64,000 nucleotides of DNA, from positions 194,501-258,500 of the forward strand of contig NZ_CP045571.1 of the NCBI RefSeq assembly GCF_009662475.1, written 5' to 3'. Shown one piece after another: positions 1-64,000 of the stretch; positions within the stretch are counted from its first letter, which is position 1, and each line of letters starts with the position of its first letter. The notes under the pieces were generated by a model. That model saw only the letters and a program-made list of their open reading frames with translations, searched no databases and was not told the DNA's origin. This stretch comes from Acidithiobacillus thiooxidans ATCC 19377 (GTDB lineage: Bacteria > Pseudomonadota > Gammaproteobacteria > Acidithiobacillales > Acidithiobacillaceae). Position numbers and translations under genes: made by a program.

Positions 1-1430
1 AACAAGGTTTAGAACTCAAACTCGGTCAGCATTTGGCCATGACCCCGCAGCTGCAGCAGGCCATCCGCCTGCTGCAGTTATCGACGGTTGATCTGCAACA
101 GGAAGTTCAGGGGATGCTGGAAAGCAATCCTCTTCTGGATGAGGACGTATCCGGTGAAGAAACCGGAGTCCCCGGCAGCGCTCCAGAACCCGGTGAAAGC
201 TCCGGTGAAGATCGCCAGCTGGATCTGGCTGCGGAAGATACTTTGCCTGATGATTTGCCGGTCGACAGCCAATGGGATGACGTGTTTGATCTGGGCACCA
301 GTGCATCAGGTGGAGGTTCTGATGATGAGCTTCCCGACTTTGAAGCACGGAACAGTCACAGTCAAAGTCTTCAGGATTATCTGCGCTGGCAGGCGGATAT
401 GACGCACTTCAGTCCTGAGGAGCGCAACATGGCGGAGATGATCATTGATGCCATTGATGATCGCGGTTATCTGGTTGAAAATCCAGACGATCTGGCTGCT
501 GCTATGGGTGCTGATGCTGCCGTTTTCCAGGCGGTATTGTTGCGCGTTCAGGACTTTGACCCTCCCGGTGTGGCGGCGCGTGATCTGAGTGAGTGTCTTT
601 TGTTGCAGCTCAGGCAGTTGACGGATGTAGACGCCAGCGTGCAAAAGTTGGCGATGGATGTTGTCAAAGACCATTTGCAAGCCCTGGGTCGCCATGATTA
701 TCCACGGCTGTGCGCCAGTCTGGGGGTTGATGAGGGCATGCTGGGAGCAGCCATGGCGCTCATTTCCGCCCTCAACCCTAAACCGGGTGAAGAAGTCGGA
801 AGCGAAAATACCGAGTATGTCATTCCCGATGTGATTGTGCGCTGGTCCGGAAAGCGTCTGCGGGTTGACCTGAACCCTGAGGCCATGCCCAAGCTGCGCA
901 TCAACCGCCGCTATGCGGGCATGGCCGGGGGCAAAGATGCCGCTCATAAATATATTCAGGATCAGCTCAATGAGGCACGCTGGTTTATCAAAAGCCTGCA
1001 AAGTCGTCAGGAAACCATTTTGAAAGTGGCTCGGGCAATTGTGGATAAGCAGAAGGATTTTTTTAGCAACGGTCCGGAATCCATGCGCCCCATGGTGCTG
1101 CGCCATATCGCTGAAACCGTGGAAATGCATGAATCCACGGTTTCCCGGGTGACCAACCAGAAATACATGGTTACTCCCCGAGGTCTTTTCGAGTTCAAGT
1201 ACTTTTTTTCCAGTCATGTGGGAACAGACAGTGGCGGCTCAGCATCAGCGACGGCCATTCGCGCCCTGCTCATCAAATTGACCCAGGCGGAAAATCCCAA
1301 ACATCCTTTAAGTGATGCAGAAATTGCCAAGGTTCTCGCCGATCAGGGCATTCAGATTGCCCGCCGGACGGTAGCCAAATATCGGGAAGCGGCTAATATC
1401 CCGCCGGCAAGCCAGCGTCGGCGGCTTTAG
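1..1430 (+). CDS. rpoN: RNA polymerase sigma-54 factor RpoN (5' end outside window)
   Basis: Sigma-54 directs RNA polymerase to -24/-12 promoters and needs AAA+ activators for open-complex formation. The frame is open from base 3, and the residues before the first in-window Met (base 33) already read like the conserved RpoN N-terminus (LELKLGQHLAMTPQLQQAI), so the true start lies just upstream. The Gln/Leu-rich activator-interacting region is followed by an acidic linker, the core-binding domain and the DNA-binding domain. The diagnostic RpoN box ARRTVAKYRE is at residues 443-452 counted from base 33. It heads the hpf-ptsN-hprK-rapZ block, the usual proteobacterial arrangement. Two sigma-54 activators with receiver domains (14721-16106 and 45614-46972) and a strong -24/-12 site (9834) lie in the same window. 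Confidence 0.97.
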   Translation, partial: QGLELKLGQHLAMTPQLQQAIRLLQLSTVDLQQEVQGMLESNPLLDEDVSGEETGVPGSAPEPGESSGEDRQLDLAAEDTLPDDLPVDSQWDDVFDLGTSASGGGSDDELPDFEARNSHSQSLQDYLRWQADMTHFSPEERNMAEMIIDAIDDRGYLVENPDDLAAAMGADAAVFQAVLLRVQDFDPPGVAARDLSECLLLQLRQLTDVDASVQKLAMDVVKDHLQALGRHDYPRLCASLGVDEGMLGAAMALISALNPKPGEEVGSENTEYVIPDVIVRWSGKRLRVDLNPEAMPKLRINRRYAGMAGGKDAAHKYIQDQLNEARWFIKSLQSRQETILKVARAIVDKQKDFFSNGPESMRPMVLRHIAETVEMHESTVSRVTNQKYMVTPRGLFEFKYFFSSHVGTDSGGSASATAIRALLIKLTQAENPKHPLSDAEIAKVLADQGIQIARRTVAKYREAANIPPASQRRRL

Positions 1431-1546
1431 TTTTCGACGTCCATAATACAGGGTTTTTTGTGGCGGCGGTTGGCGCTACACTGAAGCCGGACCCCGATCA
1501 GGGGCGATTATCATAAACAATCCTCGCAAGAGGACAGGAGAGCGCC

Positions 1547-1888
1547 ATGCAAATTACCATTACCGGTCAGCACCTGGACCTGACAGAAGCCCTGAAAAAC
1601 CATGCAGAAGAGAAAATCGGCAAGCTTGATCGACATTTTGATCAGGTGATTGATGCCCGGGTTGTTCTGAAACATGCGCCCCATGAAAATCCCGAAAATA
1701 CCGCTGATGTGACTATGTATGCGGCTGGTCATGTGTTTCACGCCGTATCCCAGCATGCCGACATGTATCGCGCCCTGGATCTGGTCACCGAAAAACTGGA
1801 AAGCCAGATTGACAGTTACAAGGAAAAACGCCAGGACCGGCGTAATGATAATCCCTCCGGTCTGGCAGCCATTGCCGAGATGGAATGA
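1547..1888 (+). CDS. hpf: Ribosome hibernation promoting factor, short form (HPF/YhbH)
   Basis: A 113-residue single-domain HPF/RaiA-family protein, which binds the 30S decoding region and inactivates or dimerises ribosomes in stationary phase. The start MQITITGQHLDLTEALK and the middle stretch around HVFHAVSQHADMYRALDLV are typical of the family. There is no C-terminal dimerisation domain, so it is the short type. An AGGAG-like ribosome site sits just before the ATG. Its place between rpoN and ptsN is conserved in many beta- and gamma-proteobacteria. The 116-bp gap after rpoN holds no obvious terminator. Confidence 0.93.
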   Translation: MQITITGQHLDLTEALKNHAEEKIGKLDRHFDQVIDARVVLKHAPHENPENTADVTMYAAGHVFHAVSQHADMYRALDLVTEKLESQIDSYKEKRQDRRNDNPSGLAAIAEME

Positions 1889-1897
1889 CCCTCAACC

Positions 1898-2344
1898 ATG
1901 ACGACTCTGCCCTTAACTCCCCAACAAGTTCTGATTGATCCTCCGGTTACGGATGCCGGAGCCGTGCTGGACGCTTTGGCGGCGCTTCTCGCAGAGTCGA
2001 CCGGACAAACAGCCGCCGTCATTGCCGAGGCCCTGAAAAGTCGTGAAGAGCAGGGTTCCACTGGAATCGGCCATGGTGTCGCGCTTCCCCATGCCCGCAT
2101 TGACGGCGTGACTGAGGTGGCTGTGGCTGCCCTGCGCAGTGCTCAGGGAATCCCCTTTGCCGCACCGGATGGTCTGGAGGTGCAGGTATTTATTGCGGTG
2201 GCCGTACCCAAAACGGCGGCAACGGCTCATCTCGAAATTCTTTCGACCCTGGCGGTACGTTTGGCCTCTGAGGCAGTGCGTGCAGACTTGCTCAAGGTGC
2301 ACAATGCCGAAGGATTTTTTACCGCAATGACCCATTCTGATTAG
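1898..2344 (+). CDS. ptsN: PTS EIIA-Ntr (nitrogen regulatory phosphocarrier)
   Basis: A 148-residue EIIA-fructose/Ntr domain protein. The phosphoacceptor histidine is His65 in the motif GVALPHARIDG. In related bacteria EIIA-Ntr is phosphorylated by HPr-type carriers and acts on potassium transport, nitrogen and sigma-54-related regulation rather than on sugar import. It starts 9 bp after hpf and is followed 20 bp later by hprK, so it is probably cotranscribed. Nothing suggests an attached EIIB or EIIC, which fits a purely regulatory role. Confidence 0.93.
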   Translation: MTTLPLTPQQVLIDPPVTDAGAVLDALAALLAESTGQTAAVIAEALKSREEQGSTGIGHGVALPHARIDGVTEVAVAALRSAQGIPFAAPDGLEVQVFIAVAVPKTAATAHLEILSTLAVRLASEAVRADLLKVHNAEGFFTAMTHSD

Positions 2345-2364
2345 TTTTTAGGAAAGACGCAGAC

Positions 2365-3297
2365 ATGGAAAGACAAATCAGTCTGCGTCGGCTTTGCGAA
2401 GATCTCCACAAGGAGATGTTCTGGGATTGTCTGCATCGACCGGATAAGGATTGCCAGCTGTGTGGCGACCCCTGGGCGGAAGACGATATCGGTGGCGCGG
2501 CTCTGGTCGGTTTTCTGAATTTTATTCGTCCCCACGTCGTACAAATAGCCGGAACTTGTGAACTTCAGTTTCTACGGGATAACCCCCTGAGTTTTGAGCA
2601 ATTTCTGACGGGAAAGCTGAGCCTGTTGGTACTGTGCGAAAGTGAAACGCTGAGTCCAGAGCTTCTGGAGGCACTGCGGTTCCGGCAAGTGGCGGTCATG
2701 ACGACTGCGTTGGAGGCCCCGAAGGTGCTTGCCCGTCTGCAACTTTACCTGCATCGCGAGCTGGCTCCCCGGCAGCAAGTGCATGGAGTGTTGGTGGATG
2801 TGCTGGGCGTTGGGTTGTTGTTGCAGGGCGAGGCCGGTATCGGCAAAAGCGAGCTGGCGCTGGAGCTGGTTAGCCGTGGTCACCGTCTGGTAGCCGATGA
2901 CAGTGTATTATGTGTGCGTGAGGCGCCTCAGGTGATCACCGGCCATTGTCCGGCTCCTTTGCGGAATTTTCTCGAAGTGCGGGGCCTGGGTATTATCAAC
3001 ATCCGGGAATTTTTTGGCGCGGCTGCTATCGTTCGTTCCAAACGCATTCGTCTGGTGGTCGAAATTCAGGATATGCAGGATATGGAGCTGGGCGACATCG
3101 ACCGACTGCAGGGTAAGGTCGACAATCTGGATATTCTGGGGGTTCCGCTGACGCGCTTGCGCATTCCGGTTTCGGCAGCGCGCAATCTTGCCGTGCTGGT
3201 GGAAGCAGCGGCCCGCAGCCAGTATGTGAAAGAGTCCGGAGGCGACATGCTCGCTGACTTTGAAGAACAGGTACGTCTGAGTGTCGGGGAGGAATGA
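2365..3297 (+). CDS. hprK: HPr kinase/phosphorylase
   Basis: A 310-residue bifunctional enzyme that phosphorylates and dephosphorylates the regulatory serine of HPr. The N-terminal DRTGG-like half is followed by the kinase domain, with Walker A GEAGIGKS at residues 155-162, the HRLVADD segment at 173-179 and the HPrK signature around FLEVRGLGIINI (202-213). The regulatory Ser of the HPr encoded at 4731 is present, so enzyme and substrate are both in this block. Its end overlaps the rapZ start. HPrK in Gram-negatives is typical of beta-proteobacteria, xanthomonads and relatives with incomplete PTS sets. Confidence 0.95.
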   Translation: MERQISLRRLCEDLHKEMFWDCLHRPDKDCQLCGDPWAEDDIGGAALVGFLNFIRPHVVQIAGTCELQFLRDNPLSFEQFLTGKLSLLVLCESETLSPELLEALRFRQVAVMTTALEAPKVLARLQLYLHRELAPRQQVHGVLVDVLGVGLLLQGEAGIGKSELALELVSRGHRLVADDSVLCVREAPQVITGHCPAPLRNFLEVRGLGIINIREFFGAAAIVRSKRIRLVVEIQDMQDMELGDIDRLQGKVDNLDILGVPLTRLRIPVSAARNLAVLVEAAARSQYVKESGGDMLADFEEQVRLSVGEE

Positions 3298-4196
3298 TGG
3301 CCGAGCGGGACTTCATTATTGTCAGCGGACTGTCAGGATCGGGAAAATCCACGGTGCTCCAGGCGCTCGAAGATCAGGGGTATTATTGTGCGGATAATTT
3401 GCCCGCTACCCTGCTGGTGGCCTTTGGCGCGCAGCTGGCGCATCGCGAGGGGCAGTCATTATTGGCGGCCGTCAGCATAGATGTACGTAATCGCGATTTT
3501 TTTGCGGCCTTGCCACAGGCCCTCAAAGATTTACGGGATGCGTATGGACTGCATCCACGTATTTTGTTTCTGGAAGCGGGCGAAGACACCCTGTTGCAGC
3601 GCTACAGTGAAACCCGCCGCCGCCATCCCCTGACCGATGACAGTGCGGCTACTCCCGGTGAATCCCTGCTGAAAGCTTTGCAAAGAGAGCGGGAAATGGT
3701 GCAACCTCTCGCTGATATGGCAGACAAAAGGCTGGATACTTCACGGATCAATACCCACCAGTTGCGCCTGCGGGTGCAGGCCTGGAGTCTGGCGTCGCAG
3801 CACTATGGCAATTTGGTATTGCTGCTGCAATCTTTTGCCTTCAAGCGCGGGCTGCCACTGGATTCTGATTTTGTGTTTGATCTGCGTGCCTTGCCCAATC
3901 CGCACTATGATCCGGAGTTGCGGGCTTTAACGGGGCGCGATACTGCCGTACAGGCTTTTTTGGCAGGGCGTCCAGAGCTAGAGACCGCGCTGGAATCCTT
4001 GCGGAGTTTTTTGCAGGTGTGGTTACCCCCCTTTGCCCGGGAACATCGTAATTATGTGACAGTATCCCTGGGTTGTACGGGGGGGCAGCACCGCAGTGTG
4101 TACATGGTGGAAGTTCTGGCGCGTGAATTACTGAGTAAAGGCCAACGCATTCTGATTCAGCATCGTGAACTGAATATCACCGAGACTTTGACATGA
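3294..4196 (+). CDS. rapZ: RNase adapter protein RapZ (YvcJ family P-loop protein)
   Basis: A 300-residue member of the RapZ/YvcJ family, which in E. coli delivers the sRNA GlmZ to RNase E and is titrated by GlmY. Walker A GLSGSGKST is at residues 12-20, and the conserved C-terminal RNA-binding part includes SLGCTGGQHRSVYMVE. Two ATG codons (3294 and 3297) overlap the hprK stop, so translation is probably coupled. GlrK/GlrR, the two-component pair that drives glmY in enterobacteria, is encoded 10 kb downstream. No GlmY or GlmZ sequence was recognised. Confidence 0.93.
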   Translation: MMAERDFIIVSGLSGSGKSTVLQALEDQGYYCADNLPATLLVAFGAQLAHREGQSLLAAVSIDVRNRDFFAALPQALKDLRDAYGLHPRILFLEAGEDTLLQRYSETRRRHPLTDDSAATPGESLLKALQREREMVQPLADMADKRLDTSRINTHQLRLRVQAWSLASQHYGNLVLLLQSFAFKRGLPLDSDFVFDLRALPNPHYDPELRALTGRDTAVQAFLAGRPELETALESLRSFLQVWLPPFAREHRNYVTVSLGCTGGQHRSVYMVEVLARELLSKGQRILIQHRELNITETLT

Positions 4197-4600
4197 TTCA
4201 CCTTGTTCTGCTCACCCATGCAGGTATGGGCGTGGCATTTGCCAATACCCTGGAACATATTTTCGGCACCATGCCAGCAGCCGTCGAGGTTGTGGAGATT
4301 CTGCCCGACGCTAATCCCGAAACCGGGCGCAAGCGCCTGTGGGAATTCATTGAAAAACTGCCGGAAGGTGATGCCATGCTGATTCTCAATGATCTTTACG
4401 GAGCAACCCCGGCAAACCTGATTCCGGCGATTCTTCCCGAAGACCGCGTAGCAGCCATTAGCGGTTTGAATCTGGCGATGCTGCTGCGGGCCTTATCGCG
4501 GCGCGAAGAAGGTTTGGCCGCAGCCCGTCAGGGGGCCTTGGATGGGGCTGTGCAGGGAGTTGTAGATATTCTTGCTCTGCGTGCTGTACCACGTACCTGA
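4193..4600 (+). CDS. PTS EIIA component, mannose/fructose family
   Basis: A 135-residue EIIA-Man fold protein. The phosphorylatable histidine is His9 in LVLLTHAGMG, and the later segment LILNDLYGATPANL is typical of the family. It overlaps the rapZ stop codon as ATGA. No matching EIIB, EIIC or EIID gene is visible, so it probably receives phosphate from HPr and acts as a regulator. This hprK-rapZ-EIIA-HPr-EI order is common in beta-proteobacteria and Acidithiobacillus-like genomes (family knowledge). It could be called ManX-like, but sugar specificity cannot be inferred. Confidence 0.85.
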   Translation: MIHLVLLTHAGMGVAFANTLEHIFGTMPAAVEVVEILPDANPETGRKRLWEFIEKLPEGDAMLILNDLYGATPANLIPAILPEDRVAAISGLNLAMLLRALSRREEGLAAARQGALDGAVQGVVDILALRAVPRT

Positions 4601-4730
4601 CCATAAGCCTGGAGCGGGTGGCGGTCATTCGCCACAATGTCCGGTGTTGCTGGCGCTATGGTCGCACATTCGCTGTCAGGTTATGCTGAAAACAATTTAA
4701 GTCTGACCTCGTTGTCGGGGAGTATGTGTT

Positions 4731-5003
4731 GTGACGGTCCGTGTTGACTATCCTATTATTAATTCGTTGGGCTTGCATGCCCGGCCTTCGGCGAAGTTTG
4801 TCAGTCTTTCGGCACGTTACCCCTGTGCTGTCTGGCTGGAGCGCGATGCTCAGCGGGTCAATGGTAAAAGTATCATGGGCTTGATGACCCTGGCCGCAGC
4901 CCAGGGAACCATTCTGACGTTGGAAACCGAAGGAGAGGGAGAGCAGGCCTGTGCCGATGCCTTGCTGGCCCTGGCTAAGGACCGATTCGGGGAAGATGCA
5001 TGA
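4731..5003 (+). CDS. ptsH: Phosphocarrier protein HPr
   Basis: A 90-residue HPr. The catalytic His16 lies in LGLHARPSAKF, and the regulatory serine is Ser47 in NGKSIMGLM, the site used by HPr kinase. The start is GTG, chosen because it is preceded by GGGGAG and gives the standard HPr N-terminus. The stop overlaps the ptsI ATG. A 130-bp gap separates it from the EIIA gene. That gap holds an imperfect hairpin (GTGGCG/CGCCAC, 4618-4635), so HPr and EI may have their own transcript. Confidence 0.95.
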   Translation: MTVRVDYPIINSLGLHARPSAKFVSLSARYPCAVWLERDAQRVNGKSIMGLMTLAAAQGTILTLETEGEGEQACADALLALAKDRFGEDA

Positions 5004-6712
5004 GTTTTGAACTGGCAGGTATAGGGGCTTCTGGTGGCATTGCGATTGGCACAGCGCTGGTGCTGGAGCCGACGACGCTGGATATTCCCGAACATATTCT
5101 GGCTCCAGAAGCTGTGGAGGCAGAAGTGCTGCGCTTACGTGCAGCTCTCAGCACTGCCCGTGATGAACTTTTTGCGGTACGTGACGTGATTCCTGCCGAC
5201 GCACCCCAGGATACCCGCCTGTTTATTGATGCGCATCTCCTGATGCTGGATGATCCCGCCTTGCGGGAAAGACCGTTACGTTCCATTCGCGAAGATCACC
5301 GCAATGCGGCCTGGGCCATTCAGCTGGAACGGGAACGCCTGCTGGAAATTTTTGACCGCATGGAAGATGCCTATCTGCGTGCCAAGCGGGAAGACATTAT
5401 TCAGGTGACCGATCGGGTATTACGGCAGCTCGTTGGCTGGGAGCCGCCGACGCTGCAGAGTGCGGAAGGACAAATCATCATTGCTGAAGAGTTGAGCCCT
5501 GCTGATACCGTGCTCATGAAAAAGGACAAGGTCCTGGCCTGGGTGACCGACTTTGGCGCAGCAAACTCGCACGCCGCCATTCTCGCACGGAGTCTTGGTC
5601 TGCCAGCGGTCGTTGGCGCCCATTCTGCCAGTCGTCTGCTACGCAGCGGCGACATGGTCATTGTCGATGGTGATCAGGGCATTATTCTGGTGGCACCCGA
5701 CGCGCTGGTACTGCGACAGTATCAAGGTTTACAGGAACAACGACAGCGCCGCCGCCGGCTTCTGGAAGAACAACGGGATCTGCCCGCCATTACTGCCGAT
5801 GGTGTAGAAATTCATTTGCGGGCCAACATCGAATTACCGGACGACTCCAGTCTGGTGCGGCGCATGAATGCCGATGGTGTGGGTTTGTATCGCAGTGAGT
5901 TTCTGTTTATGAATCGTCCCGATATTCCTGATGAAGAAGAGCAGTATCAGGCCTTTTCCCGGGTGGTGACTGAAATGGCAGGGGCTCCCGTTACCATCCG
6001 CTCGTTGGATATTGGTGCCGATAAGGGGTTAAGTGACGACGAAACGACCACACATAATGCCCTGAATCCGGCTTTGGGTTTGCGTGGACTACGCCTTTGT
6101 CTGCGTCGTCCCGAGTGGTTTCGCCCGCATTTGCGGGCCATATTGCGGGCTTCGGCCCTGGGGCCGGTGCGTTTGATGCTGCCGATGCTCAGCAGTATGA
6201 GCCAATTGCTGCAAAGCCGGGCGCTGGTAAGTGAATTGCAGGCAGAATTGCGTGGCGAGGGGCTGCCCTGTGATCCGGATATGCCTCTCGGGATTATGGT
6301 AGAAGTGCCCGCCGTGGCCATGGCCGCGCACTATTTTGCCGGTTGTGCCGATTTTTTCTCCATCGGGACCAACGATCTTATTCAATATGCCCTGGCGGTT
6401 GATCGTGGCGATGATGATGTCAATGATCTTTTTGATCCGTTGCACGTCGGCGTCCTGGCTTTGATTCAGCACACCATTGCTGCCGGGCGCGCCAAGGGTA
6501 TTCCAGTAGCAATGTGTGGCGAAATGGCAGCCAATCCGGCCTTTACACCATTACTGCTGGGCTTGGGTTTGCGGGAATTCAGTATGTACCCGGGGGCAAT
6601 TCCCGAGGTGAAGGAAATCATCCGCCAGACATCCATTGCCGAAGCCGAACAGTTGGCAATGGGTGCTCTGGCGGGAGAATTTTCTGTGGCCCTGGAGACC
6701 GGCCATAGCTAG
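5000..6712 (+). CDS. ptsI: PTS enzyme I (phosphoenolpyruvate-protein phosphotransferase)
   Basis: A 570-residue EI that takes phosphate from PEP and passes it to HPr. The N-terminal swivelling domain carries the active His191 in AANSHAAILARSLGLPA. The C-terminal PEP-binding barrel has the DIGADKGL segment, MVEVPAVAM and the catalytic cysteine in PVAMCGEMAANP. The length is normal for EI. ATGA overlap with ptsH indicates coupling. With HPr, HprK and two EIIA proteins but no permease in view, the whole set looks like a PEP-sensing regulatory relay. Confidence 0.96.
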   Translation: MSFELAGIGASGGIAIGTALVLEPTTLDIPEHILAPEAVEAEVLRLRAALSTARDELFAVRDVIPADAPQDTRLFIDAHLLMLDDPALRERPLRSIREDHRNAAWAIQLERERLLEIFDRMEDAYLRAKREDIIQVTDRVLRQLVGWEPPTLQSAEGQIIIAEELSPADTVLMKKDKVLAWVTDFGAANSHAAILARSLGLPAVVGAHSASRLLRSGDMVIVDGDQGIILVAPDALVLRQYQGLQEQRQRRRRLLEEQRDLPAITADGVEIHLRANIELPDDSSLVRRMNADGVGLYRSEFLFMNRPDIPDEEEQYQAFSRVVTEMAGAPVTIRSLDIGADKGLSDDETTTHNALNPALGLRGLRLCLRRPEWFRPHLRAILRASALGPVRLMLPMLSSMSQLLQSRALVSELQAELRGEGLPCDPDMPLGIMVEVPAVAMAAHYFAGCADFFSIGTNDLIQYALAVDRGDDDVNDLFDPLHVGVLALIQHTIAAGRAKGIPVAMCGEMAANPAFTPLLLGLGLREFSMYPGAIPEVKEIIRQTSIAEAEQLAMGALAGEFSVALETGHS

Positions 6713-6719
6713 ATCACCC

Positions 6720-7982
6720 ATGCACCGTATGGGGGTCGGGTTGATACTGCTCCTGTTGCTGCTGCTCATCGGAATGTTTGTTTTCTGGTTCATCGGTGGC
6801 CCCCGTATTGTTCTGGAAGAAGTTCTCGCTACCCGCCTGCAGACCCCCGTACATCTGCAGGCCAATCCCCGCTTTTATTGGGGCAAGCAGCAATTGCAGG
6901 TGACCCTGCAAGGCTTGCGGATCGGAACAGCAGCACAGCCCCGCCTGCGGTTGCGGCGGCTGATGTTCAGTGTGCTCTGGCGCCCCCTGCTTGCCGGGCA
7001 TATAAAAATCCGCCAGATTTTTCTGGATCAGCCTTCTGTGTATGGTCCCTGGCCAGCCAGCCCGGGCTCGGCAGCTTCTTCCGCCAATATGAATGTCAGT
7101 CTGCCGGGAGACATCCAGATCCGCGATGGCAGTTTGCGCTGGTCTGGTCTGGCGGGACATGTCTTACAGCTGTCCGATGTGCAGGCCAGTTTCCCTCGTT
7201 CTGGTGCCGGGGCCGCTACCGGACGCTGGTTCTGGAATCAACATGCGGGTCAAGGCCGTTTGCAAATGGATATTCACTCCACCAGCGGACTTTCTCTGCG
7301 CAATTTGCAATTGCTGATTGGCACTCGTCAGGTTCCCGATGCCCTGAGTCTCCAGATGCCGCGCCTGGAAATTCAGGATAAAGTTCTGCAGATTCCCGCG
7401 CTGCAGGTCCGTTGGCAAGATAATCATGAGCGGCGGATGGAGCTTTCCCTGCAGGATTTACAGGCCCAGCCAGGGCTGCAGAAAATTGCGCTGCGCAGCG
7501 CGACACTGCAAGCCGGATCAGATTTTCACATGCAGATTGATCATGCCCGGTTTTCCTGGGCGCAATGGACCGGTCAGGCAGGCTATGTCCTCAGTGCAGA
7601 GCATCTGCCTGAGCTGGCAAAAAAATGGGGATTGTTCTGGCCGAAATTGACGAACCCCAAGGTCCCGCGATATTTCAAAATGAGCGGCAAGCTGGCCTGG
7701 AAAAATCCCCGCTTCGACTGGAGCATCCGCCAGGGACTGCTAGATAGCAGTCCCTGGTCTGGAAACATTACGGGAACCTGGCAACCCCTCAAAATTCATC
7801 TGGCTTTACAGATCCAGCGCCTGAACCTTGGTGCCTATCTCCCCGCGCCCAAAGCGGGTCCAGGAGCGGTACTACCCAAGCTTCCCGCAACCTGGCCGAT
7901 CACCGGCTCGCTGCAGATCGGGCAGCTGATCTGGGGAAAAATCCGGGCGGAGAACGTGCTTATCCGTAGTCGAAAACCATGA
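6720..7982 (+). CDS. AsmA-like inner-membrane-anchored protein
   Basis: A 420-residue protein with an N-terminal membrane anchor (Leu-rich run LLLLLLLIG, then FVFWFIGGP) and a long, mostly beta-strand periplasmic part. The Met at 6720 is preferred to an upstream ATG at 6636, which would overlap ptsI by 77 bases and put 28 non-membrane residues in front of the anchor. In Pseudomonas and relatives an AsmA-family gene lies directly upstream of mutY and yggX. The same order is kept here and is the main support for the family call. AsmA-family proteins are thought to help lipid traffic to the outer membrane. It overlaps mutY by 4 bases. Confidence 0.65.
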   Translation: MHRMGVGLILLLLLLLIGMFVFWFIGGPRIVLEEVLATRLQTPVHLQANPRFYWGKQQLQVTLQGLRIGTAAQPRLRLRRLMFSVLWRPLLAGHIKIRQIFLDQPSVYGPWPASPGSAASSANMNVSLPGDIQIRDGSLRWSGLAGHVLQLSDVQASFPRSGAGAATGRWFWNQHAGQGRLQMDIHSTSGLSLRNLQLLIGTRQVPDALSLQMPRLEIQDKVLQIPALQVRWQDNHERRMELSLQDLQAQPGLQKIALRSATLQAGSDFHMQIDHARFSWAQWTGQAGYVLSAEHLPELAKKWGLFWPKLTNPKVPRYFKMSGKLAWKNPRFDWSIRQGLLDSSPWSGNITGTWQPLKIHLALQIQRLNLGAYLPAPKAGPGAVLPKLPATWPITGSLQIGQLIWGKIRAENVLIRSRKP

Positions 7983-9091
7983 TGCAGATTGCCGACATAT
8001 TGCTGGACTGGTACGGCGAAAATGGCCGTCATGGTCTGCCCTGGCGACAGACCCGGGACAGTTATCGCCTGTGGCTTGCGGAAATCATGTTGCAGCAAAC
8101 CCAGGTGGAAAGTGTCAAGCCCTATTACCAGCGGTTTCTGGACGTCCTGCCCAATTGGGAGGCTTTGGCTGTTGCGCCCCAGGATCAGGTGCTGGCCTTG
8201 TGGAGCGGTTTGGGCTATTACGCCCGGGCCCGCAACGCCCAACGTGCTGCGCAAAAAATCATGACGGATTTTGCGGGTGAATTTCCCGATACGCCGGAAA
8301 GTGCAGAAAGTCTCCCGGGAGTGGGGCGCAGTACGGCTGCTGCAGTACTGGCCAGTGCTTTTGCCCAGCAACGCCCTATTCTCGATGCCAATGCCCGCCG
8401 TGTCCTGATCCGGACCCAGGCCATTAGTAGTGATCCCAAGGCCAGCAAGACCCTGCAGCATTTGTGGAAGCTGGCTGAGGCACTGACGCCCGCTGATGCC
8501 CACACCTACAATCAGGCTATTCAGGACTTCGGCGCAATGATTTGCCTTCCACGGCATCCTCACTGCGACGCATGCCCCTTACAACGGCATTGCCTGGCTT
8601 ATGCGGGTGGGTTGAGTGAACAACTGCCGCTGCCCACCCGCAAGCCGGAAAAACCCGATCGCTGCGTTTTTTTTCTGCAGTTAGAAGATCGTAGTGGACG
8701 GATATTTCTTGAAAAAAGACCGGATTCTGGCATATGGGGTGGGCTCTGGTGTCTGCCTCAATTTAACCCGGAAGGTTCGTCGAACCCCTTCCTTTGCAAT
8801 GATCAGCAAAAGGCCCTTGCCGATGGGATCCTGCTGCGCGAGCGGGTAAGACAGTTCTGTGTCCTCCGTCATGGTCTTACCGTAGAAGTAAAGGCGCTGA
8901 CAATGGTTCAAAAGCATGTATTTACCCATTTTCAATTACACTTCCGCTGCATTCTCGCGACGGTGCAAGACGATCAAATTGTGCCGGGTGTCGCAGATCA
9001 GATTTTGACAGGACGTTGGTTTACCCGGGAAAATGCCCTGGCAGAAGGATTGCCAACCCCTGTTCGCAAGATTCTCAGTCAGACTTCGTAA
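7979..9091 (+). CDS. mutY: A/G-specific adenine DNA glycosylase
   Basis: A 370-residue MutY, which removes adenine mispaired with 8-oxoguanine or guanine. Visible features are the LWLAEIMLQQTQVESV segment with the catalytic glutamate, the helix-hairpin-helix around LPGVGRSTAAAVLA, the catalytic aspartate in ILDANARRV, and the [4Fe-4S] pattern C-x6-C-x2-C-x5-C in CLPRHPHCDACPLQRHC. The C-terminal third is the Nudix-like 8-oxoG recognition domain. It overlaps the AsmA-like gene and is followed by yggX, the usual oxidative-damage pairing. Confidence 0.96.
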   Translation: MMQIADILLDWYGENGRHGLPWRQTRDSYRLWLAEIMLQQTQVESVKPYYQRFLDVLPNWEALAVAPQDQVLALWSGLGYYARARNAQRAAQKIMTDFAGEFPDTPESAESLPGVGRSTAAAVLASAFAQQRPILDANARRVLIRTQAISSDPKASKTLQHLWKLAEALTPADAHTYNQAIQDFGAMICLPRHPHCDACPLQRHCLAYAGGLSEQLPLPTRKPEKPDRCVFFLQLEDRSGRIFLEKRPDSGIWGGLWCLPQFNPEGSSNPFLCNDQQKALADGILLRERVRQFCVLRHGLTVEVKALTMVQKHVFTHFQLHFRCILATVQDDQIVPGVADQILTGRWFTRENALAEGLPTPVRKILSQTS

Positions 9092-9092
9092 C

Positions 9093-9120
9093 TTGCCCGT
9101 GAGACAGGTTCAGGTAAGAT
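9093..9120 (+). promoter_or_regulatory. Candidate sigma-70 promoter for yggX
   Basis: TTGCCC (9093-9098), a 16-bp spacer and TAAGAT (9115-9120) lie just after the mutY stop. A start near 9127 would leave a leader of about 40 bases before the yggX ATG. This is a consensus reading only. Confidence 0.3.
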
Positions 9121-9167
9121 GGGCGGCGTCTCCTTAATATCCTGATGTTCTAGCGAGGAAGTTTCTT

Positions 9168-9440
9168 ATGTCTCGAATGGTGCAATGCGTAAAACTGGGT
9201 CACGAAGCTGAAGGTCTGGATCGTCCCCCTTATCCTGGCCCACTGGGCGCGCGTATTTATCAGGAAGTTTCCAAGGAAGCCTGGCAGGGTTGGCTGAAGC
9301 ATCAGACGATGTTGATTAATGAATATCGTCTTTCGCCGATAGATCCCAAGTCCAGAACTTTTCTGGAAAAACAGATGGAAGCCTACTTTTTTGGTGACGG
9401 CGCGCAGCAACCTGAAGGCTTTGTTCCGCCTTCTGCCTGA
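9168..9440 (+). CDS. yggX: Probable Fe(2+)-trafficking protein YggX
   Basis: A 90-residue YggX-family protein linked in enterobacteria to Fe-S cluster protection and iron trafficking under oxidative stress. The N-terminus [20 protein letters not shown] carries the conserved Cys, and the middle has the family pattern around [23 protein letters not shown] precedes the ATG. It follows mutY, as in Pseudomonas and E. coli. In an iron- or sulfur-oxidising acidophile the protective role would be relevant, but that is inference. Confidence 0.94.
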
Positions 9441-9522
9441 GCAGTTCAAAAACAACCCGGAGGAAGTCGTTTCGGCAACCTCCCATATTTCCCATCCTCT
9501 CCATAAGCTGTTTCTCCAGCGT

Positions 9523-9644
9523 CGTCGTTGAATGACGACAGGCGCGCGCGGCGTCAGATCATCCATTTATTATAAAATCCTTTCCACCTGTCGCTAACAA
9601 GTGACGTATTACCATGCGTTCCGGGGTGGCGGCGATCGCTGACA
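9523..9644 (+). promoter_or_regulatory. Three GlrR-like activator palindromes (TGTC-N10-GACA type)
   Basis: Three near-copies of TGTC-N10-GACA, the enterobacterial GlrR site, each with one mismatch: CGTC-N10-GACA (9523-9540), TGTC-N10-GACG (9589-9606) and TGGC-N10-GACA (9627-9644). They lie about 190-310 bp upstream of the sigma-54 promoter at 9834, a usual enhancer distance. A GlrR homologue is encoded at 14721. By simple arithmetic, sites with at most one mismatch are expected about 0.1 times in 300 bp. Confidence 0.5.
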
Positions 9645-9705
9645 GGCTATGGGATAAACCAGGGACTTATTTTTATCTGACTGATAGTTAAGCGCAAATA
9701 ATTTT

Positions 9706-9737
9706 GCACCGGGAGTTTTCGTGCCCGGATTTTTATT
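9706..9737 (+). terminator. Candidate Rho-independent terminator
   Basis: Stem CCGGG/CCCGG (9709-9713 with 9724-9728) around a 10-base loop, followed by ATTTTTATT. It could end the mutY-yggX transcript or a small RNA, and would insulate the sigma-54 promoter downstream. Confidence 0.4.
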
Positions 9738-9814
9738 GGCTGGAGATGGGACGTTAAGGTTGATTCTGCCTGTTTCAGCGCCATGAATGTTTTTATATTT
9801 TATTTTCTTATTAT

Positions 9815-9827
9815 AATCATTAACTTA
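9815..9827 (+). promoter_or_regulatory. IHF-like site
   Basis: AATCAT-TAAC-TTA fits the IHF consensus WATCAR-N4-TTR with one mismatch. It lies in an AT-rich tract between the activator-like palindromes and the sigma-54 promoter, where DNA bending would help an upstream activator. It is close to the -24 element, which weakens the call. Confidence 0.3.
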
Positions 9828-9833
9828 AAAAGT

Positions 9834-9849
9834 TGGCACGCGTTATGCT
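9834..9849 (+). promoter_or_regulatory. Sigma-54 (-24/-12) promoter
   Basis: TTGGCACG-CGTT-ATGCT matches the consensus TGGCACG-N4-TTGCW, with GG at 9835-9836 and GC at 9847-9848 separated by exactly 10 bases. The only departure from consensus is A for T at the first base of the -12 TTGC. Transcription would start near 9860, about 63 bases before the ATG at 9923. Activator-like palindromes and an IHF-like site lie upstream. Confidence 0.7.
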
Positions 9850-9922
9850 ATGAGGTTATCGCTGCTGAAACAGCGCCGCTGCAAGCGGAAATCTGGAACC
9901 ACCTTTTGAGGAGAGCTTATTT

Positions 9923-10168
9923 ATGAAGAAAATTGTTGCCCTGACTGCTGCATTGTCTTTCTTGACTGCTACTGCTGCTTTTGCGACCACCGAAGTGCCT
10001 GCCAAGGCTCCTGAAAAGATGGTTGAGCACAAAGCGCCTGAGCACAAAATGGTAAAGAAAGCCGAGCACAAGAAAATTGAGCACAAGAAAATGGTGAAGA
10101 AGGCTGAAATGAAGAAGCCTGAAATGGCAAAGAAAATGGAAGAAAAGAAGGCTGAACCAGCTGCATAA
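9923..10168 (+). CDS. Small secreted Lys/Glu/Met/His-rich protein
   Basis: An 81-residue protein with a clear Sec signal peptide (MKKIVALTAALSFLTATAAFA, predicted cleavage after residue 21). The mature part is about 60 residues and low in complexity: 18 Lys, 11 Glu, 6 Met and 4 His in a repetitive helical pattern of EHKK and KKAE units. It has no recognised domain. The composition recalls Asr-type acid-shock proteins and His/Met-rich periplasmic metal binders, but homology to either is not claimed. GAGGAG precedes the ATG. The gene stands alone between its sigma-54 promoter and a terminator, converging on a copper-type TonB receptor. Regulation by GlrK/GlrR is inferred from upstream sites. 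Confidence 0.8.
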   Translation: MKKIVALTAALSFLTATAAFATTEVPAKAPEKMVEHKAPEHKMVKKAEHKKIEHKKMVKKAEMKKPEMAKKMEEKKAEPAA

Positions 10169-10216
10169 GTAGCTTCAATCCGCAGCCTGATGGCGCGGAG
10201 TTCAGTTGTGCAGATG

Positions 10217-10244
10217 AACCCGGGGAATCTTCTCCGGGTTTTTT
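10217..10244 (+). terminator. Rho-independent terminator of the Lys-rich protein gene
   Basis: Imperfect stem AACCCGG/CCGGGTT with internal GGA/TCT pairing, followed by TTTTT. It lies 49 bases after the stop codon and just before the structured repeat copy. Confidence 0.7.
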
Positions 10245-10260
10245 ACGTCCGATAAATCTA

Positions 10261-10451
10261 AAAACGGCAGTTGCCGTGGGTGCTTTGCCGCGACTTTTGT
10301 TTCGAGCCGTTGTTGTTCTTGGCGAAATCCAGCGCCCGTCAGGAGAGCTGTTTGAGCCCGTAGGGCGAGTTCTCTCCTGACAGCAGGATGAGTCTTAGAA
10401 CAACAGGCAAGGAACAATGGAGCAAAAAGCACCCACGGCAACTGCCGTTTT
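10261..10451 (+). repeat. Structured intergenic element, copy 1
   Basis: A 191-bp element whose ends form a perfect 26-bp stem (10261-10286 with 10426-10451), starting AAAACGGCAG and ending CTGCCGTTTT. Inside are nested stems: GTTGTTCT/AGAACAAC, ATCC/GGAT, GTCAGGAGAG/CTCTCCTGAC, and a GCCC-GTA-GGGC tip. The central segment GGCGAAATCCAGCGCCC is the same in all three copies. It lies between two convergent genes, so it could also act as a terminator. Minus-strand open frames in it are not believable genes. Confidence 0.9.
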
Positions 10452-10463
10452 CAGGATAAAATA

Positions 10464-12656
10464 TCAAAATTGATATTGCAGGCTCATGTTCACAGAACGT
10501 CCTGAACCAGGTAGTGCTGTGCCATAAGTCATGGGGCGCTGGCCCAGATAAAGCCCTCCAAGTGGTTGTTCATAAAACTGGTTCAAGAGATTCGCGAGTT
10601 CCAGGCTGGCCTGCCAGTGGCCCTGCCGATATGCGGTGCGCAGATTCAATAAGCCATAGCCAGCTGTTTGCGGTTCATTACGCAGCGCGTCTACCTGGTT
10701 TTTTGCGGCAACCAGCTGTTCTTCGATAGTGTTGCGCCATGCTCCCCAGTTTTGATGCAAGGCAAGTCGCAAGTTTAAGGGCATCATGTGGTAGAGGGGC
10801 GTATGGTTGCTCAAGTTATCCCCGCGCACATAGGCGGCTTTTGCCGACATTGTAAATGTTCCATAACGCCGGGTTTGTGCCAGACGGGCAGAGCTATCCA
10901 TATTGATACCCCATATTTCGGCGGTTTGATTGGCAAATTGCAAATAGACAAAACCGCTTTCCGCGTGCAGATTTGCCGCTGTGCAGGCTCCTCCCAGGCT
11001 GGTCGGACAGCGGACAGCACCAATATAATTATGAATGTAGGTAAAGTAAGGCTGAATTTGCACGTGCCAGATTTGTGGATCTGAGCCATGGAAATTGGCA
11101 GCCAGACTGACCGTGTTGGCTGTTTCTGGTTTCAGGTTGAGATTACCAATATAACCATTACCATCGTTGAACCAGCCGATCATATTCATGGCCATGGCAT
11201 TGCTGGACCAGGGGTAGAGTTCGTAAAGGCTGGGGGCTTGGGCTTTACGCGCCAGTCCCAGGGTATAGCTACTGTGTTTATCGGGCTGGTAGTGCACGAT
11301 GGCCGAAAAATTCCAGATGATGTACTGGCGCTGGCGATCACTCCGGTTGAATGTACCCGGCAAGCTTTGCGGGTTGTCCGGGTTTCCATACATCATGGCA
11401 TTGTAACCTTGGACCGGGCCGGAGTTCATGCGCACATCTTCCAGCCGCAGGCCAAGATCACTGTTCCATTGTGGATCCCATTGCGTTTTCAGGTCGGCGA
11501 AAGCGGCATAGCGATCCCTTCTGCCATTGTCGATAGTTATATAAGTATTGGGACCCATCATGCTCATTTTACTGGTTGCTGGGGGCCACCAGTCGTTCAG
11601 ATGTTCATGGTTGTAACTGGCACCGAATTCCAGGCGATTGCGTGTGTCCAGAGGCACAGCAATTTTGCCCTTTACGCCGTTATTCACGCCCTGAGTGTTC
11701 ATTGGCATGCCCATCATGGCGCCCAGGTTTTTGTCTGCAAGGAAGTTCATGTTGTGTTGAACTACCTGATTGTAAGCCTGTAATTCTAATTCACCCCATT
11801 GAAAGCGTCCCTGATAATGGAGGTTAAGGCGGGTACTGTGATTTCCGGTCATATCCATGCGGGCACTGGGAAATCCTTGGTAGGGAATGCTCTGATATTG
11901 CACGCCCAGTTCCAACACCTGCTGTTTCCAGCGGTAGGCAGCATTGAGATTCTGGTATACTGCCTCATACAGGGATGAAGCCACCACATCGCCGGGAATG
12001 CCGTAGGTTACAGGCTTGAAAGCTTTTGCTGCGGTGTAGTTGCCGCCATGTACATAGGAGCCGCTATAGTTAATGCTGAAGTGCCGGGTAGCCGCAGCGG
12101 CATTCAGATGCGTCCCGTAAATATGGCCATTACTTTGATAAAACTCGCCTACGCTGCCGCCACTCACAAAATGACTGCCGGTCTTTGCGAAAATTGGTTG
12201 CGGAGATTTGACGATGACGGCCCCACCAACAGCGTTGCCCCCCACACTTACCGGAACCACCGTGGGATAGATGGTTATCTGACCAATGGCAGCTGGCGGA
12301 AGGTACGAAAGTGGTGGGTTCATATGATTGGCACAGGCATTGGGAGTGCTGAATCCGTTAACCTGCAAGAGCAGCTGATTGTCACTCAAGCCGTTTAAAA
12401 CTGGCAATCCGGATACTCCACCTGCGGCGGAAACAGAACCTTCGGGGATGTTCTGCAAAATCTTCGCGGTATTGCTTGCCAGATGGGCATTATCACGCGC
12501 ATTGGCCGAGGCATTCAGGACGCCATCTGCAGAGTCCGTCATGAATCCATATCCTGGTAGGTTAATGTTAATGGTCATCGGGGTTGTTGCCCCGGAGCTG
12601 TTGGCCAGTGCCAGCAAGACCGCGCCGATAAGCGGATGGATGGGGGCTCGTCGCAT
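10464..12656 (-). CDS. TonB-dependent outer-membrane receptor, OprC/NosA-type copper transporter
   Basis: A 730-residue protein: signal peptide to about residue 23, plug domain, then a 22-strand-type barrel ending in aromatic Phe (SLQYQF). It carries the copper-binding pattern known from Pseudomonas OprC: CxxxM as C108-A-N-H-M112, followed by NPPLSY, and HxM as H301-N-M303. The barrel is rich in Met and His. It therefore probably binds and imports copper across the outer membrane. No clear TonB box was recognised near the mature N-terminus, as in some OprC relatives. It is transcribed alone, divergent from glrK, and converges on the small Met/His-rich secreted protein. Confidence 0.85.
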   Translation of the reverse strand: MRRAPIHPLIGAVLLALANSSGATTPMTININLPGYGFMTDSADGVLNASANARDNAHLASNTAKILQNIPEGSVSAAGGVSGLPVLNGLSDNQLLLQVNGFSTPNACANHMNPPLSYLPPAAIGQITIYPTVVPVSVGGNAVGGAVIVKSPQPIFAKTGSHFVSGGSVGEFYQSNGHIYGTHLNAAAATRHFSINYSGSYVHGGNYTAAKAFKPVTYGIPGDVVASSLYEAVYQNLNAAYRWKQQVLELGVQYQSIPYQGFPSARMDMTGNHSTRLNLHYQGRFQWGELELQAYNQVVQHNMNFLADKNLGAMMGMPMNTQGVNNGVKGKIAVPLDTRNRLEFGASYNHEHLNDWWPPATSKMSMMGPNTYITIDNGRRDRYAAFADLKTQWDPQWNSDLGLRLEDVRMNSGPVQGYNAMMYGNPDNPQSLPGTFNRSDRQRQYIIWNFSAIVHYQPDKHSSYTLGLARKAQAPSLYELYPWSSNAMAMNMIGWFNDGNGYIGNLNLKPETANTVSLAANFHGSDPQIWHVQIQPYFTYIHNYIGAVRCPTSLGGACTAANLHAESGFVYLQFANQTAEIWGINMDSSARLAQTRRYGTFTMSAKAAYVRGDNLSNHTPLYHMMPLNLRLALHQNWGAWRNTIEEQLVAAKNQVDALRNEPQTAGYGLLNLRTAYRQGHWQASLELANLLNQFYEQPLGGLYLGQRPMTYGTALPGSGRSVNMSLQYQF

Positions 12657-12744
12657 GAAATTCTCCTGATAATTAAAGTTATTTTTGGAATTTTGCGGCG
12701 TTTGAGGATTACGGGTGGGAACGCGTCCTCACTTTTTTATGGCA

Positions 12745-12760
12745 AGATCGTATTCGATCT
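12745..12760. promoter_or_regulatory. Palindrome in the TonB receptor/glrK divergent region
   Basis: A perfect inverted repeat AGATCG-TATT-CGATCT lies in the 245-bp gap between the divergent receptor and sensor-kinase genes. The position suits an operator for either gene. The rest of the gap is AT-rich with no further clear signal. Confidence 0.35.
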
Positions 12761-12901
12761 CCACAGTAGTTTGTAATTCTAATGTTTTGCTGGTTAATAG
12801 AGCGATATTATTAAAGTATATTAAGGTTATCTGATGTTCTTGCGATTTGTTTCCGGCGAATTTACGCTGGAGCCTGGGTATTTTTGGGAGTGCAAAGCTT
12901 C

Positions 12902-14401
12902 ATGGTTCTTCGTCCAAGTTCCATTTCCAAGCTGGTCGTGTTTGGCTTCGGTCTGGCCATCGTGCCACTGGTATTGGTCATTGTCAGCGTGACGCTTTCC
13001 ATCGCGCATTTTGCCGAACAGGGGCAGGTCAGTATTCTCCGGGCAGTGGCCATGAGTGATGCGGCCAATCGCATGAATAACGCCGTGCGTTCCATGGAGC
13101 GTTATGGTCTGCAATACACTGTACTGCAGGATCAGGCATTACTGGTTTTGTATGATCAGAGCTTTAGCGAGTACCAAAAAGCCAGTACCCAGTTTGCGGC
13201 GGCAGGCCCCTCGCCGGTCGACCTGGAGCGGCTGCATCATCTGGCTGAAAATCTATCCCGTGCCCGTCAGCTATTACCCCTGGTTTCCCTGGAGGGCAAC
13301 CGGAGTGCTCTGGCAGGTGATTTCAGCCGGGCCAGCGGGGAGGCCCAAAGTCTGCAAAGTGATGTGAATGAAGGAATCAGTACAGAGGTCGGTAAACTGG
13401 GCACGCGTGCGTTGGCCATTAAACGGCTGACCATTTTTGAGGTGCTTCTGGTTTTACCCCTGTCAGTCGCGGTAGCTATTGTGTTCATTATTCTCATTAC
13501 CCGACCGGTGCGGCGTCTGGACCAAGCGGTGTCCGGGCTGGGTGCAGGTGATCTGGAAACACCCATAACGGTCAAAGGTCCGCGCGACATAGCCAGTTTG
13601 GGAGATCGCCTGGAATGGTTGCGGAACCGTCTGAACGCTCTGGAAGCGGCCAAGCTGCATTTTCTGCGTCAGCTTTCCCACGAGCTGAAAACGCCTCTCA
13701 CAGCCATTCGCGAAGGATCAGAGTTGTTGCAGGATGATCTCGGCCAGAATCTCAGTGCTGAGCAGCAGGAAATTGTACAGATTGTAGGGGATAACAGCTT
13801 ACGCTTGCAGCGCCTCATAGAAGATTTGTTGCGCTTTAGTCTGGCGGAGGGGCCTGTGGGGGCAGGGATGGTGCAGGAGTTATCTTTGACGCATGTGGTA
13901 GAGGATCTGCTGCTGAGTTATAAGCCCAGCCTAAGAAGTAATGCATTGCACCTGGAAACCCGGCTTGAGGAGGTGCGTATTCGCGGACATGCAGATCGAC
14001 TCCGCACTATTTGTGATAATTTGTTGTCAAATGCCGTGAAATTTTCTCCTCAAAACGCTACCATACGGGTGGATTTGCAAGTACAGGACGAAGATGCGGT
14101 GTTGGACGTTCAGGATGAGGGTCCTGGAGTGGATCCCGATGAGCGGGAAAAGATTTTTGATATTTTGTATCGCGGCGAAGCTTCGGATTCCGGAAAAATA
14201 GAAGGTAGTGGTCTCGGGTTGGCCATTGCCAGGGAATATGTGTTGAGTTATGGGGGAAGCCTTGAATTGCAGGATAAAAAAACACCAGGTGCTTGGTTTA
14301 GATTGCGCTTACCCCTTGCTGGGCAGGATGCTTCCCATGCTCATCATTCCGCTGATACTGACGGGATGCGCCAGCACCCCGGTCCCAGCTCTTCCGTCTA
14401 A
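12902..14401 (+). CDS. glrK: Sensor histidine kinase, GlrK/QseE-like
   Basis: About 499 residues: N-terminal transmembrane helix, periplasmic helical sensor region, second transmembrane helix (FEVLLVLPLSVAVAIVFIIL), HAMP, HisKA with the phosphorylated His in RQLSHELKTPLTAI, and an HATPase domain with NLLSNAVKFSP, DEGPGVDPDE and GSGLGLAIA. ATG at 12902 is preferred to an upstream TTG because GGGAG lies 11 bases before it. It is followed by a QseG-like lipoprotein and a sigma-54 response regulator, the glrK-qseG-glrR order of enterobacteria. In E. coli the pair responds to envelope signals and drives glmY. Confidence 0.88.
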   Translation: MVLRPSSISKLVVFGFGLAIVPLVLVIVSVTLSIAHFAEQGQVSILRAVAMSDAANRMNNAVRSMERYGLQYTVLQDQALLVLYDQSFSEYQKASTQFAAAGPSPVDLERLHHLAENLSRARQLLPLVSLEGNRSALAGDFSRASGEAQSLQSDVNEGISTEVGKLGTRALAIKRLTIFEVLLVLPLSVAVAIVFIILITRPVRRLDQAVSGLGAGDLETPITVKGPRDIASLGDRLEWLRNRLNALEAAKLHFLRQLSHELKTPLTAIREGSELLQDDLGQNLSAEQQEIVQIVGDNSLRLQRLIEDLLRFSLAEGPVGAGMVQELSLTHVVEDLLLSYKPSLRSNALHLETRLEEVRIRGHADRLRTICDNLLSNAVKFSPQNATIRVDLQVQDEDAVLDVQDEGPGVDPDEREKIFDILYRGEASDSGKIEGSGLGLAIAREYVLSYGGSLELQDKKTPGAWFRLRLPLAGQDASHAHHSADTDGMRQHPGPSSSV

Positions 14402-14717
14402 CGCCGTACTGCTCAAACCGGGGGAACAGATTATTAAAACCAGTGAGCTGGCAACCCTCAAGGCACAAATAGCCGAACTGGAAAAAGTGACCCCGGTGAC
14501 TGCACCCTGCATTTCCGAAAAAGCCGAAGCAGCTGTTCTGAGTAAACAGTTGGCCGATGCAAGGGCAGGAGATCCCGGATACCAAAAGCTGGAAAACAAG
14601 GTGAACGACTTGCAAAATCGTCTTCTCCAGTCGCAGCAGCATGAAGCCGAATTACGTCGTAAACTGAACGAATTGGTACAAATAGAGAAAAACGCCCGCT
14701 TTCCGCAGGGACACTGA
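14328..14717 (+). CDS. QseG-like outer-membrane lipoprotein
   Basis: A 129-residue lipoprotein candidate: short hydrophobic leader and lipobox LILTGC, then a Pro-rich stretch and coiled-coil heptads (SELATLKAQIAELEK and a C-terminal helix). It overlaps the kinase 3' end by 74 bases and sits 3 bp before glrR. In enterobacteria QseG is a lipoprotein in this exact position that binds the kinase. The call rests on position and architecture, not on clear sequence identity. The leader has no positive charge from this ATG, so an upstream start (14250, or a TTG at 14312) is possible. Confidence 0.6.
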   Translation: MLPMLIIPLILTGCASTPVPALPSNAVLLKPGEQIIKTSELATLKAQIAELEKVTPVTAPCISEKAEAAVLSKQLADARAGDPGYQKLENKVNDLQNRLLQSQQHEAELRRKLNELVQIEKNARFPQGH

Positions 14718-14720
14718 ATC

Positions 14721-16106
14721 ATGGCAGATAAAGGTAAAATCCTGCTGGTAGACGACGACGCAGATTTGCTGCGCCTGTTGTCGCTGCGCATGAAAACGGC
14801 AGGATATAACATCAGTACGGCGGCTAATGGTAATGAAGCTCTGGCGCTGTTGGCCATGGAGCATCCGGGTCTGGTAATTACCGACCTTAAAATGGACCAG
14901 ATGGATGGCATGGCCCTGCTGGATGCCATTCGTCGGGAGTATCCCACCTTGCCCGTCATCATTTTGACAGCCCACGGTTCCATACCCGATGCCTTGCTGG
15001 CCGCCAATCAGGGGGTTTTTGCCTTTTTGACCAAGCCCTTTGATGGTAAAGATCTGATGGCCCAGGTTGAGCGCGCTTTTAGTTTGACCGCAGCCGTAGC
15101 CCCATCTTCCGGAAAAAAGGGCAAGGATACCAGTTGGGATAGAATTTTGACCCGTAGCCCTAAAATGCAGGCGGTGCTGGATCAGGCACGCCTGGTAGCG
15201 GCCTCCGATGCCAGCGTTTTTGTGCACGGTGCCAGCGGTACGGGCAAAGAGTTGCTGGCGCAGGCCATTCATCAGGCCAGTCCACGGCGTCCGCAGCCAT
15301 TTATTGCCCTGAATTGTGCGGCATTTCCGGAGCAGTTGCTGGAGTCGGAGCTTTTTGGTCACAAGAAAGGCGCTTTTACCGGGGCGGCCAATAATCATCA
15401 GGGATTATTCCAGGCAGCGGAAAAGGGCACCCTGTTTTTGGACGAAATTGGTGATATGCCGCTTTCCCTGCAGGTCAAATTATTACGGGCTCTGCAAGAA
15501 CGCATGATTCGCCCGGTAGGGTCGACAGAAAGCATCGCCGTCGATGTCCGCATCATCTCCGCCAGTCATCGTGATCTGGAAAAAGAAATGGCTGAACGGC
15601 GTTTTCGCGACGACTTGTATTATCGTCTTTGCGTGGTGACGCTGGAATTGCCCGCCCTGGCCGAACGCCCTGAGGATATTCCCTTGCTGGCAGAGTTTTT
15701 TCTGCGCGATACCGCCGCTAAAAACCGCAAGGATGTGCGCGGTATTGCTCCGGAGGCGATGGAGCTCCTGGTGGCGGCGCCCTGGCCAGGAAACGTCCGG
15801 CAGTTAGCCAATGTCATTGAGCAGGCGGTGGTTTTATCCACCACACCACGTATTGGTGCGCCCCTGATTCGCCACGCCCTGCGCGACAAAGAGGGCGAAG
15901 TCATGCCCCTGGCCGATGCCAAAGGGCGTTTCGAAATGAACTATCTTATTCAGATCATGCGCATGACCCGGGGAAATGTGAGTCAGGCGGCTCAGTTGGC
16001 GCAGCGCAACCGCACCGAATTTTATCGTTTGTTAAGACGCTATCACCTGGATCCATCAGCCTTCAAGGAAAATGGAACGGTAGATGAAGAAGAAGGCGAA
16101 GAATGA
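14721..16106 (+). CDS. glrR: Sigma-54-dependent response regulator, GlrR/QseF-like
   Basis: A 461-residue NtrC-family activator. The receiver domain has the acidic pocket VDDDAD and phosphoacceptor Asp55 in LVITDLKM. The AAA+ domain has Walker A GASGTGKE, an intact GAFTGA loop for sigma-54 contact and Walker B TLFLDEIGDM. The C-terminus is a Fis-type helix-turn-helix (GNVSQAAQLAQRNRTEFYRL). It forms an operon with the kinase and lipoprotein. Three GlrR-like palindromes and a sigma-54 promoter upstream of 9923 make that small secreted protein its likely target. Confidence 0.9.
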   Translation: MADKGKILLVDDDADLLRLLSLRMKTAGYNISTAANGNEALALLAMEHPGLVITDLKMDQMDGMALLDAIRREYPTLPVIILTAHGSIPDALLAANQGVFAFLTKPFDGKDLMAQVERAFSLTAAVAPSSGKKGKDTSWDRILTRSPKMQAVLDQARLVAASDASVFVHGASGTGKELLAQAIHQASPRRPQPFIALNCAAFPEQLLESELFGHKKGAFTGAANNHQGLFQAAEKGTLFLDEIGDMPLSLQVKLLRALQERMIRPVGSTESIAVDVRIISASHRDLEKEMAERRFRDDLYYRLCVVTLELPALAERPEDIPLLAEFFLRDTAAKNRKDVRGIAPEAMELLVAAPWPGNVRQLANVIEQAVVLSTTPRIGAPLIRHALRDKEGEVMPLADAKGRFEMNYLIQIMRMTRGNVSQAAQLAQRNRTEFYRLLRRYHLDPSAFKENGTVDEEEGEE

Positions 16107-16107
16107 G

Positions 16108-17481
16108 CTAATTGTGATGAAAGTGTTGATCATCTGATTTTTTGGCGGCGGGCGGGGCTGCTTCGAGTTCAGCAATCACGTTCTTGATATCCTGTAAAAG
16201 CAGACCCGCCATATCTCGTGAAAATCCTTCTCGAATGACTAGCCGTAATACGGCGATTTCACCGGCATTTTCCGGTAGGGTGTAAGCAGGAACCTGCCAG
16301 CCCCGAATACGCAGCCGTTCGGATACATCAAATACACTGTAGGATTTGGCTTTTTTGAGTCTTACGGCAAATACCGGAATGGCGCTGCCATCACTCAAGA
16401 GGCTGAACGACCCTATTTTGGCCATTTCGCCAGAAAGCCAAAGGGCGGTATCCCGTAAATTCGACATGATTCGCGTGTAACCTTCCCGCCCAAGACGCAG
16501 CAGATTGTAATACTGTCCGACAATCTGGTTGCCCGGGCGGGAAAAATTGAGGGTAAAAGTGGGCATGTCACCGCCCAAATAATTGACATGGAATACCAAA
16601 TCTTCCGGGAGATGCTCTTCACCCCGCCACAGCGCCCAGCCCACTCCAGGATATACGAGTCCATACTTGTGCCCGGAGGTGTTGATGGAAACCACATTGG
16701 GCAGGCGAAAATCCCAGTGTAAATCGGGTTGCAAAAAAGGGGCTACAAAGCCGCCGCTGGCAGCGTCGACATGAATGGGAACCTGCAACCCGCTGTGCTG
16801 ATTATGGGCCACAAGGGCGTCGTGGATTTCTTTGACCGGATCAAACTCCCCGGTAAAAGTGGTACCCAGTACTGCGACGACACCGATACTGTTTTCATCC
16901 ACCATAGCCAGGACTTCGTCGGAAGTAAGGGTATATCGATCATCCTGCATGGGAATATAACGAGGTTCCACTTCCCAATAGCGACAGAATTTTTCCCAGA
17001 CGACTTGCACGTTGCGGCCCATGACGAGGTTGGGCTTTTCTGTGCTCAGGCCTTTATCCTGACGGCGTTTCCGCCAGCGCCATTTCAACGCCATACCCGC
17101 GAGCATGACGGCTTCGCTGGAACCAATGGCCGAGACGCCTACGGGTTTTTCTTCGGGGTTGGCATTGAACAAACGGGACAACATATTCACACAGCGGGTT
17201 TCGATTTCGGCGGTTTGTGGATATTCGTCCTTGTCGATCATGTTTTTGTCGAAAGTTTCAGCCATGAGCTTTTCGGCTTCAGGCTCCATCCAGGTGGTGA
17301 CAAAAGTGGCCAGATTGAGGCGGGCGTTCCCATCCAGCATAAGCTCATCATGAATCAACTGGTAGGCTGTTTGCGCAGACATTTCTCCATCAGGCAATCG
17401 GTATTTGGGAATAGGGTGATCCATGGTCCGGGATCCATAAGCCGGGGTGATATCGCTGTCTTCGGTAAAGCGCTTGACCAT
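16108..17481 (-). CDS. gad: Glutamate decarboxylase
   Basis: About 457 residues, PLP-dependent group II decarboxylase of the GadA/GadB type. The PLP lysine lies in INTSGHKYGLVYPG, and the N-terminal half has the typical DGNARLNLATFVTTWMEPEA. The reaction consumes a cytoplasmic proton per glutamate and is a known acid-resistance mechanism with a Glu/GABA antiporter, which is not seen in this window. The start at 17481 is chosen for the AAGGAG eight bases upstream; an upstream ATG would add 15 residues. It converges with glrR, leaving one base between stops. The leader holds a perfect inverted repeat. Confidence 0.95.
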   Translation of the reverse strand: MVKRFTEDSDITPAYGSRTMDHPIPKYRLPDGEMSAQTAYQLIHDELMLDGNARLNLATFVTTWMEPEAEKLMAETFDKNMIDKDEYPQTAEIETRCVNMLSRLFNANPEEKPVGVSAIGSSEAVMLAGMALKWRWRKRRQDKGLSTEKPNLVMGRNVQVVWEKFCRYWEVEPRYIPMQDDRYTLTSDEVLAMVDENSIGVVAVLGTTFTGEFDPVKEIHDALVAHNQHSGLQVPIHVDAASGGFVAPFLQPDLHWDFRLPNVVSINTSGHKYGLVYPGVGWALWRGEEHLPEDLVFHVNYLGGDMPTFTLNFSRPGNQIVGQYYNLLRLGREGYTRIMSNLRDTALWLSGEMAKIGSFSLLSDGSAIPVFAVRLKKAKSYSVFDVSERLRIRGWQVPAYTLPENAGEIAVLRLVIREGFSRDMAGLLLQDIKNVIAELEAAPPAAKKSDDQHFHHN

Positions 17482-17524
17482 GTGGTTCTCCTTGGTAGTA
17501 GGTGAGAGCTTCCTGGTTTTGGTC

Positions 17525-17544
17525 ACTTTACAAGTGGGTAAAGT
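17525..17544. promoter_or_regulatory. Inverted repeat upstream of glutamate decarboxylase
   Basis: ACTTTAC-AAGTGG-GTAAAGT is a perfect 7-bp inverted repeat 44-63 bases upstream of the gad start. It could be an operator or a leader hairpin. Confidence 0.4.
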
Positions 17545-17792
17545 TCAAAGCTGCACCGCATTCTCGCGCCGAAAGATGAGTTGCTTTATAACGTATTGGG
17601 ACATCATTTTATGGCGAAGAATGATGGTGGGGGAGATTATAATAAACGACTGTCCCCGCCGCGCTGGCAGCCATTAGCGGCGGGCAGCTGCTCAATAAAG
17701 TTGCCAAGGCACACCCATGACCGCAGTGATTGAGGCTCGCCCAATCCATTTGCGGCTGAATTGGGTTTCAGGCGAATCCCGCCCTGATGTTT
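17545..17792. other. Intergenic region between gad and rhodanese genes
   Basis: No believable gene. It holds a strong hairpin, CCCGCCGC/GCGGCGGG (17655-17684), without a clear T-run on either strand, and a -10-like TATAAT read on the minus strand near 17637-17642 that may serve gad. A GCCCTG/CAGGGC hairpin overlaps the rhodanese stop. Confidence 0.4.
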
Positions 17793-18161
17793 TCAGGGCT
17801 TGTGAACTGGATGATCGGCATCATCCCAGGCGTCCATGCCACCTTGAATGGAATGAACATTGGTGTAACCCATTTTCTTTAATTGTTGGGCGGCCAGTGC
17901 GGCACGCCCTCCGGTTTTGCAGTAAACCAGGATTTCCCGATCTTTGTCCTTGAGGGCCGGATGGGAGTCTGCCTTGAACTCGAGCATGCCCCGGGATATA
18001 TGGTGCGCACCAGGAATATGGCCACCAGAAAATTCATGGGTTTCGCGAACATCTATAATAACCACTTCTTCCGACTGGTGTTTGCCATGGGCCTGCTGTA
18101 AATCCATTTCCCGAATTTCTGCCTTGGCTTCCTTGACCAGTTCCATTGCTGTCTTGTTCAT
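17793..18161 (-). CDS. Single-domain rhodanese-like sulfurtransferase
   Basis: A 122-residue protein. A short N-terminal helix is followed by one rhodanese domain with VVIIDVRETHEFSGGHIPGA and the catalytic loop VYCKTGGRA, active Cys81. Such proteins carry persulfide sulfur, which fits a sulfur-metabolising host but is not proof of it. It is upstream of gad on the same strand, but a 310-bp gap makes a separate transcript likely. It is divergent from the phosphatase gene at 18290. Confidence 0.9.
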   Translation of the reverse strand: MNKTAMELVKEAKAEIREMDLQQAHGKHQSEEVVIIDVRETHEFSGGHIPGAHHISRGMLEFKADSHPALKDKDREILVYCKTGGRAALAAQQLKKMGYTNVHSIQGGMDAWDDADHPVHKP

Positions 18162-18182
18162 TATGCGCCCCTTGATCAGATA

Positions 18183-18199
18183 AATCAGAAAAACTGATT
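18183..18199. promoter_or_regulatory. Inverted repeat in the rhodanese/phosphatase divergent region
   Basis: AATCAG-AAAAA-CTGATT is a perfect 6-bp inverted repeat about 20 bases upstream of the rhodanese start, in a 128-bp divergent promoter gap. It is a possible operator. Confidence 0.3.
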
Positions 18200-18289
18200 A
18201 AACCATAACGACCCACGACCATTCGCGCAAGCCCCTTGTCGGAGCGTCTATAGTTTGAAGAGTATCTGGCAAAAAACAGGAGAGCCATC

Positions 18290-18901
18290 ATGCAAATTGA
18301 ATCCATTACCCTGGTGCGGCATGGTATGACCGAATGGGCGGATCAGGGTAAGCATACCTCGGACACGGATATTGGTCTGACCTTCGCAGGGCGAGCAGAT
18401 GCCGAGGCGCTCTGGGCAGCGTTTGAAAATCAGGGGCATTTTGACGGGATTTATTCCAGCCCGCTGATTCGTGCCCATCACACGGCCATCCTTGCCGGTT
18501 TTGCGCATCCGCAATTACATCATGATTTGATGGAATGGCGCTATGGCCGTTATGAGGGCAAGACTACCCAGGAAATTCACAAGGAAAATCCAGAGTGGAG
18601 CATATTCCGCTGTGGCGGGCCGGAGGGAGAAAGCCCGGCAGAGGTGACGAAACGCTGCGATCGGCTGCTTCACGACTGGGATACAAAAGGGCACAAGCAT
18701 GTTCTTTGCTTTGCCCACGGGCACATTTTGCGCGCCCTGGCGACGCGCTGGCTGGGGTTGGATCTCCGCTTTGGAGATCATTTGCATCTGGACCCCGGGA
18801 GCATTTCCCGCCTGGCTTGGGAACATGATACGCCAGCCTTGCATCTCTGGAATTACTGTCCCCGGTACACCCATATCGGACCGGGGCGGCCTGCCCAATG
18901 A
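18290..18901 (+). CDS. Histidine phosphatase family protein (phosphoglycerate mutase-like)
   Basis: A 203-residue member of the histidine phosphatase superfamily: phosphohistidine motif LVRHGMTEW near the N-terminus, then YSSPLIRAHHTA, the acid residue in MEWRYGRYEG, and the second catalytic His in LCFAHGHILR. This pattern matches SixA/CobC/GpmB-type phosphatases rather than a confirmed glycolytic mutase, and the substrate cannot be told. AGGAGAG precedes the ATG. Structured element copy 2 begins right after the stop codon. Confidence 0.88.
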   Translation: MQIESITLVRHGMTEWADQGKHTSDTDIGLTFAGRADAEALWAAFENQGHFDGIYSSPLIRAHHTAILAGFAHPQLHHDLMEWRYGRYEGKTTQEIHKENPEWSIFRCGGPEGESPAEVTKRCDRLLHDWDTKGHKHVLCFAHGHILRALATRWLGLDLRFGDHLHLDPGSISRLAWEHDTPALHLWNYCPRYTHIGPGRPAQ

Positions 18902-18902
18902 A

Positions 18903-19101
18903 CCTAAAAACGGCAGTTGCCGTGGGTGCTTTGCAGCGACTTTTGTTCTGAGCCGTTGTTGTTCTTGGCGAAATCCAGCGCCCGTCAGGAGAGCTGTTTG
19001 AGCCCGCAGGGCGAGTTCTCTCCTGACAGCAGGATGCGCCTTAGAACAACAGGCAAGGAACAATGGAGCAAAAAGCACCCACGGCAACTGCCGTTTTTAG
19101 G
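18903..19101 (+). repeat. Structured intergenic element, copy 2
   Basis: Nearly identical to copy 1, with changes in the single-stranded parts and tip (GCCC-GCA-GGGC instead of GTA). The flanks pair as well: CCTAAAAACGG opposite CCGTTTTTAGG. It lies directly after the phosphatase stop, between convergent genes, in the same orientation as copies 1 and 3. The inner TTGTTC/GAACAA stem is perfect here and has a U-G pair in copy 1. Confidence 0.9.
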
Positions 19102-19127
19102 ATGAAGCGGTTCAGTTCCGGACAGGT

Positions 19128-19964
19128 TTAGCCGAGCAGGAAAGCCGGGGCTACCTGTGCTGCCTGCTGCATACCAGCATGGTAGTAGTGAGTGCCGGTA
19201 AAGGCTTTGGCATCTTCAGCGCGAAACGCGTCCATGCTCAGACCCTTGCGCCCCAAGGTGCCGCTCCACCAGCCGGAGGGGTAGCAAAACTGGGGAAAAT
19301 ACACGCTGTTCACCGCTTCAAAGCCTGCCTCTGCCATGCGACTTTGGCACTGGCGAATGAGGTCAGCATGCAGTAGCGGAGATTCAGATTGTGCAACCAG
19401 AACGCCCTGCTCGGCCAGAGCGTGGTGACAGGCGGCATAAAAATCGGTGGCAAACAGACCGGCAGCCGGTCCTACCGGATCCGTGGAATCCACAATGATG
19501 ACGTCATAACGTCCGGCAGGGGCTTCCTTGATCCAGGCGATGCCATCTGTAAAGTGAAAGTGGGCGCGGGGATCATGGTTTTTTTCGCACAACTCGGGAA
19601 AAAAGCGTTCGGCAACCCGGGTCACTCTTTCGTCTAGTTCGACCTGCGTGGCTTCTTCCACTTCCGGGTGACGCAGCACTTCCCGGAGGGTGCCACAATC
19701 TCCGCCGCCAATAATCAGCACCCTTTTGGGTGCGGGGTGGGTAAACAGGGCGGGATGGCTCATCATTTCGTGGTACAGATAATTGTCACGATCGGTGACC
19801 ATCACCAGACCATCCAGAGTCATGAGGGTGCCAAAATGTTCCGTTTCAAAGATTTCTATGGTCTGGTACGGGCTTTGTTCGCGATGCAGTACTTCGCGGA
19901 TTTTCAGGCTCAAGCTCGCGCCATGTTCTTCATAGCGTTCGGTATACCAAAGTTCTGTGCTCAT
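19128..19964 (-). CDS. speE: Spermidine synthase
   Basis: A 278-residue polyamine aminopropyltransferase that moves an aminopropyl group from decarboxylated SAM to putrescine. Typical segments are WYTERYEEHGASLSLKI, LIIGGGDCGTLREVLRH (cofactor-binding glycine loop) and VDSTDPVGPAAGLF with the catalytic Asp. It lies downstream of speD on the same strand, but a strong terminator separates them, so they may not be a single transcript. Its 3' end faces structured element copy 2. Confidence 0.96.
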   Translation of the reverse strand: MSTELWYTERYEEHGASLSLKIREVLHREQSPYQTIEIFETEHFGTLMTLDGLVMVTDRDNYLYHEMMSHPALFTHPAPKRVLIIGGGDCGTLREVLRHPEVEEATQVELDERVTRVAERFFPELCEKNHDPRAHFHFTDGIAWIKEAPAGRYDVIIVDSTDPVGPAAGLFATDFYAACHHALAEQGVLVAQSESPLLHADLIRQCQSRMAEAGFEAVNSVYFPQFCYPSGWWSGTLGRKGLSMDAFRAEDAKAFTGTHYYHAGMQQAAQVAPAFLLG

Positions 19965-20025
19965 GATTGCCTCTCATTGTGACCGGAATGGTATGTCCCC
20001 GCGTGGATTTTGCGGAAGAATGAGA

Positions 20026-20062
20026 TAAAAGAAAAGGCGGGCTCCGGTATTCAGAGCCCGCC
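20026..20062 (-). terminator. Rho-independent terminator downstream of speD
   Basis: On the minus strand the stem GGCGGGCTC/GAGCCCGCC (20036-20062) is followed by TTTTCTTTTAT. The stem is perfect over nine pairs. It ends the speD transcript before speE. Confidence 0.85.
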
Positions 20063-20082
20063 CGCTGTGGTGACGGATACTT

Positions 20083-20484
20083 TCAGGCGCAGAGAACCGG
20101 CTTGACGCGCAGTTCATGGGCGGGAATGCCCATCATGTCTACTTGCCCGCGTTTCATCTCCATGGTGGAGACCTGGCCGGCACCAAAAGCTTCCTTGAGA
20201 TAATTCAAGGCATCTTCAGGCTGAATGATATCGCCACAGGTGAATACATCTACCGCTGCATAACCATATTCGGGCCAGGTATGAATGGCCAGATGGGATT
20301 CCGCAACGATTACGGCACCACTGACCCCGTAAGGAGAAAAGTGGTGAAAGGTTTGCGTCACAATGGTGCAGTTGGCGCGCCGGGCGGCCTCCAGCATGGC
20401 ATCCGTGACAAAATCAACATCAGACAAGGTACTGCCGTCACAGTGATAAAAGTCTGCAACGATTTGATGTCCTAACGAGCGCAT
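20083..20484 (-). CDS. speD: S-adenosylmethionine decarboxylase proenzyme
   Basis: A 133-residue SpeD of the small bacterial/archaeal (Thermotoga) type that self-cleaves to form a pyruvoyl group. The cleavage site Glu-Ser is visible in VAESHLAIHTWPE, and the conserved FTCGD segment follows. It supplies decarboxylated SAM to the spermidine synthase next door. The start at 20484 is chosen for the AGGGGGG upstream; a longer frame exists but adds 17 residues outside the family pattern. A promoter candidate lies about 170 bases upstream, leaving a long leader. Confidence 0.94.
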   Translation of the reverse strand: MRSLGHQIVADFYHCDGSTLSDVDFVTDAMLEAARRANCTIVTQTFHHFSPYGVSGAVIVAESHLAIHTWPEYGYAAVDVFTCGDIIQPEDALNYLKEAFGAGQVSTMEMKRGQVDMMGIPAHELRVKPVLCA

Positions 20485-20655
20485 AGGTGCCCCCCTTACC
20501 AAAGTTAAAAAGGTTAAGAAGTAGCTCCCGTGCACCCCCAGACAGTACTTGGTTTTATGCCCTACCTTGCTGGAACGTGGCCATGCCGTGCTCCAAGTCT
20601 CTTAAGGACTGACCCCCTTAGTAACTGCTTTCGGTGCCGTGGAAACAGGATGCGA

Positions 20656-20683
20656 ACTATACACTTATCCGCATGGGATGCAA
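20656..20683 (-). promoter_or_regulatory. Candidate sigma-70 promoter for speD with long leader
   Basis: On the minus strand TTGCAT, a 16-base spacer and TATAGT. Transcription near 20649 would leave a leader of about 165 bases before the speD ATG. No known riboswitch was recognised in that leader. The remainder of the 20485-20793 gap holds nothing else clear, and the mlaF promoter is not obvious. Confidence 0.4.
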
Positions 20684-20793
20684 GGGATTTTTGAGATTTT
20701 TTTAGATCTGCCCGCAGGCCGATATTCTGCTGTTCTGGTACCCTGTTGACCGTTCGGTTTATACTCTGACCCCTGACTGATAATGGAACAAGG

Positions 20794-21624
20794 ATGCTCA
20801 TGGCTGCTGAGGCTCTTGTAGAGCTGGATAATGTGCGCTTTGCCCGTGGCTCGCACCCGGTGCTGGCGGGAGTAGACATGCACATTCCCCGGGGTGCCAT
20901 TGTTGCGCTGATGGGGGCCAGTGGCGGGGGCAAGACGACCATGCTCAATCTCATGGCAGGGACTTTGCGTCCACAATCCGGCCAGATTCGTATTGCCGGG
21001 CAGGATCTGCAAAAGCTCAGTGAGGATGCCATGTATGCTCTGCGTCGGCAGATGGGTATGTTATTTCAGCACAGTGCTTTGTTTACTGATTTGACTGCCT
21101 TTGAAAACGTGGCTTTTCCGCTGCGCCGGCATTTCCGCCTTCCGGAGAACCTGCTGCGCAAGCTGGTCATGATGAAGCTGGAGGCAGTGGGGTTGCGTGG
21201 CGCTGCGGGTCTGTTTCCGGCAGAGCTTTCGGGAGGAATGGGGCGCAGAATCGCCCTGGCCCGGGCGGTCGTCATGGATCCGATGTTGATATTTTATGAT
21301 GAACCTTTTACCGGGCTGGATCCCATCAGCGTGGGCATTATTGCCTCACTCATCAAACGGCTGAATACGGCCCTGGGGGCGACCAGCGTGTTGGTGAGCC
21401 ATGATGTGGAAGAAACTTTTTCCATTGCCGATTACGGTTTTATTCTGGCGGGTGGCAAAATCATTGCTGAGGGCAGCCCGGCAGACTTGCGTGCCAGTGA
21501 TTCTGCCCTGGCTCGACAATTTTTGGGGGGGCAGCCCGATGGGCCGGTGCCTTTCCATTATCCGGCCCGGCAGGATTATGCCGCAGCGCTGCGGGACAGC
21601 CATGCCGCTGGCGAGGTGCTATAG
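20794..21624 (+). CDS. mlaF: Mla phospholipid transport ATPase
   Basis: A 276-residue ABC ATPase of the MlaF family, the cytoplasmic motor of the Mla system that moves phospholipids between the inner and outer membranes. Walker A GASGGGKTT, signature LSGGMGRRIALARA and Walker B LIFYDEPFTGLDP are present. ATG at 20794 or 20800 is possible. It heads a tight operon with the permease, MCE, periplasmic carrier and STAS genes. The C-terminal extension ending in HAAGEVL is longer than in E. coli. Confidence 0.94.
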   Translation: MLMAAEALVELDNVRFARGSHPVLAGVDMHIPRGAIVALMGASGGGKTTMLNLMAGTLRPQSGQIRIAGQDLQKLSEDAMYALRRQMGMLFQHSALFTDLTAFENVAFPLRRHFRLPENLLRKLVMMKLEAVGLRGAAGLFPAELSGGMGRRIALARAVVMDPMLIFYDEPFTGLDPISVGIIASLIKRLNTALGATSVLVSHDVEETFSIADYGFILAGGKIIAEGSPADLRASDSALARQFLGGQPDGPVPFHYPARQDYAAALRDSHAAGEVL

Positions 21625-21627
21625 CGC

Positions 21628-22410
21628 ATGGCTATGCTCGAATTTATTCCGCAATTGGGCCGACGCACCTTGCAAAGCATTCCTGGCCTGGGTGCCGCCA
21701 GTCGTTTCCTGTTATCGAGCCTGCTCAGCGTGTTTAACCGGCATTTCAGCTTTCAGCAGTTATTCCGGCAGATTTATGGTTTTGGTGTGCGCTCGCTCAT
21801 CCTTATGGTGGTTGCGGCGTTTTTTACCGGCATGGTTCTGGGATTTCAGGGTTATTACGCGCTGGTGCGCTTTGGGGCCACTTCGGCTTTGGGAACGCTG
21901 ATTGCCTTGTCTTTGCTGCGCGAGCTGGGGCCGGTGCTGACCGCTTTGCTATTTGCCGGGCGTGCGGGCTCTGCGCTGACTGCAGAAATCAGCTCCATGA
22001 AAGCCACCGAGCAGTTGAGCGCCATGGAAATGATGGCGGTTAATCCCCTTGCCTGGGTAGTTGCTCCCCGCATTTGGGCGGGAATCATCTCGGTGCCCAT
22101 ACTCTGCGCGATTTTTGATCTGGTCGGGATTTTTGGCGGATATCTGATTTCCGTGCCGGTATTAGGTGTGGATGGTGGGACTTTTTGGGCGCAGATGCAG
22201 TCTAACGTGACCTTTTCAGGGGATATACTGACGGGTTTGTTCAAGGCCCTGTGTTTTGGTGTAGTGGTGACCTGGATTGCCGCCTGGAAAGGATATACGG
22301 CGCGGCCGACGGCGGAAGGGGTAGGTAATGCAACGACGCTGAGTGTGGTGACAGCCTCGCTGACCGTATTGGGTCTTGATTTTATTCTTACAGCTTTGCT
22401 ATTCAGCTGA
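21628..22410 (+). CDS. mlaE: Mla transport permease
   Basis: A 260-residue MlaE-family permease with an N-terminal interfacial helix and about five membrane segments. The signature ELGPVLTALLFAGRAGSALTAE region matches the family, including the conserved acidic Glu. It starts 3 bp after mlaF. It forms the inner-membrane channel with MlaD on its periplasmic face. Confidence 0.95.
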   Translation: MAMLEFIPQLGRRTLQSIPGLGAASRFLLSSLLSVFNRHFSFQQLFRQIYGFGVRSLILMVVAAFFTGMVLGFQGYYALVRFGATSALGTLIALSLLRELGPVLTALLFAGRAGSALTAEISSMKATEQLSAMEMMAVNPLAWVVAPRIWAGIISVPILCAIFDLVGIFGGYLISVPVLGVDGGTFWAQMQSNVTFSGDILTGLFKALCFGVVVTWIAAWKGYTARPTAEGVGNATTLSVVTASLTVLGLDFILTALLFS

Positions 22411-22423
22411 GGGCAGGAAGCAC

Positions 22424-22903
22424 ATGGAAACTCGGGCAATAGATTGGTGGGTCGGCATATTCGTACTGCTGGGCATTGCAGCGTTGGTGGTGCTGGCTCT
22501 ACGGGTAGGGAATCTTTCCGGCTTTGCCTATGATAGCGGTTATGTACTGCATGCTGATTTTAGCAATGTCGGGAGTCTCAAGACTCGCAGTCCGGTCAAG
22601 ATCGGTGGCGTCACTATTGGTGAAGTTACCCATATTGGTATGAATCCGAAAACCTATATGGCCAATGTGACCATGCGCATCGAGCCGTCCATCAAGCTGC
22701 CGATTGATACGGGCGCTTCGATTTATACCCAGGGACTGCTGGGTGAACAGTATATTGCCATTCAGCCGGGTGGCATGCCGCAGAACCTCAAGCCCGGTGC
22801 TACCATCACCATGACTCAGGGGGCCGTTAACATTGATCAGATGATTGGTCAGATGGTGTTCAGCAAGGCTGCAGGAAGCAGCAAGTCTTCAGGAAGTCAA
22901 TAA
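22424..22903 (+). CDS. mlaD: Mla MCE-domain substrate-binding protein
   Basis: A 159-residue protein: N-terminal transmembrane helix (WWVGIFVLLGIAALVVLAL), then a single MCE domain (FSNVGSLKTRSPVKIGGVTIG, GLLGEQYIAIQPGG). MlaD hexamers make the lipid pore. The start at 22424 is preferred because GGCAGGAAG precedes it and a longer frame overlaps mlaE. A Lys/Ser-rich tail ends the protein. Confidence 0.95.
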   Translation: METRAIDWWVGIFVLLGIAALVVLALRVGNLSGFAYDSGYVLHADFSNVGSLKTRSPVKIGGVTIGEVTHIGMNPKTYMANVTMRIEPSIKLPIDTGASIYTQGLLGEQYIAIQPGGMPQNLKPGATITMTQGAVNIDQMIGQMVFSKAAGSSKSSGSQ

Positions 22904-22915
22904 GGAGAAATTTTG

Positions 22916-23557
22916 ATGCGTCAGATCACCTGGATTGCGCTGTTATGTTTGATTTTCGCCTGGACTGTGCCGGCCAGTGCTACGGATGCTCCCAACGCCC
23001 AGGGTGCCGTCACCGTGGTCCATGAACTCACCAATAACGTCTTGAAGGTGCTGCGCGCCAACAAGGGTAAACCCATCACCCCGGCTGTCAAAAAGCAGGT
23101 GGCTGATATTGTGTTGCCACATATGGACTTCACTACTATGTCCCAATATGTCATGGCGCAGTACTGGCGGCAGATGAATCCTGCGCAGCAGAAAGAGTTT
23201 GTAGTCCTTTTCAAGGATCTGCTGGTGCGTACCTACAGTAATGCGCTGAATCATTATCATGGGCAGACGGTAAAAATCACGGGTAGCCAGCAGGTTTCCC
23301 AAGACCCGCCCGTAGCCCAGGTCAACATGGTTATTCGCCAAGCCGATGGTGGTCCGGATATTCCGGTCATTTATGCCCTGCTCTACACCGATCATACCTG
23401 GCGGATATATAACACCTACATTGATGGTGTGAGTATGGTTCTGAATTATCGACAGAGTTTCGGGCAGATAGCTTCCAGTCGCGGAATCCCCGCCTTGCTC
23501 CAGCAAATGACCGAGAAAGATGCGACTGAAAAAAGTTCCGGGAAGCAGCCCGCTTGA
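22916..23557 (+). CDS. mlaC: Mla periplasmic lipid carrier
   Basis: A 213-residue MlaC with Sec signal peptide (MRQITWIALLCLIFAWTVPASA) and the Tol-Tol-Ttg2 domain, including MDFTTMSQYVMAQYWRQM and DGVSMVLNYRQSF. AAGGAG lies before the ATG at 22916. It shuttles phospholipid between the MlaD complex and the outer membrane. The stop overlaps the TTG start of mlaB. Confidence 0.94.
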   Translation: MRQITWIALLCLIFAWTVPASATDAPNAQGAVTVVHELTNNVLKVLRANKGKPITPAVKKQVADIVLPHMDFTTMSQYVMAQYWRQMNPAQQKEFVVLFKDLLVRTYSNALNHYHGQTVKITGSQQVSQDPPVAQVNMVIRQADGGPDIPVIYALLYTDHTWRIYNTYIDGVSMVLNYRQSFGQIASSRGIPALLQQMTEKDATEKSSGKQPA

Positions 23558-23871
23558 GTCTGGGAGCCAGCTGGCAGCGCCGTGAAGTCGGCGGACAGAC
23601 CCAGCTCTTCTTGCTGGGCGACTGGCGGATTGCGCATCTGGACGGACTGCTCAAACGCTTTGACTGGAGCAGGGAAAGTCAGGGCTGTGCGGTGATTGCC
23701 CTGAATGAGCTTGAGGCCGGAGACAGTGCCACCCTCGCCCTGCTCATGGAATGGACCCAGGTCCAGGCGTCCAGAGGGATGACGTTGCAAATTCGCGGGA
23801 TATCGCAGCCCTTGCAGGAACTGGTGGCGCTTTATCGTTTACAGGACATGCTGCACATTGACCATGACTGA
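23554..23871 (+). CDS. mlaB: MlaB-like STAS domain protein
   Basis: A 105-residue STAS-domain protein. The TTG start overlaps the mlaC stop. The fold pattern LDGLLKRFDW ... NELEAGDSATLALLMEW fits MlaB, which binds and regulates MlaF. It overlaps the next ABC ATPase by 14 bases. Identification rests on domain type plus operon place. Confidence 0.82.
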   Translation: MSLGASWQRREVGGQTQLFLLGDWRIAHLDGLLKRFDWSRESQGCAVIALNELEAGDSATLALLMEWTQVQASRGMTLQIRGISQPLQELVALYRLQDMLHIDHD

Positions 23872-24784
23872 TTGCCCTGCCATTCACATTCAGGGTTTAC
23901 GTAAAGCCTATCAGAGCGGACATCTGGCGCTGGCCGGTGTGGATCTGGATATTCACGCCGGTGAGTTTTTCGGTTTGCTGGGCCCCAATGGGGCGGGTAA
24001 GTCATCTCTCATTAATATTCTTGCCGGTGTGGTTCGCCGCTCCAGTGGCGTAGCGGAAATTTTCGGGTTCGATGTCGAAAGAGATTTTCGCCGAACCCGG
24101 CAATTGCTGGGGGTGGTTCCCCAAGAGCTGGCTTATGATCCCTTTTTTACCGTGCGTGAGTTTTTGCATATGCAATCCGGTTATTTTGGCCTGCGCCATA
24201 ATGATAACTGGATTGATGAGCTCATGGCAGAGCTGGATCTGGCAGACAAGGCTAATGCTAATCTGCGGAATTTATCCGGGGGCATGAAACGGCGGGTGCT
24301 GATTGCCCAGGCCCTGGTACATCGGCCGCCGGTAGTGGTACTGGACGAGCCGACTGCAGGCGTGGATGTGGAGTTACGCCAGGGACTCTGGCAGTTCATA
24401 CGGCGCTACAATGCCGAAGGCCGAACGGTCATTTTGACCACCCATTATCTGGAAGAAGCCGAGGAGTTGTGCGAACGGATTGCCATCCTGCAACAGGGAA
24501 AAATTGTCGCCCTCGACAGAAAAGAGAATTTATTGAGTGCGGCAAGCTGGCGAATCCTGAAAGTGACTTTTGATCATGACCCTGGAGAACTGGGTCCAGC
24601 GCTGGAGGATTTGCTGACCGGGGCTAGTGAAAATATCCGGGTATTTCGCATTGATGCACAACGCAATCCTCTGGGTGCAGTCCTCGCCCAGTTGCAGCAG
24701 TTGCCTGCGCAAATTCTCGATCTGCATTTGCAGGAACCACGTCTGGAGGATGCCTTTACCGACATCCTCGGACGGATGCGCTGA
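23858..24784 (+). CDS. ABC-2 type transporter ATPase (YadG-like), no permease nearby
   Basis: A 308-residue ABC ATPase: Walker A GPNGAGKSS, signature LSGGMKRRVLIAQALVH and Walker B VVLDEPTAGVDVE. In many proteobacteria mla genes are followed by yadG and its permease yadH. Here the ATPase is kept, but the next genes are an S4 protein and pdxA and no permease is visible, so its membrane partner must lie elsewhere or be absent. It overlaps mlaB, which suggests the same transcript. Confidence 0.9.
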   Translation: MTMTDCPAIHIQGLRKAYQSGHLALAGVDLDIHAGEFFGLLGPNGAGKSSLINILAGVVRRSSGVAEIFGFDVERDFRRTRQLLGVVPQELAYDPFFTVREFLHMQSGYFGLRHNDNWIDELMAELDLADKANANLRNLSGGMKRRVLIAQALVHRPPVVVLDEPTAGVDVELRQGLWQFIRRYNAEGRTVILTTHYLEEAEELCERIAILQQGKIVALDRKENLLSAASWRILKVTFDHDPGELGPALEDLLTGASENIRVFRIDAQRNPLGAVLAQLQQLPAQILDLHLQEPRLEDAFTDILGRMR

Positions 24785-24798
24785 AAGGCTCTGCTTCA

Positions 24799-25050
24799 GT
24801 GCGCCTGGATTTGTTCCTGAAAATGTCGCGGCTCATTAAGCGCCGCAGTCTCGCCAAGGAAATCTGTGATGCCGGTTGTGTGCAAATCAATGGTCGGATT
24901 GCCAAGGCCGGGGCAGAAGTAAAACCAGAAGATGTGCTGACCGTGGATATTCGTGACCGTTTGCTGCGGGCGCGGATATTGCGCTTGCCTCAGCGGGTGG
25001 AAGGACCCGAGGGGATCGTGGAAATGATGCCAGAGGAATCCGGGTTATGA
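24799..25050 (+). CDS. S4 domain RNA-binding protein (HslR/RqcP-like)
   Basis: An 83-residue protein that is almost entirely an S4 domain: MRLDLFLKMSRLIKRRSLAKEIC, then GCVQINGRIAKAGAEVKPED. Such small proteins bind rRNA or stalled 50S-peptidyl-tRNA complexes (Hsp15, RqcP). The start is GTG. It overlaps pdxA by 4 bases and follows the ABC ATPase by 14. Whether it acts like Hsp15 or RqcP cannot be told here. Confidence 0.88.
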   Translation: MRLDLFLKMSRLIKRRSLAKEICDAGCVQINGRIAKAGAEVKPEDVLTVDIRDRLLRARILRLPQRVEGPEGIVEMMPEESGL

Positions 25051-26048
25051 ATACATTGCCGCGTTTGTTGGTGACCGTTGGCGAACCTGCCGGAATTGGT
25101 CCGGATATTTGTCTGCAGTTGGCTACTCATCCCCTGCCGGCAGCCGTCATTCTGCTGGGGGATCTGCATTGCCTGCGCAGCCGGGCGATGATATTGGGGT
25201 TGCCGGTACGACTGGAACCCTGGCAGGAAGGGGATCCATGGCCTGAGCTTGAGCCCGATGTTCTGCGCGTGCTGGATATACCCCTGCTGCACAGCTGCCA
25301 GCCGGGACATCTGGATCCTGCCAATGCTCCGGCGGTGTTGCGCAGTTTGGACAAAGCCCTGGATTTACTGCGCGTGGGGATGGCGGACGCTCTGATCACT
25401 GCGCCCGTGCATAAGGGCATCATCAATGACGCGGGTATTCCCTTTACGGGACATACCGAATACCTCGCTGCATCCTGTGGGCAAAACGAAGTGGTGATGC
25501 TCCTGGCCGGACGCGGCTTGCGGGTTGCTCTGGCCACCACCCATCTGCCTCTGGCCGCAGTGCCAAGCGCCATTACCCGGGGTGGTCTGGAACGGACCCT
25601 GCGGATTTTACAGGCTGCCCTGATTCAGGATTTTGCCCTGGCCGCGCCCCGTATCCTGGTCGCTGGTTTAAACCCGCACGCCGGTGAGGGTGGACATCTG
25701 GGACACGAAGAAACTGATATCATTATCCCGGTTATTCATGCCCTGCAACAGGAAGGTATGCGGGTTTCGGGCCCCTGGCCGGCAGATACCCTGTTCACGC
25801 CGCGCTTACTGGAGGACGCCGACGCGGTTCTGGCCATGTATCATGATCAGGGGTTGCCGGTGCTGAAATATCATGCGTTCGGTGAGGCCGTGAATATTAC
25901 CCTGGGTTTACCTATTGTGCGCACCAGTGTAGACCACGGTACGGCCCTGGATGTGGCGGGCACGGGGCGGGCGCAAGGCGAAAGCCTTCTCCATGCACTT
26001 GATGCTGCCACAGAAATTGTCCGTAACCGGCATATGAACCGGCCCTGA
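25047..26048 (+). CDS. pdxA: 4-hydroxythreonine-4-phosphate dehydrogenase
   Basis: A 333-residue PdxA of the pyridoxal phosphate pathway. Family marks are VTVGEPAGIGPDI at the N-terminus, APVHKGIINDAGIPFTGHTEYLA with metal-binding His, NPHAGEGGHLGHEE and MYHDQGLPVLKY. Length is normal. ATGA overlap with the S4 gene. The pdxA/rsmA neighbourhood is conserved in many gamma-proteobacteria, here interrupted by an HNH gene on the opposite strand. Confidence 0.96.
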   Translation: MNTLPRLLVTVGEPAGIGPDICLQLATHPLPAAVILLGDLHCLRSRAMILGLPVRLEPWQEGDPWPELEPDVLRVLDIPLLHSCQPGHLDPANAPAVLRSLDKALDLLRVGMADALITAPVHKGIINDAGIPFTGHTEYLAASCGQNEVVMLLAGRGLRVALATTHLPLAAVPSAITRGGLERTLRILQAALIQDFALAAPRILVAGLNPHAGEGGHLGHEETDIIIPVIHALQQEGMRVSGPWPADTLFTPRLLEDADAVLAMYHDQGLPVLKYHAFGEAVNITLGLPIVRTSVDHGTALDVAGTGRAQGESLLHALDAATEIVRNRHMNRP

Positions 26049-26083
26049 TGGAGAAGCTGGTTCAGGTCGAAAACAACAGGCGC

Positions 26084-26638
26084 TTAGCCAATCCGGCTGC
26101 GTCCTTCGGGCACCTGAGCCAGCAGGAACTCCATCTGATCGGCGAGAATACGGCGATTGCTGAGCAACAGATATTCCGCCCATGTCGGCGTAAAAGGTAC
26201 CGCCAACAAGGGCATGTGCGCCTCGTCCGGAGTGCGGTTGTCCTTGCGACTGTTACAACTGCGGCAGGCGGTCACCACATTGGTCCAGATATCCCGGCCC
26301 TTGCGAGAAATGGGAATAATATGATCACGGGTCAATTCGCGCACCGGATAATGTTTGCCGCAGTACATGCAGAGATGATGATCGCGGTGAAACAGGGTTT
26401 GATTGGACAGGGCAGGAGGCCTGATTTTGCCAAGATGCCGACCGCGCACGGCAATGACCGGATGAATGTCAAGCTGGGAATGAATGCCACTGCGTCGGCA
26501 TACTCCACCGTGGGCAGTGAAAAAAGGATTCCCGAGGGTCCAGGCCACATTACCCCGGACATAATGGGCGGCGGCTTCTTCCCAGGTTTCCCAGGCCATG
26601 GGACGACCACCGACGTCAAGACGAAGCACAAGGTGCAT
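26084..26638 (-). CDS. HNH endonuclease family protein
   Basis: About 184 residues with one HNH motif: CMYCGKHYPVRELTRDHIIPISRKG, then NVVTACRSCNSRKDNRTP, carrying two CxxC pairs for zinc. The start at 26638 is preferred (GGAAA upstream); six more residues are possible. Chromosomal HNH proteins of this layout are widespread and poorly characterised. It sits alone between pdxA and rsmA, converging on pdxA. There is no sign of a phage or restriction context. Confidence 0.85.
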   Translation of the reverse strand: MHLVLRLDVGGRPMAWETWEEAAAHYVRGNVAWTLGNPFFTAHGGVCRRSGIHSQLDIHPVIAVRGRHLGKIRPPALSNQTLFHRDHHLCMYCGKHYPVRELTRDHIIPISRKGRDIWTNVVTACRSCNSRKDNRTPDEAHMPLLAVPFTPTWAEYLLLSNRRILADQMEFLLAQVPEGRSRIG

Positions 26639-26700
26639 GGGCTTTCCGTTTCGCATCGCCTGCTAAAGGCGTCACCCAAATATAGCATGAAGCGAGGTTA

Positions 26701-27507
26701 ATGATGCAAGTGGGGGCCTTGCCGGCAGCCAAAAAGCGCTTTGGACAGAATTTTCTGGTGCAACCCTACATTGTGGAGCGCATCATGGATGCCATTCGTC
26801 CAGACCGGCAGGATGTTCTGTTGGAAATCGGGCCGGGGCCGGGGGCGTTGACCCAAAAGCTGCTCCAGGCACTGGATCATCTGACCGTGATTGAGCTGGA
26901 TCGGGACATGATCCCCGGTCTTGAAGCGCTGGCGATCCCCGGGCAAATGACGATCCTGCAGGCCGATGCCCTGAAGGTGGATTTTGCGCGTCTGGGTGAC
27001 AGCGACAAGTCGCTGCGGGTGGTGGGTAATCTTCCCTACAACGTGGCGACCCCTATTATTTTTCATATTCTGGAGTCGGTAGAGCGGATTCAGGATATGC
27101 ACTTCATGTTGCAAAAGGAGGTCGTCGAACGCATGGTGGCGGCCCCCGGCAGCAAAACCTATGGACGACTATCGGTGATGATTCAGGCCTGGTGTGAAGT
27201 GGAGTCTCTGTTTACAGTGGGCCCCGGGAATTTTTTTCCGGCGCCCAAGGTGGATTCAGCCTTCATGCGTTTGCTACCCTGTAAGCCGGTTTTGCTGACC
27301 GATTGTCTGCGCCCGGCTTTTACCAGGATTGTCACCAGCAGTTTTGCGCAGCGCCGCAAGACCATCGCCAATAATTTACGCGGCATTTTCAGTGCGGAGC
27401 AGTTACAGAGCTTGGATATTGATCCTTCCTGTCGTGCAGAAACACTGGATCAGGCTGCCTTTTTTCGCCTCGCCGAGGCTTTTGCTGAACAAGGATCCCA
27501 ACAATGA
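26701..27507 (+). CDS. rsmA: 16S rRNA (adenine1518-N6/adenine1519-N6)-dimethyltransferase
   Basis: A 268-residue KsgA/RsmA. SAM-binding LLEIGPGPGALTQKLL and the catalytic motif IV VVGNLPYNVATP are clear, and the C-terminal SSFAQRRKTIANNLRG is typical. ATG at 26701 or 26704. It overlaps the following YbjN-like gene by 4 bases. Confidence 0.97.
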   Translation: MMQVGALPAAKKRFGQNFLVQPYIVERIMDAIRPDRQDVLLEIGPGPGALTQKLLQALDHLTVIELDRDMIPGLEALAIPGQMTILQADALKVDFARLGDSDKSLRVVGNLPYNVATPIIFHILESVERIQDMHFMLQKEVVERMVAAPGSKTYGRLSVMIQAWCEVESLFTVGPGNFFPAPKVDSAFMRLLPCKPVLLTDCLRPAFTRIVTSSFAQRRKTIANNLRGIFSAEQLQSLDIDPSCRAETLDQAAFFRLAEAFAEQGSQQ

Positions 27508-27971
27508 ATCATGTGGAAGTGGTTGAAAAACTGTTTATGGAACTGGAATGGGAAGCCAAAATGCTTCCGGATTATCCGGTCATGACCTGTGCACTGCAGG
27601 TACCCAATGGCACCCTGGATATTTTCTGTCATGTTCATGCAGATCGTGAGCGCATCCTGTTTTATTTGCGTCCACAGAATCTGGATATTACGGCGAACAA
27701 GCGATTGGCGGTGGCCGAATTTGTGACCCGTGCCAACTATGGTCTGTCTCTGGGTAATTTCGAGCTGGATATGGAAGATGGTGAAATCAATTTCAAGACG
27801 ATTTTGCAGGCACCGGCAGCCGTATTATCTACGGCCTTGTTGCGTCCCTACCTGTTGTTGGGTGTGGAAACCATAAACCATTATCTGCCCGGGTTGGACA
27901 AGGTGCTGGCCGGTCAGGAAACTCCCGCTGCAGCCATCAAGGCACTGGAGACTGGGACAGCGGTGCATTAG
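27504..27971 (+). CDS. YbjN domain-containing protein
   Basis: A 155-residue soluble alpha/beta protein resembling YbjN-type, type III secretion chaperone-like domains (LMELEWEAKMLPDYPV ... YGLSLGNFELDMEDGEINFKT). Function unknown; some relatives are linked to stress and motility regulation. ATGA overlap with rsmA suggests coupling. The last 35 bases overlap the convergent SPOR gene. Confidence 0.7.
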   Translation: MNHVEVVEKLFMELEWEAKMLPDYPVMTCALQVPNGTLDIFCHVHADRERILFYLRPQNLDITANKRLAVAEFVTRANYGLSLGNFELDMEDGEINFKTILQAPAAVLSTALLRPYLLLGVETINHYLPGLDKVLAGQETPAAAIKALETGTAVH

Positions 27972-28818
27972 TTGCTGCACCGATGATGCCGTTGCCAATC
28001 AGCAAAGGGGTGATGCCCATGCCACGAATTTTGGCGAGAGTGGGTTGGGCATCGGCCAAAGAATCAAACGTTCGGGTTTGCAGGCGATAAAGCGTGTTAC
28101 TGCCATTGCCATCCACTTTGGTCATGCTGGTGCTGACGCCCAGTAGCGCTAGGCGGTCGCGGAGCACGACGGCGGCAGCCCGATTCGTAAATGCTCCCAC
28201 CTGAATGGTTACCGGCTGATGTACGGCCACGGCAGCAGTGCTGTTGGTGCTTGCGGAAGGAATACCCGGACCACTGCCGAGAATGTCCGCCGGTATATCA
28301 ACATGCATTTTTGGCAGGATCTGATAAAAGTTGAAATCCACGCCACTGCGTGTGGAGGCGGCAGTGGCTGTTGACTGGGTGCTGGTGGTGCTGGCTGCTG
28401 TCCCGTGTTTGCTGGTGCTGGTGCTGGTGCTGGAGGCAGGAGCAGCGGAGGGCGCGATGGCCGTAGCCAATGCCACGGAACTGGCACTGGATGATTTGCC
28501 CCCTGTTGCAGGCTTGGCATTACTGCTGGCTGATGCGGCGGCGGCAGTGCTTCCTGAATTTTTCGACAGGAGCCCCAGTTTGCCGGTGTTGATGGGTAAT
28601 TGCGCGATCCACCACCACACCAGGGCGCTGAGCAACAGGATGATAATGAGCAATATCCAGGGCCAGAGTCTGGGGCCTCGATCTTCGGCAGAATGCAGTG
28701 CTTCCTGCTCTTCCTCCATTTCCAGTTCGGGTTCGGGCTCCCTCGGCCTCCGGGGCGGAGGCGCCGGGCGCTGCTCTCTGGAAGGTGGGCGGCTGGTCTG
28801 GTTCTTATAATCACGCAT
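27937..28818 (-). CDS. SPOR domain-containing membrane protein
   Basis: A 293-residue protein: cytoplasmic Pro/Arg/Glu-rich N-terminus, one transmembrane helix (LWPWILLIIILLLSALVWWW), a long Ala/Ser/Thr-rich linker, and a C-terminal SPOR domain (VTIQVGAFTNRAAAVVLRDRL ... YRLQTRTFDSLADAQPTLAK). SPOR domains bind denuded septal peptidoglycan, so a division role like FtsN/DedD is likely. It lies 6 bp after argS on the same strand, an arrangement shared with many gamma-proteobacteria. Confidence 0.88.
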   Translation of the reverse strand: MRDYKNQTSRPPSREQRPAPPPRRPREPEPELEMEEEQEALHSAEDRGPRLWPWILLIIILLLSALVWWWIAQLPINTGKLGLLSKNSGSTAAAASASSNAKPATGGKSSSASSVALATAIAPSAAPASSTSTSTSKHGTAASTTSTQSTATAASTRSGVDFNFYQILPKMHVDIPADILGSGPGIPSASTNSTAAVAVHQPVTIQVGAFTNRAAAVVLRDRLALLGVSTSMTKVDGNGSNTLYRLQTRTFDSLADAQPTLAKIRGMGITPLLIGNGIIGAATNAPLSQSPVP

Positions 28819-28824
28819 GACGGT

Positions 28825-30564
28825 TTACATCTGCTCCGGTGCCGAGACCCCAAGCAGTTTCAAGCCATTGGCAATGGTCTGGGCGACCCCTTTGCAAAGC
28901 GTCAGGCGGGCATGGCGCAGGGGTGTTTCCTCCACCAGAATCTTGGTGGAGTTGTAATAAGTATGAAAAGCGGCGGCCAGATCGCGCAGATAAAAAGCAA
29001 TCTGATGCGGTTCCCGATCCCGGGCGGCGTTGTGCACGACTTCCGGAAAACGCCATAAAGCATCGGCCAGAGCCAGCTCGCGGGAATCCTGCAGACAATC
29101 CAGTGCACGCTCATTATCGGCAGGAAGACTCAAGCCTTTTTCTGTAGCCTGGCGGAGCATGGAGTAAACCCGGGCATGGGCATACTGGATATAAAATACC
29201 GGATTTTCTTCCGAGTGCTTTTTGGCCAGATCCAGATCAAAGTCGAGGTGCTGGTCAGCGCGGCGCAGCACATAAAAAAAGCGGGCGGCATCATTACCAA
29301 CTTCTTCGCGCAGTTCGCGCAGGGTGACAAATTCTCCGGCACGGGTGGACATGGATACCTTTTCCGCACCACGATACAGAATGGCAAACTGGACCAGTAC
29401 GACTTCCAGCTTTTCGTCGTCCAGTCCCAGTGCTTTGAGCGCTGCCTTGACGCGAGGAACGTAGCCGTGATGATCGGCACCCCACATATCCAAAACATGA
29501 GTGAAACCACGGGCAAATTTCTCGGCATGGTAAGCCACATCCGAGGCAAAGTAGGTGTACGCACCGTTTTCCCGACGCAGAACCCGGTCCTTGTCATCGC
29601 CAAATGCGGTTGACCGGAACCAGAGCGCGCCATCCTGAATGTAGCAATGTCCCGCAGCTTCCAGTTCGGCTGTCGCCCGGTCTACGGCTCCGGAATCGAC
29701 CAGTTGTCGTTCTGAATACCAGCGTTCGTAATGCACGCCGAATTGTTCCAGATCATTGCGGATGTCGTTCAGGATTTCATCCAGCCCGGCACTGTGCAAC
29801 ACACGGTAATCGTTCCCCAGACTTTGCTTGAGGTGGGCGATCAGTGTGTCCACAGCCGCATCGGCGTCTTCCATGGCAGGCAGGTTGGGGATGTTGGCTG
29901 CGGCATGCTCCAGGCGATCACCGCATTGCGTGCGTAGTTGTGCCGCAATTTCGCGCACATAAGCGCCGCGATAACTGTTGTCAGGAAAGGGCCAGGGAAG
30001 CAGTCCGGCCGCTTCGAGGTAACGCATATAAACACTGGCGGCCAGAATATCCATCTGCCGACCGGCATCATTCACGTAATATTCACAGAAAATATCATAC
30101 CCATTGAAGCGCAAAATATTGGCCAGGCTCGCACCGTAGGCAGCACCCCGACCGTGCCCCACATGAAGCGGACCAGTGGGATTGGCCGAAACAAATTCCA
30201 GTTGCAGCTTTTGCTGCTCGCCCCGTTGGTTGGACCCGAACTGGTTTTGTTCGGTCTGGATTTTTTCGATGACCGCATGAAAAGCGGCAGGGCTCAGAAA
30301 AAAATTGATAAAACCCGGTCCGGCAATTTCCGTACGCACTATCCACGGGCTGGCGGGCAATGCCGCAATAATGGCGTCGGCCAGTTCACGGGGTTTACGC
30401 CCCGCCTTTTTGGCGAGAAGCAGGGCGATATTGCTGGCCAGATGGCCGTGCTCCACCTGCTTGGGACGATCCAGTTCGAGCTGAGCCGGAACATCCGGGA
30501 TGACGCCCTGCAGTAGCAGGGCATTGAGGGCCTCTTGCAGGGGCTGGAGAACAAATGCTTTCAC
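28825..30564 (-). CDS. argS: Arginyl-tRNA synthetase
   Basis: A 579-residue class I synthetase. The HIGH-type motif is HVGH in [19 protein letters not shown], preceded by the Arg-tRNA N-terminal domain. The KMSKS region is degenerate ([10 protein letters not shown]), as in many ArgRS. The C-terminal anticodon-binding domain ends in [13 protein letters not shown]. It is followed closely by the SPOR gene. It is divergent from the MscS gene across a 161-bp gap with no clear promoter consensus. Confidence 0.97.
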
Positions 30565-30725
30565 GGGGCTACCTTATCCAGTCAATTTTTGCTTTAGTGT
30601 AACTGATGTGGACGCTCTGCGGCAGGGGTTGTTGTATGTTTGTCACGGAGCGCATTCTGATAGACTGGGAATAATCCAGGACAAACACCCTAACCTGGGC
30701 AAAAAAATCGATGGAGAAACCGAAT

Positions 30726-31640
30726 ATGCATGATTATCTGGGGGCTTTCTGGCGATGGTTTACCACGCCATGGCATTTGCCGGGCAATATTCTTATTGAA
30801 CCCCTGGGTATTGTCGAATTTGTGCTGATCCTGTTTTTCCTCTGGTGGGGCGCTATCTGGCTGAGAAGGCTGATACGAAAAACCCTGTCCCGAAGCTTGG
30901 GTACGGCGACGGCTTATGCAATCTCAAGGTTGACCTACTATATCGTCATTGCTCTGGGTATTTTGATTGCCCTGCAAACGGTGGGCGTCAATCTCAGCAG
31001 TCTGAGTATTCTCGGTGGCGTAGTCGGTGTCGGTTTGGGCTTTGGTCTGCAGAATATTTTCAGCAATTTTGCCTCTGGTCTGATTCTGCTTTTTGAACAC
31101 AGTATCAAGGTCGGAGATTATATTCAGATCAAGGAAAATGGCCTGCACGGTGAAGTCAAAAAACTCAGCGTGCGTTATACCCAGATAATGACGAACGACC
31201 ATGTGGATGTTTTGGTCCCTAATTCCCAGTTTGTGAATGGGGAAGTGATTAACTGGAGTCTGGATGATCCGGTCATGCGTATTCACGTTCCTTTTCGGGT
31301 TCCCTACGGGACTGACCGGGAAAAACTCCGTGAGCTGGTGGTGAATACCGCCTTGGCGCATCCCTTATGTACGCCAAACAAGCAGTACCCACCTTCACTC
31401 TGGCTCAACGCTTTTGGTGAAGCAGGATATGATTGCGAGATGATTGTTTGGGTAGAGCGTGACGGATTGATGCGCCCTGGCAGTACCCATGCGGCTTTTA
31501 ACTGGGCTTTGGCGGATGCCCTTGAAAATGCCGGTATAGAAATTCCCCGCCCGCGTCAGGAAGTGGTTCTGGCGCCGTCGGCGGCTTCGGCTTTTGCCGA
31601 AGCCGCAAAACCGGTTTCCTCTTCTTCCTCTTCCACATAG
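30726..31640 (+). CDS. MscS family mechanosensitive channel
   Basis: About 304 residues: three transmembrane segments, then the MscS core pore/beta domain with SLSILGGVVGVGLGFGLQNIFSNFASGLILLFE and KVGDYIQI. It releases solutes on hypo-osmotic shock. The start at 30726 is preferred to 30711 because GGAGA lies about 9 bases before it. The Ser-rich tail overlaps the convergent MFS gene by 85 bases and includes a perfect 11-bp hairpin. Confidence 0.9.
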   Translation: MHDYLGAFWRWFTTPWHLPGNILIEPLGIVEFVLILFFLWWGAIWLRRLIRKTLSRSLGTATAYAISRLTYYIVIALGILIALQTVGVNLSSLSILGGVVGVGLGFGLQNIFSNFASGLILLFEHSIKVGDYIQIKENGLHGEVKKLSVRYTQIMTNDHVDVLVPNSQFVNGEVINWSLDDPVMRIHVPFRVPYGTDREKLRELVVNTALAHPLCTPNKQYPPSLWLNAFGEAGYDCEMIVWVERDGLMRPGSTHAAFNWALADALENAGIEIPRPRQEVVLAPSAASAFAEAAKPVSSSSSST

Positions 31641-33124
31641 TTTTGCGGGCCGCTGGCTGTTTTCATGCGGCTCGGGGGGATGATGAAAAAATAGGCTATC
31701 AGGGCGGCGGCCAGGCAAATCCACATGGACAGTCGCAACAGGTTGTCGATACTGAGGGTGTCGGCTTTGACCATGATCATGCTGTGCAACATGGCCGCTG
31801 AAAAATCCTGATGGCTCTGGAAGCGGCTGATCTGCCCGCGAAAATGATCGGCAGCCATGGCGCTGTAACGGGTCCAATAGACACTCAGCAGGCTGACGCC
31901 GATATTTGCACTGAATACCCGGATGAAGTTGCTGGTCGTTGCCGCTGAAGGGATTTCTTCGCTATCCAGACCCGAAAGAATGATGAGGGTCAGGGGCACG
32001 AAGAGCATGCCGACGCCGATGCCGATCAGGAGGATGGGTATAAAAAGGTCAGACAGACTGCTGATGGGGCTGAGATAAGCATTACCATAGGCGAAGGCAA
32101 AAATGCTGAAACACAAGGCAGCCAGACGACGCAAGCCCAGCAGACCCCGGAGGCGATCCATCTGGGTGGACAGGGGAATCGCCCCCAGCCCAATGGGAAA
32201 AAGAACGAGGCTGGCCCAGAATCCGTTGAAGCCCAAATCTTCTTCTGCCCAAAGCGGTAAAATGGAAGCCCAGCCCATGAACATGGCCCATCCCAGGCAG
32301 AGTAACAAAAGCCCCAACCAGTAATTGCGCCGCTTCAGAAAATGGATTTCCAGCAGGGGATGGGCTGTTTCGCTTTCGCGCCAGGCAAACAGCAAAAAAC
32401 AAGCCAGAGCAATCAGGGTCATTTTCAGAATAAACGCAGAGTGCCACCAGCCATATTCTTCGCCCTGATCGAGTACGATTTGCAGACTCATCAGCCCGGC
32501 GTAGAGCAGGCCGAATCCCCAGCCGTCAAAGGGTGGCATGTTTTTTCGACCCTGATCTTTGGGGATACCACTGCTACCGAGCAGTAATGCCAGTATCCAG
32601 AAAGGCAGGGAAAGCAGAAAAATACTGCGATAACCGAGGTCTGTAGCCAAAAAACCGCCCAGGGCCGGCCCGAAAAAAAAGGGAACCAGCATGGCATTAC
32701 TCCAGAAAATGGTGACGAGGCCATGCTGTCGTTCGGGACTATGGCGCAGAAACAGGCTCTGGCTCAGAGGGACCAGCAGCCCGGCGGCAATCCCTTCAAG
32801 GGCGCGGGAAAGCAGCATGATCCAGAGATTGCTGGTGGTGGCGCTAATGATGGTACCGATACCAGCGACCATAACCGCCATCTGGAATACGCGCCGCATG
32901 CCAAAGCGTTGGGTGGTCCAGGGCATGAGGGTAATACCCAGGGACCAGTGCACGATGAAGTAGGTTAGAGTCCACAGGGCGTGATCGTTACTGGTGGAAA
33001 GGCCGCCCGCCACATAGGGAAAAATACCCTGCACCGAGGCGCCATCAAAAGAACCCATGCCCAAAGCCAATGCTACGCCTGCAAAAAGTGGCCAGGTTCT
33101 GGACAATGGCTGGATACGCTCCAT
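31556..33124 (-). CDS. MFS transporter, DHA2 (EmrB/QacA) family
   Basis: A 522-residue drug:H+ antiporter-type permease with about 14 membrane segments. The N-terminus MERIQPLSRTWPLFAGVALALGMGSFDGASVQGIFPYV and the motif-A-like LMPWTTQRFGMRRVFQ are typical. No EmrA partner is adjacent. The C-terminal tail is acidic, then Ala-rich. It is divergent from a LysR regulator, which probably controls it. The substrate is unknown. Confidence 0.88.
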   Translation of the reverse strand: MERIQPLSRTWPLFAGVALALGMGSFDGASVQGIFPYVAGGLSTSNDHALWTLTYFIVHWSLGITLMPWTTQRFGMRRVFQMAVMVAGIGTIISATTSNLWIMLLSRALEGIAAGLLVPLSQSLFLRHSPERQHGLVTIFWSNAMLVPFFFGPALGGFLATDLGYRSIFLLSLPFWILALLLGSSGIPKDQGRKNMPPFDGWGFGLLYAGLMSLQIVLDQGEEYGWWHSAFILKMTLIALACFLLFAWRESETAHPLLEIHFLKRRNYWLGLLLLCLGWAMFMGWASILPLWAEEDLGFNGFWASLVLFPIGLGAIPLSTQMDRLRGLLGLRRLAALCFSIFAFAYGNAYLSPISSLSDLFIPILLIGIGVGMLFVPLTLIILSGLDSEEIPSAATTSNFIRVFSANIGVSLLSVYWTRYSAMAADHFRGQISRFQSHQDFSAAMLHSMIMVKADTLSIDNLLRLSMWICLAAALIAYFFIIPPSRMKTASGPQNYVEEEEEETGFAASAKAEAADGARTTS

Positions 33125-33215
33125 AGGATGTCTCCCATCAAATTTGCCCTACTGTAGCGCTGTCACTAATATAGAACTAATAGATTGATTTGTACGCATT
33201 CATCGGAAAACCCTA

Positions 33216-34106
33216 TTGAAAATACATGCAGAAGAATTGTTGACCTTTTTGGCCGTTGCCGAAGCCGAAGGGGTAGGACGTGGGGCCCGAATGTTGCAGC
33301 GCAGTCAGCCTGCTGTTTCCGAGCGCCTGCGGGCCCTGCAGCTGAGTTTGGGAGAACCGCTTTATCAACGCAGTGGTCGCGGTATCAAGCTGACGGCAGC
33401 GGGTGAGTCCCTGTTGCCCTATGCGCGTCGCCTGCGCGAAAGCCTGGAGGAGGTGGAAAGCTGGTCGGCGCGACGCCAGAACCTGCAGGAAGGCAGTTTA
33501 CGCATTGCGGCCACCAATACGGTCGCCAACTATTTTTTAATGGAACATCTGGCCCGTTTCCGCAGTGCTTACCCGAGTATCCAGTTGCAATTGAAAACGG
33601 GTCCTTTGCCGGATGCCCTTTCTTTGGGTAGTTGGGATTTGCTGTTTACCGAAGAACAAATTGCTGCAGATCATTTGCCCCAACATATGGAGCAGGAGGC
33701 CTGGCGGGAAGACGAACTGGTGGCCATTCTGCCCCGGGATCATCCCTGGGTGCAGGAAGGACGACAATCGGCGCGCTGGGAGGAAATTCTGCAACAACCT
33801 ATTGTCTGGAGAGAAGCCCATTCAGGAATCCGGCGCCGCGTGGAGGCCGCCATTGCCCATGCCGGATTGTGTGCCCGTTACAGCGTGGAGGTGACGGGCG
33901 TCGAAGCCCTACGCGACGCGGTCGCGGCGGGATTGGGTATTGGCTTTGCCTCGGTGGAGGCTCTGGACAAGGTCCGCTGGCCTTTGGCCTCCCTGCGCCT
34001 GGAACCGCCGCGCGGGTTATTCTGGACACTGTTTCTGATTCGCCCGCAGAGGGATTTTCAGTCGCGGGCGGTGCGGGTGTTTTTACAGTTGCTGTTCAGC
34101 CATTAA
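33216..34106 (+). CDS. LysR family transcriptional regulator
   Basis: A 296-residue LTTR: N-terminal winged helix-turn-helix (ELLTFLAVAEAEGVGRGARMLQRSQPAVSERLRALQ), linker helix and periplasmic-binding-like effector domain. The start is a TTG, needed to keep the full first helix. The divergent MFS gene 91 bp away is the likely target; CTAAT/CTAAT repeats around 33164-33177 in that gap could be part of a LysR site. The end overlaps prmB by 11 bases. Confidence 0.88.
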   Translation: MKIHAEELLTFLAVAEAEGVGRGARMLQRSQPAVSERLRALQLSLGEPLYQRSGRGIKLTAAGESLLPYARRLRESLEEVESWSARRQNLQEGSLRIAATNTVANYFLMEHLARFRSAYPSIQLQLKTGPLPDALSLGSWDLLFTEEQIAADHLPQHMEQEAWREDELVAILPRDHPWVQEGRQSARWEEILQQPIVWREAHSGIRRRVEAAIAHAGLCARYSVEVTGVEALRDAVAAGLGIGFASVEALDKVRWPLASLRLEPPRGLFWTLFLIRPQRDFQSRAVRVFLQLLFSH

Positions 34107-34995
34107 AAGTCATCAGGAAAACACCGGAGCCCCCCGCAGGGTGTTCCAGCCAGATCAGCGGCAAATCGGGTCTTTGTTCGCTGAGCGCTACTTCTGCATC
34201 GCCGGTTTCCACAATCAATACCCCGCCTGCTTCCAGGTGCCGGGGAGCCTGTTCCAGCAGGGGCAGGAGACAGTCCAGTCCATCCGTGCCAGCGGCAAGG
34301 GCCAGGCGTGGCTCATGGGTGTATTCCGGGGGTAACTCGGCCATAGCTGCGGCATCCACATAGGGGGGGTTGCTGATAACCAGATCGTAACGTTGGCCCT
34401 GCAAAGCCGAGAATAAATCTGACTGATATAAATGTACCTGATCTTCCAGCCCGTATTTCTGGACATTGCTGCGCGCCACGTTCAGGGCCTCTAGAGAAAT
34501 ATCTACAGCATCTATTTCAGCATAGGGAAAACGTAGGGCCAGGGTAATGGCCATGCACCCGGAACCGGTACCGATTTCGAGAATACGCTGGATGCGCGAT
34601 TCTTCCACCCAGGGCGCAAAGCCCTCTTCAATAAAGGGCTCAATGAGGCTGCGGGGGATCAATACCCGCTCATCCACCATAAAGCGCAGCCCGGCGAACC
34701 AGGCTTCTCCAGTAATATAGGCCGCCGGCCTGCGGAGAATTTCACGCGCATAAAAGTGTTGCAATACCCGGCGCTTTTCCTCCGGCAGCAGCCGGGCACC
34801 TGAAAAGTCCGCAAGATCTTCGGGTTCCAGGTGCAGGGCGCGCGCCAGGATCAGATCGGCTTCGGCGCGGGGGTTTTGCTGCCCCTGACTGAAATCCAGA
34901 TCGGCGGCAGCAAAGCGGCTGCTGCCCCAGCGCCGCAAGTCTGCCACGGTGAACAGCTCATTTTCGGCAAGTTGTACATACTTTTCGAGGCGCAT
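34096..34995 (-). CDS. prmB: Ribosomal protein uL3 N5-glutamine methyltransferase
   Basis: About 299 residues, HemK/PrmB family. The SAM fold ILEIGTGSGCMAITLALRFP and the catalytic NPPY in VISNPPYVDAAAMAELPPEY are present; the wording after NPPY fits PrmB better than PrmC. The start at 34995 overlaps the exonuclease stop as TGATG, with GGAG eight bases upstream. It is cotranscribed with xth. Confidence 0.92.
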   Translation of the reverse strand: MRLEKYVQLAENELFTVADLRRWGSSRFAAADLDFSQGQQNPRAEADLILARALHLEPEDLADFSGARLLPEEKRRVLQHFYAREILRRPAAYITGEAWFAGLRFMVDERVLIPRSLIEPFIEEGFAPWVEESRIQRILEIGTGSGCMAITLALRFPYAEIDAVDISLEALNVARSNVQKYGLEDQVHLYQSDLFSALQGQRYDLVISNPPYVDAAAMAELPPEYTHEPRLALAAGTDGLDCLLPLLEQAPRHLEAGGVLIVETGDAEVALSEQRPDLPLIWLEHPAGGSGVFLMTFNG

Positions 34996-35756
34996 CAAAT
35001 AATCTCCAGCCAGACGGGACAATGATCAGAACCCATGACTTCCGTAGCGATACCCGCAGCGCGCAGGCGCGGCAGAAGGCTCTGGTGTACCCAGAAATAA
35101 TCGAGGCGCCAGCCAATGTCGCGACTGCGGGCATCAGTGCGTTGGCTCCACCAGGAGTAACGGGCCTCATCAGGATGAAAATGACGAAAACTATCCACCC
35201 AACCAGCCTGTTGCCATTGGTCCATGCAGGCTCTCTCCTCGGGAAGAAAGCCGGAAATGCGCTGATTTTCCTTGGGGCGGGCGAGGTCGATGGGCTGATG
35301 CGCCGTGTTCACGTCCCCGCAAAAAATCACCGGGCGGCCTGCCGCCGCTTTCTGGTTGATATGCGCCAGAAAGGCGGCATAAAAATCCAGCTTGAAGGCC
35401 AGTCGTTCGCTATCTTTTTTGCCGTTGGGAAAATAAACGTTGTACAAATCAAAATCGCCGCAATCGGTGACAACCACCCGGCCTTCGCGGTCAAAACGCT
35501 CTATGCCCAAGCCCGCATGAGAAGTTTGTCCGGGAATTTTGGTGAAAGTGGCGACGCCGCTGTAACCGGCCCGTTCGGCCACGGCCCAGCAGCTGCCATA
35601 TCCTTCCAGGCGACTTTCCGCAGCGGTCAGTTTTGCAGGATCCGCCTTGGTTTCCTGAGTGCAGAGCAAATCGGGGCCGGTCTCTTTCACCCAGTCCCGC
35701 AAACCTTTGCGGTAGGCTGCCCGCCAGCCGTTCACATTCCAACTATAAAGACGCAA
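34995..35756 (-). CDS. xth: Exodeoxyribonuclease III, copy A
   Basis: A 253-residue AP endonuclease/3'-5' exonuclease. Motifs LYSWNVNGWRAA, CTQETKAD, YFPNGKKDSERL, FCGDVNTAHQPIDLARP and the C-terminal MGSDHCPV cover the metal- and catalytic-residue positions. It closely resembles the ExoA/Nape branch (WNVNGWRAAYRKG). A second, different paralogue lies at 37618. It is coupled to prmB. Confidence 0.95.
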   Translation of the reverse strand: MRLYSWNVNGWRAAYRKGLRDWVKETGPDLLCTQETKADPAKLTAAESRLEGYGSCWAVAERAGYSGVATFTKIPGQTSHAGLGIERFDREGRVVVTDCGDFDLYNVYFPNGKKDSERLAFKLDFYAAFLAHINQKAAAGRPVIFCGDVNTAHQPIDLARPKENQRISGFLPEERACMDQWQQAGWVDSFRHFHPDEARYSWWSQRTDARSRDIGWRLDYFWVHQSLLPRLRAAGIATEVMGSDHCPVWLEII

Positions 35757-35768
35757 TGTCCGTTTCCT

Positions 35769-36053
35769 TCAGCGCATGACCCGTACAGCCAGAAAATCAC
35801 TGTCGGCAATCACTTTTTCCAGAATTTTGCGGCCACTGTCACCGGCTGTCCCGGCAGTAGCCAACAGGGCCAGACCTTCACGCGCTGCAGTGGGGCTGAT
35901 GACGCCATGACGCAGGGCCAGTTGATAGAGGACGGCGACACTGATTTCTGCGCCGGGCGTTTTGACCAGCTCCTGCTGTAGCTGCGCGGAGGGGCCGCCA
36001 TAAAGCAGCAGCTTTTGAATATGATCGATATTGGGAAGAGTTTCTTTGTCCAT
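35769..36053 (-). CDS. Hypothetical small protein
   Basis: A 94-residue soluble protein, mostly helical (IDHIQKLLLYGGPSAQLQQEL, then VAVLYQLALRHGVISPTAAREGLALL). No recognised domain, no signal peptide and no membrane segment. It lies 12 bp upstream of xth and 33 bp downstream of rlmJ on the same strand, so it is probably part of that operon. Codon use and position support a real gene, but function is unknown. Confidence 0.6.
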   Translation of the reverse strand: MDKETLPNIDHIQKLLLYGGPSAQLQQELVKTPGAEISVAVLYQLALRHGVISPTAAREGLALLATAGTAGDSGRKILEKVIADSDFLAVRVMR

Positions 36054-36086
36054 CCGCTTAACCTTTTTCTGCGTGATTGAGATGAA

Positions 36087-36935
36087 TCATTTTTTATGAC
36101 CGGCTTTTTCAGGGGCGGCCCAGCCGCTGCAACGCAGAGACCAGAATCCTCCAGATTGCGGGTCGGCCAGTAGAGGACCAAGTTCGGTAAGGCCGGCGCT
36201 GAGGGCTTCCTTGACGCCCCAAGGCGCATTGATCAGCAATAACCCGCTACCGGCCAGGGCTTCGCGACCTTCTTCCGGCCGTTGTGTCAGTTCAAATACC
36301 TGCGCCGCAATTTTGCCGCGTATGGCTTGCCAGAACCGCGTGATCGTACCCCGTATTTTTATGGGATACCAGATGAGATAGGTTCCCTGCGGCCAGCGTT
36401 GATAGGCACGCAGTATGGTATCGGCGAGCATTTCCCATTCGTCCCGGCGCTCAAAGGGCGGATCAATCAACACCAGACCGCGTTTTTCCTGCGGAGGAAT
36501 ATGGGCGAAAAGGGCGCGATATCCGTCTTCGTTCAAAATACTGGTGTGCGGTCTTTTACCCATATTCGCCCGTAGCTGCGTGGCAATTTCCGCCTCTGTT
36601 TCACATAAAATCATCCTGTCTTCCGGCCTGAGCAGTTCTGCGGCCAGCCGGGCCGAGCCGGGATAGTACTGCAGTTGTTTGTCGTGATTGATCTGCTGTA
36701 TACGTTTGAGCCATTCTCCGGATTGGGGCAGGCTGCGCCGATCTGCCCAGAGGCGCGTAATGCCGCCGAGATGTTCTCCGCTATTGCCCAGCGGGTAACT
36801 GCCCGCCCCGGCATGGGTGTCGATGTAGGCCAGGGGGGTGTCCTTGCGGGTCAAGGCTTCCAAAACAAGATAAAGCGCCAGATGTTTGATGCAATCTGCC
36901 GCATTACCGGCATGAAAATGATGTTGGTAGTTCAT
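36087..36935 (-). CDS. rlmJ: 23S rRNA (adenine2030-N6)-methyltransferase
   Basis: A 282-residue RlmJ. The N-terminal MNYQHHFHAGNAADCIKHLAL is a hallmark, and the catalytic motif is DPPF in GLVLIDPPFERRDEWE. The residual C-terminus ends in a Lys/His-rich tail. It is the first gene of the rlmJ-hypothetical-xth-prmB run on the minus strand, divergent from the GST-like gene. Confidence 0.96.
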   Translation of the reverse strand: MNYQHHFHAGNAADCIKHLALYLVLEALTRKDTPLAYIDTHAGAGSYPLGNSGEHLGGITRLWADRRSLPQSGEWLKRIQQINHDKQLQYYPGSARLAAELLRPEDRMILCETEAEIATQLRANMGKRPHTSILNEDGYRALFAHIPPQEKRGLVLIDPPFERRDEWEMLADTILRAYQRWPQGTYLIWYPIKIRGTITRFWQAIRGKIAAQVFELTQRPEEGREALAGSGLLLINAPWGVKEALSAGLTELGPLLADPQSGGFWSLRCSGWAAPEKAGHKK

Positions 36936-37015
36936 GATTCCTGGGCTTGGCTAGGGATGATAATTTAAGTCATGATAACAGAGTCAACGCCGGCCTACTC
37001 ATAAGGAGAAAAAAG

Positions 37016-37618
37016 ATGCGCCTGTTCGCTACCGAAACCAGCCCCTACGCCCGCAAGGTCCGTATAGTGTTATTGGAAAAAAATATCCCCTGCGAAGTGG
37101 AGTGGGTTAATCTGCGGACTCAGGATCACGCCGCTCTGGCCCACAATCCGCTCGGCAAAATCCCTGTACTGCTGCGCAATGATGGTTCAGCAGTTTATGA
37201 TTCTGCGGTGATTGTTCAGTACCTGGAGGTGTTGCGCCCGGACCCGGCGATTATTCCCAAGGACCCGGAAGCGCGTATTGAAGCCCTGCGTGTGGAAGCA
37301 CTGGCCAGCGGCATCATGGATACAACCATCGCCTGGGTTCTGGAGCAGCGTCACGCGGCTGATTGTCAGGATCTGAACATGTTGCAGCGCGCGCGCGGCA
37401 AGGTGACTACGGCGCTGGCCATGCTTCAGGAGGAAACCATGGCATGGAAAGACGTGGGGTCCGCGCCGGTATTGAATCTGTCACAAATTGCGACGGTAGC
37501 TGCAGTGGGTTATGTGGATCTGCGGGCTCCGGACTTTCTGGTCCAGTTTCCCGATTTGTTGGCCTGGATGCACAGTATGCGTTTACGGCCCAGTGTCAGT
37601 GCGACACTACCGCAGTAA
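37016..37618 (+). CDS. Glutathione S-transferase/SspA-like protein
   Basis: A 200-residue GST-fold protein. The thioredoxin-like N-terminus MRLFATETSPYARKVRIVLLEKNIP has Ser/Pro at the active site in place of CxxC, then NPLGKIPVLL and YDSAVIVQYLE (glutathione-binding), then an all-helical C-terminus. AGGAG precedes the ATG. The stop overlaps the next exonuclease start by one base. It could be a GST or a stringent-starvation SspA-like regulator; sequence alone does not decide. Confidence 0.82.
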   Translation: MRLFATETSPYARKVRIVLLEKNIPCEVEWVNLRTQDHAALAHNPLGKIPVLLRNDGSAVYDSAVIVQYLEVLRPDPAIIPKDPEARIEALRVEALASGIMDTTIAWVLEQRHAADCQDLNMLQRARGKVTTALAMLQEETMAWKDVGSAPVLNLSQIATVAAVGYVDLRAPDFLVQFPDLLAWMHSMRLRPSVSATLPQ

Positions 37619-38394
37619 TGTCCATGAAAGTGGCCAGTTGGAATGTCAATTCACTGAAGGTGCGGCTTCCGCAAGTGCTGGAGTGGTTGCAGGAAAAATC
37701 TCCGGATGTGCTGTGTCTGCAGGAAACCAAGCTCAGCGATGAAAAATTTCCCGTTGCCGAACTGGCTGAAGCGGGTTATCACGCACTATATCATGGGCAG
37801 CCTACCTATAACGGCGTGGCGATACTCAGTCGCAGCGTGCCGGAAGATGGGCGCTGTGATTGGCCTGATGGAAGCGACGGTCAGGCGCGGCTTTGCGCCG
37901 GCACTTTCGCGGGTACCCGGGTGGTGAATGTGTATGTGCCCAACGGTCAGTCATTGGAAAGTGACAAATATCCCTACAAGCTGCAGTGGCTGGAGCGTTT
38001 GCGCGCGTTGATTGCAAAGGAATTGCAGCAGTGGCCCCGGCTGCTGCTCGTTGGAGATTTTAATATTGCCCCCGATGACCGGGATGTTTATGACCCGGTG
38101 GCCTGGGGTGAAGAGGTCCTGTGCTCACCCCCCGAACGGGCAGCCCTGACGGCCCTGCTGAATCTCGGGTTGCAGGATAGCTGGCGTCACCAGCATGGTG
38201 ATCTTCAGGAATGGAGTTGGTGGGATTATCGGGCGGCAGGATTCCGCCGCAATCGCGGGTTGCGGATTGATTTGATTCTGGCCTCCAATGCCCTGATGAC
38301 GAAGGTTCAGGATGTAGTCATCGATCGGAATGCACGGGCTGCTGAACGACCTTCAGATCACGCACCCGTTTTGATTCAACTTGAGGAGGTGTGA
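37618..38394 (+). CDS. xthA: Exodeoxyribonuclease III, copy B (XthA type)
   Basis: A 258-residue AP endonuclease/exonuclease III: VASWNVNSLKVRLPQVLEWL, CLQETKLSDEKFP, VYVPNGQSLESDKY, LLVGDFNIAPDDRDVYDPV and RPSDHAPV. It belongs to the XthA branch, unlike the copy at 34995. ATG at 37618 overlaps the GST stop; 37624 is also possible. The stop overlaps the hemH ATG. Confidence 0.95.
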   Translation: MSMKVASWNVNSLKVRLPQVLEWLQEKSPDVLCLQETKLSDEKFPVAELAEAGYHALYHGQPTYNGVAILSRSVPEDGRCDWPDGSDGQARLCAGTFAGTRVVNVYVPNGQSLESDKYPYKLQWLERLRALIAKELQQWPRLLLVGDFNIAPDDRDVYDPVAWGEEVLCSPPERAALTALLNLGLQDSWRHQHGDLQEWSWWDYRAAGFRRNRGLRIDLILASNALMTKVQDVVIDRNARAAERPSDHAPVLIQLEEV

Positions 38395-39407
38395 TGATTG
38401 GTGTTCTGCTGGTCAATCTGGGTACGCCTGAAGCTCCTACAGCTTCTGCCGTGCGCCGTTATCTACGCGAGTTCCTCAGTGATCGGCGGGTGGTGGAATT
38501 GCCCCGGATTATCTGGTGGCCCATATTAAATGGTCCGATTCTGACTTTCCGTCCGGCGCGTTCGGCACGCAATTATGCCAGCATCTGGATGCCCGAAGGG
38601 TCCCCTTTGATGGTTTACAGTCAACGTCTTGCGGATGGCTTGCAGCAGTACTGTGATACCCATTTTTCCGGGCAGGTCCGCATAGCTCTGGCCATGCGCT
38701 ATGGAAAACCGTCCTTACCGCAGAAAATGGCAGAATTGCGCCAATCGGGATGCGAAAAATTACTGGTGGTGCCGCTCTATCCCCAATATGCCGCAGCTAC
38801 TACGGCTTCCATATTCGACAAGGTCGCCGATGTATTGCGCGGTATGCGCGATATTCCCGAATTGCGCATGCTCCGGGATTGGCATACCCATCCTGCCTAT
38901 ATTCATGCGCTGGCAGAAAGTGTCCGCCACTGGTGGCAGGAAAACGGTCGCGCTGAAAAGTTGCTGATTTCCTTTCATGGCCTGCCCCAGCGGTCTATTC
39001 AGTTGGGTGATCCATATCGTCAACAGTGCGAAGTCACCACGGCACTTCTGGTACAGGCGTTGGGCCTGAAGCAGGAGGAATGGGTTCAGACCTTCCAGAG
39101 TCGTTTTGGCGCGGCAAAATGGCTTGAGCCTTATACGGACAAAACCCTGGAGAATCTGGCCCGGCAGGGGGTTCGGGAAATAGATGCTCTCTGCCCCGGA
39201 TTTTCGGCGGACTGTGTGGAGACTCTCCAGGAAATTGCGCTGGAGGGCAAAGAAACTTTTTTGAATGCTGGCGGGAAGACTTTGCGATATATTCCGGCAC
39301 TTAATGACAATCCTTTGTGGATCAAAGCATTCAGCGAGATTCTTGCGCCTTCCTGGCAGTTTTGGGAGACCCCGGAAAATTTTGCCGTTTCTGCCCAGTC
39401 AAGCTAG
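38394..39407 (+). CDS. hemH: Ferrochelatase
   Basis: About 337 residues inserting Fe(2+) into protoporphyrin IX. The N-terminus IGVLLVNLGTPEAPTASAVRRYL, the metal-site region LISFHGLPQRSIQLGDPY and VQTFQSRFGAAKWLEPYTDKTL with FSADCVETLQE are characteristic. GAGGAGG precedes ATG 38394; a GTG at 38391 is less likely. Heme supply matches a cytochrome-rich respiratory chain expected of this host, though that is inference. Confidence 0.97.
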   Translation: MIGVLLVNLGTPEAPTASAVRRYLREFLSDRRVVELPRIIWWPILNGPILTFRPARSARNYASIWMPEGSPLMVYSQRLADGLQQYCDTHFSGQVRIALAMRYGKPSLPQKMAELRQSGCEKLLVVPLYPQYAAATTASIFDKVADVLRGMRDIPELRMLRDWHTHPAYIHALAESVRHWWQENGRAEKLLISFHGLPQRSIQLGDPYRQQCEVTTALLVQALGLKQEEWVQTFQSRFGAAKWLEPYTDKTLENLARQGVREIDALCPGFSADCVETLQEIALEGKETFLNAGGKTLRYIPALNDNPLWIKAFSEILAPSWQFWETPENFAVSAQSS

Positions 39408-39410
39408 AAT
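39382..39410 (+). promoter_or_regulatory. Candidate sigma-70 promoter for slyD
   Basis: TTGCCG (39382-39387), a 17-bp spacer and TAGAAT (39405-39410), at the very end of hemH. A start near 39417 leaves about 45 bases before the slyD ATG. Confidence 0.4.
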
Positions 39411-39462
39411 TCTCACTGAAATCAGTCTTTATCCTCCAGCCCTCATCTATAGGACGCCCAAT

Positions 39463-39945
39463 ATGATCATCAGCAACGACAAGGTAGTCACCATCGACTA
39501 TTCCCTCACCGATGAAGAGGGAGAGCTGATTGACAGCTCTGTAGGTGAAGAACCACTTATTTATCTGCACGGACACCACGGAATCATTCCCGGATTGGAG
39601 CAGGCGTTGGCCGGGCATCGCACGGGTGACAAGGTTGAAGTATCCATTCCGCCCGAAGAAGGTTATGGCGACTGGGATGAGGATCTGGTGGAAGTGGTTG
39701 CCAAGGAAGATTTTGATGATCCGGAAGATCTCGAAATCGGGACGCAGTTTGAAACCGAGACGGACGAAGGTGCTCGTCTGGCCACGGTGATTGATATTGA
39801 AGGCGAAGAGGTGACCGTTGATTTGAATCATCCTCTGGCCGGAATGACGCTGAATTTTGATGTCACGGTACTGGATGTGCGTGATGCGACTGCAGAAGAA
39901 CTGGCTCACGGCCACGTACATGGTGAGCACGGTCACGAACATTGA
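39463..39945 (+). CDS. slyD: FKBP-type peptidyl-prolyl isomerase, SlyD family
   Basis: A 160-residue SlyD: FKBP core split by the insert-in-flap domain (VVTIDYSLTDEEGELIDSS, GIIPGLEQALAGHRTGDKV) and a short His-rich tail ending HGHVHGEHGHEH that may bind nickel or other metals. The protein is strongly acidic. The start at 39463 is chosen because the longer frame would overlap hemH by 143 bases. Function: prolyl isomerase/chaperone and possible metal carrier. Confidence 0.95.
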   Translation: MIISNDKVVTIDYSLTDEEGELIDSSVGEEPLIYLHGHHGIIPGLEQALAGHRTGDKVEVSIPPEEGYGDWDEDLVEVVAKEDFDDPEDLEIGTQFETETDEGARLATVIDIEGEEVTVDLNHPLAGMTLNFDVTVLDVRDATAEELAHGHVHGEHGHEH

Positions 39946-39983
39946 GCGAGGCTGTTCGCCGCAGGAACAATTTCTGAATCCTG

Positions 39984-41135
39984 TTGCGAAGCGGTAACGG
40001 CTTGCGCGCTTTGGGTTTGATGTCCGGAACCAGTGCCGATGGCGTTGATGCAGCGGTGCTGGATTGCGATGTTACTCCCGCACGGGGATATGCCGGTTTA
40101 TTCAGCCAGGCTTTTGCTGCGCCCTTGCTGGAAATGGTGCTTGCTGCCAATGGCCCGCTGGGCGTTGAGCAAATGGCCATTCTGGATCGGCAACTGGGAG
40201 CCTGTTATGCGGAGGTGGCAGTGGCTGCCATCCATAAATTGGGTCCGGTCGATTTTATTGCCCTGCATGGCCAGACCATTCGGCATCAGCCGCGTGCTGT
40301 TCCCGGTTTTACCCTGCAGATTGGTTCCGCTGCTGATGTGGCTATCGCTACGGGTCTGACGGTGGTTCACGATTTTCGGCGAGCAGATGTTGCTGCTGGA
40401 GGTGAGGGTGCACCATTGGTTCCCCCATTTCATCAGCGCCTGTTCCAGGCAGATCAGCCACGTCTGGTCCTGAATCTGGGCGGTATGGCAAATTTAACCT
40501 GGATCCCTGGCGGTGATGACTCCCGGGCTTTGCAGGCCTTCGATACCGGGCCCGGGAATGTATTGATTGATGCTGCGGTCCGGATTCTGAGCGGAGGCGA
40601 AGCCTGTTGCGATCTGGACGGCAAATTGGCAGCGGCAGGTAAAGTTCAGGCGTTGCCCCTCGACCAATGGCTGAAACACCCCTATTTCCGGCAATCTCCA
40701 CCCAAAAGTACCGGTCGGGAAAGTTTTGATGATCGGCTGGTCCATCAATGGTGGAATGACTGGAAATATTCGGGGGCGGATTTTGTTGCTACGTTAACGG
40801 CATTGACGGCCATAACGGTGGCAGATGCCCTGCGAAAATGGACACCGGATGCAAAAGAATTGCTGGTGTTTGGCGGCGGCGCTGAAAATCCAACGCTGAT
40901 GCGGGAATTGCAGTCGGCTTTACCTGAGTTGCAGGTACATAATGGTTCAGAACAAAGCGGGATTCCCAGTCAGGCGCTTGAGGCTTTGGCCTTTGCCTGG
41001 TTGGGTGAACAATGCTTGCGAGGAAAAGCTCTAGCCTATGGTCAGGTGACGGGAGTTCGTGAGCCGGTAGTATTGGGCAATATTCTGCCAGGCAGGAACT
41101 GGCTGGAATTATTATCTCGACTGGCCCACGCTTAA
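39984..41135 (+). CDS. anmK: Anhydro-N-acetylmuramic acid kinase
   Basis: A 383-residue sugar kinase that phosphorylates and opens anhydroMurNAc in cell-wall recycling. Motifs GLMSGTSADGVDAAVLD, ALHGQTIRHQP, DFRRADVAAGGEGAPLVPPFH and FDTGPGNVLID are characteristic. The start is a TTG (39984); no in-frame ATG precedes the conserved GLMSGTS motif. Structured element copy 3 follows 15 bases after the stop. Confidence 0.95.
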   Translation: MRSGNGLRALGLMSGTSADGVDAAVLDCDVTPARGYAGLFSQAFAAPLLEMVLAANGPLGVEQMAILDRQLGACYAEVAVAAIHKLGPVDFIALHGQTIRHQPRAVPGFTLQIGSAADVAIATGLTVVHDFRRADVAAGGEGAPLVPPFHQRLFQADQPRLVLNLGGMANLTWIPGGDDSRALQAFDTGPGNVLIDAAVRILSGGEACCDLDGKLAAAGKVQALPLDQWLKHPYFRQSPPKSTGRESFDDRLVHQWWNDWKYSGADFVATLTALTAITVADALRKWTPDAKELLVFGGGAENPTLMRELQSALPELQVHNGSEQSGIPSQALEALAFAWLGEQCLRGKALAYGQVTGVREPVVLGNILPGRNWLELLSRLAHA

Positions 41136-41150
41136 TATCTGGTTCTGTCA

Positions 41151-41350
41151 TCTAAAAAACGGCAGAGGGTCAGGAGGCTTTGCAGCGACTTTGTCCCGCG
41201 CCGTTGTTGTTCTTGGCGAAATCCAGCGCCCGTCAGGAGAGCTGTTTGAGCCCGTAGGGCGAGTTCTCTCCTGACAGCAGGATGAGCCTTAGAACAACAG
41301 GCAAGGGGCGTTGGAGCAAAAAGCCTCCTGACCCTCTGCCGTTTTTTAGA
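41151..41350 (+). repeat. Structured intergenic element, copy 3 (covarying terminal stem)
   Basis: A 200-bp copy with a perfect 31-bp terminal stem (41151-41181 with 41320-41350). Compared with copies 1 and 2 the middle of each arm is different (AGGGTCAGGAGGC in place of TTGCCGTGGGTGC), and the other arm is changed to match, while the first ten bases AAAACGGCAG and the whole core are conserved. The next stem also changes in both strands, TGTCCC with GGGGCG using U-G pairs. It lies between anmK and aroE, both on the plus strand. Confidence 0.9.
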
Positions 41351-41398
41351 TAAGTTTTATAAAAATTGCTGCGGCATTGGGTTTATGAGGAGCAGATT

Positions 41399-42283
41399 TT
41401 GGTAACAGCAGTAGAAACATGGCATCCCGGTGGAGAAACTGCCGTCTACGGAATCATCGGTGACCCGGTAAAACACAGTTTATCCCCCTGGATGCATCGG
41501 CTGTTTGCGCAACAACTGGGGATCGACATGGTGTATGTGCCATTTCCAGTGATGGCTGCTGACTTGCCCAAAGCGCTCAAAGGGTTGGCGGCAGCCGGTG
41601 TATTGGGACTCAATGTCACGGTGCCGCATAAAGAATCCACAAAGATCCTGATGGACGAGCTCAGTCCAGCCGCAGCGCAGATTGGTGCAGTAAATACGGT
41701 ACATTATGCAGCGGGTCGTTTTATGGGAGACAATACCGATGCTGTTGGATTTCAGCGGGCTTTGGAGCGTCATGCGGGGGATAATTGGCGCTCTGGCCCC
41801 GTTCTGATAATTGGTGCGGGTGGGGCAGCCCGGGCCATTATTTATGCCTTGGGAACGGCTGGCTGCCCCGCTATTTATGTGGCCAACCGCCATGCCGAAC
41901 GCGCCGAAAAACTGGCGGCTGAATTTCCCCAATTCCCCCTGCATCCTCTGCCACTGGAACGACAAATCCTTGCCCGGATTTTGCCGCAGACGCTATTGCT
42001 GGTGAATACCAGCGCCTTAGGTTTGTATGGGGAAAGCCATCCGGAACTGGATCTGGAGTCGTTGCCAAATCATGGCAATGTGTACGATATCGTCTATAAC
42101 CCGTTGGAAACCCCATTGTTACGCGCGGCTCGTCAGTACGGACGGGTTGCTATTGACGGGTTGGGTATGCTGGTAGAACAGGGGGCTGAAAGTTTCCGGA
42201 TCTGGACGGGCGTTCTGCCGCAAACCCAAACTGTGGAGGATACATTACGTCGATGGCTGCAAACCCGGAACAAATCACTTTAA
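41399..42283 (+). CDS. aroE: Shikimate dehydrogenase
   Basis: About 294 residues converting 3-dehydroshikimate to shikimate. Motifs VYGIIGDPVKHSLSPWMHR, NVTVPHKESTKIL with catalytic Lys, DNTDAVGFQRAL, NADP loop IIGAGGAARAIIYAL and NPLETPLL are clear. The start is taken as TTG 41399, with GAGGAG about seven bases upstream; a longer frame from 41366 would run through that ribosome site. Its 3' end overlaps pilB by 31 bases. Confidence 0.93.
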   Translation: MVTAVETWHPGGETAVYGIIGDPVKHSLSPWMHRLFAQQLGIDMVYVPFPVMAADLPKALKGLAAAGVLGLNVTVPHKESTKILMDELSPAAAQIGAVNTVHYAAGRFMGDNTDAVGFQRALERHAGDNWRSGPVLIIGAGGAARAIIYALGTAGCPAIYVANRHAERAEKLAAEFPQFPLHPLPLERQILARILPQTLLLVNTSALGLYGESHPELDLESLPNHGNVYDIVYNPLETPLLRAARQYGRVAIDGLGMLVEQGAESFRIWTGVLPQTQTVEDTLRRWLQTRNKSL

Positions 42284-43971
42284 CGCCCGTATTGCGGGCA
42301 CTGGTCAGCAATGGGTTGGGTAATGAGGCGCAATTGCTTGCCCTGGCTAGTGATCCCGGGCGGGGAAAAAAACCATTACTGTTTTATGCAGTAGAAAAAG
42401 GGGCTGTTTCGGCACCTGCGCTGATGGCGCATTTATCCCAGCGCTACAATATGCCAATGCTTGATCTGGATGCGGTCATGATTGATGACCTGTTGATACG
42501 CCGGATTGATAAAAATCTGATGAGCCGTTATTTCGTTCTGCCCTTGTCCAAACGCGGCGAGACACTTTATCTGGCGATGGCAGATCCTACCGACTTCAAA
42601 GCCGTTGAGGACATCAAGTTCAATACCGGCCTGCAAGTTGTGCCGATACTTGTGGAAGCCAACAAGCTGATGCGCGCGGTAAACCTGGCCAATAATGCCG
42701 GAACAGGAATTGATGATGTCTTCCTTGAAAAGTCATCAGATGTAAATACCGATGATGCCCAGGAAGAATTTGATTTATCCAAGGATAGCGATGGCACTGT
42801 GGATGATGCACCGGTGGTGCGTTTTGTGCAGCAGCTGCTTTTGGATGCGATTCAGCGCGGCGTATCGGATATTCATCTGGAACCCTATGAGAAGGATTTC
42901 CGGGTGCGTTACCGCCTGGATGGGGTGTTGCAGGATGCTCTGCATCCGCCACTGGCCTTGCGGGATGGGGTCACGTCGCGGCTGAAAATTCTCTGTCGCC
43001 TGGATATTTCGGAGCGGCGTTTGCCTCAAGATGGACGCTTGCGGGTGCGTGTGCCTCCGGCTCGGGTCATTGATTTTCGTGTGTCTTTCCTGCCAACAAG
43101 TTTCGGGGAAACCATTGTCCTGCGTCTGCTGGATCCTGCCAGTTCCAGGGTACCCATCGAGCAACTGGGTTTTTTACCGGAACAACGCAAAGCCTTTGAA
43201 GAGGCCATTCACCGTCCCTATGGCATGATTCTGGTGACCGGACCTACCGGCTCCGGTAAAACCACGACGCTATATACTGCATTGAACATTCTCAATACGG
43301 GTGACTGTAATATCAGCACGGCGGAAGATCCGGTAGAAATTCCGGTGTATGGAATCAATCAGGTGAATATCAATGAGCGGATCGGCTTGAATTTTGCCGC
43401 TGCCCTGCGGTCATTTTTACGTCAGGATCCCGATATTATCATGGTCGGTGAAGTCCGCGATCTGGAAACCGCAGAAACTGCGATAAAAGCTGCCCAGACC
43501 GGACATTTGGTGTTGGCCACGCTCCATACCAATGATGCACCTCAGAGCCTGACCCGTCTGGAGAACATGGGTATTCCTACCTACAATATCGCCGGTGGAG
43601 TGCACCTGGTCATGGCCCAACGTCTGGCCCGAAAGCTGTGTACGCATTGCAAAAAGCCGGTTCGTATTCCTGATCAGGCGCTTGTGGAAGCCGGGTTTGC
43701 TGCGGATGATCTGCAAGGCTGGCGTCCCATGGGTCCTACGGGTTGTGATGAATGTAACAAAACGGGCTATAAAGGGCGTACGGGTCTCTATCAGGTCATG
43801 CCAGTCAGTGAAGCGATGCGCGAAATCATCATGCGGGGTGGCACCGCTATAGATTTGGCACGACAGGCAGCCAGTGAGGGGGTGCTCACCATGCGCCAGA
43901 ATGGTCTACGCAGAATCAAGGAAGGCATAACCAGTCTGGAAGAAGTTTTGCGGGTTACCAATCTGCAATGA
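42253..43971 (+). CDS. pilB: Type IV pilus assembly ATPase
   Basis: A 572-residue GspE/PilB extension ATPase: N-terminal MshEN-like domain, then Walker A GPTGSGKTTTLY, Asp box, Walker B QDPDIIMVGEVRDLETAE, His box, and a tetracysteine zinc site (CTHCKK...GCDECNKTGYKGRTGLY). It powers pilus extension. It overlaps aroE. The usual downstream partner pilC is missing here; pilS and pilR follow instead. Confidence 0.94.
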   Translation: MAANPEQITLTPVLRALVSNGLGNEAQLLALASDPGRGKKPLLFYAVEKGAVSAPALMAHLSQRYNMPMLDLDAVMIDDLLIRRIDKNLMSRYFVLPLSKRGETLYLAMADPTDFKAVEDIKFNTGLQVVPILVEANKLMRAVNLANNAGTGIDDVFLEKSSDVNTDDAQEEFDLSKDSDGTVDDAPVVRFVQQLLLDAIQRGVSDIHLEPYEKDFRVRYRLDGVLQDALHPPLALRDGVTSRLKILCRLDISERRLPQDGRLRVRVPPARVIDFRVSFLPTSFGETIVLRLLDPASSRVPIEQLGFLPEQRKAFEEAIHRPYGMILVTGPTGSGKTTTLYTALNILNTGDCNISTAEDPVEIPVYGINQVNINERIGLNFAAALRSFLRQDPDIIMVGEVRDLETAETAIKAAQTGHLVLATLHTNDAPQSLTRLENMGIPTYNIAGGVHLVMAQRLARKLCTHCKKPVRIPDQALVEAGFAADDLQGWRPMGPTGCDECNKTGYKGRTGLYQVMPVSEAMREIIMRGGTAIDLARQAASEGVLTMRQNGLRRIKEGITSLEEVLRVTNLQ

Positions 43972-44003
43972 ATAACTGATGCAGCACCACAAAATTCAAA
44001 TTT

Positions 44004-45617
44004 ATGGTATCTGAGTCCATCCAGCAGGACGGATCCTGGCGGCGTCTGTGGGGTGTTTCCGCATATCGCCTCCTGATTGCGGCGGCGATTGCCGTATTGG
44101 TGCAATTGCCGTTCAGTAAAAGCATTCTGGATATAGATGCGCATAATCATCCGCTTATTGTGCTTACGCTGGTCGCTGCGGGAATAAGTCTGTTTTATAT
44201 TTTGTTCCTGCTTATGAAGTTTCCAGGCCAGACGCGTTGGCATATCTGGTTACAAGTGTTGATGGATACCGTCCTGGTATTGCTGCTCCTGCGCTATGGC
44301 GGTGGAATAAACGGTCCCTTCAGTATTCTGCCTTTTTTGTTGTTGGTGTCTGTGGCCAGTTTGCTGCGTGGCAGGGGTGCTTTTTTATTTGTCTGGGTAT
44401 TGCTGCTACTTCTGGTGCTGGAGTCTCTGCAGGGGGGCATGACTAGTGTGCATCCTCTTTTGGGTCAGTTATTCATTTATATCCTGGCCTTGGTAGCAGT
44501 AGCCGTGCTGGCGGACAGTCTGGTGCGGAGTCTGGATCGCGACCATCGTTTGGCCCTGCAACGTGACCAGGAGCTTTTCAACCTCAATGTGCTCAACCGG
44601 GAAATCGTCGAGCACATGGATGTGGGCGTCCTGGTGCTGGATAAGCATAACCGGGTTATCCTGAGCAATCCGATTGCCCGCAAACTCTCCGGTTACCGGT
44701 TTTGGGGCAATGTACCCGTTGCCCTGGATCTGGTGCAGGCGCGTTTGGCCGCCATGTTGATTAAAAATCATGGGAACGACACTGAAGTTCTGGTTCCTTT
44801 GGGTCCGGAAGATCCGGCTTTACGAGACCAGACTCCCTCATTGATGGTACGAAAAATTACGCTTCCTGGGAGTCCCTACCGGCTGTTGTTGTTAAGGGAT
44901 GCTTCTGTGTTGCGGGCGATGGAGCGTGAGGCGCAACTCGCCGCATTGGGGCGCTTGGCTGCGAATATTGCCCACGAAATCCGCAATCCGCTCAGTGTCA
45001 TCCGTCACGCAGCCAATCTGCTTGATGAGAGCATGGAAAATGCCAGTTCTCGGCATTTATTTGAAATTCTGGAAAGGGAAACGGTGCGTATCAACGCCAT
45101 TGTCGAGTCGGTGCTGGAAATGGCGCGACCGGGACCCGCCCATCTGGAGCCCATCGCCTTATCCAGCTGGTTGCCGAAATTGATTGTTCAGCTTCAGGCC
45201 GATCCGCAGTTGGCGGACATGCATGTGCTGGTTCAGGATATTCCCATGAGCTTGCTGATTTACGCAGATCCCGCACAATTGCGTCAGGTTGTCTGGAATT
45301 TGCTGCATAATACAGCCCAGTATGCCGTTGACGAAGATGGATTGGTGCGGGTGGAAATCAGTGCAGAACGTTATGGAAAAGAACAAATCATGCTGACTTT
45401 AAGAGATTTCGGTCCCGGCATCCGACCGGAAGTCATGGAACGCATTTTTGAGCCTTTTTTTACGACCAACTCTCGGGGTACCGGACTGGGTTTACCAATG
45501 GTGCGCGAGTTGATCCAGATGAATAATGGACAAGTGCTTTGCGAAAATCACCCTGAATGTGGTGCTATCTTCAAAATATTTCTGCCCTGTTGGGACCCGC
45601 ACGAGGAGGCGGCATGA
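44004..45617 (+). CDS. pilS: Sensor histidine kinase, PilS-like
   Basis: A 537-residue kinase with about six N-terminal membrane segments, a PAS-like region (VEHMDVGVLVLDKHNRVILSNP), HisKA with the phospho-His in ANIAHEIRNPLSVIRHAANLL and an HATPase domain (NLLHNTAQYAVDEDG, DFGPGIRPEVMERIFEPFFTT, GTGLGLPMV). This is the PilS layout, which senses pilin and controls pilA transcription through PilR. It ends overlapping the pilR start. No pilA is present in the window. Confidence 0.92.
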   Translation: MVSESIQQDGSWRRLWGVSAYRLLIAAAIAVLVQLPFSKSILDIDAHNHPLIVLTLVAAGISLFYILFLLMKFPGQTRWHIWLQVLMDTVLVLLLLRYGGGINGPFSILPFLLLVSVASLLRGRGAFLFVWVLLLLLVLESLQGGMTSVHPLLGQLFIYILALVAVAVLADSLVRSLDRDHRLALQRDQELFNLNVLNREIVEHMDVGVLVLDKHNRVILSNPIARKLSGYRFWGNVPVALDLVQARLAAMLIKNHGNDTEVLVPLGPEDPALRDQTPSLMVRKITLPGSPYRLLLLRDASVLRAMEREAQLAALGRLAANIAHEIRNPLSVIRHAANLLDESMENASSRHLFEILERETVRINAIVESVLEMARPGPAHLEPIALSSWLPKLIVQLQADPQLADMHVLVQDIPMSLLIYADPAQLRQVVWNLLHNTAQYAVDEDGLVRVEISAERYGKEQIMLTLRDFGPGIRPEVMERIFEPFFTTNSRGTGLGLPMVRELIQMNNGQVLCENHPECGAIFKIFLPCWDPHEEAA

Positions 45618-46972
45618 TGACGAATTGTCCTGTTCCCTCGGCATTGGTCGTAGATGACGAGCCCAATATTGTTGAATTATTAAAGATTACTTTGCAGGGT
45701 ATGGGGCTGCAGGTGTCCGGAGCAGGTTCTCTGGCGGAGGCTCATGCCCGTCTATCTCATGATCTCCCCTCGCTGGTGCTGAGCGATTTACGTTTGCCAG
45801 ATGGTTCAGGTATTGATTTGGTGCGATATTTGCACAATGCCCATCCACATATTCCGGTGGCCGTCATTACGGCTTATTCATCAGCGGATGGTGCTGTAGA
45901 GGCCATGCAGGCTGGGGCTTTTGACTATATGTCCAAGCCCATTGAGTTGGCACGCCTGCGTCAGTTGGTGGCCCAGGCGCTCAAGCTGAATCATCCCCAG
46001 GGTATGGAGCAGGATGCGACGAACCGGCTGATCGGTCAGTCTCTCGTAATGCAGCAATTAAGAGCAGATATTCGCAAACTGGCCCGTAGTAATGCCCCTG
46101 TTCATATTACGGGCGAGTCAGGAACCGGCAAGGAGCTGGCTGCACGGGCTATTCATGATTCCAGCCTGCGGCAGGACAAGCCTTTTGTGGCCGTGAATTG
46201 TGGCGCGATTCCCGAAGGTTTGATTGAGAGCGAATTATTTGGTGCCGAAAAAGGCGCTTATTCTGGCGCAACCCAGTCCCGCCAGGGGCTTTTCCAGGCG
46301 GCTAACGGAGGCACGCTTTTTCTGGACGAAATTGCTGAGTTGCCCATGTTGATGCAGGTCAAGTTGCTGCGTGCCATTCAGGAGCGGGTGATCAGGCCGC
46401 TGGGTGGAGCGCGCGAAATTTCTTTGGATCTGCGGTTTATTTCGGCGACGCATCGCGACCTTGGCGCGATGGTGGAGGCTGGGAGCTTTCGTCAAGACCT
46501 TCTATATCGGCTGAATGTGGTGCAGTTACACATGCCGCCATTACGGCAACGACTGGAAGATGTTCCCCAGCTAGTCGAGGCGATTCTTCAGCGCATCAAT
46601 GGGCAAGCAGACCAGAGCCCGACCATTTTGGCGGAAGACGTCCTGGAAAAGCTGCAGCAATATGATTTTCCGGGTAATGTGCGCGAACTGGAGAATTTGC
46701 TGGAGCGTAGTCTGGTATTTCCGGACAAGAATATTCTTGAAAATGGAAATCACGTTGCTCCGAACCGGAATGTGGACCGAAGTTTCTCTTCAGTCGCTCC
46801 GAAAACCGAATCCGGGGTTGCCTGCACCCTGGATAGTGCCGAAGCCGATTTGCTCCGATCCGTGCTTGCAGAGGTCTCTGGAGACCCTGTGGCAGCGGCG
46901 ACACGACTGGGTATTTGTCCACAATCTTTTGCACTCAGATTGACCCGTGCCGTGACTGGGAGGGGGAGGTGA
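45614..46972 (+). CDS. pilR: Sigma-54-dependent response regulator, PilR-like
   Basis: A 452-residue activator: receiver domain with Asp58 in LVLSDLRLP, AAA+ domain with Walker A GESGTGKE (167-174) and Walker B TLFLDEIAEL, and a Fis-type helix-turn-helix end. The sigma-54 contact loop reads GAYSGA (214-219) instead of GAFTGA, a conservative but unusual double change. The C-terminal helix-turn-helix (GDPVAAATRLGICPQSFALRL) is somewhat degenerate. ATGATG at 45614 overlaps the pilS stop, with GAGGAGG upstream. Confidence 0.92.
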   Translation: MMTNCPVPSALVVDDEPNIVELLKITLQGMGLQVSGAGSLAEAHARLSHDLPSLVLSDLRLPDGSGIDLVRYLHNAHPHIPVAVITAYSSADGAVEAMQAGAFDYMSKPIELARLRQLVAQALKLNHPQGMEQDATNRLIGQSLVMQQLRADIRKLARSNAPVHITGESGTGKELAARAIHDSSLRQDKPFVAVNCGAIPEGLIESELFGAEKGAYSGATQSRQGLFQAANGGTLFLDEIAELPMLMQVKLLRAIQERVIRPLGGAREISLDLRFISATHRDLGAMVEAGSFRQDLLYRLNVVQLHMPPLRQRLEDVPQLVEAILQRINGQADQSPTILAEDVLEKLQQYDFPGNVRELENLLERSLVFPDKNILENGNHVAPNRNVDRSFSSVAPKTESGVACTLDSAEADLLRSVLAEVSGDPVAAATRLGICPQSFALRLTRAVTGRGR

Positions 46973-47769
46973 CGCCACTTTTTCCCGTTGCCGAATACGT
47001 TTTTTTGGGACTGTTCGGGTTGCTGATTGGCAGTTTTCTCAATGTGGTCGTGCACCGTGTTCCTCGCCGGGAATCAATCATTCGGCCTTCTTCCCATTGC
47101 CCACAGTGTGGGCATGTGCTCCATTCCTGGGAAAACATTCCGGTGCTGAGCTGGTTATTGCTGCGTGGTCGCTGTCATTCTTGTGGTAGTTCGATCTCCT
47201 GGCGCTATCCGGCTTTGGAGTTATTAACGGCGATATTCAGCGTAGTGGTTGCCTGGCAGTGGGGATTCCGTTGGTCATTAATTCCTGCACTGCTTTTCAC
47301 CTGGGCTTTGTTGGCGCTTACCCTGATTGATCTGGAAACTCAATTGCTCCCGGACCGCATTACCAAACCGGGTATGCTCCTCGGTCTGCTCATTAATGCT
47401 TCCGCTTTTTTGGGGTCGGGACTAGCCCTGACCACGCCATTGAATGCCCTCCTCGGTATTTTTCTGGGATATGGCAGCTTATGGTTGCTGGCGACCGTGT
47501 ATTTGAAAATGACCGGACGGCATGGCATGGGTGGTGGCGACCTCAAGCTGCTGGGTTTAATCGGAGCCTGGCTGGGTTGGCAGGCAGTATTTCTGACACT
47601 ATTCATAGCGGCAATAAGCGGAGGGTTGGTAGCCATTGTTTTCCTGCTGGGCGGGAAAGGGCGGGACTATGCCATTCCCTTCGGTCCCTATCTGGCTCTG
47701 GGAGGATGGCTCATGCTGCTCTGGCCTGGTGATATTGTCCATGCGTATCTGCATTTTCTGGGAGCTTGA
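46969..47769 (+). CDS. pilD: Prepilin leader peptidase/N-methyltransferase
   Basis: About 266 residues. An N-terminal methylase domain with two CxxC zinc pairs (CPQCGHVLHSW...CHSCGSSISWRYP), then about six membrane helices with the aspartic protease motifs LTLIDLETQLLPD and GMGGGDLKLLG. It cuts type IV prepilins and type II pseudopilins. The start is GTG at 46969, overlapping the pilR stop and preceded by GGGAGG; a longer frame exists but buries the start in pilR. Confidence 0.94.
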   Translation: MTPLFPVAEYVFLGLFGLLIGSFLNVVVHRVPRRESIIRPSSHCPQCGHVLHSWENIPVLSWLLLRGRCHSCGSSISWRYPALELLTAIFSVVVAWQWGFRWSLIPALLFTWALLALTLIDLETQLLPDRITKPGMLLGLLINASAFLGSGLALTTPLNALLGIFLGYGSLWLLATVYLKMTGRHGMGGGDLKLLGLIGAWLGWQAVFLTLFIAAISGGLVAIVFLLGGKGRDYAIPFGPYLALGGWLMLLWPGDIVHAYLHFLGA

Positions 47770-47775
47770 GCCATT

Positions 47776-48384
47776 ATGCACATAGGGCTGACAGGCGGAG
47801 TTGCCAGCGGCAAAAGTACCGTGGCGGAGATGTTGGGGGCCTTGGGTGCGCATATTCTGGATGCGGATCTCATGGCCCGTGAGCTGGTTGAGCCGGGCCA
47901 GCCGGCCTACGCGGAGATTGTCCGGCAATGGGGGCCACAATATTTGCTGGCGGATGGTTGTTTGGATCGGTCTTTGTTGCGGGACCGGATTTTCAGCGAT
48001 CCGGTCGCCAAAAAATGGCTGGAGTCCCTGTTGCATCCCCGGATTCGCCAACTTTTTCTGGACCGCAGTCAAAGCCTGCAAAAGGATCAGCCCGAAGCGG
48101 TCATCGTCTGGGTAGTCCCGTTGCTTGTCGAAAATCATTATCAGGCCCTGCTGGATCAGGTTCTGGTCATTGATTGTCCGAGTGCTTTGCAAATTGAACG
48201 ATTACAGTTGCGTCCCGGCTGGTCCAACGCGCAAATTGAGGCTGTTCTGGCGGCACAACTTCCGCGTGCCGAGCGGAATGCCGCTGCAGATTATGTTATT
48301 AGCAATGAAAAAGACGTGCAGGCGTTGCGCGAAGCCATTTTGCTTTACTGGGACACAGTTTATAAAGCCCGTGGATTTGCCTAG
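47776..48384 (+). CDS. coaE: Dephospho-CoA kinase
   Basis: A 202-residue kinase for the last step of CoA synthesis. P-loop GLTGGVASGKSTVAEML, then HILDADLMARELVEPG and VWVVPLLVENHY with the CoA-binding region. It lies 6 bp after pilD, and the coaE-zapD continuation is the usual pilBCD-coaE-yacF neighbourhood of gamma-proteobacteria. Confidence 0.96.
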   Translation: MHIGLTGGVASGKSTVAEMLGALGAHILDADLMARELVEPGQPAYAEIVRQWGPQYLLADGCLDRSLLRDRIFSDPVAKKWLESLLHPRIRQLFLDRSQSLQKDQPEAVIVWVVPLLVENHYQALLDQVLVIDCPSALQIERLQLRPGWSNAQIEAVLAAQLPRAERNAAADYVISNEKDVQALREAILLYWDTVYKARGFA

Positions 48385-48479
48385 AAAAATTGCCTGTGGC
48401 AACCTGTCGGTTGATGCCCGAAAATGGTGCATCAATTGCTGTCGCTATGAACGGTTTTTACGGATAAAAAAGGACAGGC

Positions 48480-49226
48480 ATGGCAGTTTATGAGCATCCC
48501 CTCCACGAACGCGCCCGATTGTTGTTGCGCATGGAGAGCGTTTTTGCGCAGGTGCAGCGTATTCATGAGGGAGATTTGCGGCAGGCACTGCGTCCATATA
48601 ATGAACTGCTGGATTTTTGCAGTCGACCTGAGCTGCGTCTGGACTTGATTCTGGAGCTGGAGCGACTTGGGCAAAGCCTCAGTATCTGGTCCCAAAGTCC
48701 TGAGGTGGATGAGCGGCCTCTGCAGGCCTGGCAGTTTCGCATTAATCAGCAACTCAAATTACTGCGTGAACATCGGGAAGCTTTTGGAGAGTTATTACGA
48801 CATCAGGAAATCATTCAGCTGGCGCGGGGTCGTATGGGGGTGGCTGGCGGTTTGGCAGACTGCGATTTACCTTTGTTGGCTTTTTGGAGTCAGCAGGCAC
48901 CGGAACGCGCGAAAATCCTGCTTGGTGGCTGGGAGAAAGGGCTGGAATTATTGCAGCAAAGTGTCGATTTGATTCTGGCTTTGCTGCGGGATTCCTGTGC
49001 ATGGTCACTCGTGGATGCTCAGGAAGGGCGCTATGGTTCTGCCCTTGATCCGCGTCGACCGCCCTCATTGATCCGTCTGGAAATTGCCGATGATATGGAT
49101 TGTTACCCCAAAATCAGTGGAGGTATTCATCGTTTTCACATTCAGTGGTTGCAATGGTTGGACCAGGGCGCGGGCCGCGCGATAGAATCCACCATCACCT
49201 TCAGGCTGGGTCTGAGTGCCCTGTAG
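48480..49226 (+). CDS. zapD: Cell division protein ZapD
   Basis: A 248-residue ZapD/YacF protein, which bundles FtsZ filaments at midcell. Helical N-terminus (YEHPLHERARLLLRMESVFAQV) and a beta-rich C-terminal lobe (HRFHIQWLQWLDQG) fit the family. AAGGACAGG precedes the ATG. The 95-bp gap after coaE has no gene; the frame there with Cys pairs is a tail of a non-coding frame. Confidence 0.93.
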   Translation: MAVYEHPLHERARLLLRMESVFAQVQRIHEGDLRQALRPYNELLDFCSRPELRLDLILELERLGQSLSIWSQSPEVDERPLQAWQFRINQQLKLLREHREAFGELLRHQEIIQLARGRMGVAGGLADCDLPLLAFWSQQAPERAKILLGGWEKGLELLQQSVDLILALLRDSCAWSLVDAQEGRYGSALDPRRPPSLIRLEIADDMDCYPKISGGIHRFHIQWLQWLDQGAGRAIESTITFRLGLSAL

Positions 49227-49260
49227 ACAAATTTTCATTGCTTAATTAAAGGATCGGCGC

Positions 49261-50265
49261 ATGCATATTGGGACTACCCTGACACAATTCATTACGGAAG
49301 AAACACGACGGCATCCTCAGGCCTCCGGAGACTTTGCTGCACTTTTGAATGATCTGGCCGTTTCCTGCAAGTTTATCGGTGCACAGGTTTATCGGGGTGC
49401 CCTGGTAGGGGCCCTGGGAAGTGCCGGGACTGATAATGTCCAGGGCGAAGTACAGAAAAAGCTCGATATTATTTCCAACGACGCCATTTTGCACGCCATG
49501 GACTGGACGGGTCATCTTGCGGGGATGGCTTCCGAGGAAATGGATGATCCTTATTCCATCCCCAATAGTGTTCCCAGAGGTAAATACCTGCTTCTTTTTG
49601 ATCCTCTGGATGGTTCCAGCAACACGGATGTTGGGATCAGTGTCGGAACGATTTTCAGCATTCTCAGAGCGCCAGTTGCGGGACGGGATGCCAGTATGAA
49701 AGATTTCCTGCAGCCGGGTGTGGAGCAGGTGTGTGCCGGTTATGCCCTGTATGGGTCCAGTAACATGCTGGTTTACAGTACGGGGCACGGGGTCAATGGC
49801 TTCACCCTGGACCCGTCCATCGGCGAATACATTCTCACCCACAAGCAAATGACCATTCCGGAAGACACCAGTGAATATGCCATCAACATGAGTAATCATC
49901 GGCACTGGCAGAAACCGGTACAACGTTATATTGATGAGCTGAACCAGGGTACAGAAGGTCCGCGTGGGCGGAATTTCAACATGCGCTGGGTGGGTTCCAT
50001 GGTTGCGGATGTTCACCGCATTCTTTGCCGGGGCGGAATTTTTCTGTATCCCTTTGATCAGAAAGACCCCAAAAAACCCGGTAAACTCAGGTTGTTGTAT
50101 GAAGCCAACCCCATGTCCTATCTGGTGGAGCAGGCGGGTGGTGCAGCAAGTACCGGGACTGCACGGATTCTGGAAATACAGCCGGAGGGACTGCATCAGC
50201 GAGTTCCCGTCATTTTGGGCGCTAAAAATGAAGTCGAACGGGTGCTCAGTTACCATCAGCACTGA
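49261..50265 (+). CDS. fbp: Fructose-1,6-bisphosphatase class I
   Basis: A 334-residue class I FBPase. Conserved metal and substrate segments include [54 protein letters not shown] and [21 protein letters not shown]. It removes the C1 phosphate in gluconeogenesis and, in autotrophs, in the Calvin cycle. It stands alone with its own terminator at the boundary of the AT-rich island. Confidence 0.96.
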
Positions 50266-50282
50266 TTTTTTCAGCAGAACTG

Positions 50283-50314
50283 AAAAAGCTCCCGAGTTTG
50301 GTCGGGAGCTTTTT
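50283..50314 (+). terminator. Rho-independent terminator of fbp
   Basis: AAAAAGCTCCCGA/TCGGGAGCTTTTT, a stem of 12 or more pairs followed by Ts and preceded by As, so it can work on both strands. It marks the left edge of the AT-rich pigment island. Confidence 0.9.
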
Positions 50315-50388
50315 GTTTCACACAAACCGCGCATTATGGGGGTGTGATCAAATTTTCAAGAAATGTCAGCATTTACTCAAATCAAGTG

Positions 50389-50655
50389 CTAAATGACTTG
50401 GTGTGACTCTATATAAGTGGATAGATTGCGCAGGCAACTAAAAATTTCCATTTTATTTTCACTATCGTTGGCTATGGTCACCCCGTATTTTTTTGATACA
50501 ACCATAGATATCTCTAAAATATCAATAGAATCAAGCCCTAATTCTCCACCATATAGTGGTGATTCAGGGTCGATGTTGTGCGGTTCGGTAGAAAGATTCA
50601 ATGTTTTTATTATCAGTGAGCTTAATTCCATTTCCTGGGGCGTAAGGTTGTTCAT
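50389..50655 (-). CDS. Acyl carrier protein of the aryl-polyene cluster
   Basis: An 88-residue ACP. The phosphopantetheine serine is Ser43 in ELGLDSIDILEISMVV. The start at 50655 has GGAG upstream; a longer frame adds 15 residues. It resembles the ApeE/ApeF-type ACPs on which polyene chains are built. It is the only ACP seen in the cluster, although many such clusters have two, and lies at its outer edge on the minus strand. Confidence 0.88.
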   Translation of the reverse strand: MNNLTPQEMELSSLIIKTLNLSTEPHNIDPESPLYGGELGLDSIDILEISMVVSKKYGVTIANDSENKMEIFSCLRNLSTYIESHQVI

Positions 50656-51246
50656 ACTTGACGATCTCCATTTTTTTGAACTGAGATAAATCAGGATCAT
50701 TATGTTATATTAATTCTAATTTTTTATTTTCTATAAATATAATTCCTCTAAAAATAATTTTTAAAATTAATCGATTAAAACAAAATTGATGCTGAGATCA
50801 ACTTTTTTGACGGCCAGCAATTGCCTCTTTTCCCTGTTTTAATCTTCTGCCCCCATCGTTGGAGGTAGGTGCCAGTCTCCAAAAGCTGTAGTACGGCCAA
50901 ATACCTCGCAAGTACTAAAATTCCAGCCTTTCTGCACAATGAAAAGCGCCATTTACCTTCTAACAACAGGGTATAGATTACCACAGGGCATGCAACAATG
51001 AATACATTGCTAAGAATATGTTATCCATTCCATGCGCCAGCTGAATGGTTATGTAGATCTGTGATGACCATTTTTCAATTTTGTAAAAACTAATGAGGCA
51101 TACGCGAAGATGTCAGTGGCAGTGTGTTTGTGGTCAGCCACTTGCTAGACTGGACAGGCTTTCGTCTGTAGCATAAACCGCAGTATAAGTCAGTGGAATA
51201 CACATCAATCATCTTAATTGATATTCAACATGGGGAAATTAGAACA
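50656..51246. other. AT-rich intergenic region, divergent promoters
   Basis: About 590 bp without a convincing gene. It is AT-rich near 50700-50790. A 69-codon minus-strand frame at 50775-50984 has no ribosome site or recognisable family. A possible sigma-54 site is at 51131-51146. Otherwise nothing clear is seen. Confidence 0.5.
51131..51146 (+). promoter_or_regulatory. Possible sigma-54 promoter upstream of the lipoprotein gene
   Basis: TGGTCAGCCACTTGCT has GG and GC separated by exactly ten bases and a perfect TTGCT -12 element. The -24 element keeps TGG and the G at position seven but not the CAC. Transcription would start near 51157, about 90 bases before the ATG. No activator palindromes were noticed nearby. 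Confidence 0.3.
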
Positions 51247-51693
51247 ATGAACTCAGCCATGAGAATTTTTGGAATATTATCGGTAAGTTGTTTGACTTTT
51301 GGGCTGATTGGTTGCGCAAACGACGCGAGTAAGCCTGCATTAATCTCTTCGTCTGCCCAAGCTAATGCTGCGGCCCCGGCTCCTACAGCCAGTACAAACT
51401 CGGCACCAGCACTTGAGACAAAAGCTCCCGTGGTTCTTCCTGCCCCCGGCTCGCCATTCTCCAAATTGAAAGTAGGTATGTCCAGACAACAAGTCGAGCA
51501 GTTGATTGGTTTCCCAAGTCATACTTCGAGCCATATCACCGGCAAGCAATTTATCCCATTCTACTTTGGCGGTGATACGCGTCGTACGGAAGCATTTTAC
51601 AAGGATCAAGGTGTTCTTACCTATGACAACAACTCTCGATTTGGATCCACAGATAGTTTGATTAAAATAACAGTGGATACAAATACACCATAA
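51247..51693 (+). CDS. Predicted lipoprotein with BamE/SmpA-like domain
   Basis: A 148-residue lipoprotein: signal peptide with lipobox LIGC (Cys23), an Ala/Pro/Ser-rich linker (to about residue 75), then a BamE/OmlA-like segment (FSKLKVGMSRQQVEQLIGFPSHTSS). The ATG at 51247 is chosen because it gives a complete signal peptide; a longer frame adds 18 residues before it. It sits at the start of the plus-strand pigment genes, so it may take part in envelope delivery of the product, but this is inference. Confidence 0.72.
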   Translation: MNSAMRIFGILSVSCLTFGLIGCANDASKPALISSSAQANAAAPAPTASTNSAPALETKAPVVLPAPGSPFSKLKVGMSRQQVEQLIGFPSHTSSHITGKQFIPFYFGGDTRRTEAFYKDQGVLTYDNNSRFGSTDSLIKITVDTNTP

Positions 51694-51768
51694 AAATATA
51701 TGGTTATGGTTTTTTTCTCTGGGGGTTGATCTGCTTAAGGTGGCTTGGAATTGGAGGTTTTTGGACAT

Positions 51769-52509
51769 ATGCAGTTAACCTCAGTGCTTTGGGTTCTTGC
51801 AGGGGTGGTGGTTTTGGTAAATGTTGGACTGGGCTTTCTGGTAATGTGTCCCCGTTGCAAAGTGATCAGCAGTAATCTGGTACGCTTGCCAGAAAACGCT
51901 GTTAAGCGTGGTGAGATAGTTTTGACGTTCGACGATGGACCAGATGCCTATGTGACTCCCCTGATACTGGACCAACTCGACAAATATTGCGCTAAGGCCA
52001 GTTTTTTTTGTATTGGCAAGAAAGCAGTCGCACATCCGGACTTGCTCGCGGAAATCGTTCGTCGAGGGCACAGCATTGAAAATCATAGTTACAACCACCG
52101 AAATTTGTTTGCATTTTGCGGGATGAGAAAATTGACGATAGAAGTCCTAGCTACACAACAGGTCTTGAATTTAGCCAATAATAGTGTCAATCCCAGGTTC
52201 TTTCGTGCACCTTTTGGTTTTCGAAGTCCTTGGTTAGGCTTTGTTTTGCGCCAGTTGCACATGCAACATGTGGCCTGGACCCGGCGCGGTTATGATACGG
52301 TTTGTCATAATTCTGATTTGGTTTTCCGTCGCCTCGTCCATAATTTATCTGCAGGTGATATTTTGTTGATGCACGATGGAGGGTCGGCGAGCACGGTTAC
52401 CGGTCAACCCGTCGTCCTTGAGGTGTTGCCTAGGCTATTGGAGTGTTTTGAACAACATGATCTACACAGTGTGTCTTTGCCAATGGCACTTGATAACAGT
52501 GGTTTCTAA
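51769..52509 (+). CDS. Polysaccharide deacetylase family protein (NodB domain)
   Basis: A 246-residue protein: N-terminal membrane anchor, then a carbohydrate esterase 4/NodB domain. Metal ligands are visible: Asp55/Asp56 in VLTFDDGPD, and His106 and His110 in SIENHSYNH. Later RAPFGFRSPW and LMHDGG complete the active site. NodB-type deacetylases occur in xanthomonadin-like pigment clusters. The start at 51769 follows GGAGG; an upstream TTG is possible. Its substrate here is unknown, perhaps a sugar on the pigment head. Confidence 0.85.
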   Translation: MQLTSVLWVLAGVVVLVNVGLGFLVMCPRCKVISSNLVRLPENAVKRGEIVLTFDDGPDAYVTPLILDQLDKYCAKASFFCIGKKAVAHPDLLAEIVRRGHSIENHSYNHRNLFAFCGMRKLTIEVLATQQVLNLANNSVNPRFFRAPFGFRSPWLGFVLRQLHMQHVAWTRRGYDTVCHNSDLVFRRLVHNLSAGDILLMHDGGSASTVTGQPVVLEVLPRLLECFEQHDLHSVSLPMALDNSGF

Positions 52510-52589
52510 TTTTGTTTATGGTTCAGGCGTCTGCTGAGGGCGTAATCGTTGAGAATGTTTTGTGAAAAATACAGTGGAGAAGACAACAA

Positions 52590-53912
52590 ATGGAAAACGA
52601 AGAAATAACCGGTCCGAGCCTGACAACAAAAATTTGCGATGTTCTGGTGATCGGCGGTGGACCGGCGGGCTCTACAGTCAGTGCGCTGCTGGTGGAACGG
52701 GGCTATCAAGTGACGGTTCTGGAAAAGGTGCATCATCCTCGTTTTCATATTGGAGAATCACTGCTTCCGGCCAATTTGCCCTTGTTGCAAGAATTGGGCG
52801 TTGCAGAAGAAGTGAAGCAAATTGGCATGGAAAAATGGGGGGCGGAATTTAATTCACCCTACCATACTGAAAAGCCGCAGAACTTTGCTTTTGCCGACGC
52901 ATGGGACAAGACTATGCCAATGGCATATCAAGTGCGGCGCTCGGATTTCGACGAGATACTTATTCGCAATGCCGAGCGAAAGGGTGCCAAGGTTATTGAA
53001 GGTTGCCGAGCCAAAGCAGTGGACTTTTTGCCTGATAATGCGGGAGTCCGGATCCTTGCGGAGTATGAAGATGGTCGACAGGAAAATTTGCAGGCACGCT
53101 TTCTTGTGGATGCATCTGGTCGCGATACCTTTTTGGGAAATCTTTTCAAGCAGAAGCGTCGTAACCCAAAGCATAATAGTTCGGCTCTTTATGCGCATTT
53201 TCAGGGGGCTCGACGTCTTGAGGGTAAAGAGGAGGGTCATATTTCTTTTTTCTGGTTTGAGCATGGATGGTTCTGGTTTATTCCCCTCGCTGATGGAACG
53301 ACCAGCGTGGGATCTGTGGTTTGGCCGTACTATCTGAAATCCAGAACAAAATCAGTAGAGGAATTTTTTATGGACACCATCGCGTTATGTCCCGATCTGG
53401 CAGCGCGGCTGGTGAATGCAAAACGTACCAGTTCAGTGAATGCGACTGGCAACTACTCATATGTCTGTGAACAAACCCATGGTTCCAACTATCTATTACT
53501 CGGTGATGCATTCGCTTTCTATGATCCGGTTTTTTCTTCGGGGGTCATGTTGGCAATGCAAAGTGCTTTCATTGGTGCAAAGACCATTGACACTTGTTTG
53601 CGTGAGCCGCAAAAAGCCACAAAGGCGCTCAGACGTTTTGATCAACAGGTGCGCCATGGAGGCAAGGTGTTTTCCTGGTACATCTATCGAATCACCCAAC
53701 CGACTATGATTGATCTTTTTATGCGTTCAGGGAATATTTTCCGAGCTCGGGAGGCGGTTATCTCGGTCCTTGCGGGAGATATTTTCAAGAAGACACCGAT
53801 CAAACCTTCGCTCGCCGCCTTCAAGAGTATTTATTACTTAGCTTCTTTGCGGCATGCGACGCGTTCGTGGTCAGCCTGGAAGCAACGAAAAGAAAATATA
53901 CGGGTAGAGTGA
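52590..53912 (+). CDS. Flavin-dependent halogenase-like FAD monooxygenase
   Basis: A 440-residue protein: FAD-binding VIGGGPAGSTVSALL (GGGPAG at 22-27), GESLLPANLPLLQELG, then GMEKWGAEF with Lys82 at the place of the catalytic Lys of phenol/pyrrole halogenases, and the halogenase hallmark WxWxIP as WFWFIP (227-232). A second conserved part is LLGDAFAFYDPVFSSGVMLAM. Related enzymes brominate xanthomonadin-type aryl polyenes or act as dehydrogenases. The WxWxIP motif supports halogenation, but non-halogenating relatives also exist. It is plus-strand, in an AT-rich context. Confidence 0.78.
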   Translation: MENEEITGPSLTTKICDVLVIGGGPAGSTVSALLVERGYQVTVLEKVHHPRFHIGESLLPANLPLLQELGVAEEVKQIGMEKWGAEFNSPYHTEKPQNFAFADAWDKTMPMAYQVRRSDFDEILIRNAERKGAKVIEGCRAKAVDFLPDNAGVRILAEYEDGRQENLQARFLVDASGRDTFLGNLFKQKRRNPKHNSSALYAHFQGARRLEGKEEGHISFFWFEHGWFWFIPLADGTTSVGSVVWPYYLKSRTKSVEEFFMDTIALCPDLAARLVNAKRTSSVNATGNYSYVCEQTHGSNYLLLGDAFAFYDPVFSSGVMLAMQSAFIGAKTIDTCLREPQKATKALRRFDQQVRHGGKVFSWYIYRITQPTMIDLFMRSGNIFRAREAVISVLAGDIFKKTPIKPSLAAFKSIYYLASLRHATRSWSAWKQRKENIRVE

Positions 53913-54003
53913 CCTCCAGTGTTTTATCATCAGGCCGATATAGCTTGGGAGATCTTTTGGTAAAAATTGGAGAAATCGAAAGTCTATTTTTTAGCGGTGG
54001 GGT

Positions 54004-54804
54004 ATGAGCCAGATTCCGGACGCGGGTTCTCCAAGCAGATTCCGGACTCTGCGAGAATACCTCATTTTTTATTGTGGACTAGGTTTGTTGGCAGGCATCA
54101 GTTTGTTATGGACCTTGTTGGCTTTGCCATTAAACCTGATTTTGCCGAGAAAATGGAAAACGCTCACCGGGCGGATAATTATTACTATGGGTTTCAGAAT
54201 GTATTTGTGGGCACTTTCTAGTATGGGCGCTTGCCATTTTAATCTGCAAGCACTGGATATTCTCCAAAATGATTCGCCCATGATCATTGCGCCTAATCAT
54301 CCGTCCATGCTGGACGCGCTGATGGTGATTTCGCGATTGCCCAATCTGGCGTGCATCTTGAAGTCTGATTTGGTAAATAACCTGTTTTTTGGTGCGGGGG
54401 CTCGTTTGGCTGGATATATCCGCAACGATTCTTTACGCAAGATGATTCGCCTTGCCACGGAAGACCTGCGCGGTGGTAGCCATTTGCTGCTTTTTCCGGA
54501 AGGTACCAGAACTACACGCCTCCCCATTGGGACCGTGCATGGCAGCATTGCCCTGATTGCCAAGGAAGCCAAGGTACCTATTCAAACTGTGTTTATTGAA
54601 ACCGACTCGGCTTTCCTGACCAAAGGCTGGTCTTTTTTTCGTAAACCATCTATGCCTATTCATTATCGGATCCGTTTAGGCAAACGCTTTGCCCCACCGA
54701 GCGATGTGCGTGGTTTTACGGTTGAGCTGGAAAGATATTTCGAGTCAGCAATGACGGAAGTTCCATTCCCGCCGCTTTATCCAACAGAAGCAGAGAGACA
54801 ATGA
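54004..54804 (+). CDS. 1-acyl-glycerol-3-phosphate acyltransferase family protein (PlsC)
   Basis: A 266-residue membrane-bound acyltransferase. N-terminal membrane segments are followed by the HX4D motif (His99-Pro-Ser-Met-Leu-Asp104) and LLLFPEGTRT (163-170). In aryl-polyene clusters such acyltransferases are thought to esterify the polyene to a glycerol-lipid or sugar. It overlaps the following glycosyltransferase by 4 bases. Confidence 0.88.
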   Translation: MSQIPDAGSPSRFRTLREYLIFYCGLGLLAGISLLWTLLALPLNLILPRKWKTLTGRIIITMGFRMYLWALSSMGACHFNLQALDILQNDSPMIIAPNHPSMLDALMVISRLPNLACILKSDLVNNLFFGAGARLAGYIRNDSLRKMIRLATEDLRGGSHLLLFPEGTRTTRLPIGTVHGSIALIAKEAKVPIQTVFIETDSAFLTKGWSFFRKPSMPIHYRIRLGKRFAPPSDVRGFTVELERYFESAMTEVPFPPLYPTEAERQ

Positions 54805-55568
54805 ACGAAGCTTCAGTCACCCATCTGGTATTGATTCCCAGCTATAATCCGGGCCCAAAAGTATATGAAACCGTTGTTTCGGCGCGGTTGCAGTGGAACC
54901 CCGTATGGGTTGTAGTGGATGGCAGTACTGATGGAACAGCTGCTGGACTGGAAGCTATGGCTGCCAAAGATAGTGGAATACGCGTTTTTCAACGCTCCGA
55001 TAATCAGGGTAAAGGTGCAGCTGTGCTTTTTGGTTTGGATCAGGCGGCTGCTCAAGGTTACACCCATGTGCTTACAATGGATTCCGATGGGCAACATCCC
55101 ATGGAGCGTATTTCCGACTTCATGGCGGCATCACATGAAAATTCAGACGCCATGATTCTTGGGGTTCCGGTATTCGATATCAGTGCGCCGGCCTTGCGTG
55201 TAAAAGGCCGGCGGATATCCAACTGGTGGGCCAACCTGGAGACACTGGGTGGTGGCATTGGTGATTCGCTGTTTGGTTTTCGCGTCTATCCTGTTTCCCC
55301 ACTACGGCAGCTGATGCATGCACATCGATGGATGCGGCGCTTCGATTTTGACCCTGAGGCGGCAGTGAGAATGTCCTGGCTTGGTGTCCGGATTATCAAT
55401 ATGCCCGCATCAGTGCGTTATTTTGATATGGATGAAGGGGGGGTATCCCATTTCCATTATTTGCGGGACAACCTGCTGCTTACCTGGATGCACACCCGTC
55501 TGTTCTTCGGATTTTTGTTACGCCTCCCAGCATTGTTTTTGCGTCGTTATTCAGCGCGGACACAATGA
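54801..55568 (+). CDS. Family 2 glycosyltransferase
   Basis: A 255-residue GT2 enzyme: THLVLIPSYNPGPKVYETVVS start, VVVDGSTDGTAAGLEAMA, NQGKGAAVLFGLDQAAAQG and the DxD metal motif in LTMDSDGQHP (94-96). The C-terminal part is hydrophobic (LFFGFLLRLPALFL), perhaps a membrane anchor. ATGA overlap with the acyltransferase. Probably it adds sugar or a head group during pigment assembly. It resembles dolichyl-phosphate-mannose-synthase-type enzymes. Confidence 0.88.
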   Translation: MNEASVTHLVLIPSYNPGPKVYETVVSARLQWNPVWVVVDGSTDGTAAGLEAMAAKDSGIRVFQRSDNQGKGAAVLFGLDQAAAQGYTHVLTMDSDGQHPMERISDFMAASHENSDAMILGVPVFDISAPALRVKGRRISNWWANLETLGGGIGDSLFGFRVYPVSPLRQLMHAHRWMRRFDFDPEAAVRMSWLGVRIINMPASVRYFDMDEGGVSHFHYLRDNLLLTWMHTRLFFGFLLRLPALFLRRYSARTQ

Positions 55569-55647
55569 GTCCACTGGATCCGCTGACACCGGCTGGCGCA
55601 GGAAGGTCGCCCCCGGGGGGGTGCATTTGCCAGGCGCCATCTGTGGT

Positions 55648-56385
55648 TTATGCCATTGCTCCGTTGATGGAAATAATCTGTCCACTGATATAGCCAGCTT
55701 GTTCCGAGGCTAGAAATCCAACCAGATCGGCCACCTCATCCGCGCGTCCGGCACGTTTCATTGGCACTATTTGCGCAATGGTTTCGGTAGTGAAGGTTTG
55801 AGCACTCATGTCCGTGGCGATTATGCCAGGCGCTACTGCATTCACAGTAATGCCCCGGCTGGCGACCTCCAGCGCCAGAGATTTGGTGGCCGCATGTAAT
55901 GCTCCTTTAGCTGCCGAATAATTGACCTGACCACGGTTACCTGTTTGGGCCGACACCGAGGTGATATTGATGATACGCCCCCAGCGGGTACGGATCATAG
56001 GCATGAGCACTGCCTGTGTTACATGAAAAAAACCATTGAGTGAAACATCTATCACGTCATGCCACTGCCTTGCATTTAGGGCCGGAAAGGCTGCATCGTC
56101 ATGAATGCCCGCATTGTTGACCAGAATCTGGATGGGGCCACATTCAAGTTCTTTCTGCAAGGTTGTATTGGTAGCCTCAACGTCAGTGATGTCAAAAGCC
56201 AGCGTACTTGCTTTTCCACCAGCGAGTACTATCTGGTCAGCTAATGCTTGGGCTTTTGGCAGGTTTTGGTGGGCGTGAATAATGACTTGGTGGCCATCTT
56301 CAGCAAGTTTTCTGGCTATGGCTGCACCAATACCGCCACTACCACCAGTCACCAGTGCACGCTTCGGTATGCAGCTTATACTCAT
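55648..56385 (-). CDS. 3-oxoacyl-ACP reductase (FabG-like, ApeQ-type)
   Basis: A 245-residue short-chain dehydrogenase: cofactor loop TGGSGGIG (13-20), NNAGIHDD, and the catalytic Ser143-Tyr156-Lys160 (YSAAK). It reduces the beta-keto group during polyene elongation, as ApeQ does. It overlaps the dehydratase gene by 4 bases and converges on the glycosyltransferase. Confidence 0.93.
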   Translation of the reverse strand: MSISCIPKRALVTGGSGGIGAAIARKLAEDGHQVIIHAHQNLPKAQALADQIVLAGGKASTLAFDITDVEATNTTLQKELECGPIQILVNNAGIHDDAAFPALNARQWHDVIDVSLNGFFHVTQAVLMPMIRTRWGRIINITSVSAQTGNRGQVNYSAAKGALHAATKSLALEVASRGITVNAVAPGIIATDMSAQTFTTETIAQIVPMKRAGRADEVADLVGFLASEQAGYISGQIISINGAMA

Positions 56386-56867
56386 TCGAGTGTGGTCAAG
56401 GGGGATTGCAAAAAGGGTTCCGCTGCCGGCTTATTGACACCCAATAAAAGCGCCGCACGTCCTTCCAGCAGCACACAGTTCGCAGCCATAACTGTAAAGT
56501 GATATAACACATTGCCTTTGTCAGCCAGTTTTTCGGCCTTAATTTTTATATCGCATGCAATGTCATCAAGGCGCGACACATGCAAGGCAACTTCCCGTAC
56601 GCTGATGAGATATCCTAAATGAGTTGTATCACTCTCCCCTGTTTTTGGGCACGACAAAGCGTTATGTACTGCCATGCTCTGTGCTGCGTATTCAATGCCG
56701 CAGGCAGCGCCGAGTCGTCCATGGGCACGGAGAGGCAAAGTCTCACTGCGGTGACTGGTTGCCCTGCAGGTGATGGTGTTTTCATCCCACTGTTCCACGG
56801 CTTCAAGCAAATGCATTTGACCCTGATGGGGTATATGTCCGCCAATCCATTGGCGGTCTAATGGCAC
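56382..56867 (-). CDS. Hotdog-fold 3-hydroxyacyl-ACP dehydratase (ApeP-like)
   Basis: A 161-residue hotdog protein: HIPHQGQMHLLEAVEQWDE near the N-terminus and GIEYAAQSMAVHNA in the central helix. In known aryl-polyene systems ApeP pairs with the smaller ApeI as a heterodimer that makes each double bond. A matching small dehydratase is encoded at 61693. It overlaps the chain-length factor gene by 10 bases. Confidence 0.85.
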   Translation of the reverse strand: MPLDRQWIGGHIPHQGQMHLLEAVEQWDENTITCRATSHRSETLPLRAHGRLGAACGIEYAAQSMAVHNALSCPKTGESDTTHLGYLISVREVALHVSRLDDIACDIKIKAEKLADKGNVLYHFTVMAANCVLLEGRAALLLGVNKPAAEPFLQSPLTTLE

Positions 56868-57673
56868 GGTGCTATATCCACACTTAGACAGGATGGATTC
56901 TCATAATTCAGAACAACACGGCCGGCTTTTTCAATTGCTATGCGCTGAAGCAGCGGCAGGCAGCGTGCTGCAGGATTGGATTGGCGCAAAATTTCAAGAT
57001 CAGGATGGTTCATGGTCTGCACAATAGCATCCGCGAATAGGTTCTCGCTGCAGATACTGACCTGAGCTAGTGTTTTTCCAGGGCTAAGTGTAGATTTTAG
57101 CAACAGTGCCACGGCAAAAGTGTCAACAATTGGTCGGGCATCGTACAGAGGCTGAGGATAGTCACTTTCGCAGGCTATTAACAGCACAGGTATTTCCGTA
57201 GTGGCCAAGAGCACAATGGCTTCCAGAAGTCCAGCGGCAAAGCTTCCATCATGTGCACTGACCACAGAGGATGGTGTCATTGCACCCGCAGAAATGCCCC
57301 AATAACCAGAAATCGCATTGTGTACGGAATTATGAAACTGAGTGGGAGAAATCATGGTATCTCCAGATGCCAGCGCTGTACAAATCGAATGACAGATGCG
57401 GCCATCACTTCCAGACGAAGCAAAAACTGATGCAGGTTCTGCGGGCGGCACATTAGCCATAGCGCAGGCTGCATGACCTACCTCCAAGGCAGCCATGACT
57501 CCTGGGCTGGCGCGACGTCGTTCTGCTGTTGGTAACGAAGCTGGGGGTGATAATACGGTTCTCTGATTTTGGTAAGGAGATTGCCCTGTCAGTATAGCCA
57601 AGCCTTGCGACCAGCTTCCAAGTCCAGGGCCGAGCAGGCCAATACCATCAAGATAAGCACTGAGCACTGTCAT
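56858..57673 (-). CDS. Ketosynthase-like chain length factor (ApeC-like)
   Basis: A 271-residue ketosynthase-fold protein without the nucleophile. Where the ketosynthase has the active Cys (SSACSSS), this protein reads SAHDGSF around His141. The segment FHNSVHNAISGYWGIS is typical of the chain-length-factor family. It probably forms a heterodimer with the ketosynthase encoded next to it and sets polyene length. The separation from that gene is 9 bp. Confidence 0.88.
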   Translation of the reverse strand: MTVLSAYLDGIGLLGPGLGSWSQGLAILTGQSPYQNQRTVLSPPASLPTAERRRASPGVMAALEVGHAACAMANVPPAEPASVFASSGSDGRICHSICTALASGDTMISPTQFHNSVHNAISGYWGISAGAMTPSSVVSAHDGSFAAGLLEAIVLLATTEIPVLLIACESDYPQPLYDARPIVDTFAVALLLKSTLSPGKTLAQVSICSENLFADAIVQTMNHPDLEILRQSNPAARCLPLLQRIAIEKAGRVVLNYENPSCLSVDIAPCH

Positions 57674-57682
57674 GATGTCATT

Positions 57683-58879
57683 TCACTTGAAGGAGCGACC
57701 AAAGACCAAACTGCAGTTGCTGCCACCAAAGCCGAAGGAATTACTTAACACATGGGAAACCCTTTGCCTTTGGTTTGAAGCAAGATATTGAATGCCAGTT
57801 GACGTATCTCTCTGATTAGCTTTTGGGCCTGCTGGCAGCAAATTATTTTGAATGGCAATGGCACAAATAACGGCTTCCAGAGCCCCTGCAGCACCCAAGG
57901 TGTGTCCAGTTGCTCCTTTTGTAGAACTACATGGCGTATTGATGCCGAAGACACTCGCCACGGCTTTGGCCTCGGAAATGTCGTTATTGAGCGTGGCGGT
58001 ACCGTGCAGGTTGATATAATTGATGTCTGCGGGCTTTAAACCGGATGTGGACAGAGCTTGTTCCATAGCAAAACGTGCTCCGAGACCCTCAGGGTGGGGG
58101 GATGACATGTGATAAGCATCGCTGGATTCACCTACACCTAACAGGAGTACCTCATCTCCGCAGTGATCTTTTGGCATGCGCTCTACGAGCAGATAAGCTG
58201 CTGCTTCGCCAATGGATATCCCTTTGCGATCATCGCTGAACGGTTGACAAGGGCCGTCGGCCAATAGCCCCAAGGAATGAAAACCGTAAACAGTGGTAGC
58301 GCATAACGAATCTACGCCGCCAACAACTGCAGCGTCAATTAGTCCCAAGTCCAGCATGCGTTTTGCTGAAGCGAGAGCCTTGGCGCTGGATGAGCAGGCA
58401 GAAGAGACCGAAAGGGCCGGGCCTTCAAGGCGTAATTTGCGCCGTACAAAGTCACTTAAAGAGTAGGGACTGTGGGTGGCAGCATAAACAAAATCTGCTG
58501 GCAGGCTTCCCCTTACCGGGTCACGATGCTGAAATGCCAATTCGGTCTGGAGAATTCCGGCGGTACTGGTCCCCATGTAGACGCCGATTCGCTTGCGACC
58601 CCATTTTTCGATGGCAGCTTCTACCGCCTCCTCAAATCCATCCTGGCGCAGGGCCATTTGCGCTAACCGATTATTACGACAGTTGAAATCCCTTAAGTCC
58701 GGACTTATCTCTTCGTCGTCAACGGCGTCTACTTCGCCGACCCAGGTGTTGATGTTTATATTCTGAAAGACACGATGACGCAGTCCGCACTGGCGTTCGC
58801 TCAGTGCAGTTTTTGTCTGTTCCAAACCGCGTCCAATGCTACTCGTCGCAGTGAATCGTGATATAAGCGCCGATGTCAT
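57683..58879 (-). CDS. Beta-ketoacyl-ACP synthase (ApeO-like)
   Basis: A 398-residue condensing enzyme with the full triad: Cys162 in LSVSSACSSSAKA, His292 in NLHGTATLNND and His327 in KGATGHTLGAAG. It elongates the aryl starter on the ACP with malonyl units. It is the first gene of the minus-strand ketosynthase-CLF-dehydratase-ketoreductase run. A 704-bp gap separates it from the divergent membrane-protein gene. Confidence 0.94.
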   Translation of the reverse strand: MTSALISRFTATSSIGRGLEQTKTALSERQCGLRHRVFQNININTWVGEVDAVDDEEISPDLRDFNCRNNRLAQMALRQDGFEEAVEAAIEKWGRKRIGVYMGTSTAGILQTELAFQHRDPVRGSLPADFVYAATHSPYSLSDFVRRKLRLEGPALSVSSACSSSAKALASAKRMLDLGLIDAAVVGGVDSLCATTVYGFHSLGLLADGPCQPFSDDRKGISIGEAAAYLLVERMPKDHCGDEVLLLGVGESSDAYHMSSPHPEGLGARFAMEQALSTSGLKPADINYINLHGTATLNNDISEAKAVASVFGINTPCSSTKGATGHTLGAAGALEAVICAIAIQNNLLPAGPKANQRDTSTGIQYLASNQRQRVSHVLSNSFGFGGSNCSLVFGRSFK

Positions 58880-59583
58880 GTATCTTATAAGTTACAACAA
58901 TAAGTCATGACAGCATTGTGGTCGGGGCCCCCATGAATGTCAAACCGGTTTAGTCGGATGCCAGGAACTGAAATTTGAGGTGGACATATCTTGATAGGGC
59001 AATCATCTACGGTATTTGTACGTTTTCTTTCTGTACGAGCTGGTGCTCTGCCTGTCTGACTGGAAGAGCGGAGCCTGGGGCAACGGAGTCAACGGGTAAG
59101 TGACTTGTGATTTTTATGTGGTAGGCTATAGTTTTTCGCAGGTGTTACGGGAAGCGAAATTGCTGGTTGATGCTGAAGGAGATGTGGGCGACTTGCCGTC
59201 CGCTTGGCTTTGTGGATTCAAGGAAGCTGGGAATTACTTGAACTTCCTCTATGGAGAGCGGGTTCTTCGATTATGACGCGCTGTTTGCTGTGCAATATTG
59301 CGGGGTTTGGTCGTATAACTCGTTCTCTATTCCTCTTGGAATGAAGTTAGTGTGAGCGTGATTGTGGGCCATGATTACATCAGTTTGCAGCGGTGGGTGG
59401 CTGATATTGGAGGAGAGGTATGGACCCATTCAATATAATAAATTGGCAGCAAGGCCATGGTGCCCAATGCAATCTGATTCATTTTGAACCAAAAGCTTCA
59501 AGCAGAATGGTGCTATGTTATTATTTCGAACAATATTACAGTTGTATTGTTTTGTGACGGCAGATTCTTGTAAGGCAGAACGG
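58880..59583. other. Long divergent intergenic region with short frames
   Basis: No standard gene. A frame starting at a GTG near 59100 reads on for about 58 codons (TCDFYVVGYSFSQVLREAKLLV...) to a stop near 59275, and looks more protein-like than random but has no recognised family. A 45-codon frame with a perfect ribosome site is at 59420. The stretch may hold remnants of a lost cluster gene. Promoters for the ketosynthase and the downstream genes must also lie here. Confidence 0.4.
59420..59557 (+). CDS. Possible small protein
   Basis: A 45-residue frame starting MDPFNIINWQQGHGAQC and ending YYFEQYYSCIVL, preceded by GGAGGAGAGGT, one of the best ribosome sites in the window. It ends 26 bases before the membrane-protein ATG at 59584, so it could be a leader or translation-coupling peptide. 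No family is recognised; it may also be chance. Confidence 0.3.
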   Translation: MDPFNIINWQQGHGAQCNLIHFEPKASSRMVLCYYFEQYYSCIVL

Positions 59584-60315
59584 ATGAAATCGCTGCACAA
59601 TCAATTTTTTCAATTTGTTCAGTTAAATCTGTTCTCAGGGAAGTTGAAAGCTTACTTGGGGATGGCATTTATTGTATTGATTTTTTTTGTATATCAAATA
59701 CTCGCCTATCGAGGGGTATCTTCTACGCATCCAGGGGCTTTTCTTGTCGTTGTTTCTTATCTTCCTATTATTGTTTTGATTTTAATTATGTTATGGAAGA
59801 CCAAATACCGGAACATCGGATTTGTCGCTATTGCTGCCGGATTTTTTGCTTTGTGGTATTATCAAGCTACTCTGGTGAACTATCTGAGCTGGACGTACAT
59901 GGTTCAAAGAAGCTGCATTTTCGCACTATCAGCTTTTGCTTTTGGCATCACGTTGCTCCCTGGGCGTATTCCTATGATCTCCAGAATTGCTGAGTTGGTG
60001 CATGGCCCGCTGAATGTAAAAGTGGCGCAGTACACGCGACAGGTAACAATAGCTTGGACCTCTTTGTTCGGCTTCATGACGTTTCTGCCGTTAATTGTTT
60101 TTGAATTTTCACCACATCCTTTATTTTTTTTGATGACCAATGCTATTACTATGGGGCTGCTAGTTTCTATGATGTTTGCTGAATATACAGTGCGTTGCCG
60201 CATTATACCGGTAGGCGAACGTGCCGGAATGGTGGAAGCGCTTCACGCTTTTTTCTTGTATTCTGATGCTGATGCTGCGCTGAGCAAAGAAAAGCCACGC
60301 AATGGCAATGGATAA
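59584..60315 (+). CDS. Multi-pass membrane protein of the aryl-polyene cluster
   Basis: About 243 residues with around six to seven hydrophobic segments (for example AFIVLIFFVYQILAY, VVVSYLPIIVLILIML, GFVAIAAGFFALWYY). It resembles the uncharacterised COG4648-type membrane proteins found in these clusters, but the match is by layout and place rather than motif. ATG 59584 is preferred (AAGG upstream, charged N-terminus); an earlier ATG at 59515 adds 23 residues. It is 17 bp upstream of the ligase gene. Confidence 0.65.
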   Translation: MKSLHNQFFQFVQLNLFSGKLKAYLGMAFIVLIFFVYQILAYRGVSSTHPGAFLVVVSYLPIIVLILIMLWKTKYRNIGFVAIAAGFFALWYYQATLVNYLSWTYMVQRSCIFALSAFAFGITLLPGRIPMISRIAELVHGPLNVKVAQYTRQVTIAWTSLFGFMTFLPLIVFEFSPHPLFFLMTNAITMGLLVSMMFAEYTVRCRIIPVGERAGMVEALHAFFLYSDADAALSKEKPRNGNG

Positions 60316-60332
60316 GGTACTATTCATTATCT

Positions 60333-61706
60333 ATGGATACTCCGGCAACGAATCTTCTTCCACTGATGACCCACACTTCTGCGAACGATATCGTAGCATT
60401 TAGGCATAGTGAAGCGATTACAGTGCGTCAATTTTTGGCGGACGTGGAGCAGATTCGTGCCATGCTTCTTCCTGGTAAACACGTTCTCAATGTTTGCCAT
60501 GACCGTTACCGTTTCATGGTGGGGCTCGCCGCAGTCATGACTGCTAATAAAATAAGTCTCCTACCGTCGACATATACGAACGAAACCATCAATCAGATGC
60601 TACGCTTCGCCCCGGATGTGTTTTGCCTCAACGACGCGGATAACGACATCAACTTGCCCCAACTTCGCCTGTCTGACTTGTCTCCCAAATCGGAGGTCCA
60701 TAAAAATATACCGATACCTCTTCTTCCAGGGAATTTGCCGGTAGGTTATGTGTTCACATCAGGATCTTCTGGAAGTCCTGTACCTCACCTGAAAAGGTGG
60801 GCTGCTCTGGTGGGGAGTGCTCGTTCTGAAGCCCAACGGCTGGGCTTGTTTGATGGACGTAAATATACTGTCCTTGGTACAGTGCCACCTCAACATATGT
60901 ATGGCTTGGAATCAACGATACTGATTGTTTTGCAAAGTGGAGGAGCCCTCAGCTCGCCACAATATTTTTATCCAGCTGATATTGGATCTGAATTTTCATC
61001 GTTGCCACGTCCTCGCTTGCTGGTGAGCACGCCTATTCACCTCCGTGCGTTACTCAGTGCCAATATTTGTTTACCTACCGCCGACTTGCTGGTTTCAGCG
61101 ACGGCTCCATTACCCCAGGATCTTGCTCAAAAAGCGGAGGCCCGCTTTGAAGCACCGTTGCAGGAAATTTACGGATCTACTGAAACAGGTTTGATTGCCA
61201 CCCGGCGGACTGCACAAACTGATGCATGGACATTATTACCGGGCCTGCATTTGACAAAAGAGGCTGAGCACTTATGGGTTGGGGGAGGGCATTTGGCGCA
61301 GAAAACCGAAATCAGTGACAACCTAGAGGTTCTGAATAAGGAACAATTTCTTCTGCAGGGCCGAGCCGCCGATCTTGTCAATATTGCTGGGAAACGCAGT
61401 TCATTGGAATATCTAAACCATCAACTCAACTCTATCCCGGAAGTTCAAGACGGCGTTTTTTTTATGCCAGAAGATGGTATGCCTGGTAGTGTTAGTCGCC
61501 TGATTGCTTTTGTCGTAGCACGTGGGGTAGATGCCCAGTTGATTAACACCAAACTGCGCGAACGTATTGATCCGGCTTTTCTTCCGCGCCCCCTGCATAT
61601 GGTTGATGCCTTGCCGCGTAATAATACGGGTAAACTGCCGCGCGAGGCGCTTCTGGCATTGGTCACTGCATACCATAAAAGGGGGAATAATCCTGACACA
61701 GCATGA
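60333..61706 (+). CDS. Acyl/aryl-AMP ligase (ApeH-like)
   Basis: A 457-residue adenylate-forming enzyme. The phosphate loop TSGSSGSPVPHLKRW and the core motif EIYGSTETGLI are clear, and a C-terminal NTGKLPREALLAL carries the catalytic Lys. It would activate the aryl starter (for example a hydroxybenzoate) and load it on the ACP. No gene for making the starter, such as a chorismatase, is visible in the window. It overlaps the next dehydratase frame. Confidence 0.9.
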   Translation: MDTPATNLLPLMTHTSANDIVAFRHSEAITVRQFLADVEQIRAMLLPGKHVLNVCHDRYRFMVGLAAVMTANKISLLPSTYTNETINQMLRFAPDVFCLNDADNDINLPQLRLSDLSPKSEVHKNIPIPLLPGNLPVGYVFTSGSSGSPVPHLKRWAALVGSARSEAQRLGLFDGRKYTVLGTVPPQHMYGLESTILIVLQSGGALSSPQYFYPADIGSEFSSLPRPRLLVSTPIHLRALLSANICLPTADLLVSATAPLPQDLAQKAEARFEAPLQEIYGSTETGLIATRRTAQTDAWTLLPGLHLTKEAEHLWVGGGHLAQKTEISDNLEVLNKEQFLLQGRAADLVNIAGKRSSLEYLNHQLNSIPEVQDGVFFMPEDGMPGSVSRLIAFVVARGVDAQLINTKLRERIDPAFLPRPLHMVDALPRNNTGKLPREALLALVTAYHKRGNNPDTA

Positions 61707-62013
61707 GATATTCTTCAGCTTCCCTGCTGCGCATCCGGTATTTTCCGGGCATTTCCCGGGGCATCCCATCGTTCCCGGGGTGATGCTAGTGGACGAGGCA
61801 ATTCATGCTATCGAGTCTGCAATTGGCCAGACAATAATGACTGGAGGGCAGATTGCCGCGTCAAAATTTTACAGTCCTGTCTCTCCAGGAGATCTGCTGA
61901 GTTTACGTTTTGATATAAGGCAGGATAAGACTATCGTTTTTGAGATTTATGAGAATAAAAGAAAAATCGCTGCAGGGAATCTCAAACCAGCTGCAACACT
62001 CGATCTCTGCTGA
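61693..62013 (+). CDS. Small FabA/FabZ-like dehydratase (ApeI-like), non-ATG start
   Basis: About 106 residues of hotdog fold: HPVFSGHFPGHPIVPGVMLVDEA with catalytic His20, and Asp34 where FabA has Asp and FabZ has Glu. No ATG, GTG or TTG lies before the domain in a sensible place; CTG at 61693, six bases after GGGGGA, is the best start. It overlaps the ligase gene and the acyltransferase ATG overlaps its stop. It probably pairs with the ApeP-like dehydratase. Confidence 0.82.
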   Translation: MTQHEIFFSFPAAHPVFSGHFPGHPIVPGVMLVDEAIHAIESAIGQTIMTGGQIAASKFYSPVSPGDLLSLRFDIRQDKTIVFEIYENKRKIAAGNLKPAATLDLC

Positions 62014-62933
62014 TGTTTGCACGAGACCAGGCGTCAATATCTTCAGATCAGCAAGGTTGGGCACGCTCTCCAGAACGTGGCAGCATGACTATGTTACGGC
62101 TCATCACCTGGATTTCCCTGAAGTTGGGTCGTCGCATGGCTCGCCTTATCTTGTATTTGATCGCCGGTTACTTTGTGTTGTTTGCACCAAAAGCCAGGCG
62201 GTCATCGCGAGCCTATCTCACTCGGGTATTCGGCCGACCGGCACATATTTGGCAAGTTTATCGACATTTTTTTTCTTTTGCAGCGACAATCCATGATCGG
62301 ATTTATTTGCTCAATGATCGTTTTGACTTTTTTGATATATCTTTACACCAACCAGAGGCCGTTGATACAGCTGTTGCGACAGGACGAGGAGTATTGCTGC
62401 TCGGCGCACATCTCGGTAGTTTCGAGGTATTAAGAGGCATTGGCCGACAACATATTGATCCCCGTGTAATTATGGTGATGTATGAAAAAAATGCGGAGCG
62501 TATTAATGCCATTCTTGCAGCGGTAAACCCGAATATTGAACAAAATGTTATATCTCCAGGCCGTGTAGATTCGATGATTTGCGTGCAAAAAGAACTGGAA
62601 AATGGTGCCTTGGTTGGGTTGCTTGGAGATCGCTCTTTTGGTAAGGAGAAAATGCAACCAATTCCTTTTCTGGGTAAATCTGCTTTATGGTCCAATGGTC
62701 CCTTACGAATAGCGGCAATATTGCGCAGGCCGGTATTCTTCATGACCGGATTATATACTGGACCGGGGAAATATGAAGTTTTTATAGAGCCATTGGCTGA
62801 TTTCACTGAGGTCGAAAAAGAAGGAAAAGAAGCGGCACTACAACAAGCATTAACAAACTATGTAGGATTGCTGGACAAATACTGTCATATGGCCCCGTAT
62901 AACTGGTTTAATTTTTTTGATTTTTGGCAATGA
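62013..62933 (+). CDS. LpxL/HtrB-type acyltransferase
   Basis: A 306-residue membrane acyltransferase with HX4E motif in LGAHLGSFEVLRG and GLLGDRSFGKEKMQPIPFLG. This family includes lipid A late acyltransferases and cluster-specific relatives. It may attach acyl or polyene chains to the product. TGATG overlap with the dehydratase gene suggests coupling. Confidence 0.86.
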   Translation: MFARDQASISSDQQGWARSPERGSMTMLRLITWISLKLGRRMARLILYLIAGYFVLFAPKARRSSRAYLTRVFGRPAHIWQVYRHFFSFAATIHDRIYLLNDRFDFFDISLHQPEAVDTAVATGRGVLLLGAHLGSFEVLRGIGRQHIDPRVIMVMYEKNAERINAILAAVNPNIEQNVISPGRVDSMICVQKELENGALVGLLGDRSFGKEKMQPIPFLGKSALWSNGPLRIAAILRRPVFFMTGLYTGPGKYEVFIEPLADFTEVEKEGKEAALQQALTNYVGLLDKYCHMAPYNWFNFFDFWQ

Positions 62934-62957
62934 ATATAGGAGGTTAATCTGAAGAAG

Positions 62958-63656
62958 ATGGCTGAAGTATTTCGAGGCCTGCTGGATATACCGATCAAAA
63001 TGATCACAATATATCCTGAAAGCACCGGCCGCAGGTGTCAGGTTTGGTTGGGAGGTTTTTCATTCCCCTCGGCTACTCGGTATATTCGTTACAGTGCTTT
63101 TATTATTATGGCATTCATGGGGTTAAGTGTAATGCTGACGAGTGACGCGGATGCTGCAGAATGGAATGTTAATCAACTCATGCATTCTCTGGCACACGCT
63201 CAACCGGATCATGCTACATTCGTCGAAAAAAAATTTCTTAATATTCTGGAAAAACCCATAGAATCATATGGGAAAATGCAATTTATTGCTCCAGATGGAT
63301 TGGAGATGCACACCATTGAGCCAAAAAATGAGGTCATGCTTATTCACGGCGACATCCTAAGTATTGACCACCATGATATCCACTTACAAGATCATCCAGA
63401 ACTGCTTGCATTTGTTGATAGTATTCGTGGTGTATTAACTGGTAACCAGCAGATGCTCGAGCAATATTTTTATCTTTTTTTGAAGGGTGATGAAAAAAAC
63501 TGGACCTTGACGTTGCGACCCAAACAAAAAAAACTGGCCGGTCTGATTAGATATATTCAAGTTGATGGTAACAATAGTAGTATTACCAGCATTAATACTC
63601 TGAAAATGAATAATGATCGTTCGCTGATAACCATCATTTCGTCCGGTACCCCGTGA
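62958..63656 (+). CDS. LolA-like periplasmic carrier of the pigment cluster
   Basis: A 232-residue protein. After about 60 residues it has a hydrophobic segment (FIIMAFMGLSVMLTSDADA) that looks like a late signal peptide, then a LolA-type beta domain (HATFVEKKFLNILEKPIESYGKMQFIAPDGLEMHT, DILSIDHHDI). Cluster LolA proteins carry the hydrophobic product or its lipid across the periplasm. AGGAGG lies before a CTG (62949) nine bases upstream of the ATG, so the true start may differ. Confidence 0.8.
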   Translation: MAEVFRGLLDIPIKMITIYPESTGRRCQVWLGGFSFPSATRYIRYSAFIIMAFMGLSVMLTSDADAAEWNVNQLMHSLAHAQPDHATFVEKKFLNILEKPIESYGKMQFIAPDGLEMHTIEPKNEVMLIHGDILSIDHHDIHLQDHPELLAFVDSIRGVLTGNQQMLEQYFYLFLKGDEKNWTLTLRPKQKKLAGLIRYIQVDGNNSSITSINTLKMNNDRSLITIISSGTP

Positions 63657-64000
63657 GAAAAATTCACGGTTTGGTCGTCGTGATCTGGCTGACTGTTTTG
63701 TTTGTCGGTGGTGCATTGATTTTGACGGCCAACTTTTCAGCCAGTCTTTCGGAATTTATGCCGCAGTCTCCAACCGCACAGCAAGCGGTTCTGAATGAAC
63801 AATTACTGCATGGTATTTTGTCACGCCAAATCATGATTGAGATTAATGGCGGTGATGCTTCCACCCGTGCCAAGATTTCCATTGAGATTGTTAAGAAGTT
63901 GCAGCGAAATGCGGCATTTTTCTCGGTTAGCAATAACAGCAGCAATGATGATGCCAGTTTTTTTCATTATTTTTTCTCCCATCGCTATCTGCTGAGTCCT
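63653..64000 (+). CDS. RND/MMPL family exporter, N-terminal part (gene runs off the window)
   Basis: 116 codons from a GTG that overlaps the LolA stop. One transmembrane helix (LVVVIWLTVLFVGGALILTANF) is followed by periplasmic sequence (LSEFMPQSPTAQQAVLNEQLL). The full proteins (about 770 residues in related clusters) export or place the polyene product. The rest lies beyond the right edge, as may further cluster genes. Confidence 0.82.
   Translation, partial: MRKIHGLVVVIWLTVLFVGGALILTANFSASLSEFMPQSPTAQQAVLNEQLLHGILSRQIMIEINGGDASTRAKISIEIVKKLQRNAAFFSVSNNSSNDDASFFHYFFSHRYLLSP

Follow-up and report, generated by a model that had tools for sequence, protein, structure and literature searches.

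Organization of the locus

The window, meaning the whole 64-kb stretch of DNA that we analysed (G000:C1:194501-258500), carries rpoN, a sensor kinase-lipoprotein-response regulator operon and, between mutY and that operon, a gene for an 81-residue protein. In window coordinates, the features are as follows.

33-1430, plus strand: rpoN, encoding sigma-54 (NF004595, 590 bits against a cut-off of 513)
7979-9091: mutY
9168-9440: YggX-type Fe(2+)-trafficking gene
9523-9540, plus strand: putative upstream activating site 1, a GlrR-type palindrome CGTCGTTGAATGACGACA, kept in L001-L015 (the genus), L016 and L022
9589-9606, plus strand: putative upstream activating site 2, TGTCGCTAACAAGTGACG, 66 bp from site 1 and kept in the same loci
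9627-9644, plus strand: third TGTC-N10-GACA-like palindrome, passing in 1 of 26 loci, the window's own
9815-9827, plus strand: IHF-like site AATCATTAACTTA, weak
9834-9849, plus strand: predicted sigma-54 -24/-12 promoter element TGGCACGCGTTATGCT, GG-N10-GC exact
9860-9888, plus strand: two short tandem hairpins at the predicted mRNA 5' end, a weak feature
9923-10168, plus strand: ORF of 81 aa, Lys/Glu/Met/His-rich, repetitive and Asr-like, with a signal peptide (by eye) at about residues 1-21
10216-10241, plus strand: intrinsic terminator behind the 81-codon ORF, from folding
10464-12656, minus strand: TonB-dependent receptor, on the opposite strand to the 81-codon gene
12884-14401, plus strand: sensor kinase in the GlrK/QseE position (HAMP, HisKA, HATPase)
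14250-14717, plus strand: small lipoprotein ORF in the QseG position, with an LTGC lipobox (by eye) and a true start that is probably internal
14721-16106, plus strand: GlrR-like response regulator (GAFTGA, RNRTEFY helix)

The initial annotation, made from this sequence, had described a glrK-qseG-glrR operon near the small gene with rpoN in the same window, and we find both: the genes at 12884-16106 follow the order kinase, small lipoprotein, regulator that characterizes a GlrR system, and rpoN lies at 33-1430. Profile searches gave no family above cut-off for the QseG-position ORF, which is called a lipoprotein by position and lipobox only. The secreted repetitive protein that had been placed behind the promoter is likewise encoded there, and its ORF is followed by a terminator whose predicted structure (-17.6 kcal/mol) was equalled in stability by none of 200 shuffles and precedes a U run; the list of a simple terminator scan does not include it. 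We found no sigma-70-type promoter on the plus strand between 9400 and 10480. An Rfam scan of the window returned nothing, and the covariance model for GlmY (RF00128) matched neither the window nor any of 30 relatives, with a positive E. coli control.

Two further observations concern the stretch behind the small gene. An inverted repeat of 29 nt (arms 10258-10286 and 10426-10454, 97% complementary, with 139 nt between them) resembles the ends of a miniature mobile element. The TonB-dependent receptor encoded on the minus strand at 10464-12656 shows weak similarity to heme/hemoglobin and copper receptors, and its gene separates the small gene from glrK in the window, which is not so in G005, G011 and G006.

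A predicted sigma-54 promoter and paired palindromes accompany the small gene

Searching with the 81-residue protein gave matches in 27 of 57 genomes. From the 37 match rows we used 26 orthologous loci in 26 genomes, the family being represented by 29 sampled genomes; four other Lys-rich proteins (L027-L030) were scanned and set aside, and the remaining seven rows, one of them a second piece of the G003 gene, were left out. No orthologue was detected in G012, G013 or G024, nor outside the family among the 57 genomes searched. One of the proteins set aside, at L030 (G019), is Lys/His/Met-rich, and a perfect sigma-54 element, TGGCACAGCGTTTGCT, precedes the match by 77 bp.

The near-consensus -24/-12 promoter element proposed at 9834-9849 is present, with one mismatch to TGGCAC-N5-TTGCW, and each of the 26 orthologous loci has an element of this kind (GG-N10-GC, at most two mismatches) between -90 and -81 relative to its start codon. 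Upstream of it, copies of TGTC-N10-GACA, which is the GlrR consensus according to the accessible part of PMC4987338, begin at 9523, 9589 and 9627, each with one mismatch. All three stand where the initial annotation had put them, but conservation extends to the first two only; the palindrome at 9627 is probably there by chance, because it is conserved in no other of the 26 loci. The two conserved sites lie upstream of the -24/-12 element, as at a GlrR-activated promoter. Their spacing in L001-L016 and L022, which represent the genus and g2, is 66 bp, except that L013-L016 have 75-77 bp, and the distance from site 1 to the promoter ranges from 157 to 358 bp across the loci that have site 1. In the other genera, sites occur at other distances.

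The palindrome count that had been suggested as a check was uninformative across the 64-kb window, where copies with at most one mismatch are not enriched (23 found, 19.87 expected); genome-wide, the pattern described below, made from the small-gene sites, yielded five positions, three of them here. No second place in the window holds three palindromes within 104 bp, and none of 2000 dinucleotide shuffles of 9441-9922 reproduced the three, a comparison that is not a clean test since the reader had picked the place. Across the orthologous loci, the core GTCG-N8-CGAC (at most one mismatch, between -470 and -90) occurs at least once in 26 of 26 loci, compared with 2.53 in shuffles, and at least twice in 24 of 26, compared with 0.16, these being counts over related sequences and so not independent. 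Thus the lack of conservation in related species that had been named as evidence against the circuit was not encountered for either the promoter or the site core. The IHF-like site is present at 9815-9827 as claimed, but it is weak across relatives, with at most one mismatch near the -24 element in 15 of 26 loci against 4.4 in mononucleotide shuffles.

The small gene, the promoter and the sites are all missing from G012 and G013, both of which keep mutY and glrK-qseG-glrR (mutY of G012 contains a sigma-54-like match, at L189:4538, which was not counted). The stretch behind yggX in G012 resembles, by eye, a remnant of the gene's leader, which argues for loss of the gene, and the joint absence in the two genomes indicates that the small gene, its promoter and the sites are kept or lost together. 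These genomes also bear on the idea that the sites and promoter mainly serve to autoregulate glrK-qseG-glrR and not to control the small gene. Such an arrangement is suggested by G005, G011 and G006 (L098, L099 and L191), in which the small gene lies just before glrK with no TonB gene between them, and by Proteus mirabilis, for which the accessible part of PMC8745638 describes a glmY-qseE-qseG-qseF operon. We nevertheless regard it as highly improbable, since in the window a strong terminator follows the ORF and a receptor gene on the opposite strand intervenes, G012 and G013 retain the operon without promoter or sites, and G021 and G026 retain promoter and sites with glrR more than 100 kb away. 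We take the small gene to be the probable target.

The two tandem hairpins where the mRNA is predicted to begin recur in most orthologues; a script found a first hairpin of at least 4 bp in 23 of 26 loci, and single-sequence folding of the leader hairpins was not significant. We grade the leader as a weak feature because consensus folding of 17 leaders chosen out of the 26 gave one hairpin with almost no covariation. A hidden sRNA between the sites and the promoter was considered and rejected: the hairpin and T run at 9709-9736 were matched in stability by 60 of 200 shuffles, and the spacer is missing in species with a short one.

GlrR is the best candidate activator

The palindromes had been assigned to the enterobacterial GlrR type, and their arms and spacing agree with this. 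At glmY of E. coli MG1655 the sites are TGTCTGTAAATCACGACA, TGTCGCTTTCTGGCGACA and TGTCTCTTTTTAGCGACA, with a spacing of 63 bp from the second to the third; the site arms are the same as here, the spacing is 66 bp here versus 63 bp there, and the promoter is GG-N10-GC in both. In genomes such as G005 and G011 the small gene also shares with glmY its place directly before glrK. The outputs differ, an 81-residue secreted protein here and an sRNA in E. coli. The E. coli rpoE gene has a sigma-54 promoter activated by QseF, according to the accessible part of PMC6075780, so that GlrR/QseF acts there on envelope homeostasis, as is proposed here. Used as a second positive control, rpoE showed no site core in the adjoining 408 bp; the real site may be further off.

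The genome search listed 19 sigma-54-activator matches, 15 of which we compared with E. coli GlrR. Among these 15 the window GlrR is the best match (57% over 429 residues), followed by a paralogue, GlrR_2 (47% over 446 residues), and a comparison restricted to the HTH gave the same order (68 versus 54.5 bits). The paralogue is encoded elsewhere in the genome.

G000:C1:487753-489132: GlrR_2 (L037), in a second kinase-lipoprotein-GlrR_2 system

The window GlrR has the receiver, sigma-54 AAA+ and Fis-type HTH domains, the GAFTGA motif and an E. coli-like helix, the RNRTEFY recognition helix being identical in the two proteins; HTH_8 scores 21.7 bits, just under its cut-off of 22. Its best family, by about 190 bits, is the NCBIfam GlrR model NF011695, which it matches with 611 bits, short of the cut-off of 763; that cut-off is passed in only 1 of 370 genomes of the class, though 89 match at E 1e-165.

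Could the activator instead be GlrR_2, its main rival, or could both paralogues share the sites? The HTH of GlrR_2 is similar (RHRTDLYKL), a search of 31 genomes found the protein in 28 with an identity of at least 66%, and in several g3/g4 genomes some 10 kb separate its gene from the small gene. Moreover, G025 (91% complete) has the small gene with its promoter and a GlrR_2 match, and no GlrR was detected there beyond that match. Yet in G029, where GlrR_2 was not found and the only match is of the GlrR type (49% to GlrR_2), sites and a promoter lie between glrR and opgG. In addition, E. coli GlrR is closer to the window GlrR than to GlrR_2 by both of the measures given above, and in the genus only a few kb separate the small gene from glrR. 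We consider involvement of GlrR_2 unlikely, and the sequence comparisons support GlrR as the best candidate activator of the small-gene promoter. (The suspicion that GlrR_2 is a pseudogene in G025 and G028 was discarded; the reported in-frame stop is the natural stop.)

The small protein resembles the acid shock protein Asr

The signal peptide of the window protein ends in AFA (by eye), and the mature segment contains 16-32% Lys across orthologues, plus His, Glu, Ala and varying amounts of Met. In a family check of 13 proteins chosen out of the 26 orthologues, Asr (PF06392) was the Pfam family with the most member matches, weak ones (6 of 13, best E 0.015). Like Asr, the window protein is small, repetitive and Lys/His/Ala-rich and has a signal peptide; unlike Asr, it falls below the gathering score of the family (14.5 versus 24.9 bits, E 0.054). 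A search of the open-access literature for Acidithiobacillus with acid shock protein returned, in its accessible parts, only work on Enterococcus Fur. The protein is most likely a periplasmic, Asr-like basic protein that would protect or buffer at low external pH and may also bind metal.

A less probable reading makes it a metal sponge of the kind we take SilE/PcoE to be, and not an Asr-like acid-stress protein. Of the 26 orthologues, 24 contain one or more motifs of the form H-x(1,2)-M or M-x(1,2)-H, the adjoining TonB receptor is weakly similar to copper receptors (TIGR01778, 85 bits against a cut-off of 472, with heme/hemoglobin models slightly higher), and we count in the same direction the copper response of mdoG and its effect on copper tolerance (PMC6070983, accessible part; see below). 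However, in L014, L016, L018, L023, L024 and L026 just 2% of the mature protein is Met, whereas Lys and His persist, and the matches to Asr, themselves weak, point away from a metal sponge. An Asr-like protein, perhaps with a buffering, chaperone or metal-binding role, is the reading that we carry forward.

Like sites precede two opgG genes

The pattern GTCGYYNNNNRRYGAC, made from the small-gene sites, occurs at five distinct positions in the 3.4-Mb genome: 204021/204024 (overlapping) and 204090 at the small gene, 610171, which falls within a gene, and 1013736. At 1013736 a perfect TGTCGCCAATAAGCGACA precedes an opgG gene, with TGGCATAGAATTTGCT following about 204 bp downstream of the site. 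When the site pattern was relaxed (16 loci) and compared with the sigma-54 pattern (111 places), the two coincided at three loci, namely the small gene, opgG-A and opgG-B, with 0.16 expected and three or more obtained in 0.0005 of simulations; two site loci outside the range of the sigma-54 places listed were checked with the same sigma-54 pattern. Since the original pattern was made from small-gene promoters and the relaxed one after opgG-B had been seen, only the opgG-A match and the other lineages are independent of the pattern.

For the comparison in relatives, 32 rows, 30 of them with loci, were reduced to 29 opgG loci by leaving out an incomplete match (L085), and the identity of MdoG was checked by Pfam and that of OpgH by NCBIfam. 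A sigma-54 element is present at 28 of these 29 loci, and the exact core lies within 260 bp upstream in 28 of 28, against an expectation of 1.37 for one core at no more than one mismatch. The opgG locus without a sigma-54 element, L076, belongs to G030, which also had no GlrR match at the search threshold. In G029, a member of another family, the order is glrR, TGTCGCCGAATGGCGACA, CGTCGTCAAAAGGCGACA, TGGCACGCCCCTTGCT, an 82-codon ORF and opgG, giving two sites and a perfect promoter; the sites are 84 bp apart, so that the locus fails the strict pair test applied below. The 82-codon ORF in G029 (L086, 7026-7274) is basic and has a ribosome-binding site, and it lies between the GlrR-type promoter and opgG. 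Sites and promoter of this kind are carried by opgG of the Acidithiobacillia; the 536 bp upstream of E. coli opgG contain no site core and no sigma-54 element (at most three mismatches, own strand). The single-target picture from which we started is thus incomplete: the small gene remains a candidate target, and the candidate regulon also holds two opgG genes.

According to the accessible part of PMC6070983, copper raises both the transcript and the protein of mdoG in A. ferrooxidans, mdoG expressed in E. coli raised copper tolerance, and an ORF of unknown kind separates mdoG from mdoH in A. ferrooxidans, which is the layout found at opgG-B. The reported copper rise fits a possible envelope-stress output but is no test of GlrR itself.

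Site pairs at glrR loci beyond the Acidithiobacillia

We applied a strict test, two TGTC-N10-GACA copies (each with at most one mismatch) 60-80 bp apart and a sigma-54 element 50-350 bp further on, to glrR loci elsewhere. The first set comprised 15 GlrR orthologues from named genomes, 54-58% identical and the best 15 among the matches listed. Site pair and promoter were found at 9 of these 15 loci, with 23 control arm sequences giving at most 1 of 15; among 65 loci that encode more distantly related enhancer-binding proteins there were none. The gene behind the promoter is opgH in Pseudorhodoferax, Pseudacidovorax and, by sequence likeness, Variovorax; it encodes a BON-domain protein in Herbaspirillum, an EF-hand-like protein in Wenzhouxiangella and a bactofilin at L110 and, by likeness, L115. 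Arsenophonus provides a good positive control, as GlmY (128 bits) lies 29 bp behind the promoter start and behind a site pair.

In an evenly drawn sample of the class, GlrR was matched in 89 of 370 genomes at 92 places, from which 80 loci were fetched. Left out were four Acidithiobacillia (G000, G017, G018, G029), G051, G049 twice, G147, G295, G385 and the second places of G391 and G326. Site pair and promoter occur at 25 of the 80 loci, and the 23 control arms gave a mean of 0.65 and a maximum of 4. No strict site pair with promoter lies nearby at the other 55 class-sample loci, at 6 of the 15 named loci or at L089-L092, and the strict test also failed for G049 (two loci), G051 and G047.

The genes taken to lie behind the 25 class-sample promoters were chosen by script and by hand. 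Ten of them (L196, L210, L213, L214, L217, L226, L227, L240, L257 and L270) encode short proteins that match EF-hand models, so that proteins of this kind recur behind site pairs near glrR in many lineages. The Pfam cut-off is passed by six of the ten and missed by four, and most show a signal peptide by eye. One further output is MdoG, two are GNAT-type acyltransferases and three are small proteins without a family; the remaining nine are of other kinds or unclear and include a YgaP-type membrane protein and a thioesterase. The GlmY covariance model matched at none of the 25 loci.

The initial annotation had read the secreted protein as a rewired output of a regulator that drives an sRNA in E. 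coli. A protein in place of the sRNA is what we find, but the direction of the change may be the reverse. "Rewired" is probably the wrong way round, because protein-coding genes are common behind GlrR-type site pairs in the class-wide sample; GlmY, absent from those 25 loci, was found behind the site pair of Arsenophonus and in the E. coli control. GlmY could be an enterobacterial special case.

A proposed GlrR/sigma-54 circuit for the envelope

Taken together, the comparisons give good sequence support to a GlrR/sigma-54 circuit for an Asr-like periplasmic protein. We propose that 9834-9849 is a genuine sigma-54 promoter and that the nearby GlrR would activate it by binding the two palindromes 66 bp apart, DNA looping bringing the regulator to the polymerase. 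The promoter would drive a single terminated mRNA for a secreted, Lys/His-rich and probably disordered Asr-like protein of the periplasm. The like sites before two opgG genes further suggest that GlrK-QseG-GlrR runs a small envelope regulon made up of periplasmic glucans and a basic periplasmic protein, and the signal may be acid, copper or another envelope condition. To this reading as a whole, which combines the sigma-54 promoter, two-site activation by GlrR, the secreted Asr-like protein and the opgG regulon, we assign on sequence evidence a probability of about 85%.

A broader proposal, which we would put at even odds, is that GlrR is an old and widespread envelope regulator whose switch is conserved and whose target gene is freely exchanged, with glmY as the enterobacterial replacement of an ancestral protein output. 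If so, the outputs exchanged in many lineages would include periplasmic-glucan genes, bactofilins and BON-domain proteins as well as small proteins of the EF-hand or basic periplasmic kind.

To our knowledge, GlrR/QseF has been studied through its enterobacterial targets. The table of a 2016 review gives its signal in Salmonella as not known (PMC4987338, accessible part), and GlrR/GlrK appear in a 2025 sigma-54 survey of the Acidithiobacillia, with no targets assigned in the accessible part (PMC12194929). The accessible text of the Acidithiobacillus papers that deal with GlrR (PMC9040811, PMC12194929) does not report the small gene or opgG as targets. Our literature search covered mostly open-access work, with subscription journals largely outside it; it found no report of GlrR with opgH, and for GlrR with periplasmic glucan it gave, in the accessible parts, only work on E. 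coli and fluoride.

A regulon that joins periplasmic glucans with small secreted proteins suggests what GlrR may do outside the enteric bacteria. Its DNA site can be searched for in any genome, which makes the signal testable, and the circuit would offer a clean case of a regulator that keeps its switch while the output shifts between protein and RNA. In biomining bacteria, the copper-induced mdoG described in the accessible part of PMC6070983 would be linked to a candidate regulator, GlrR.
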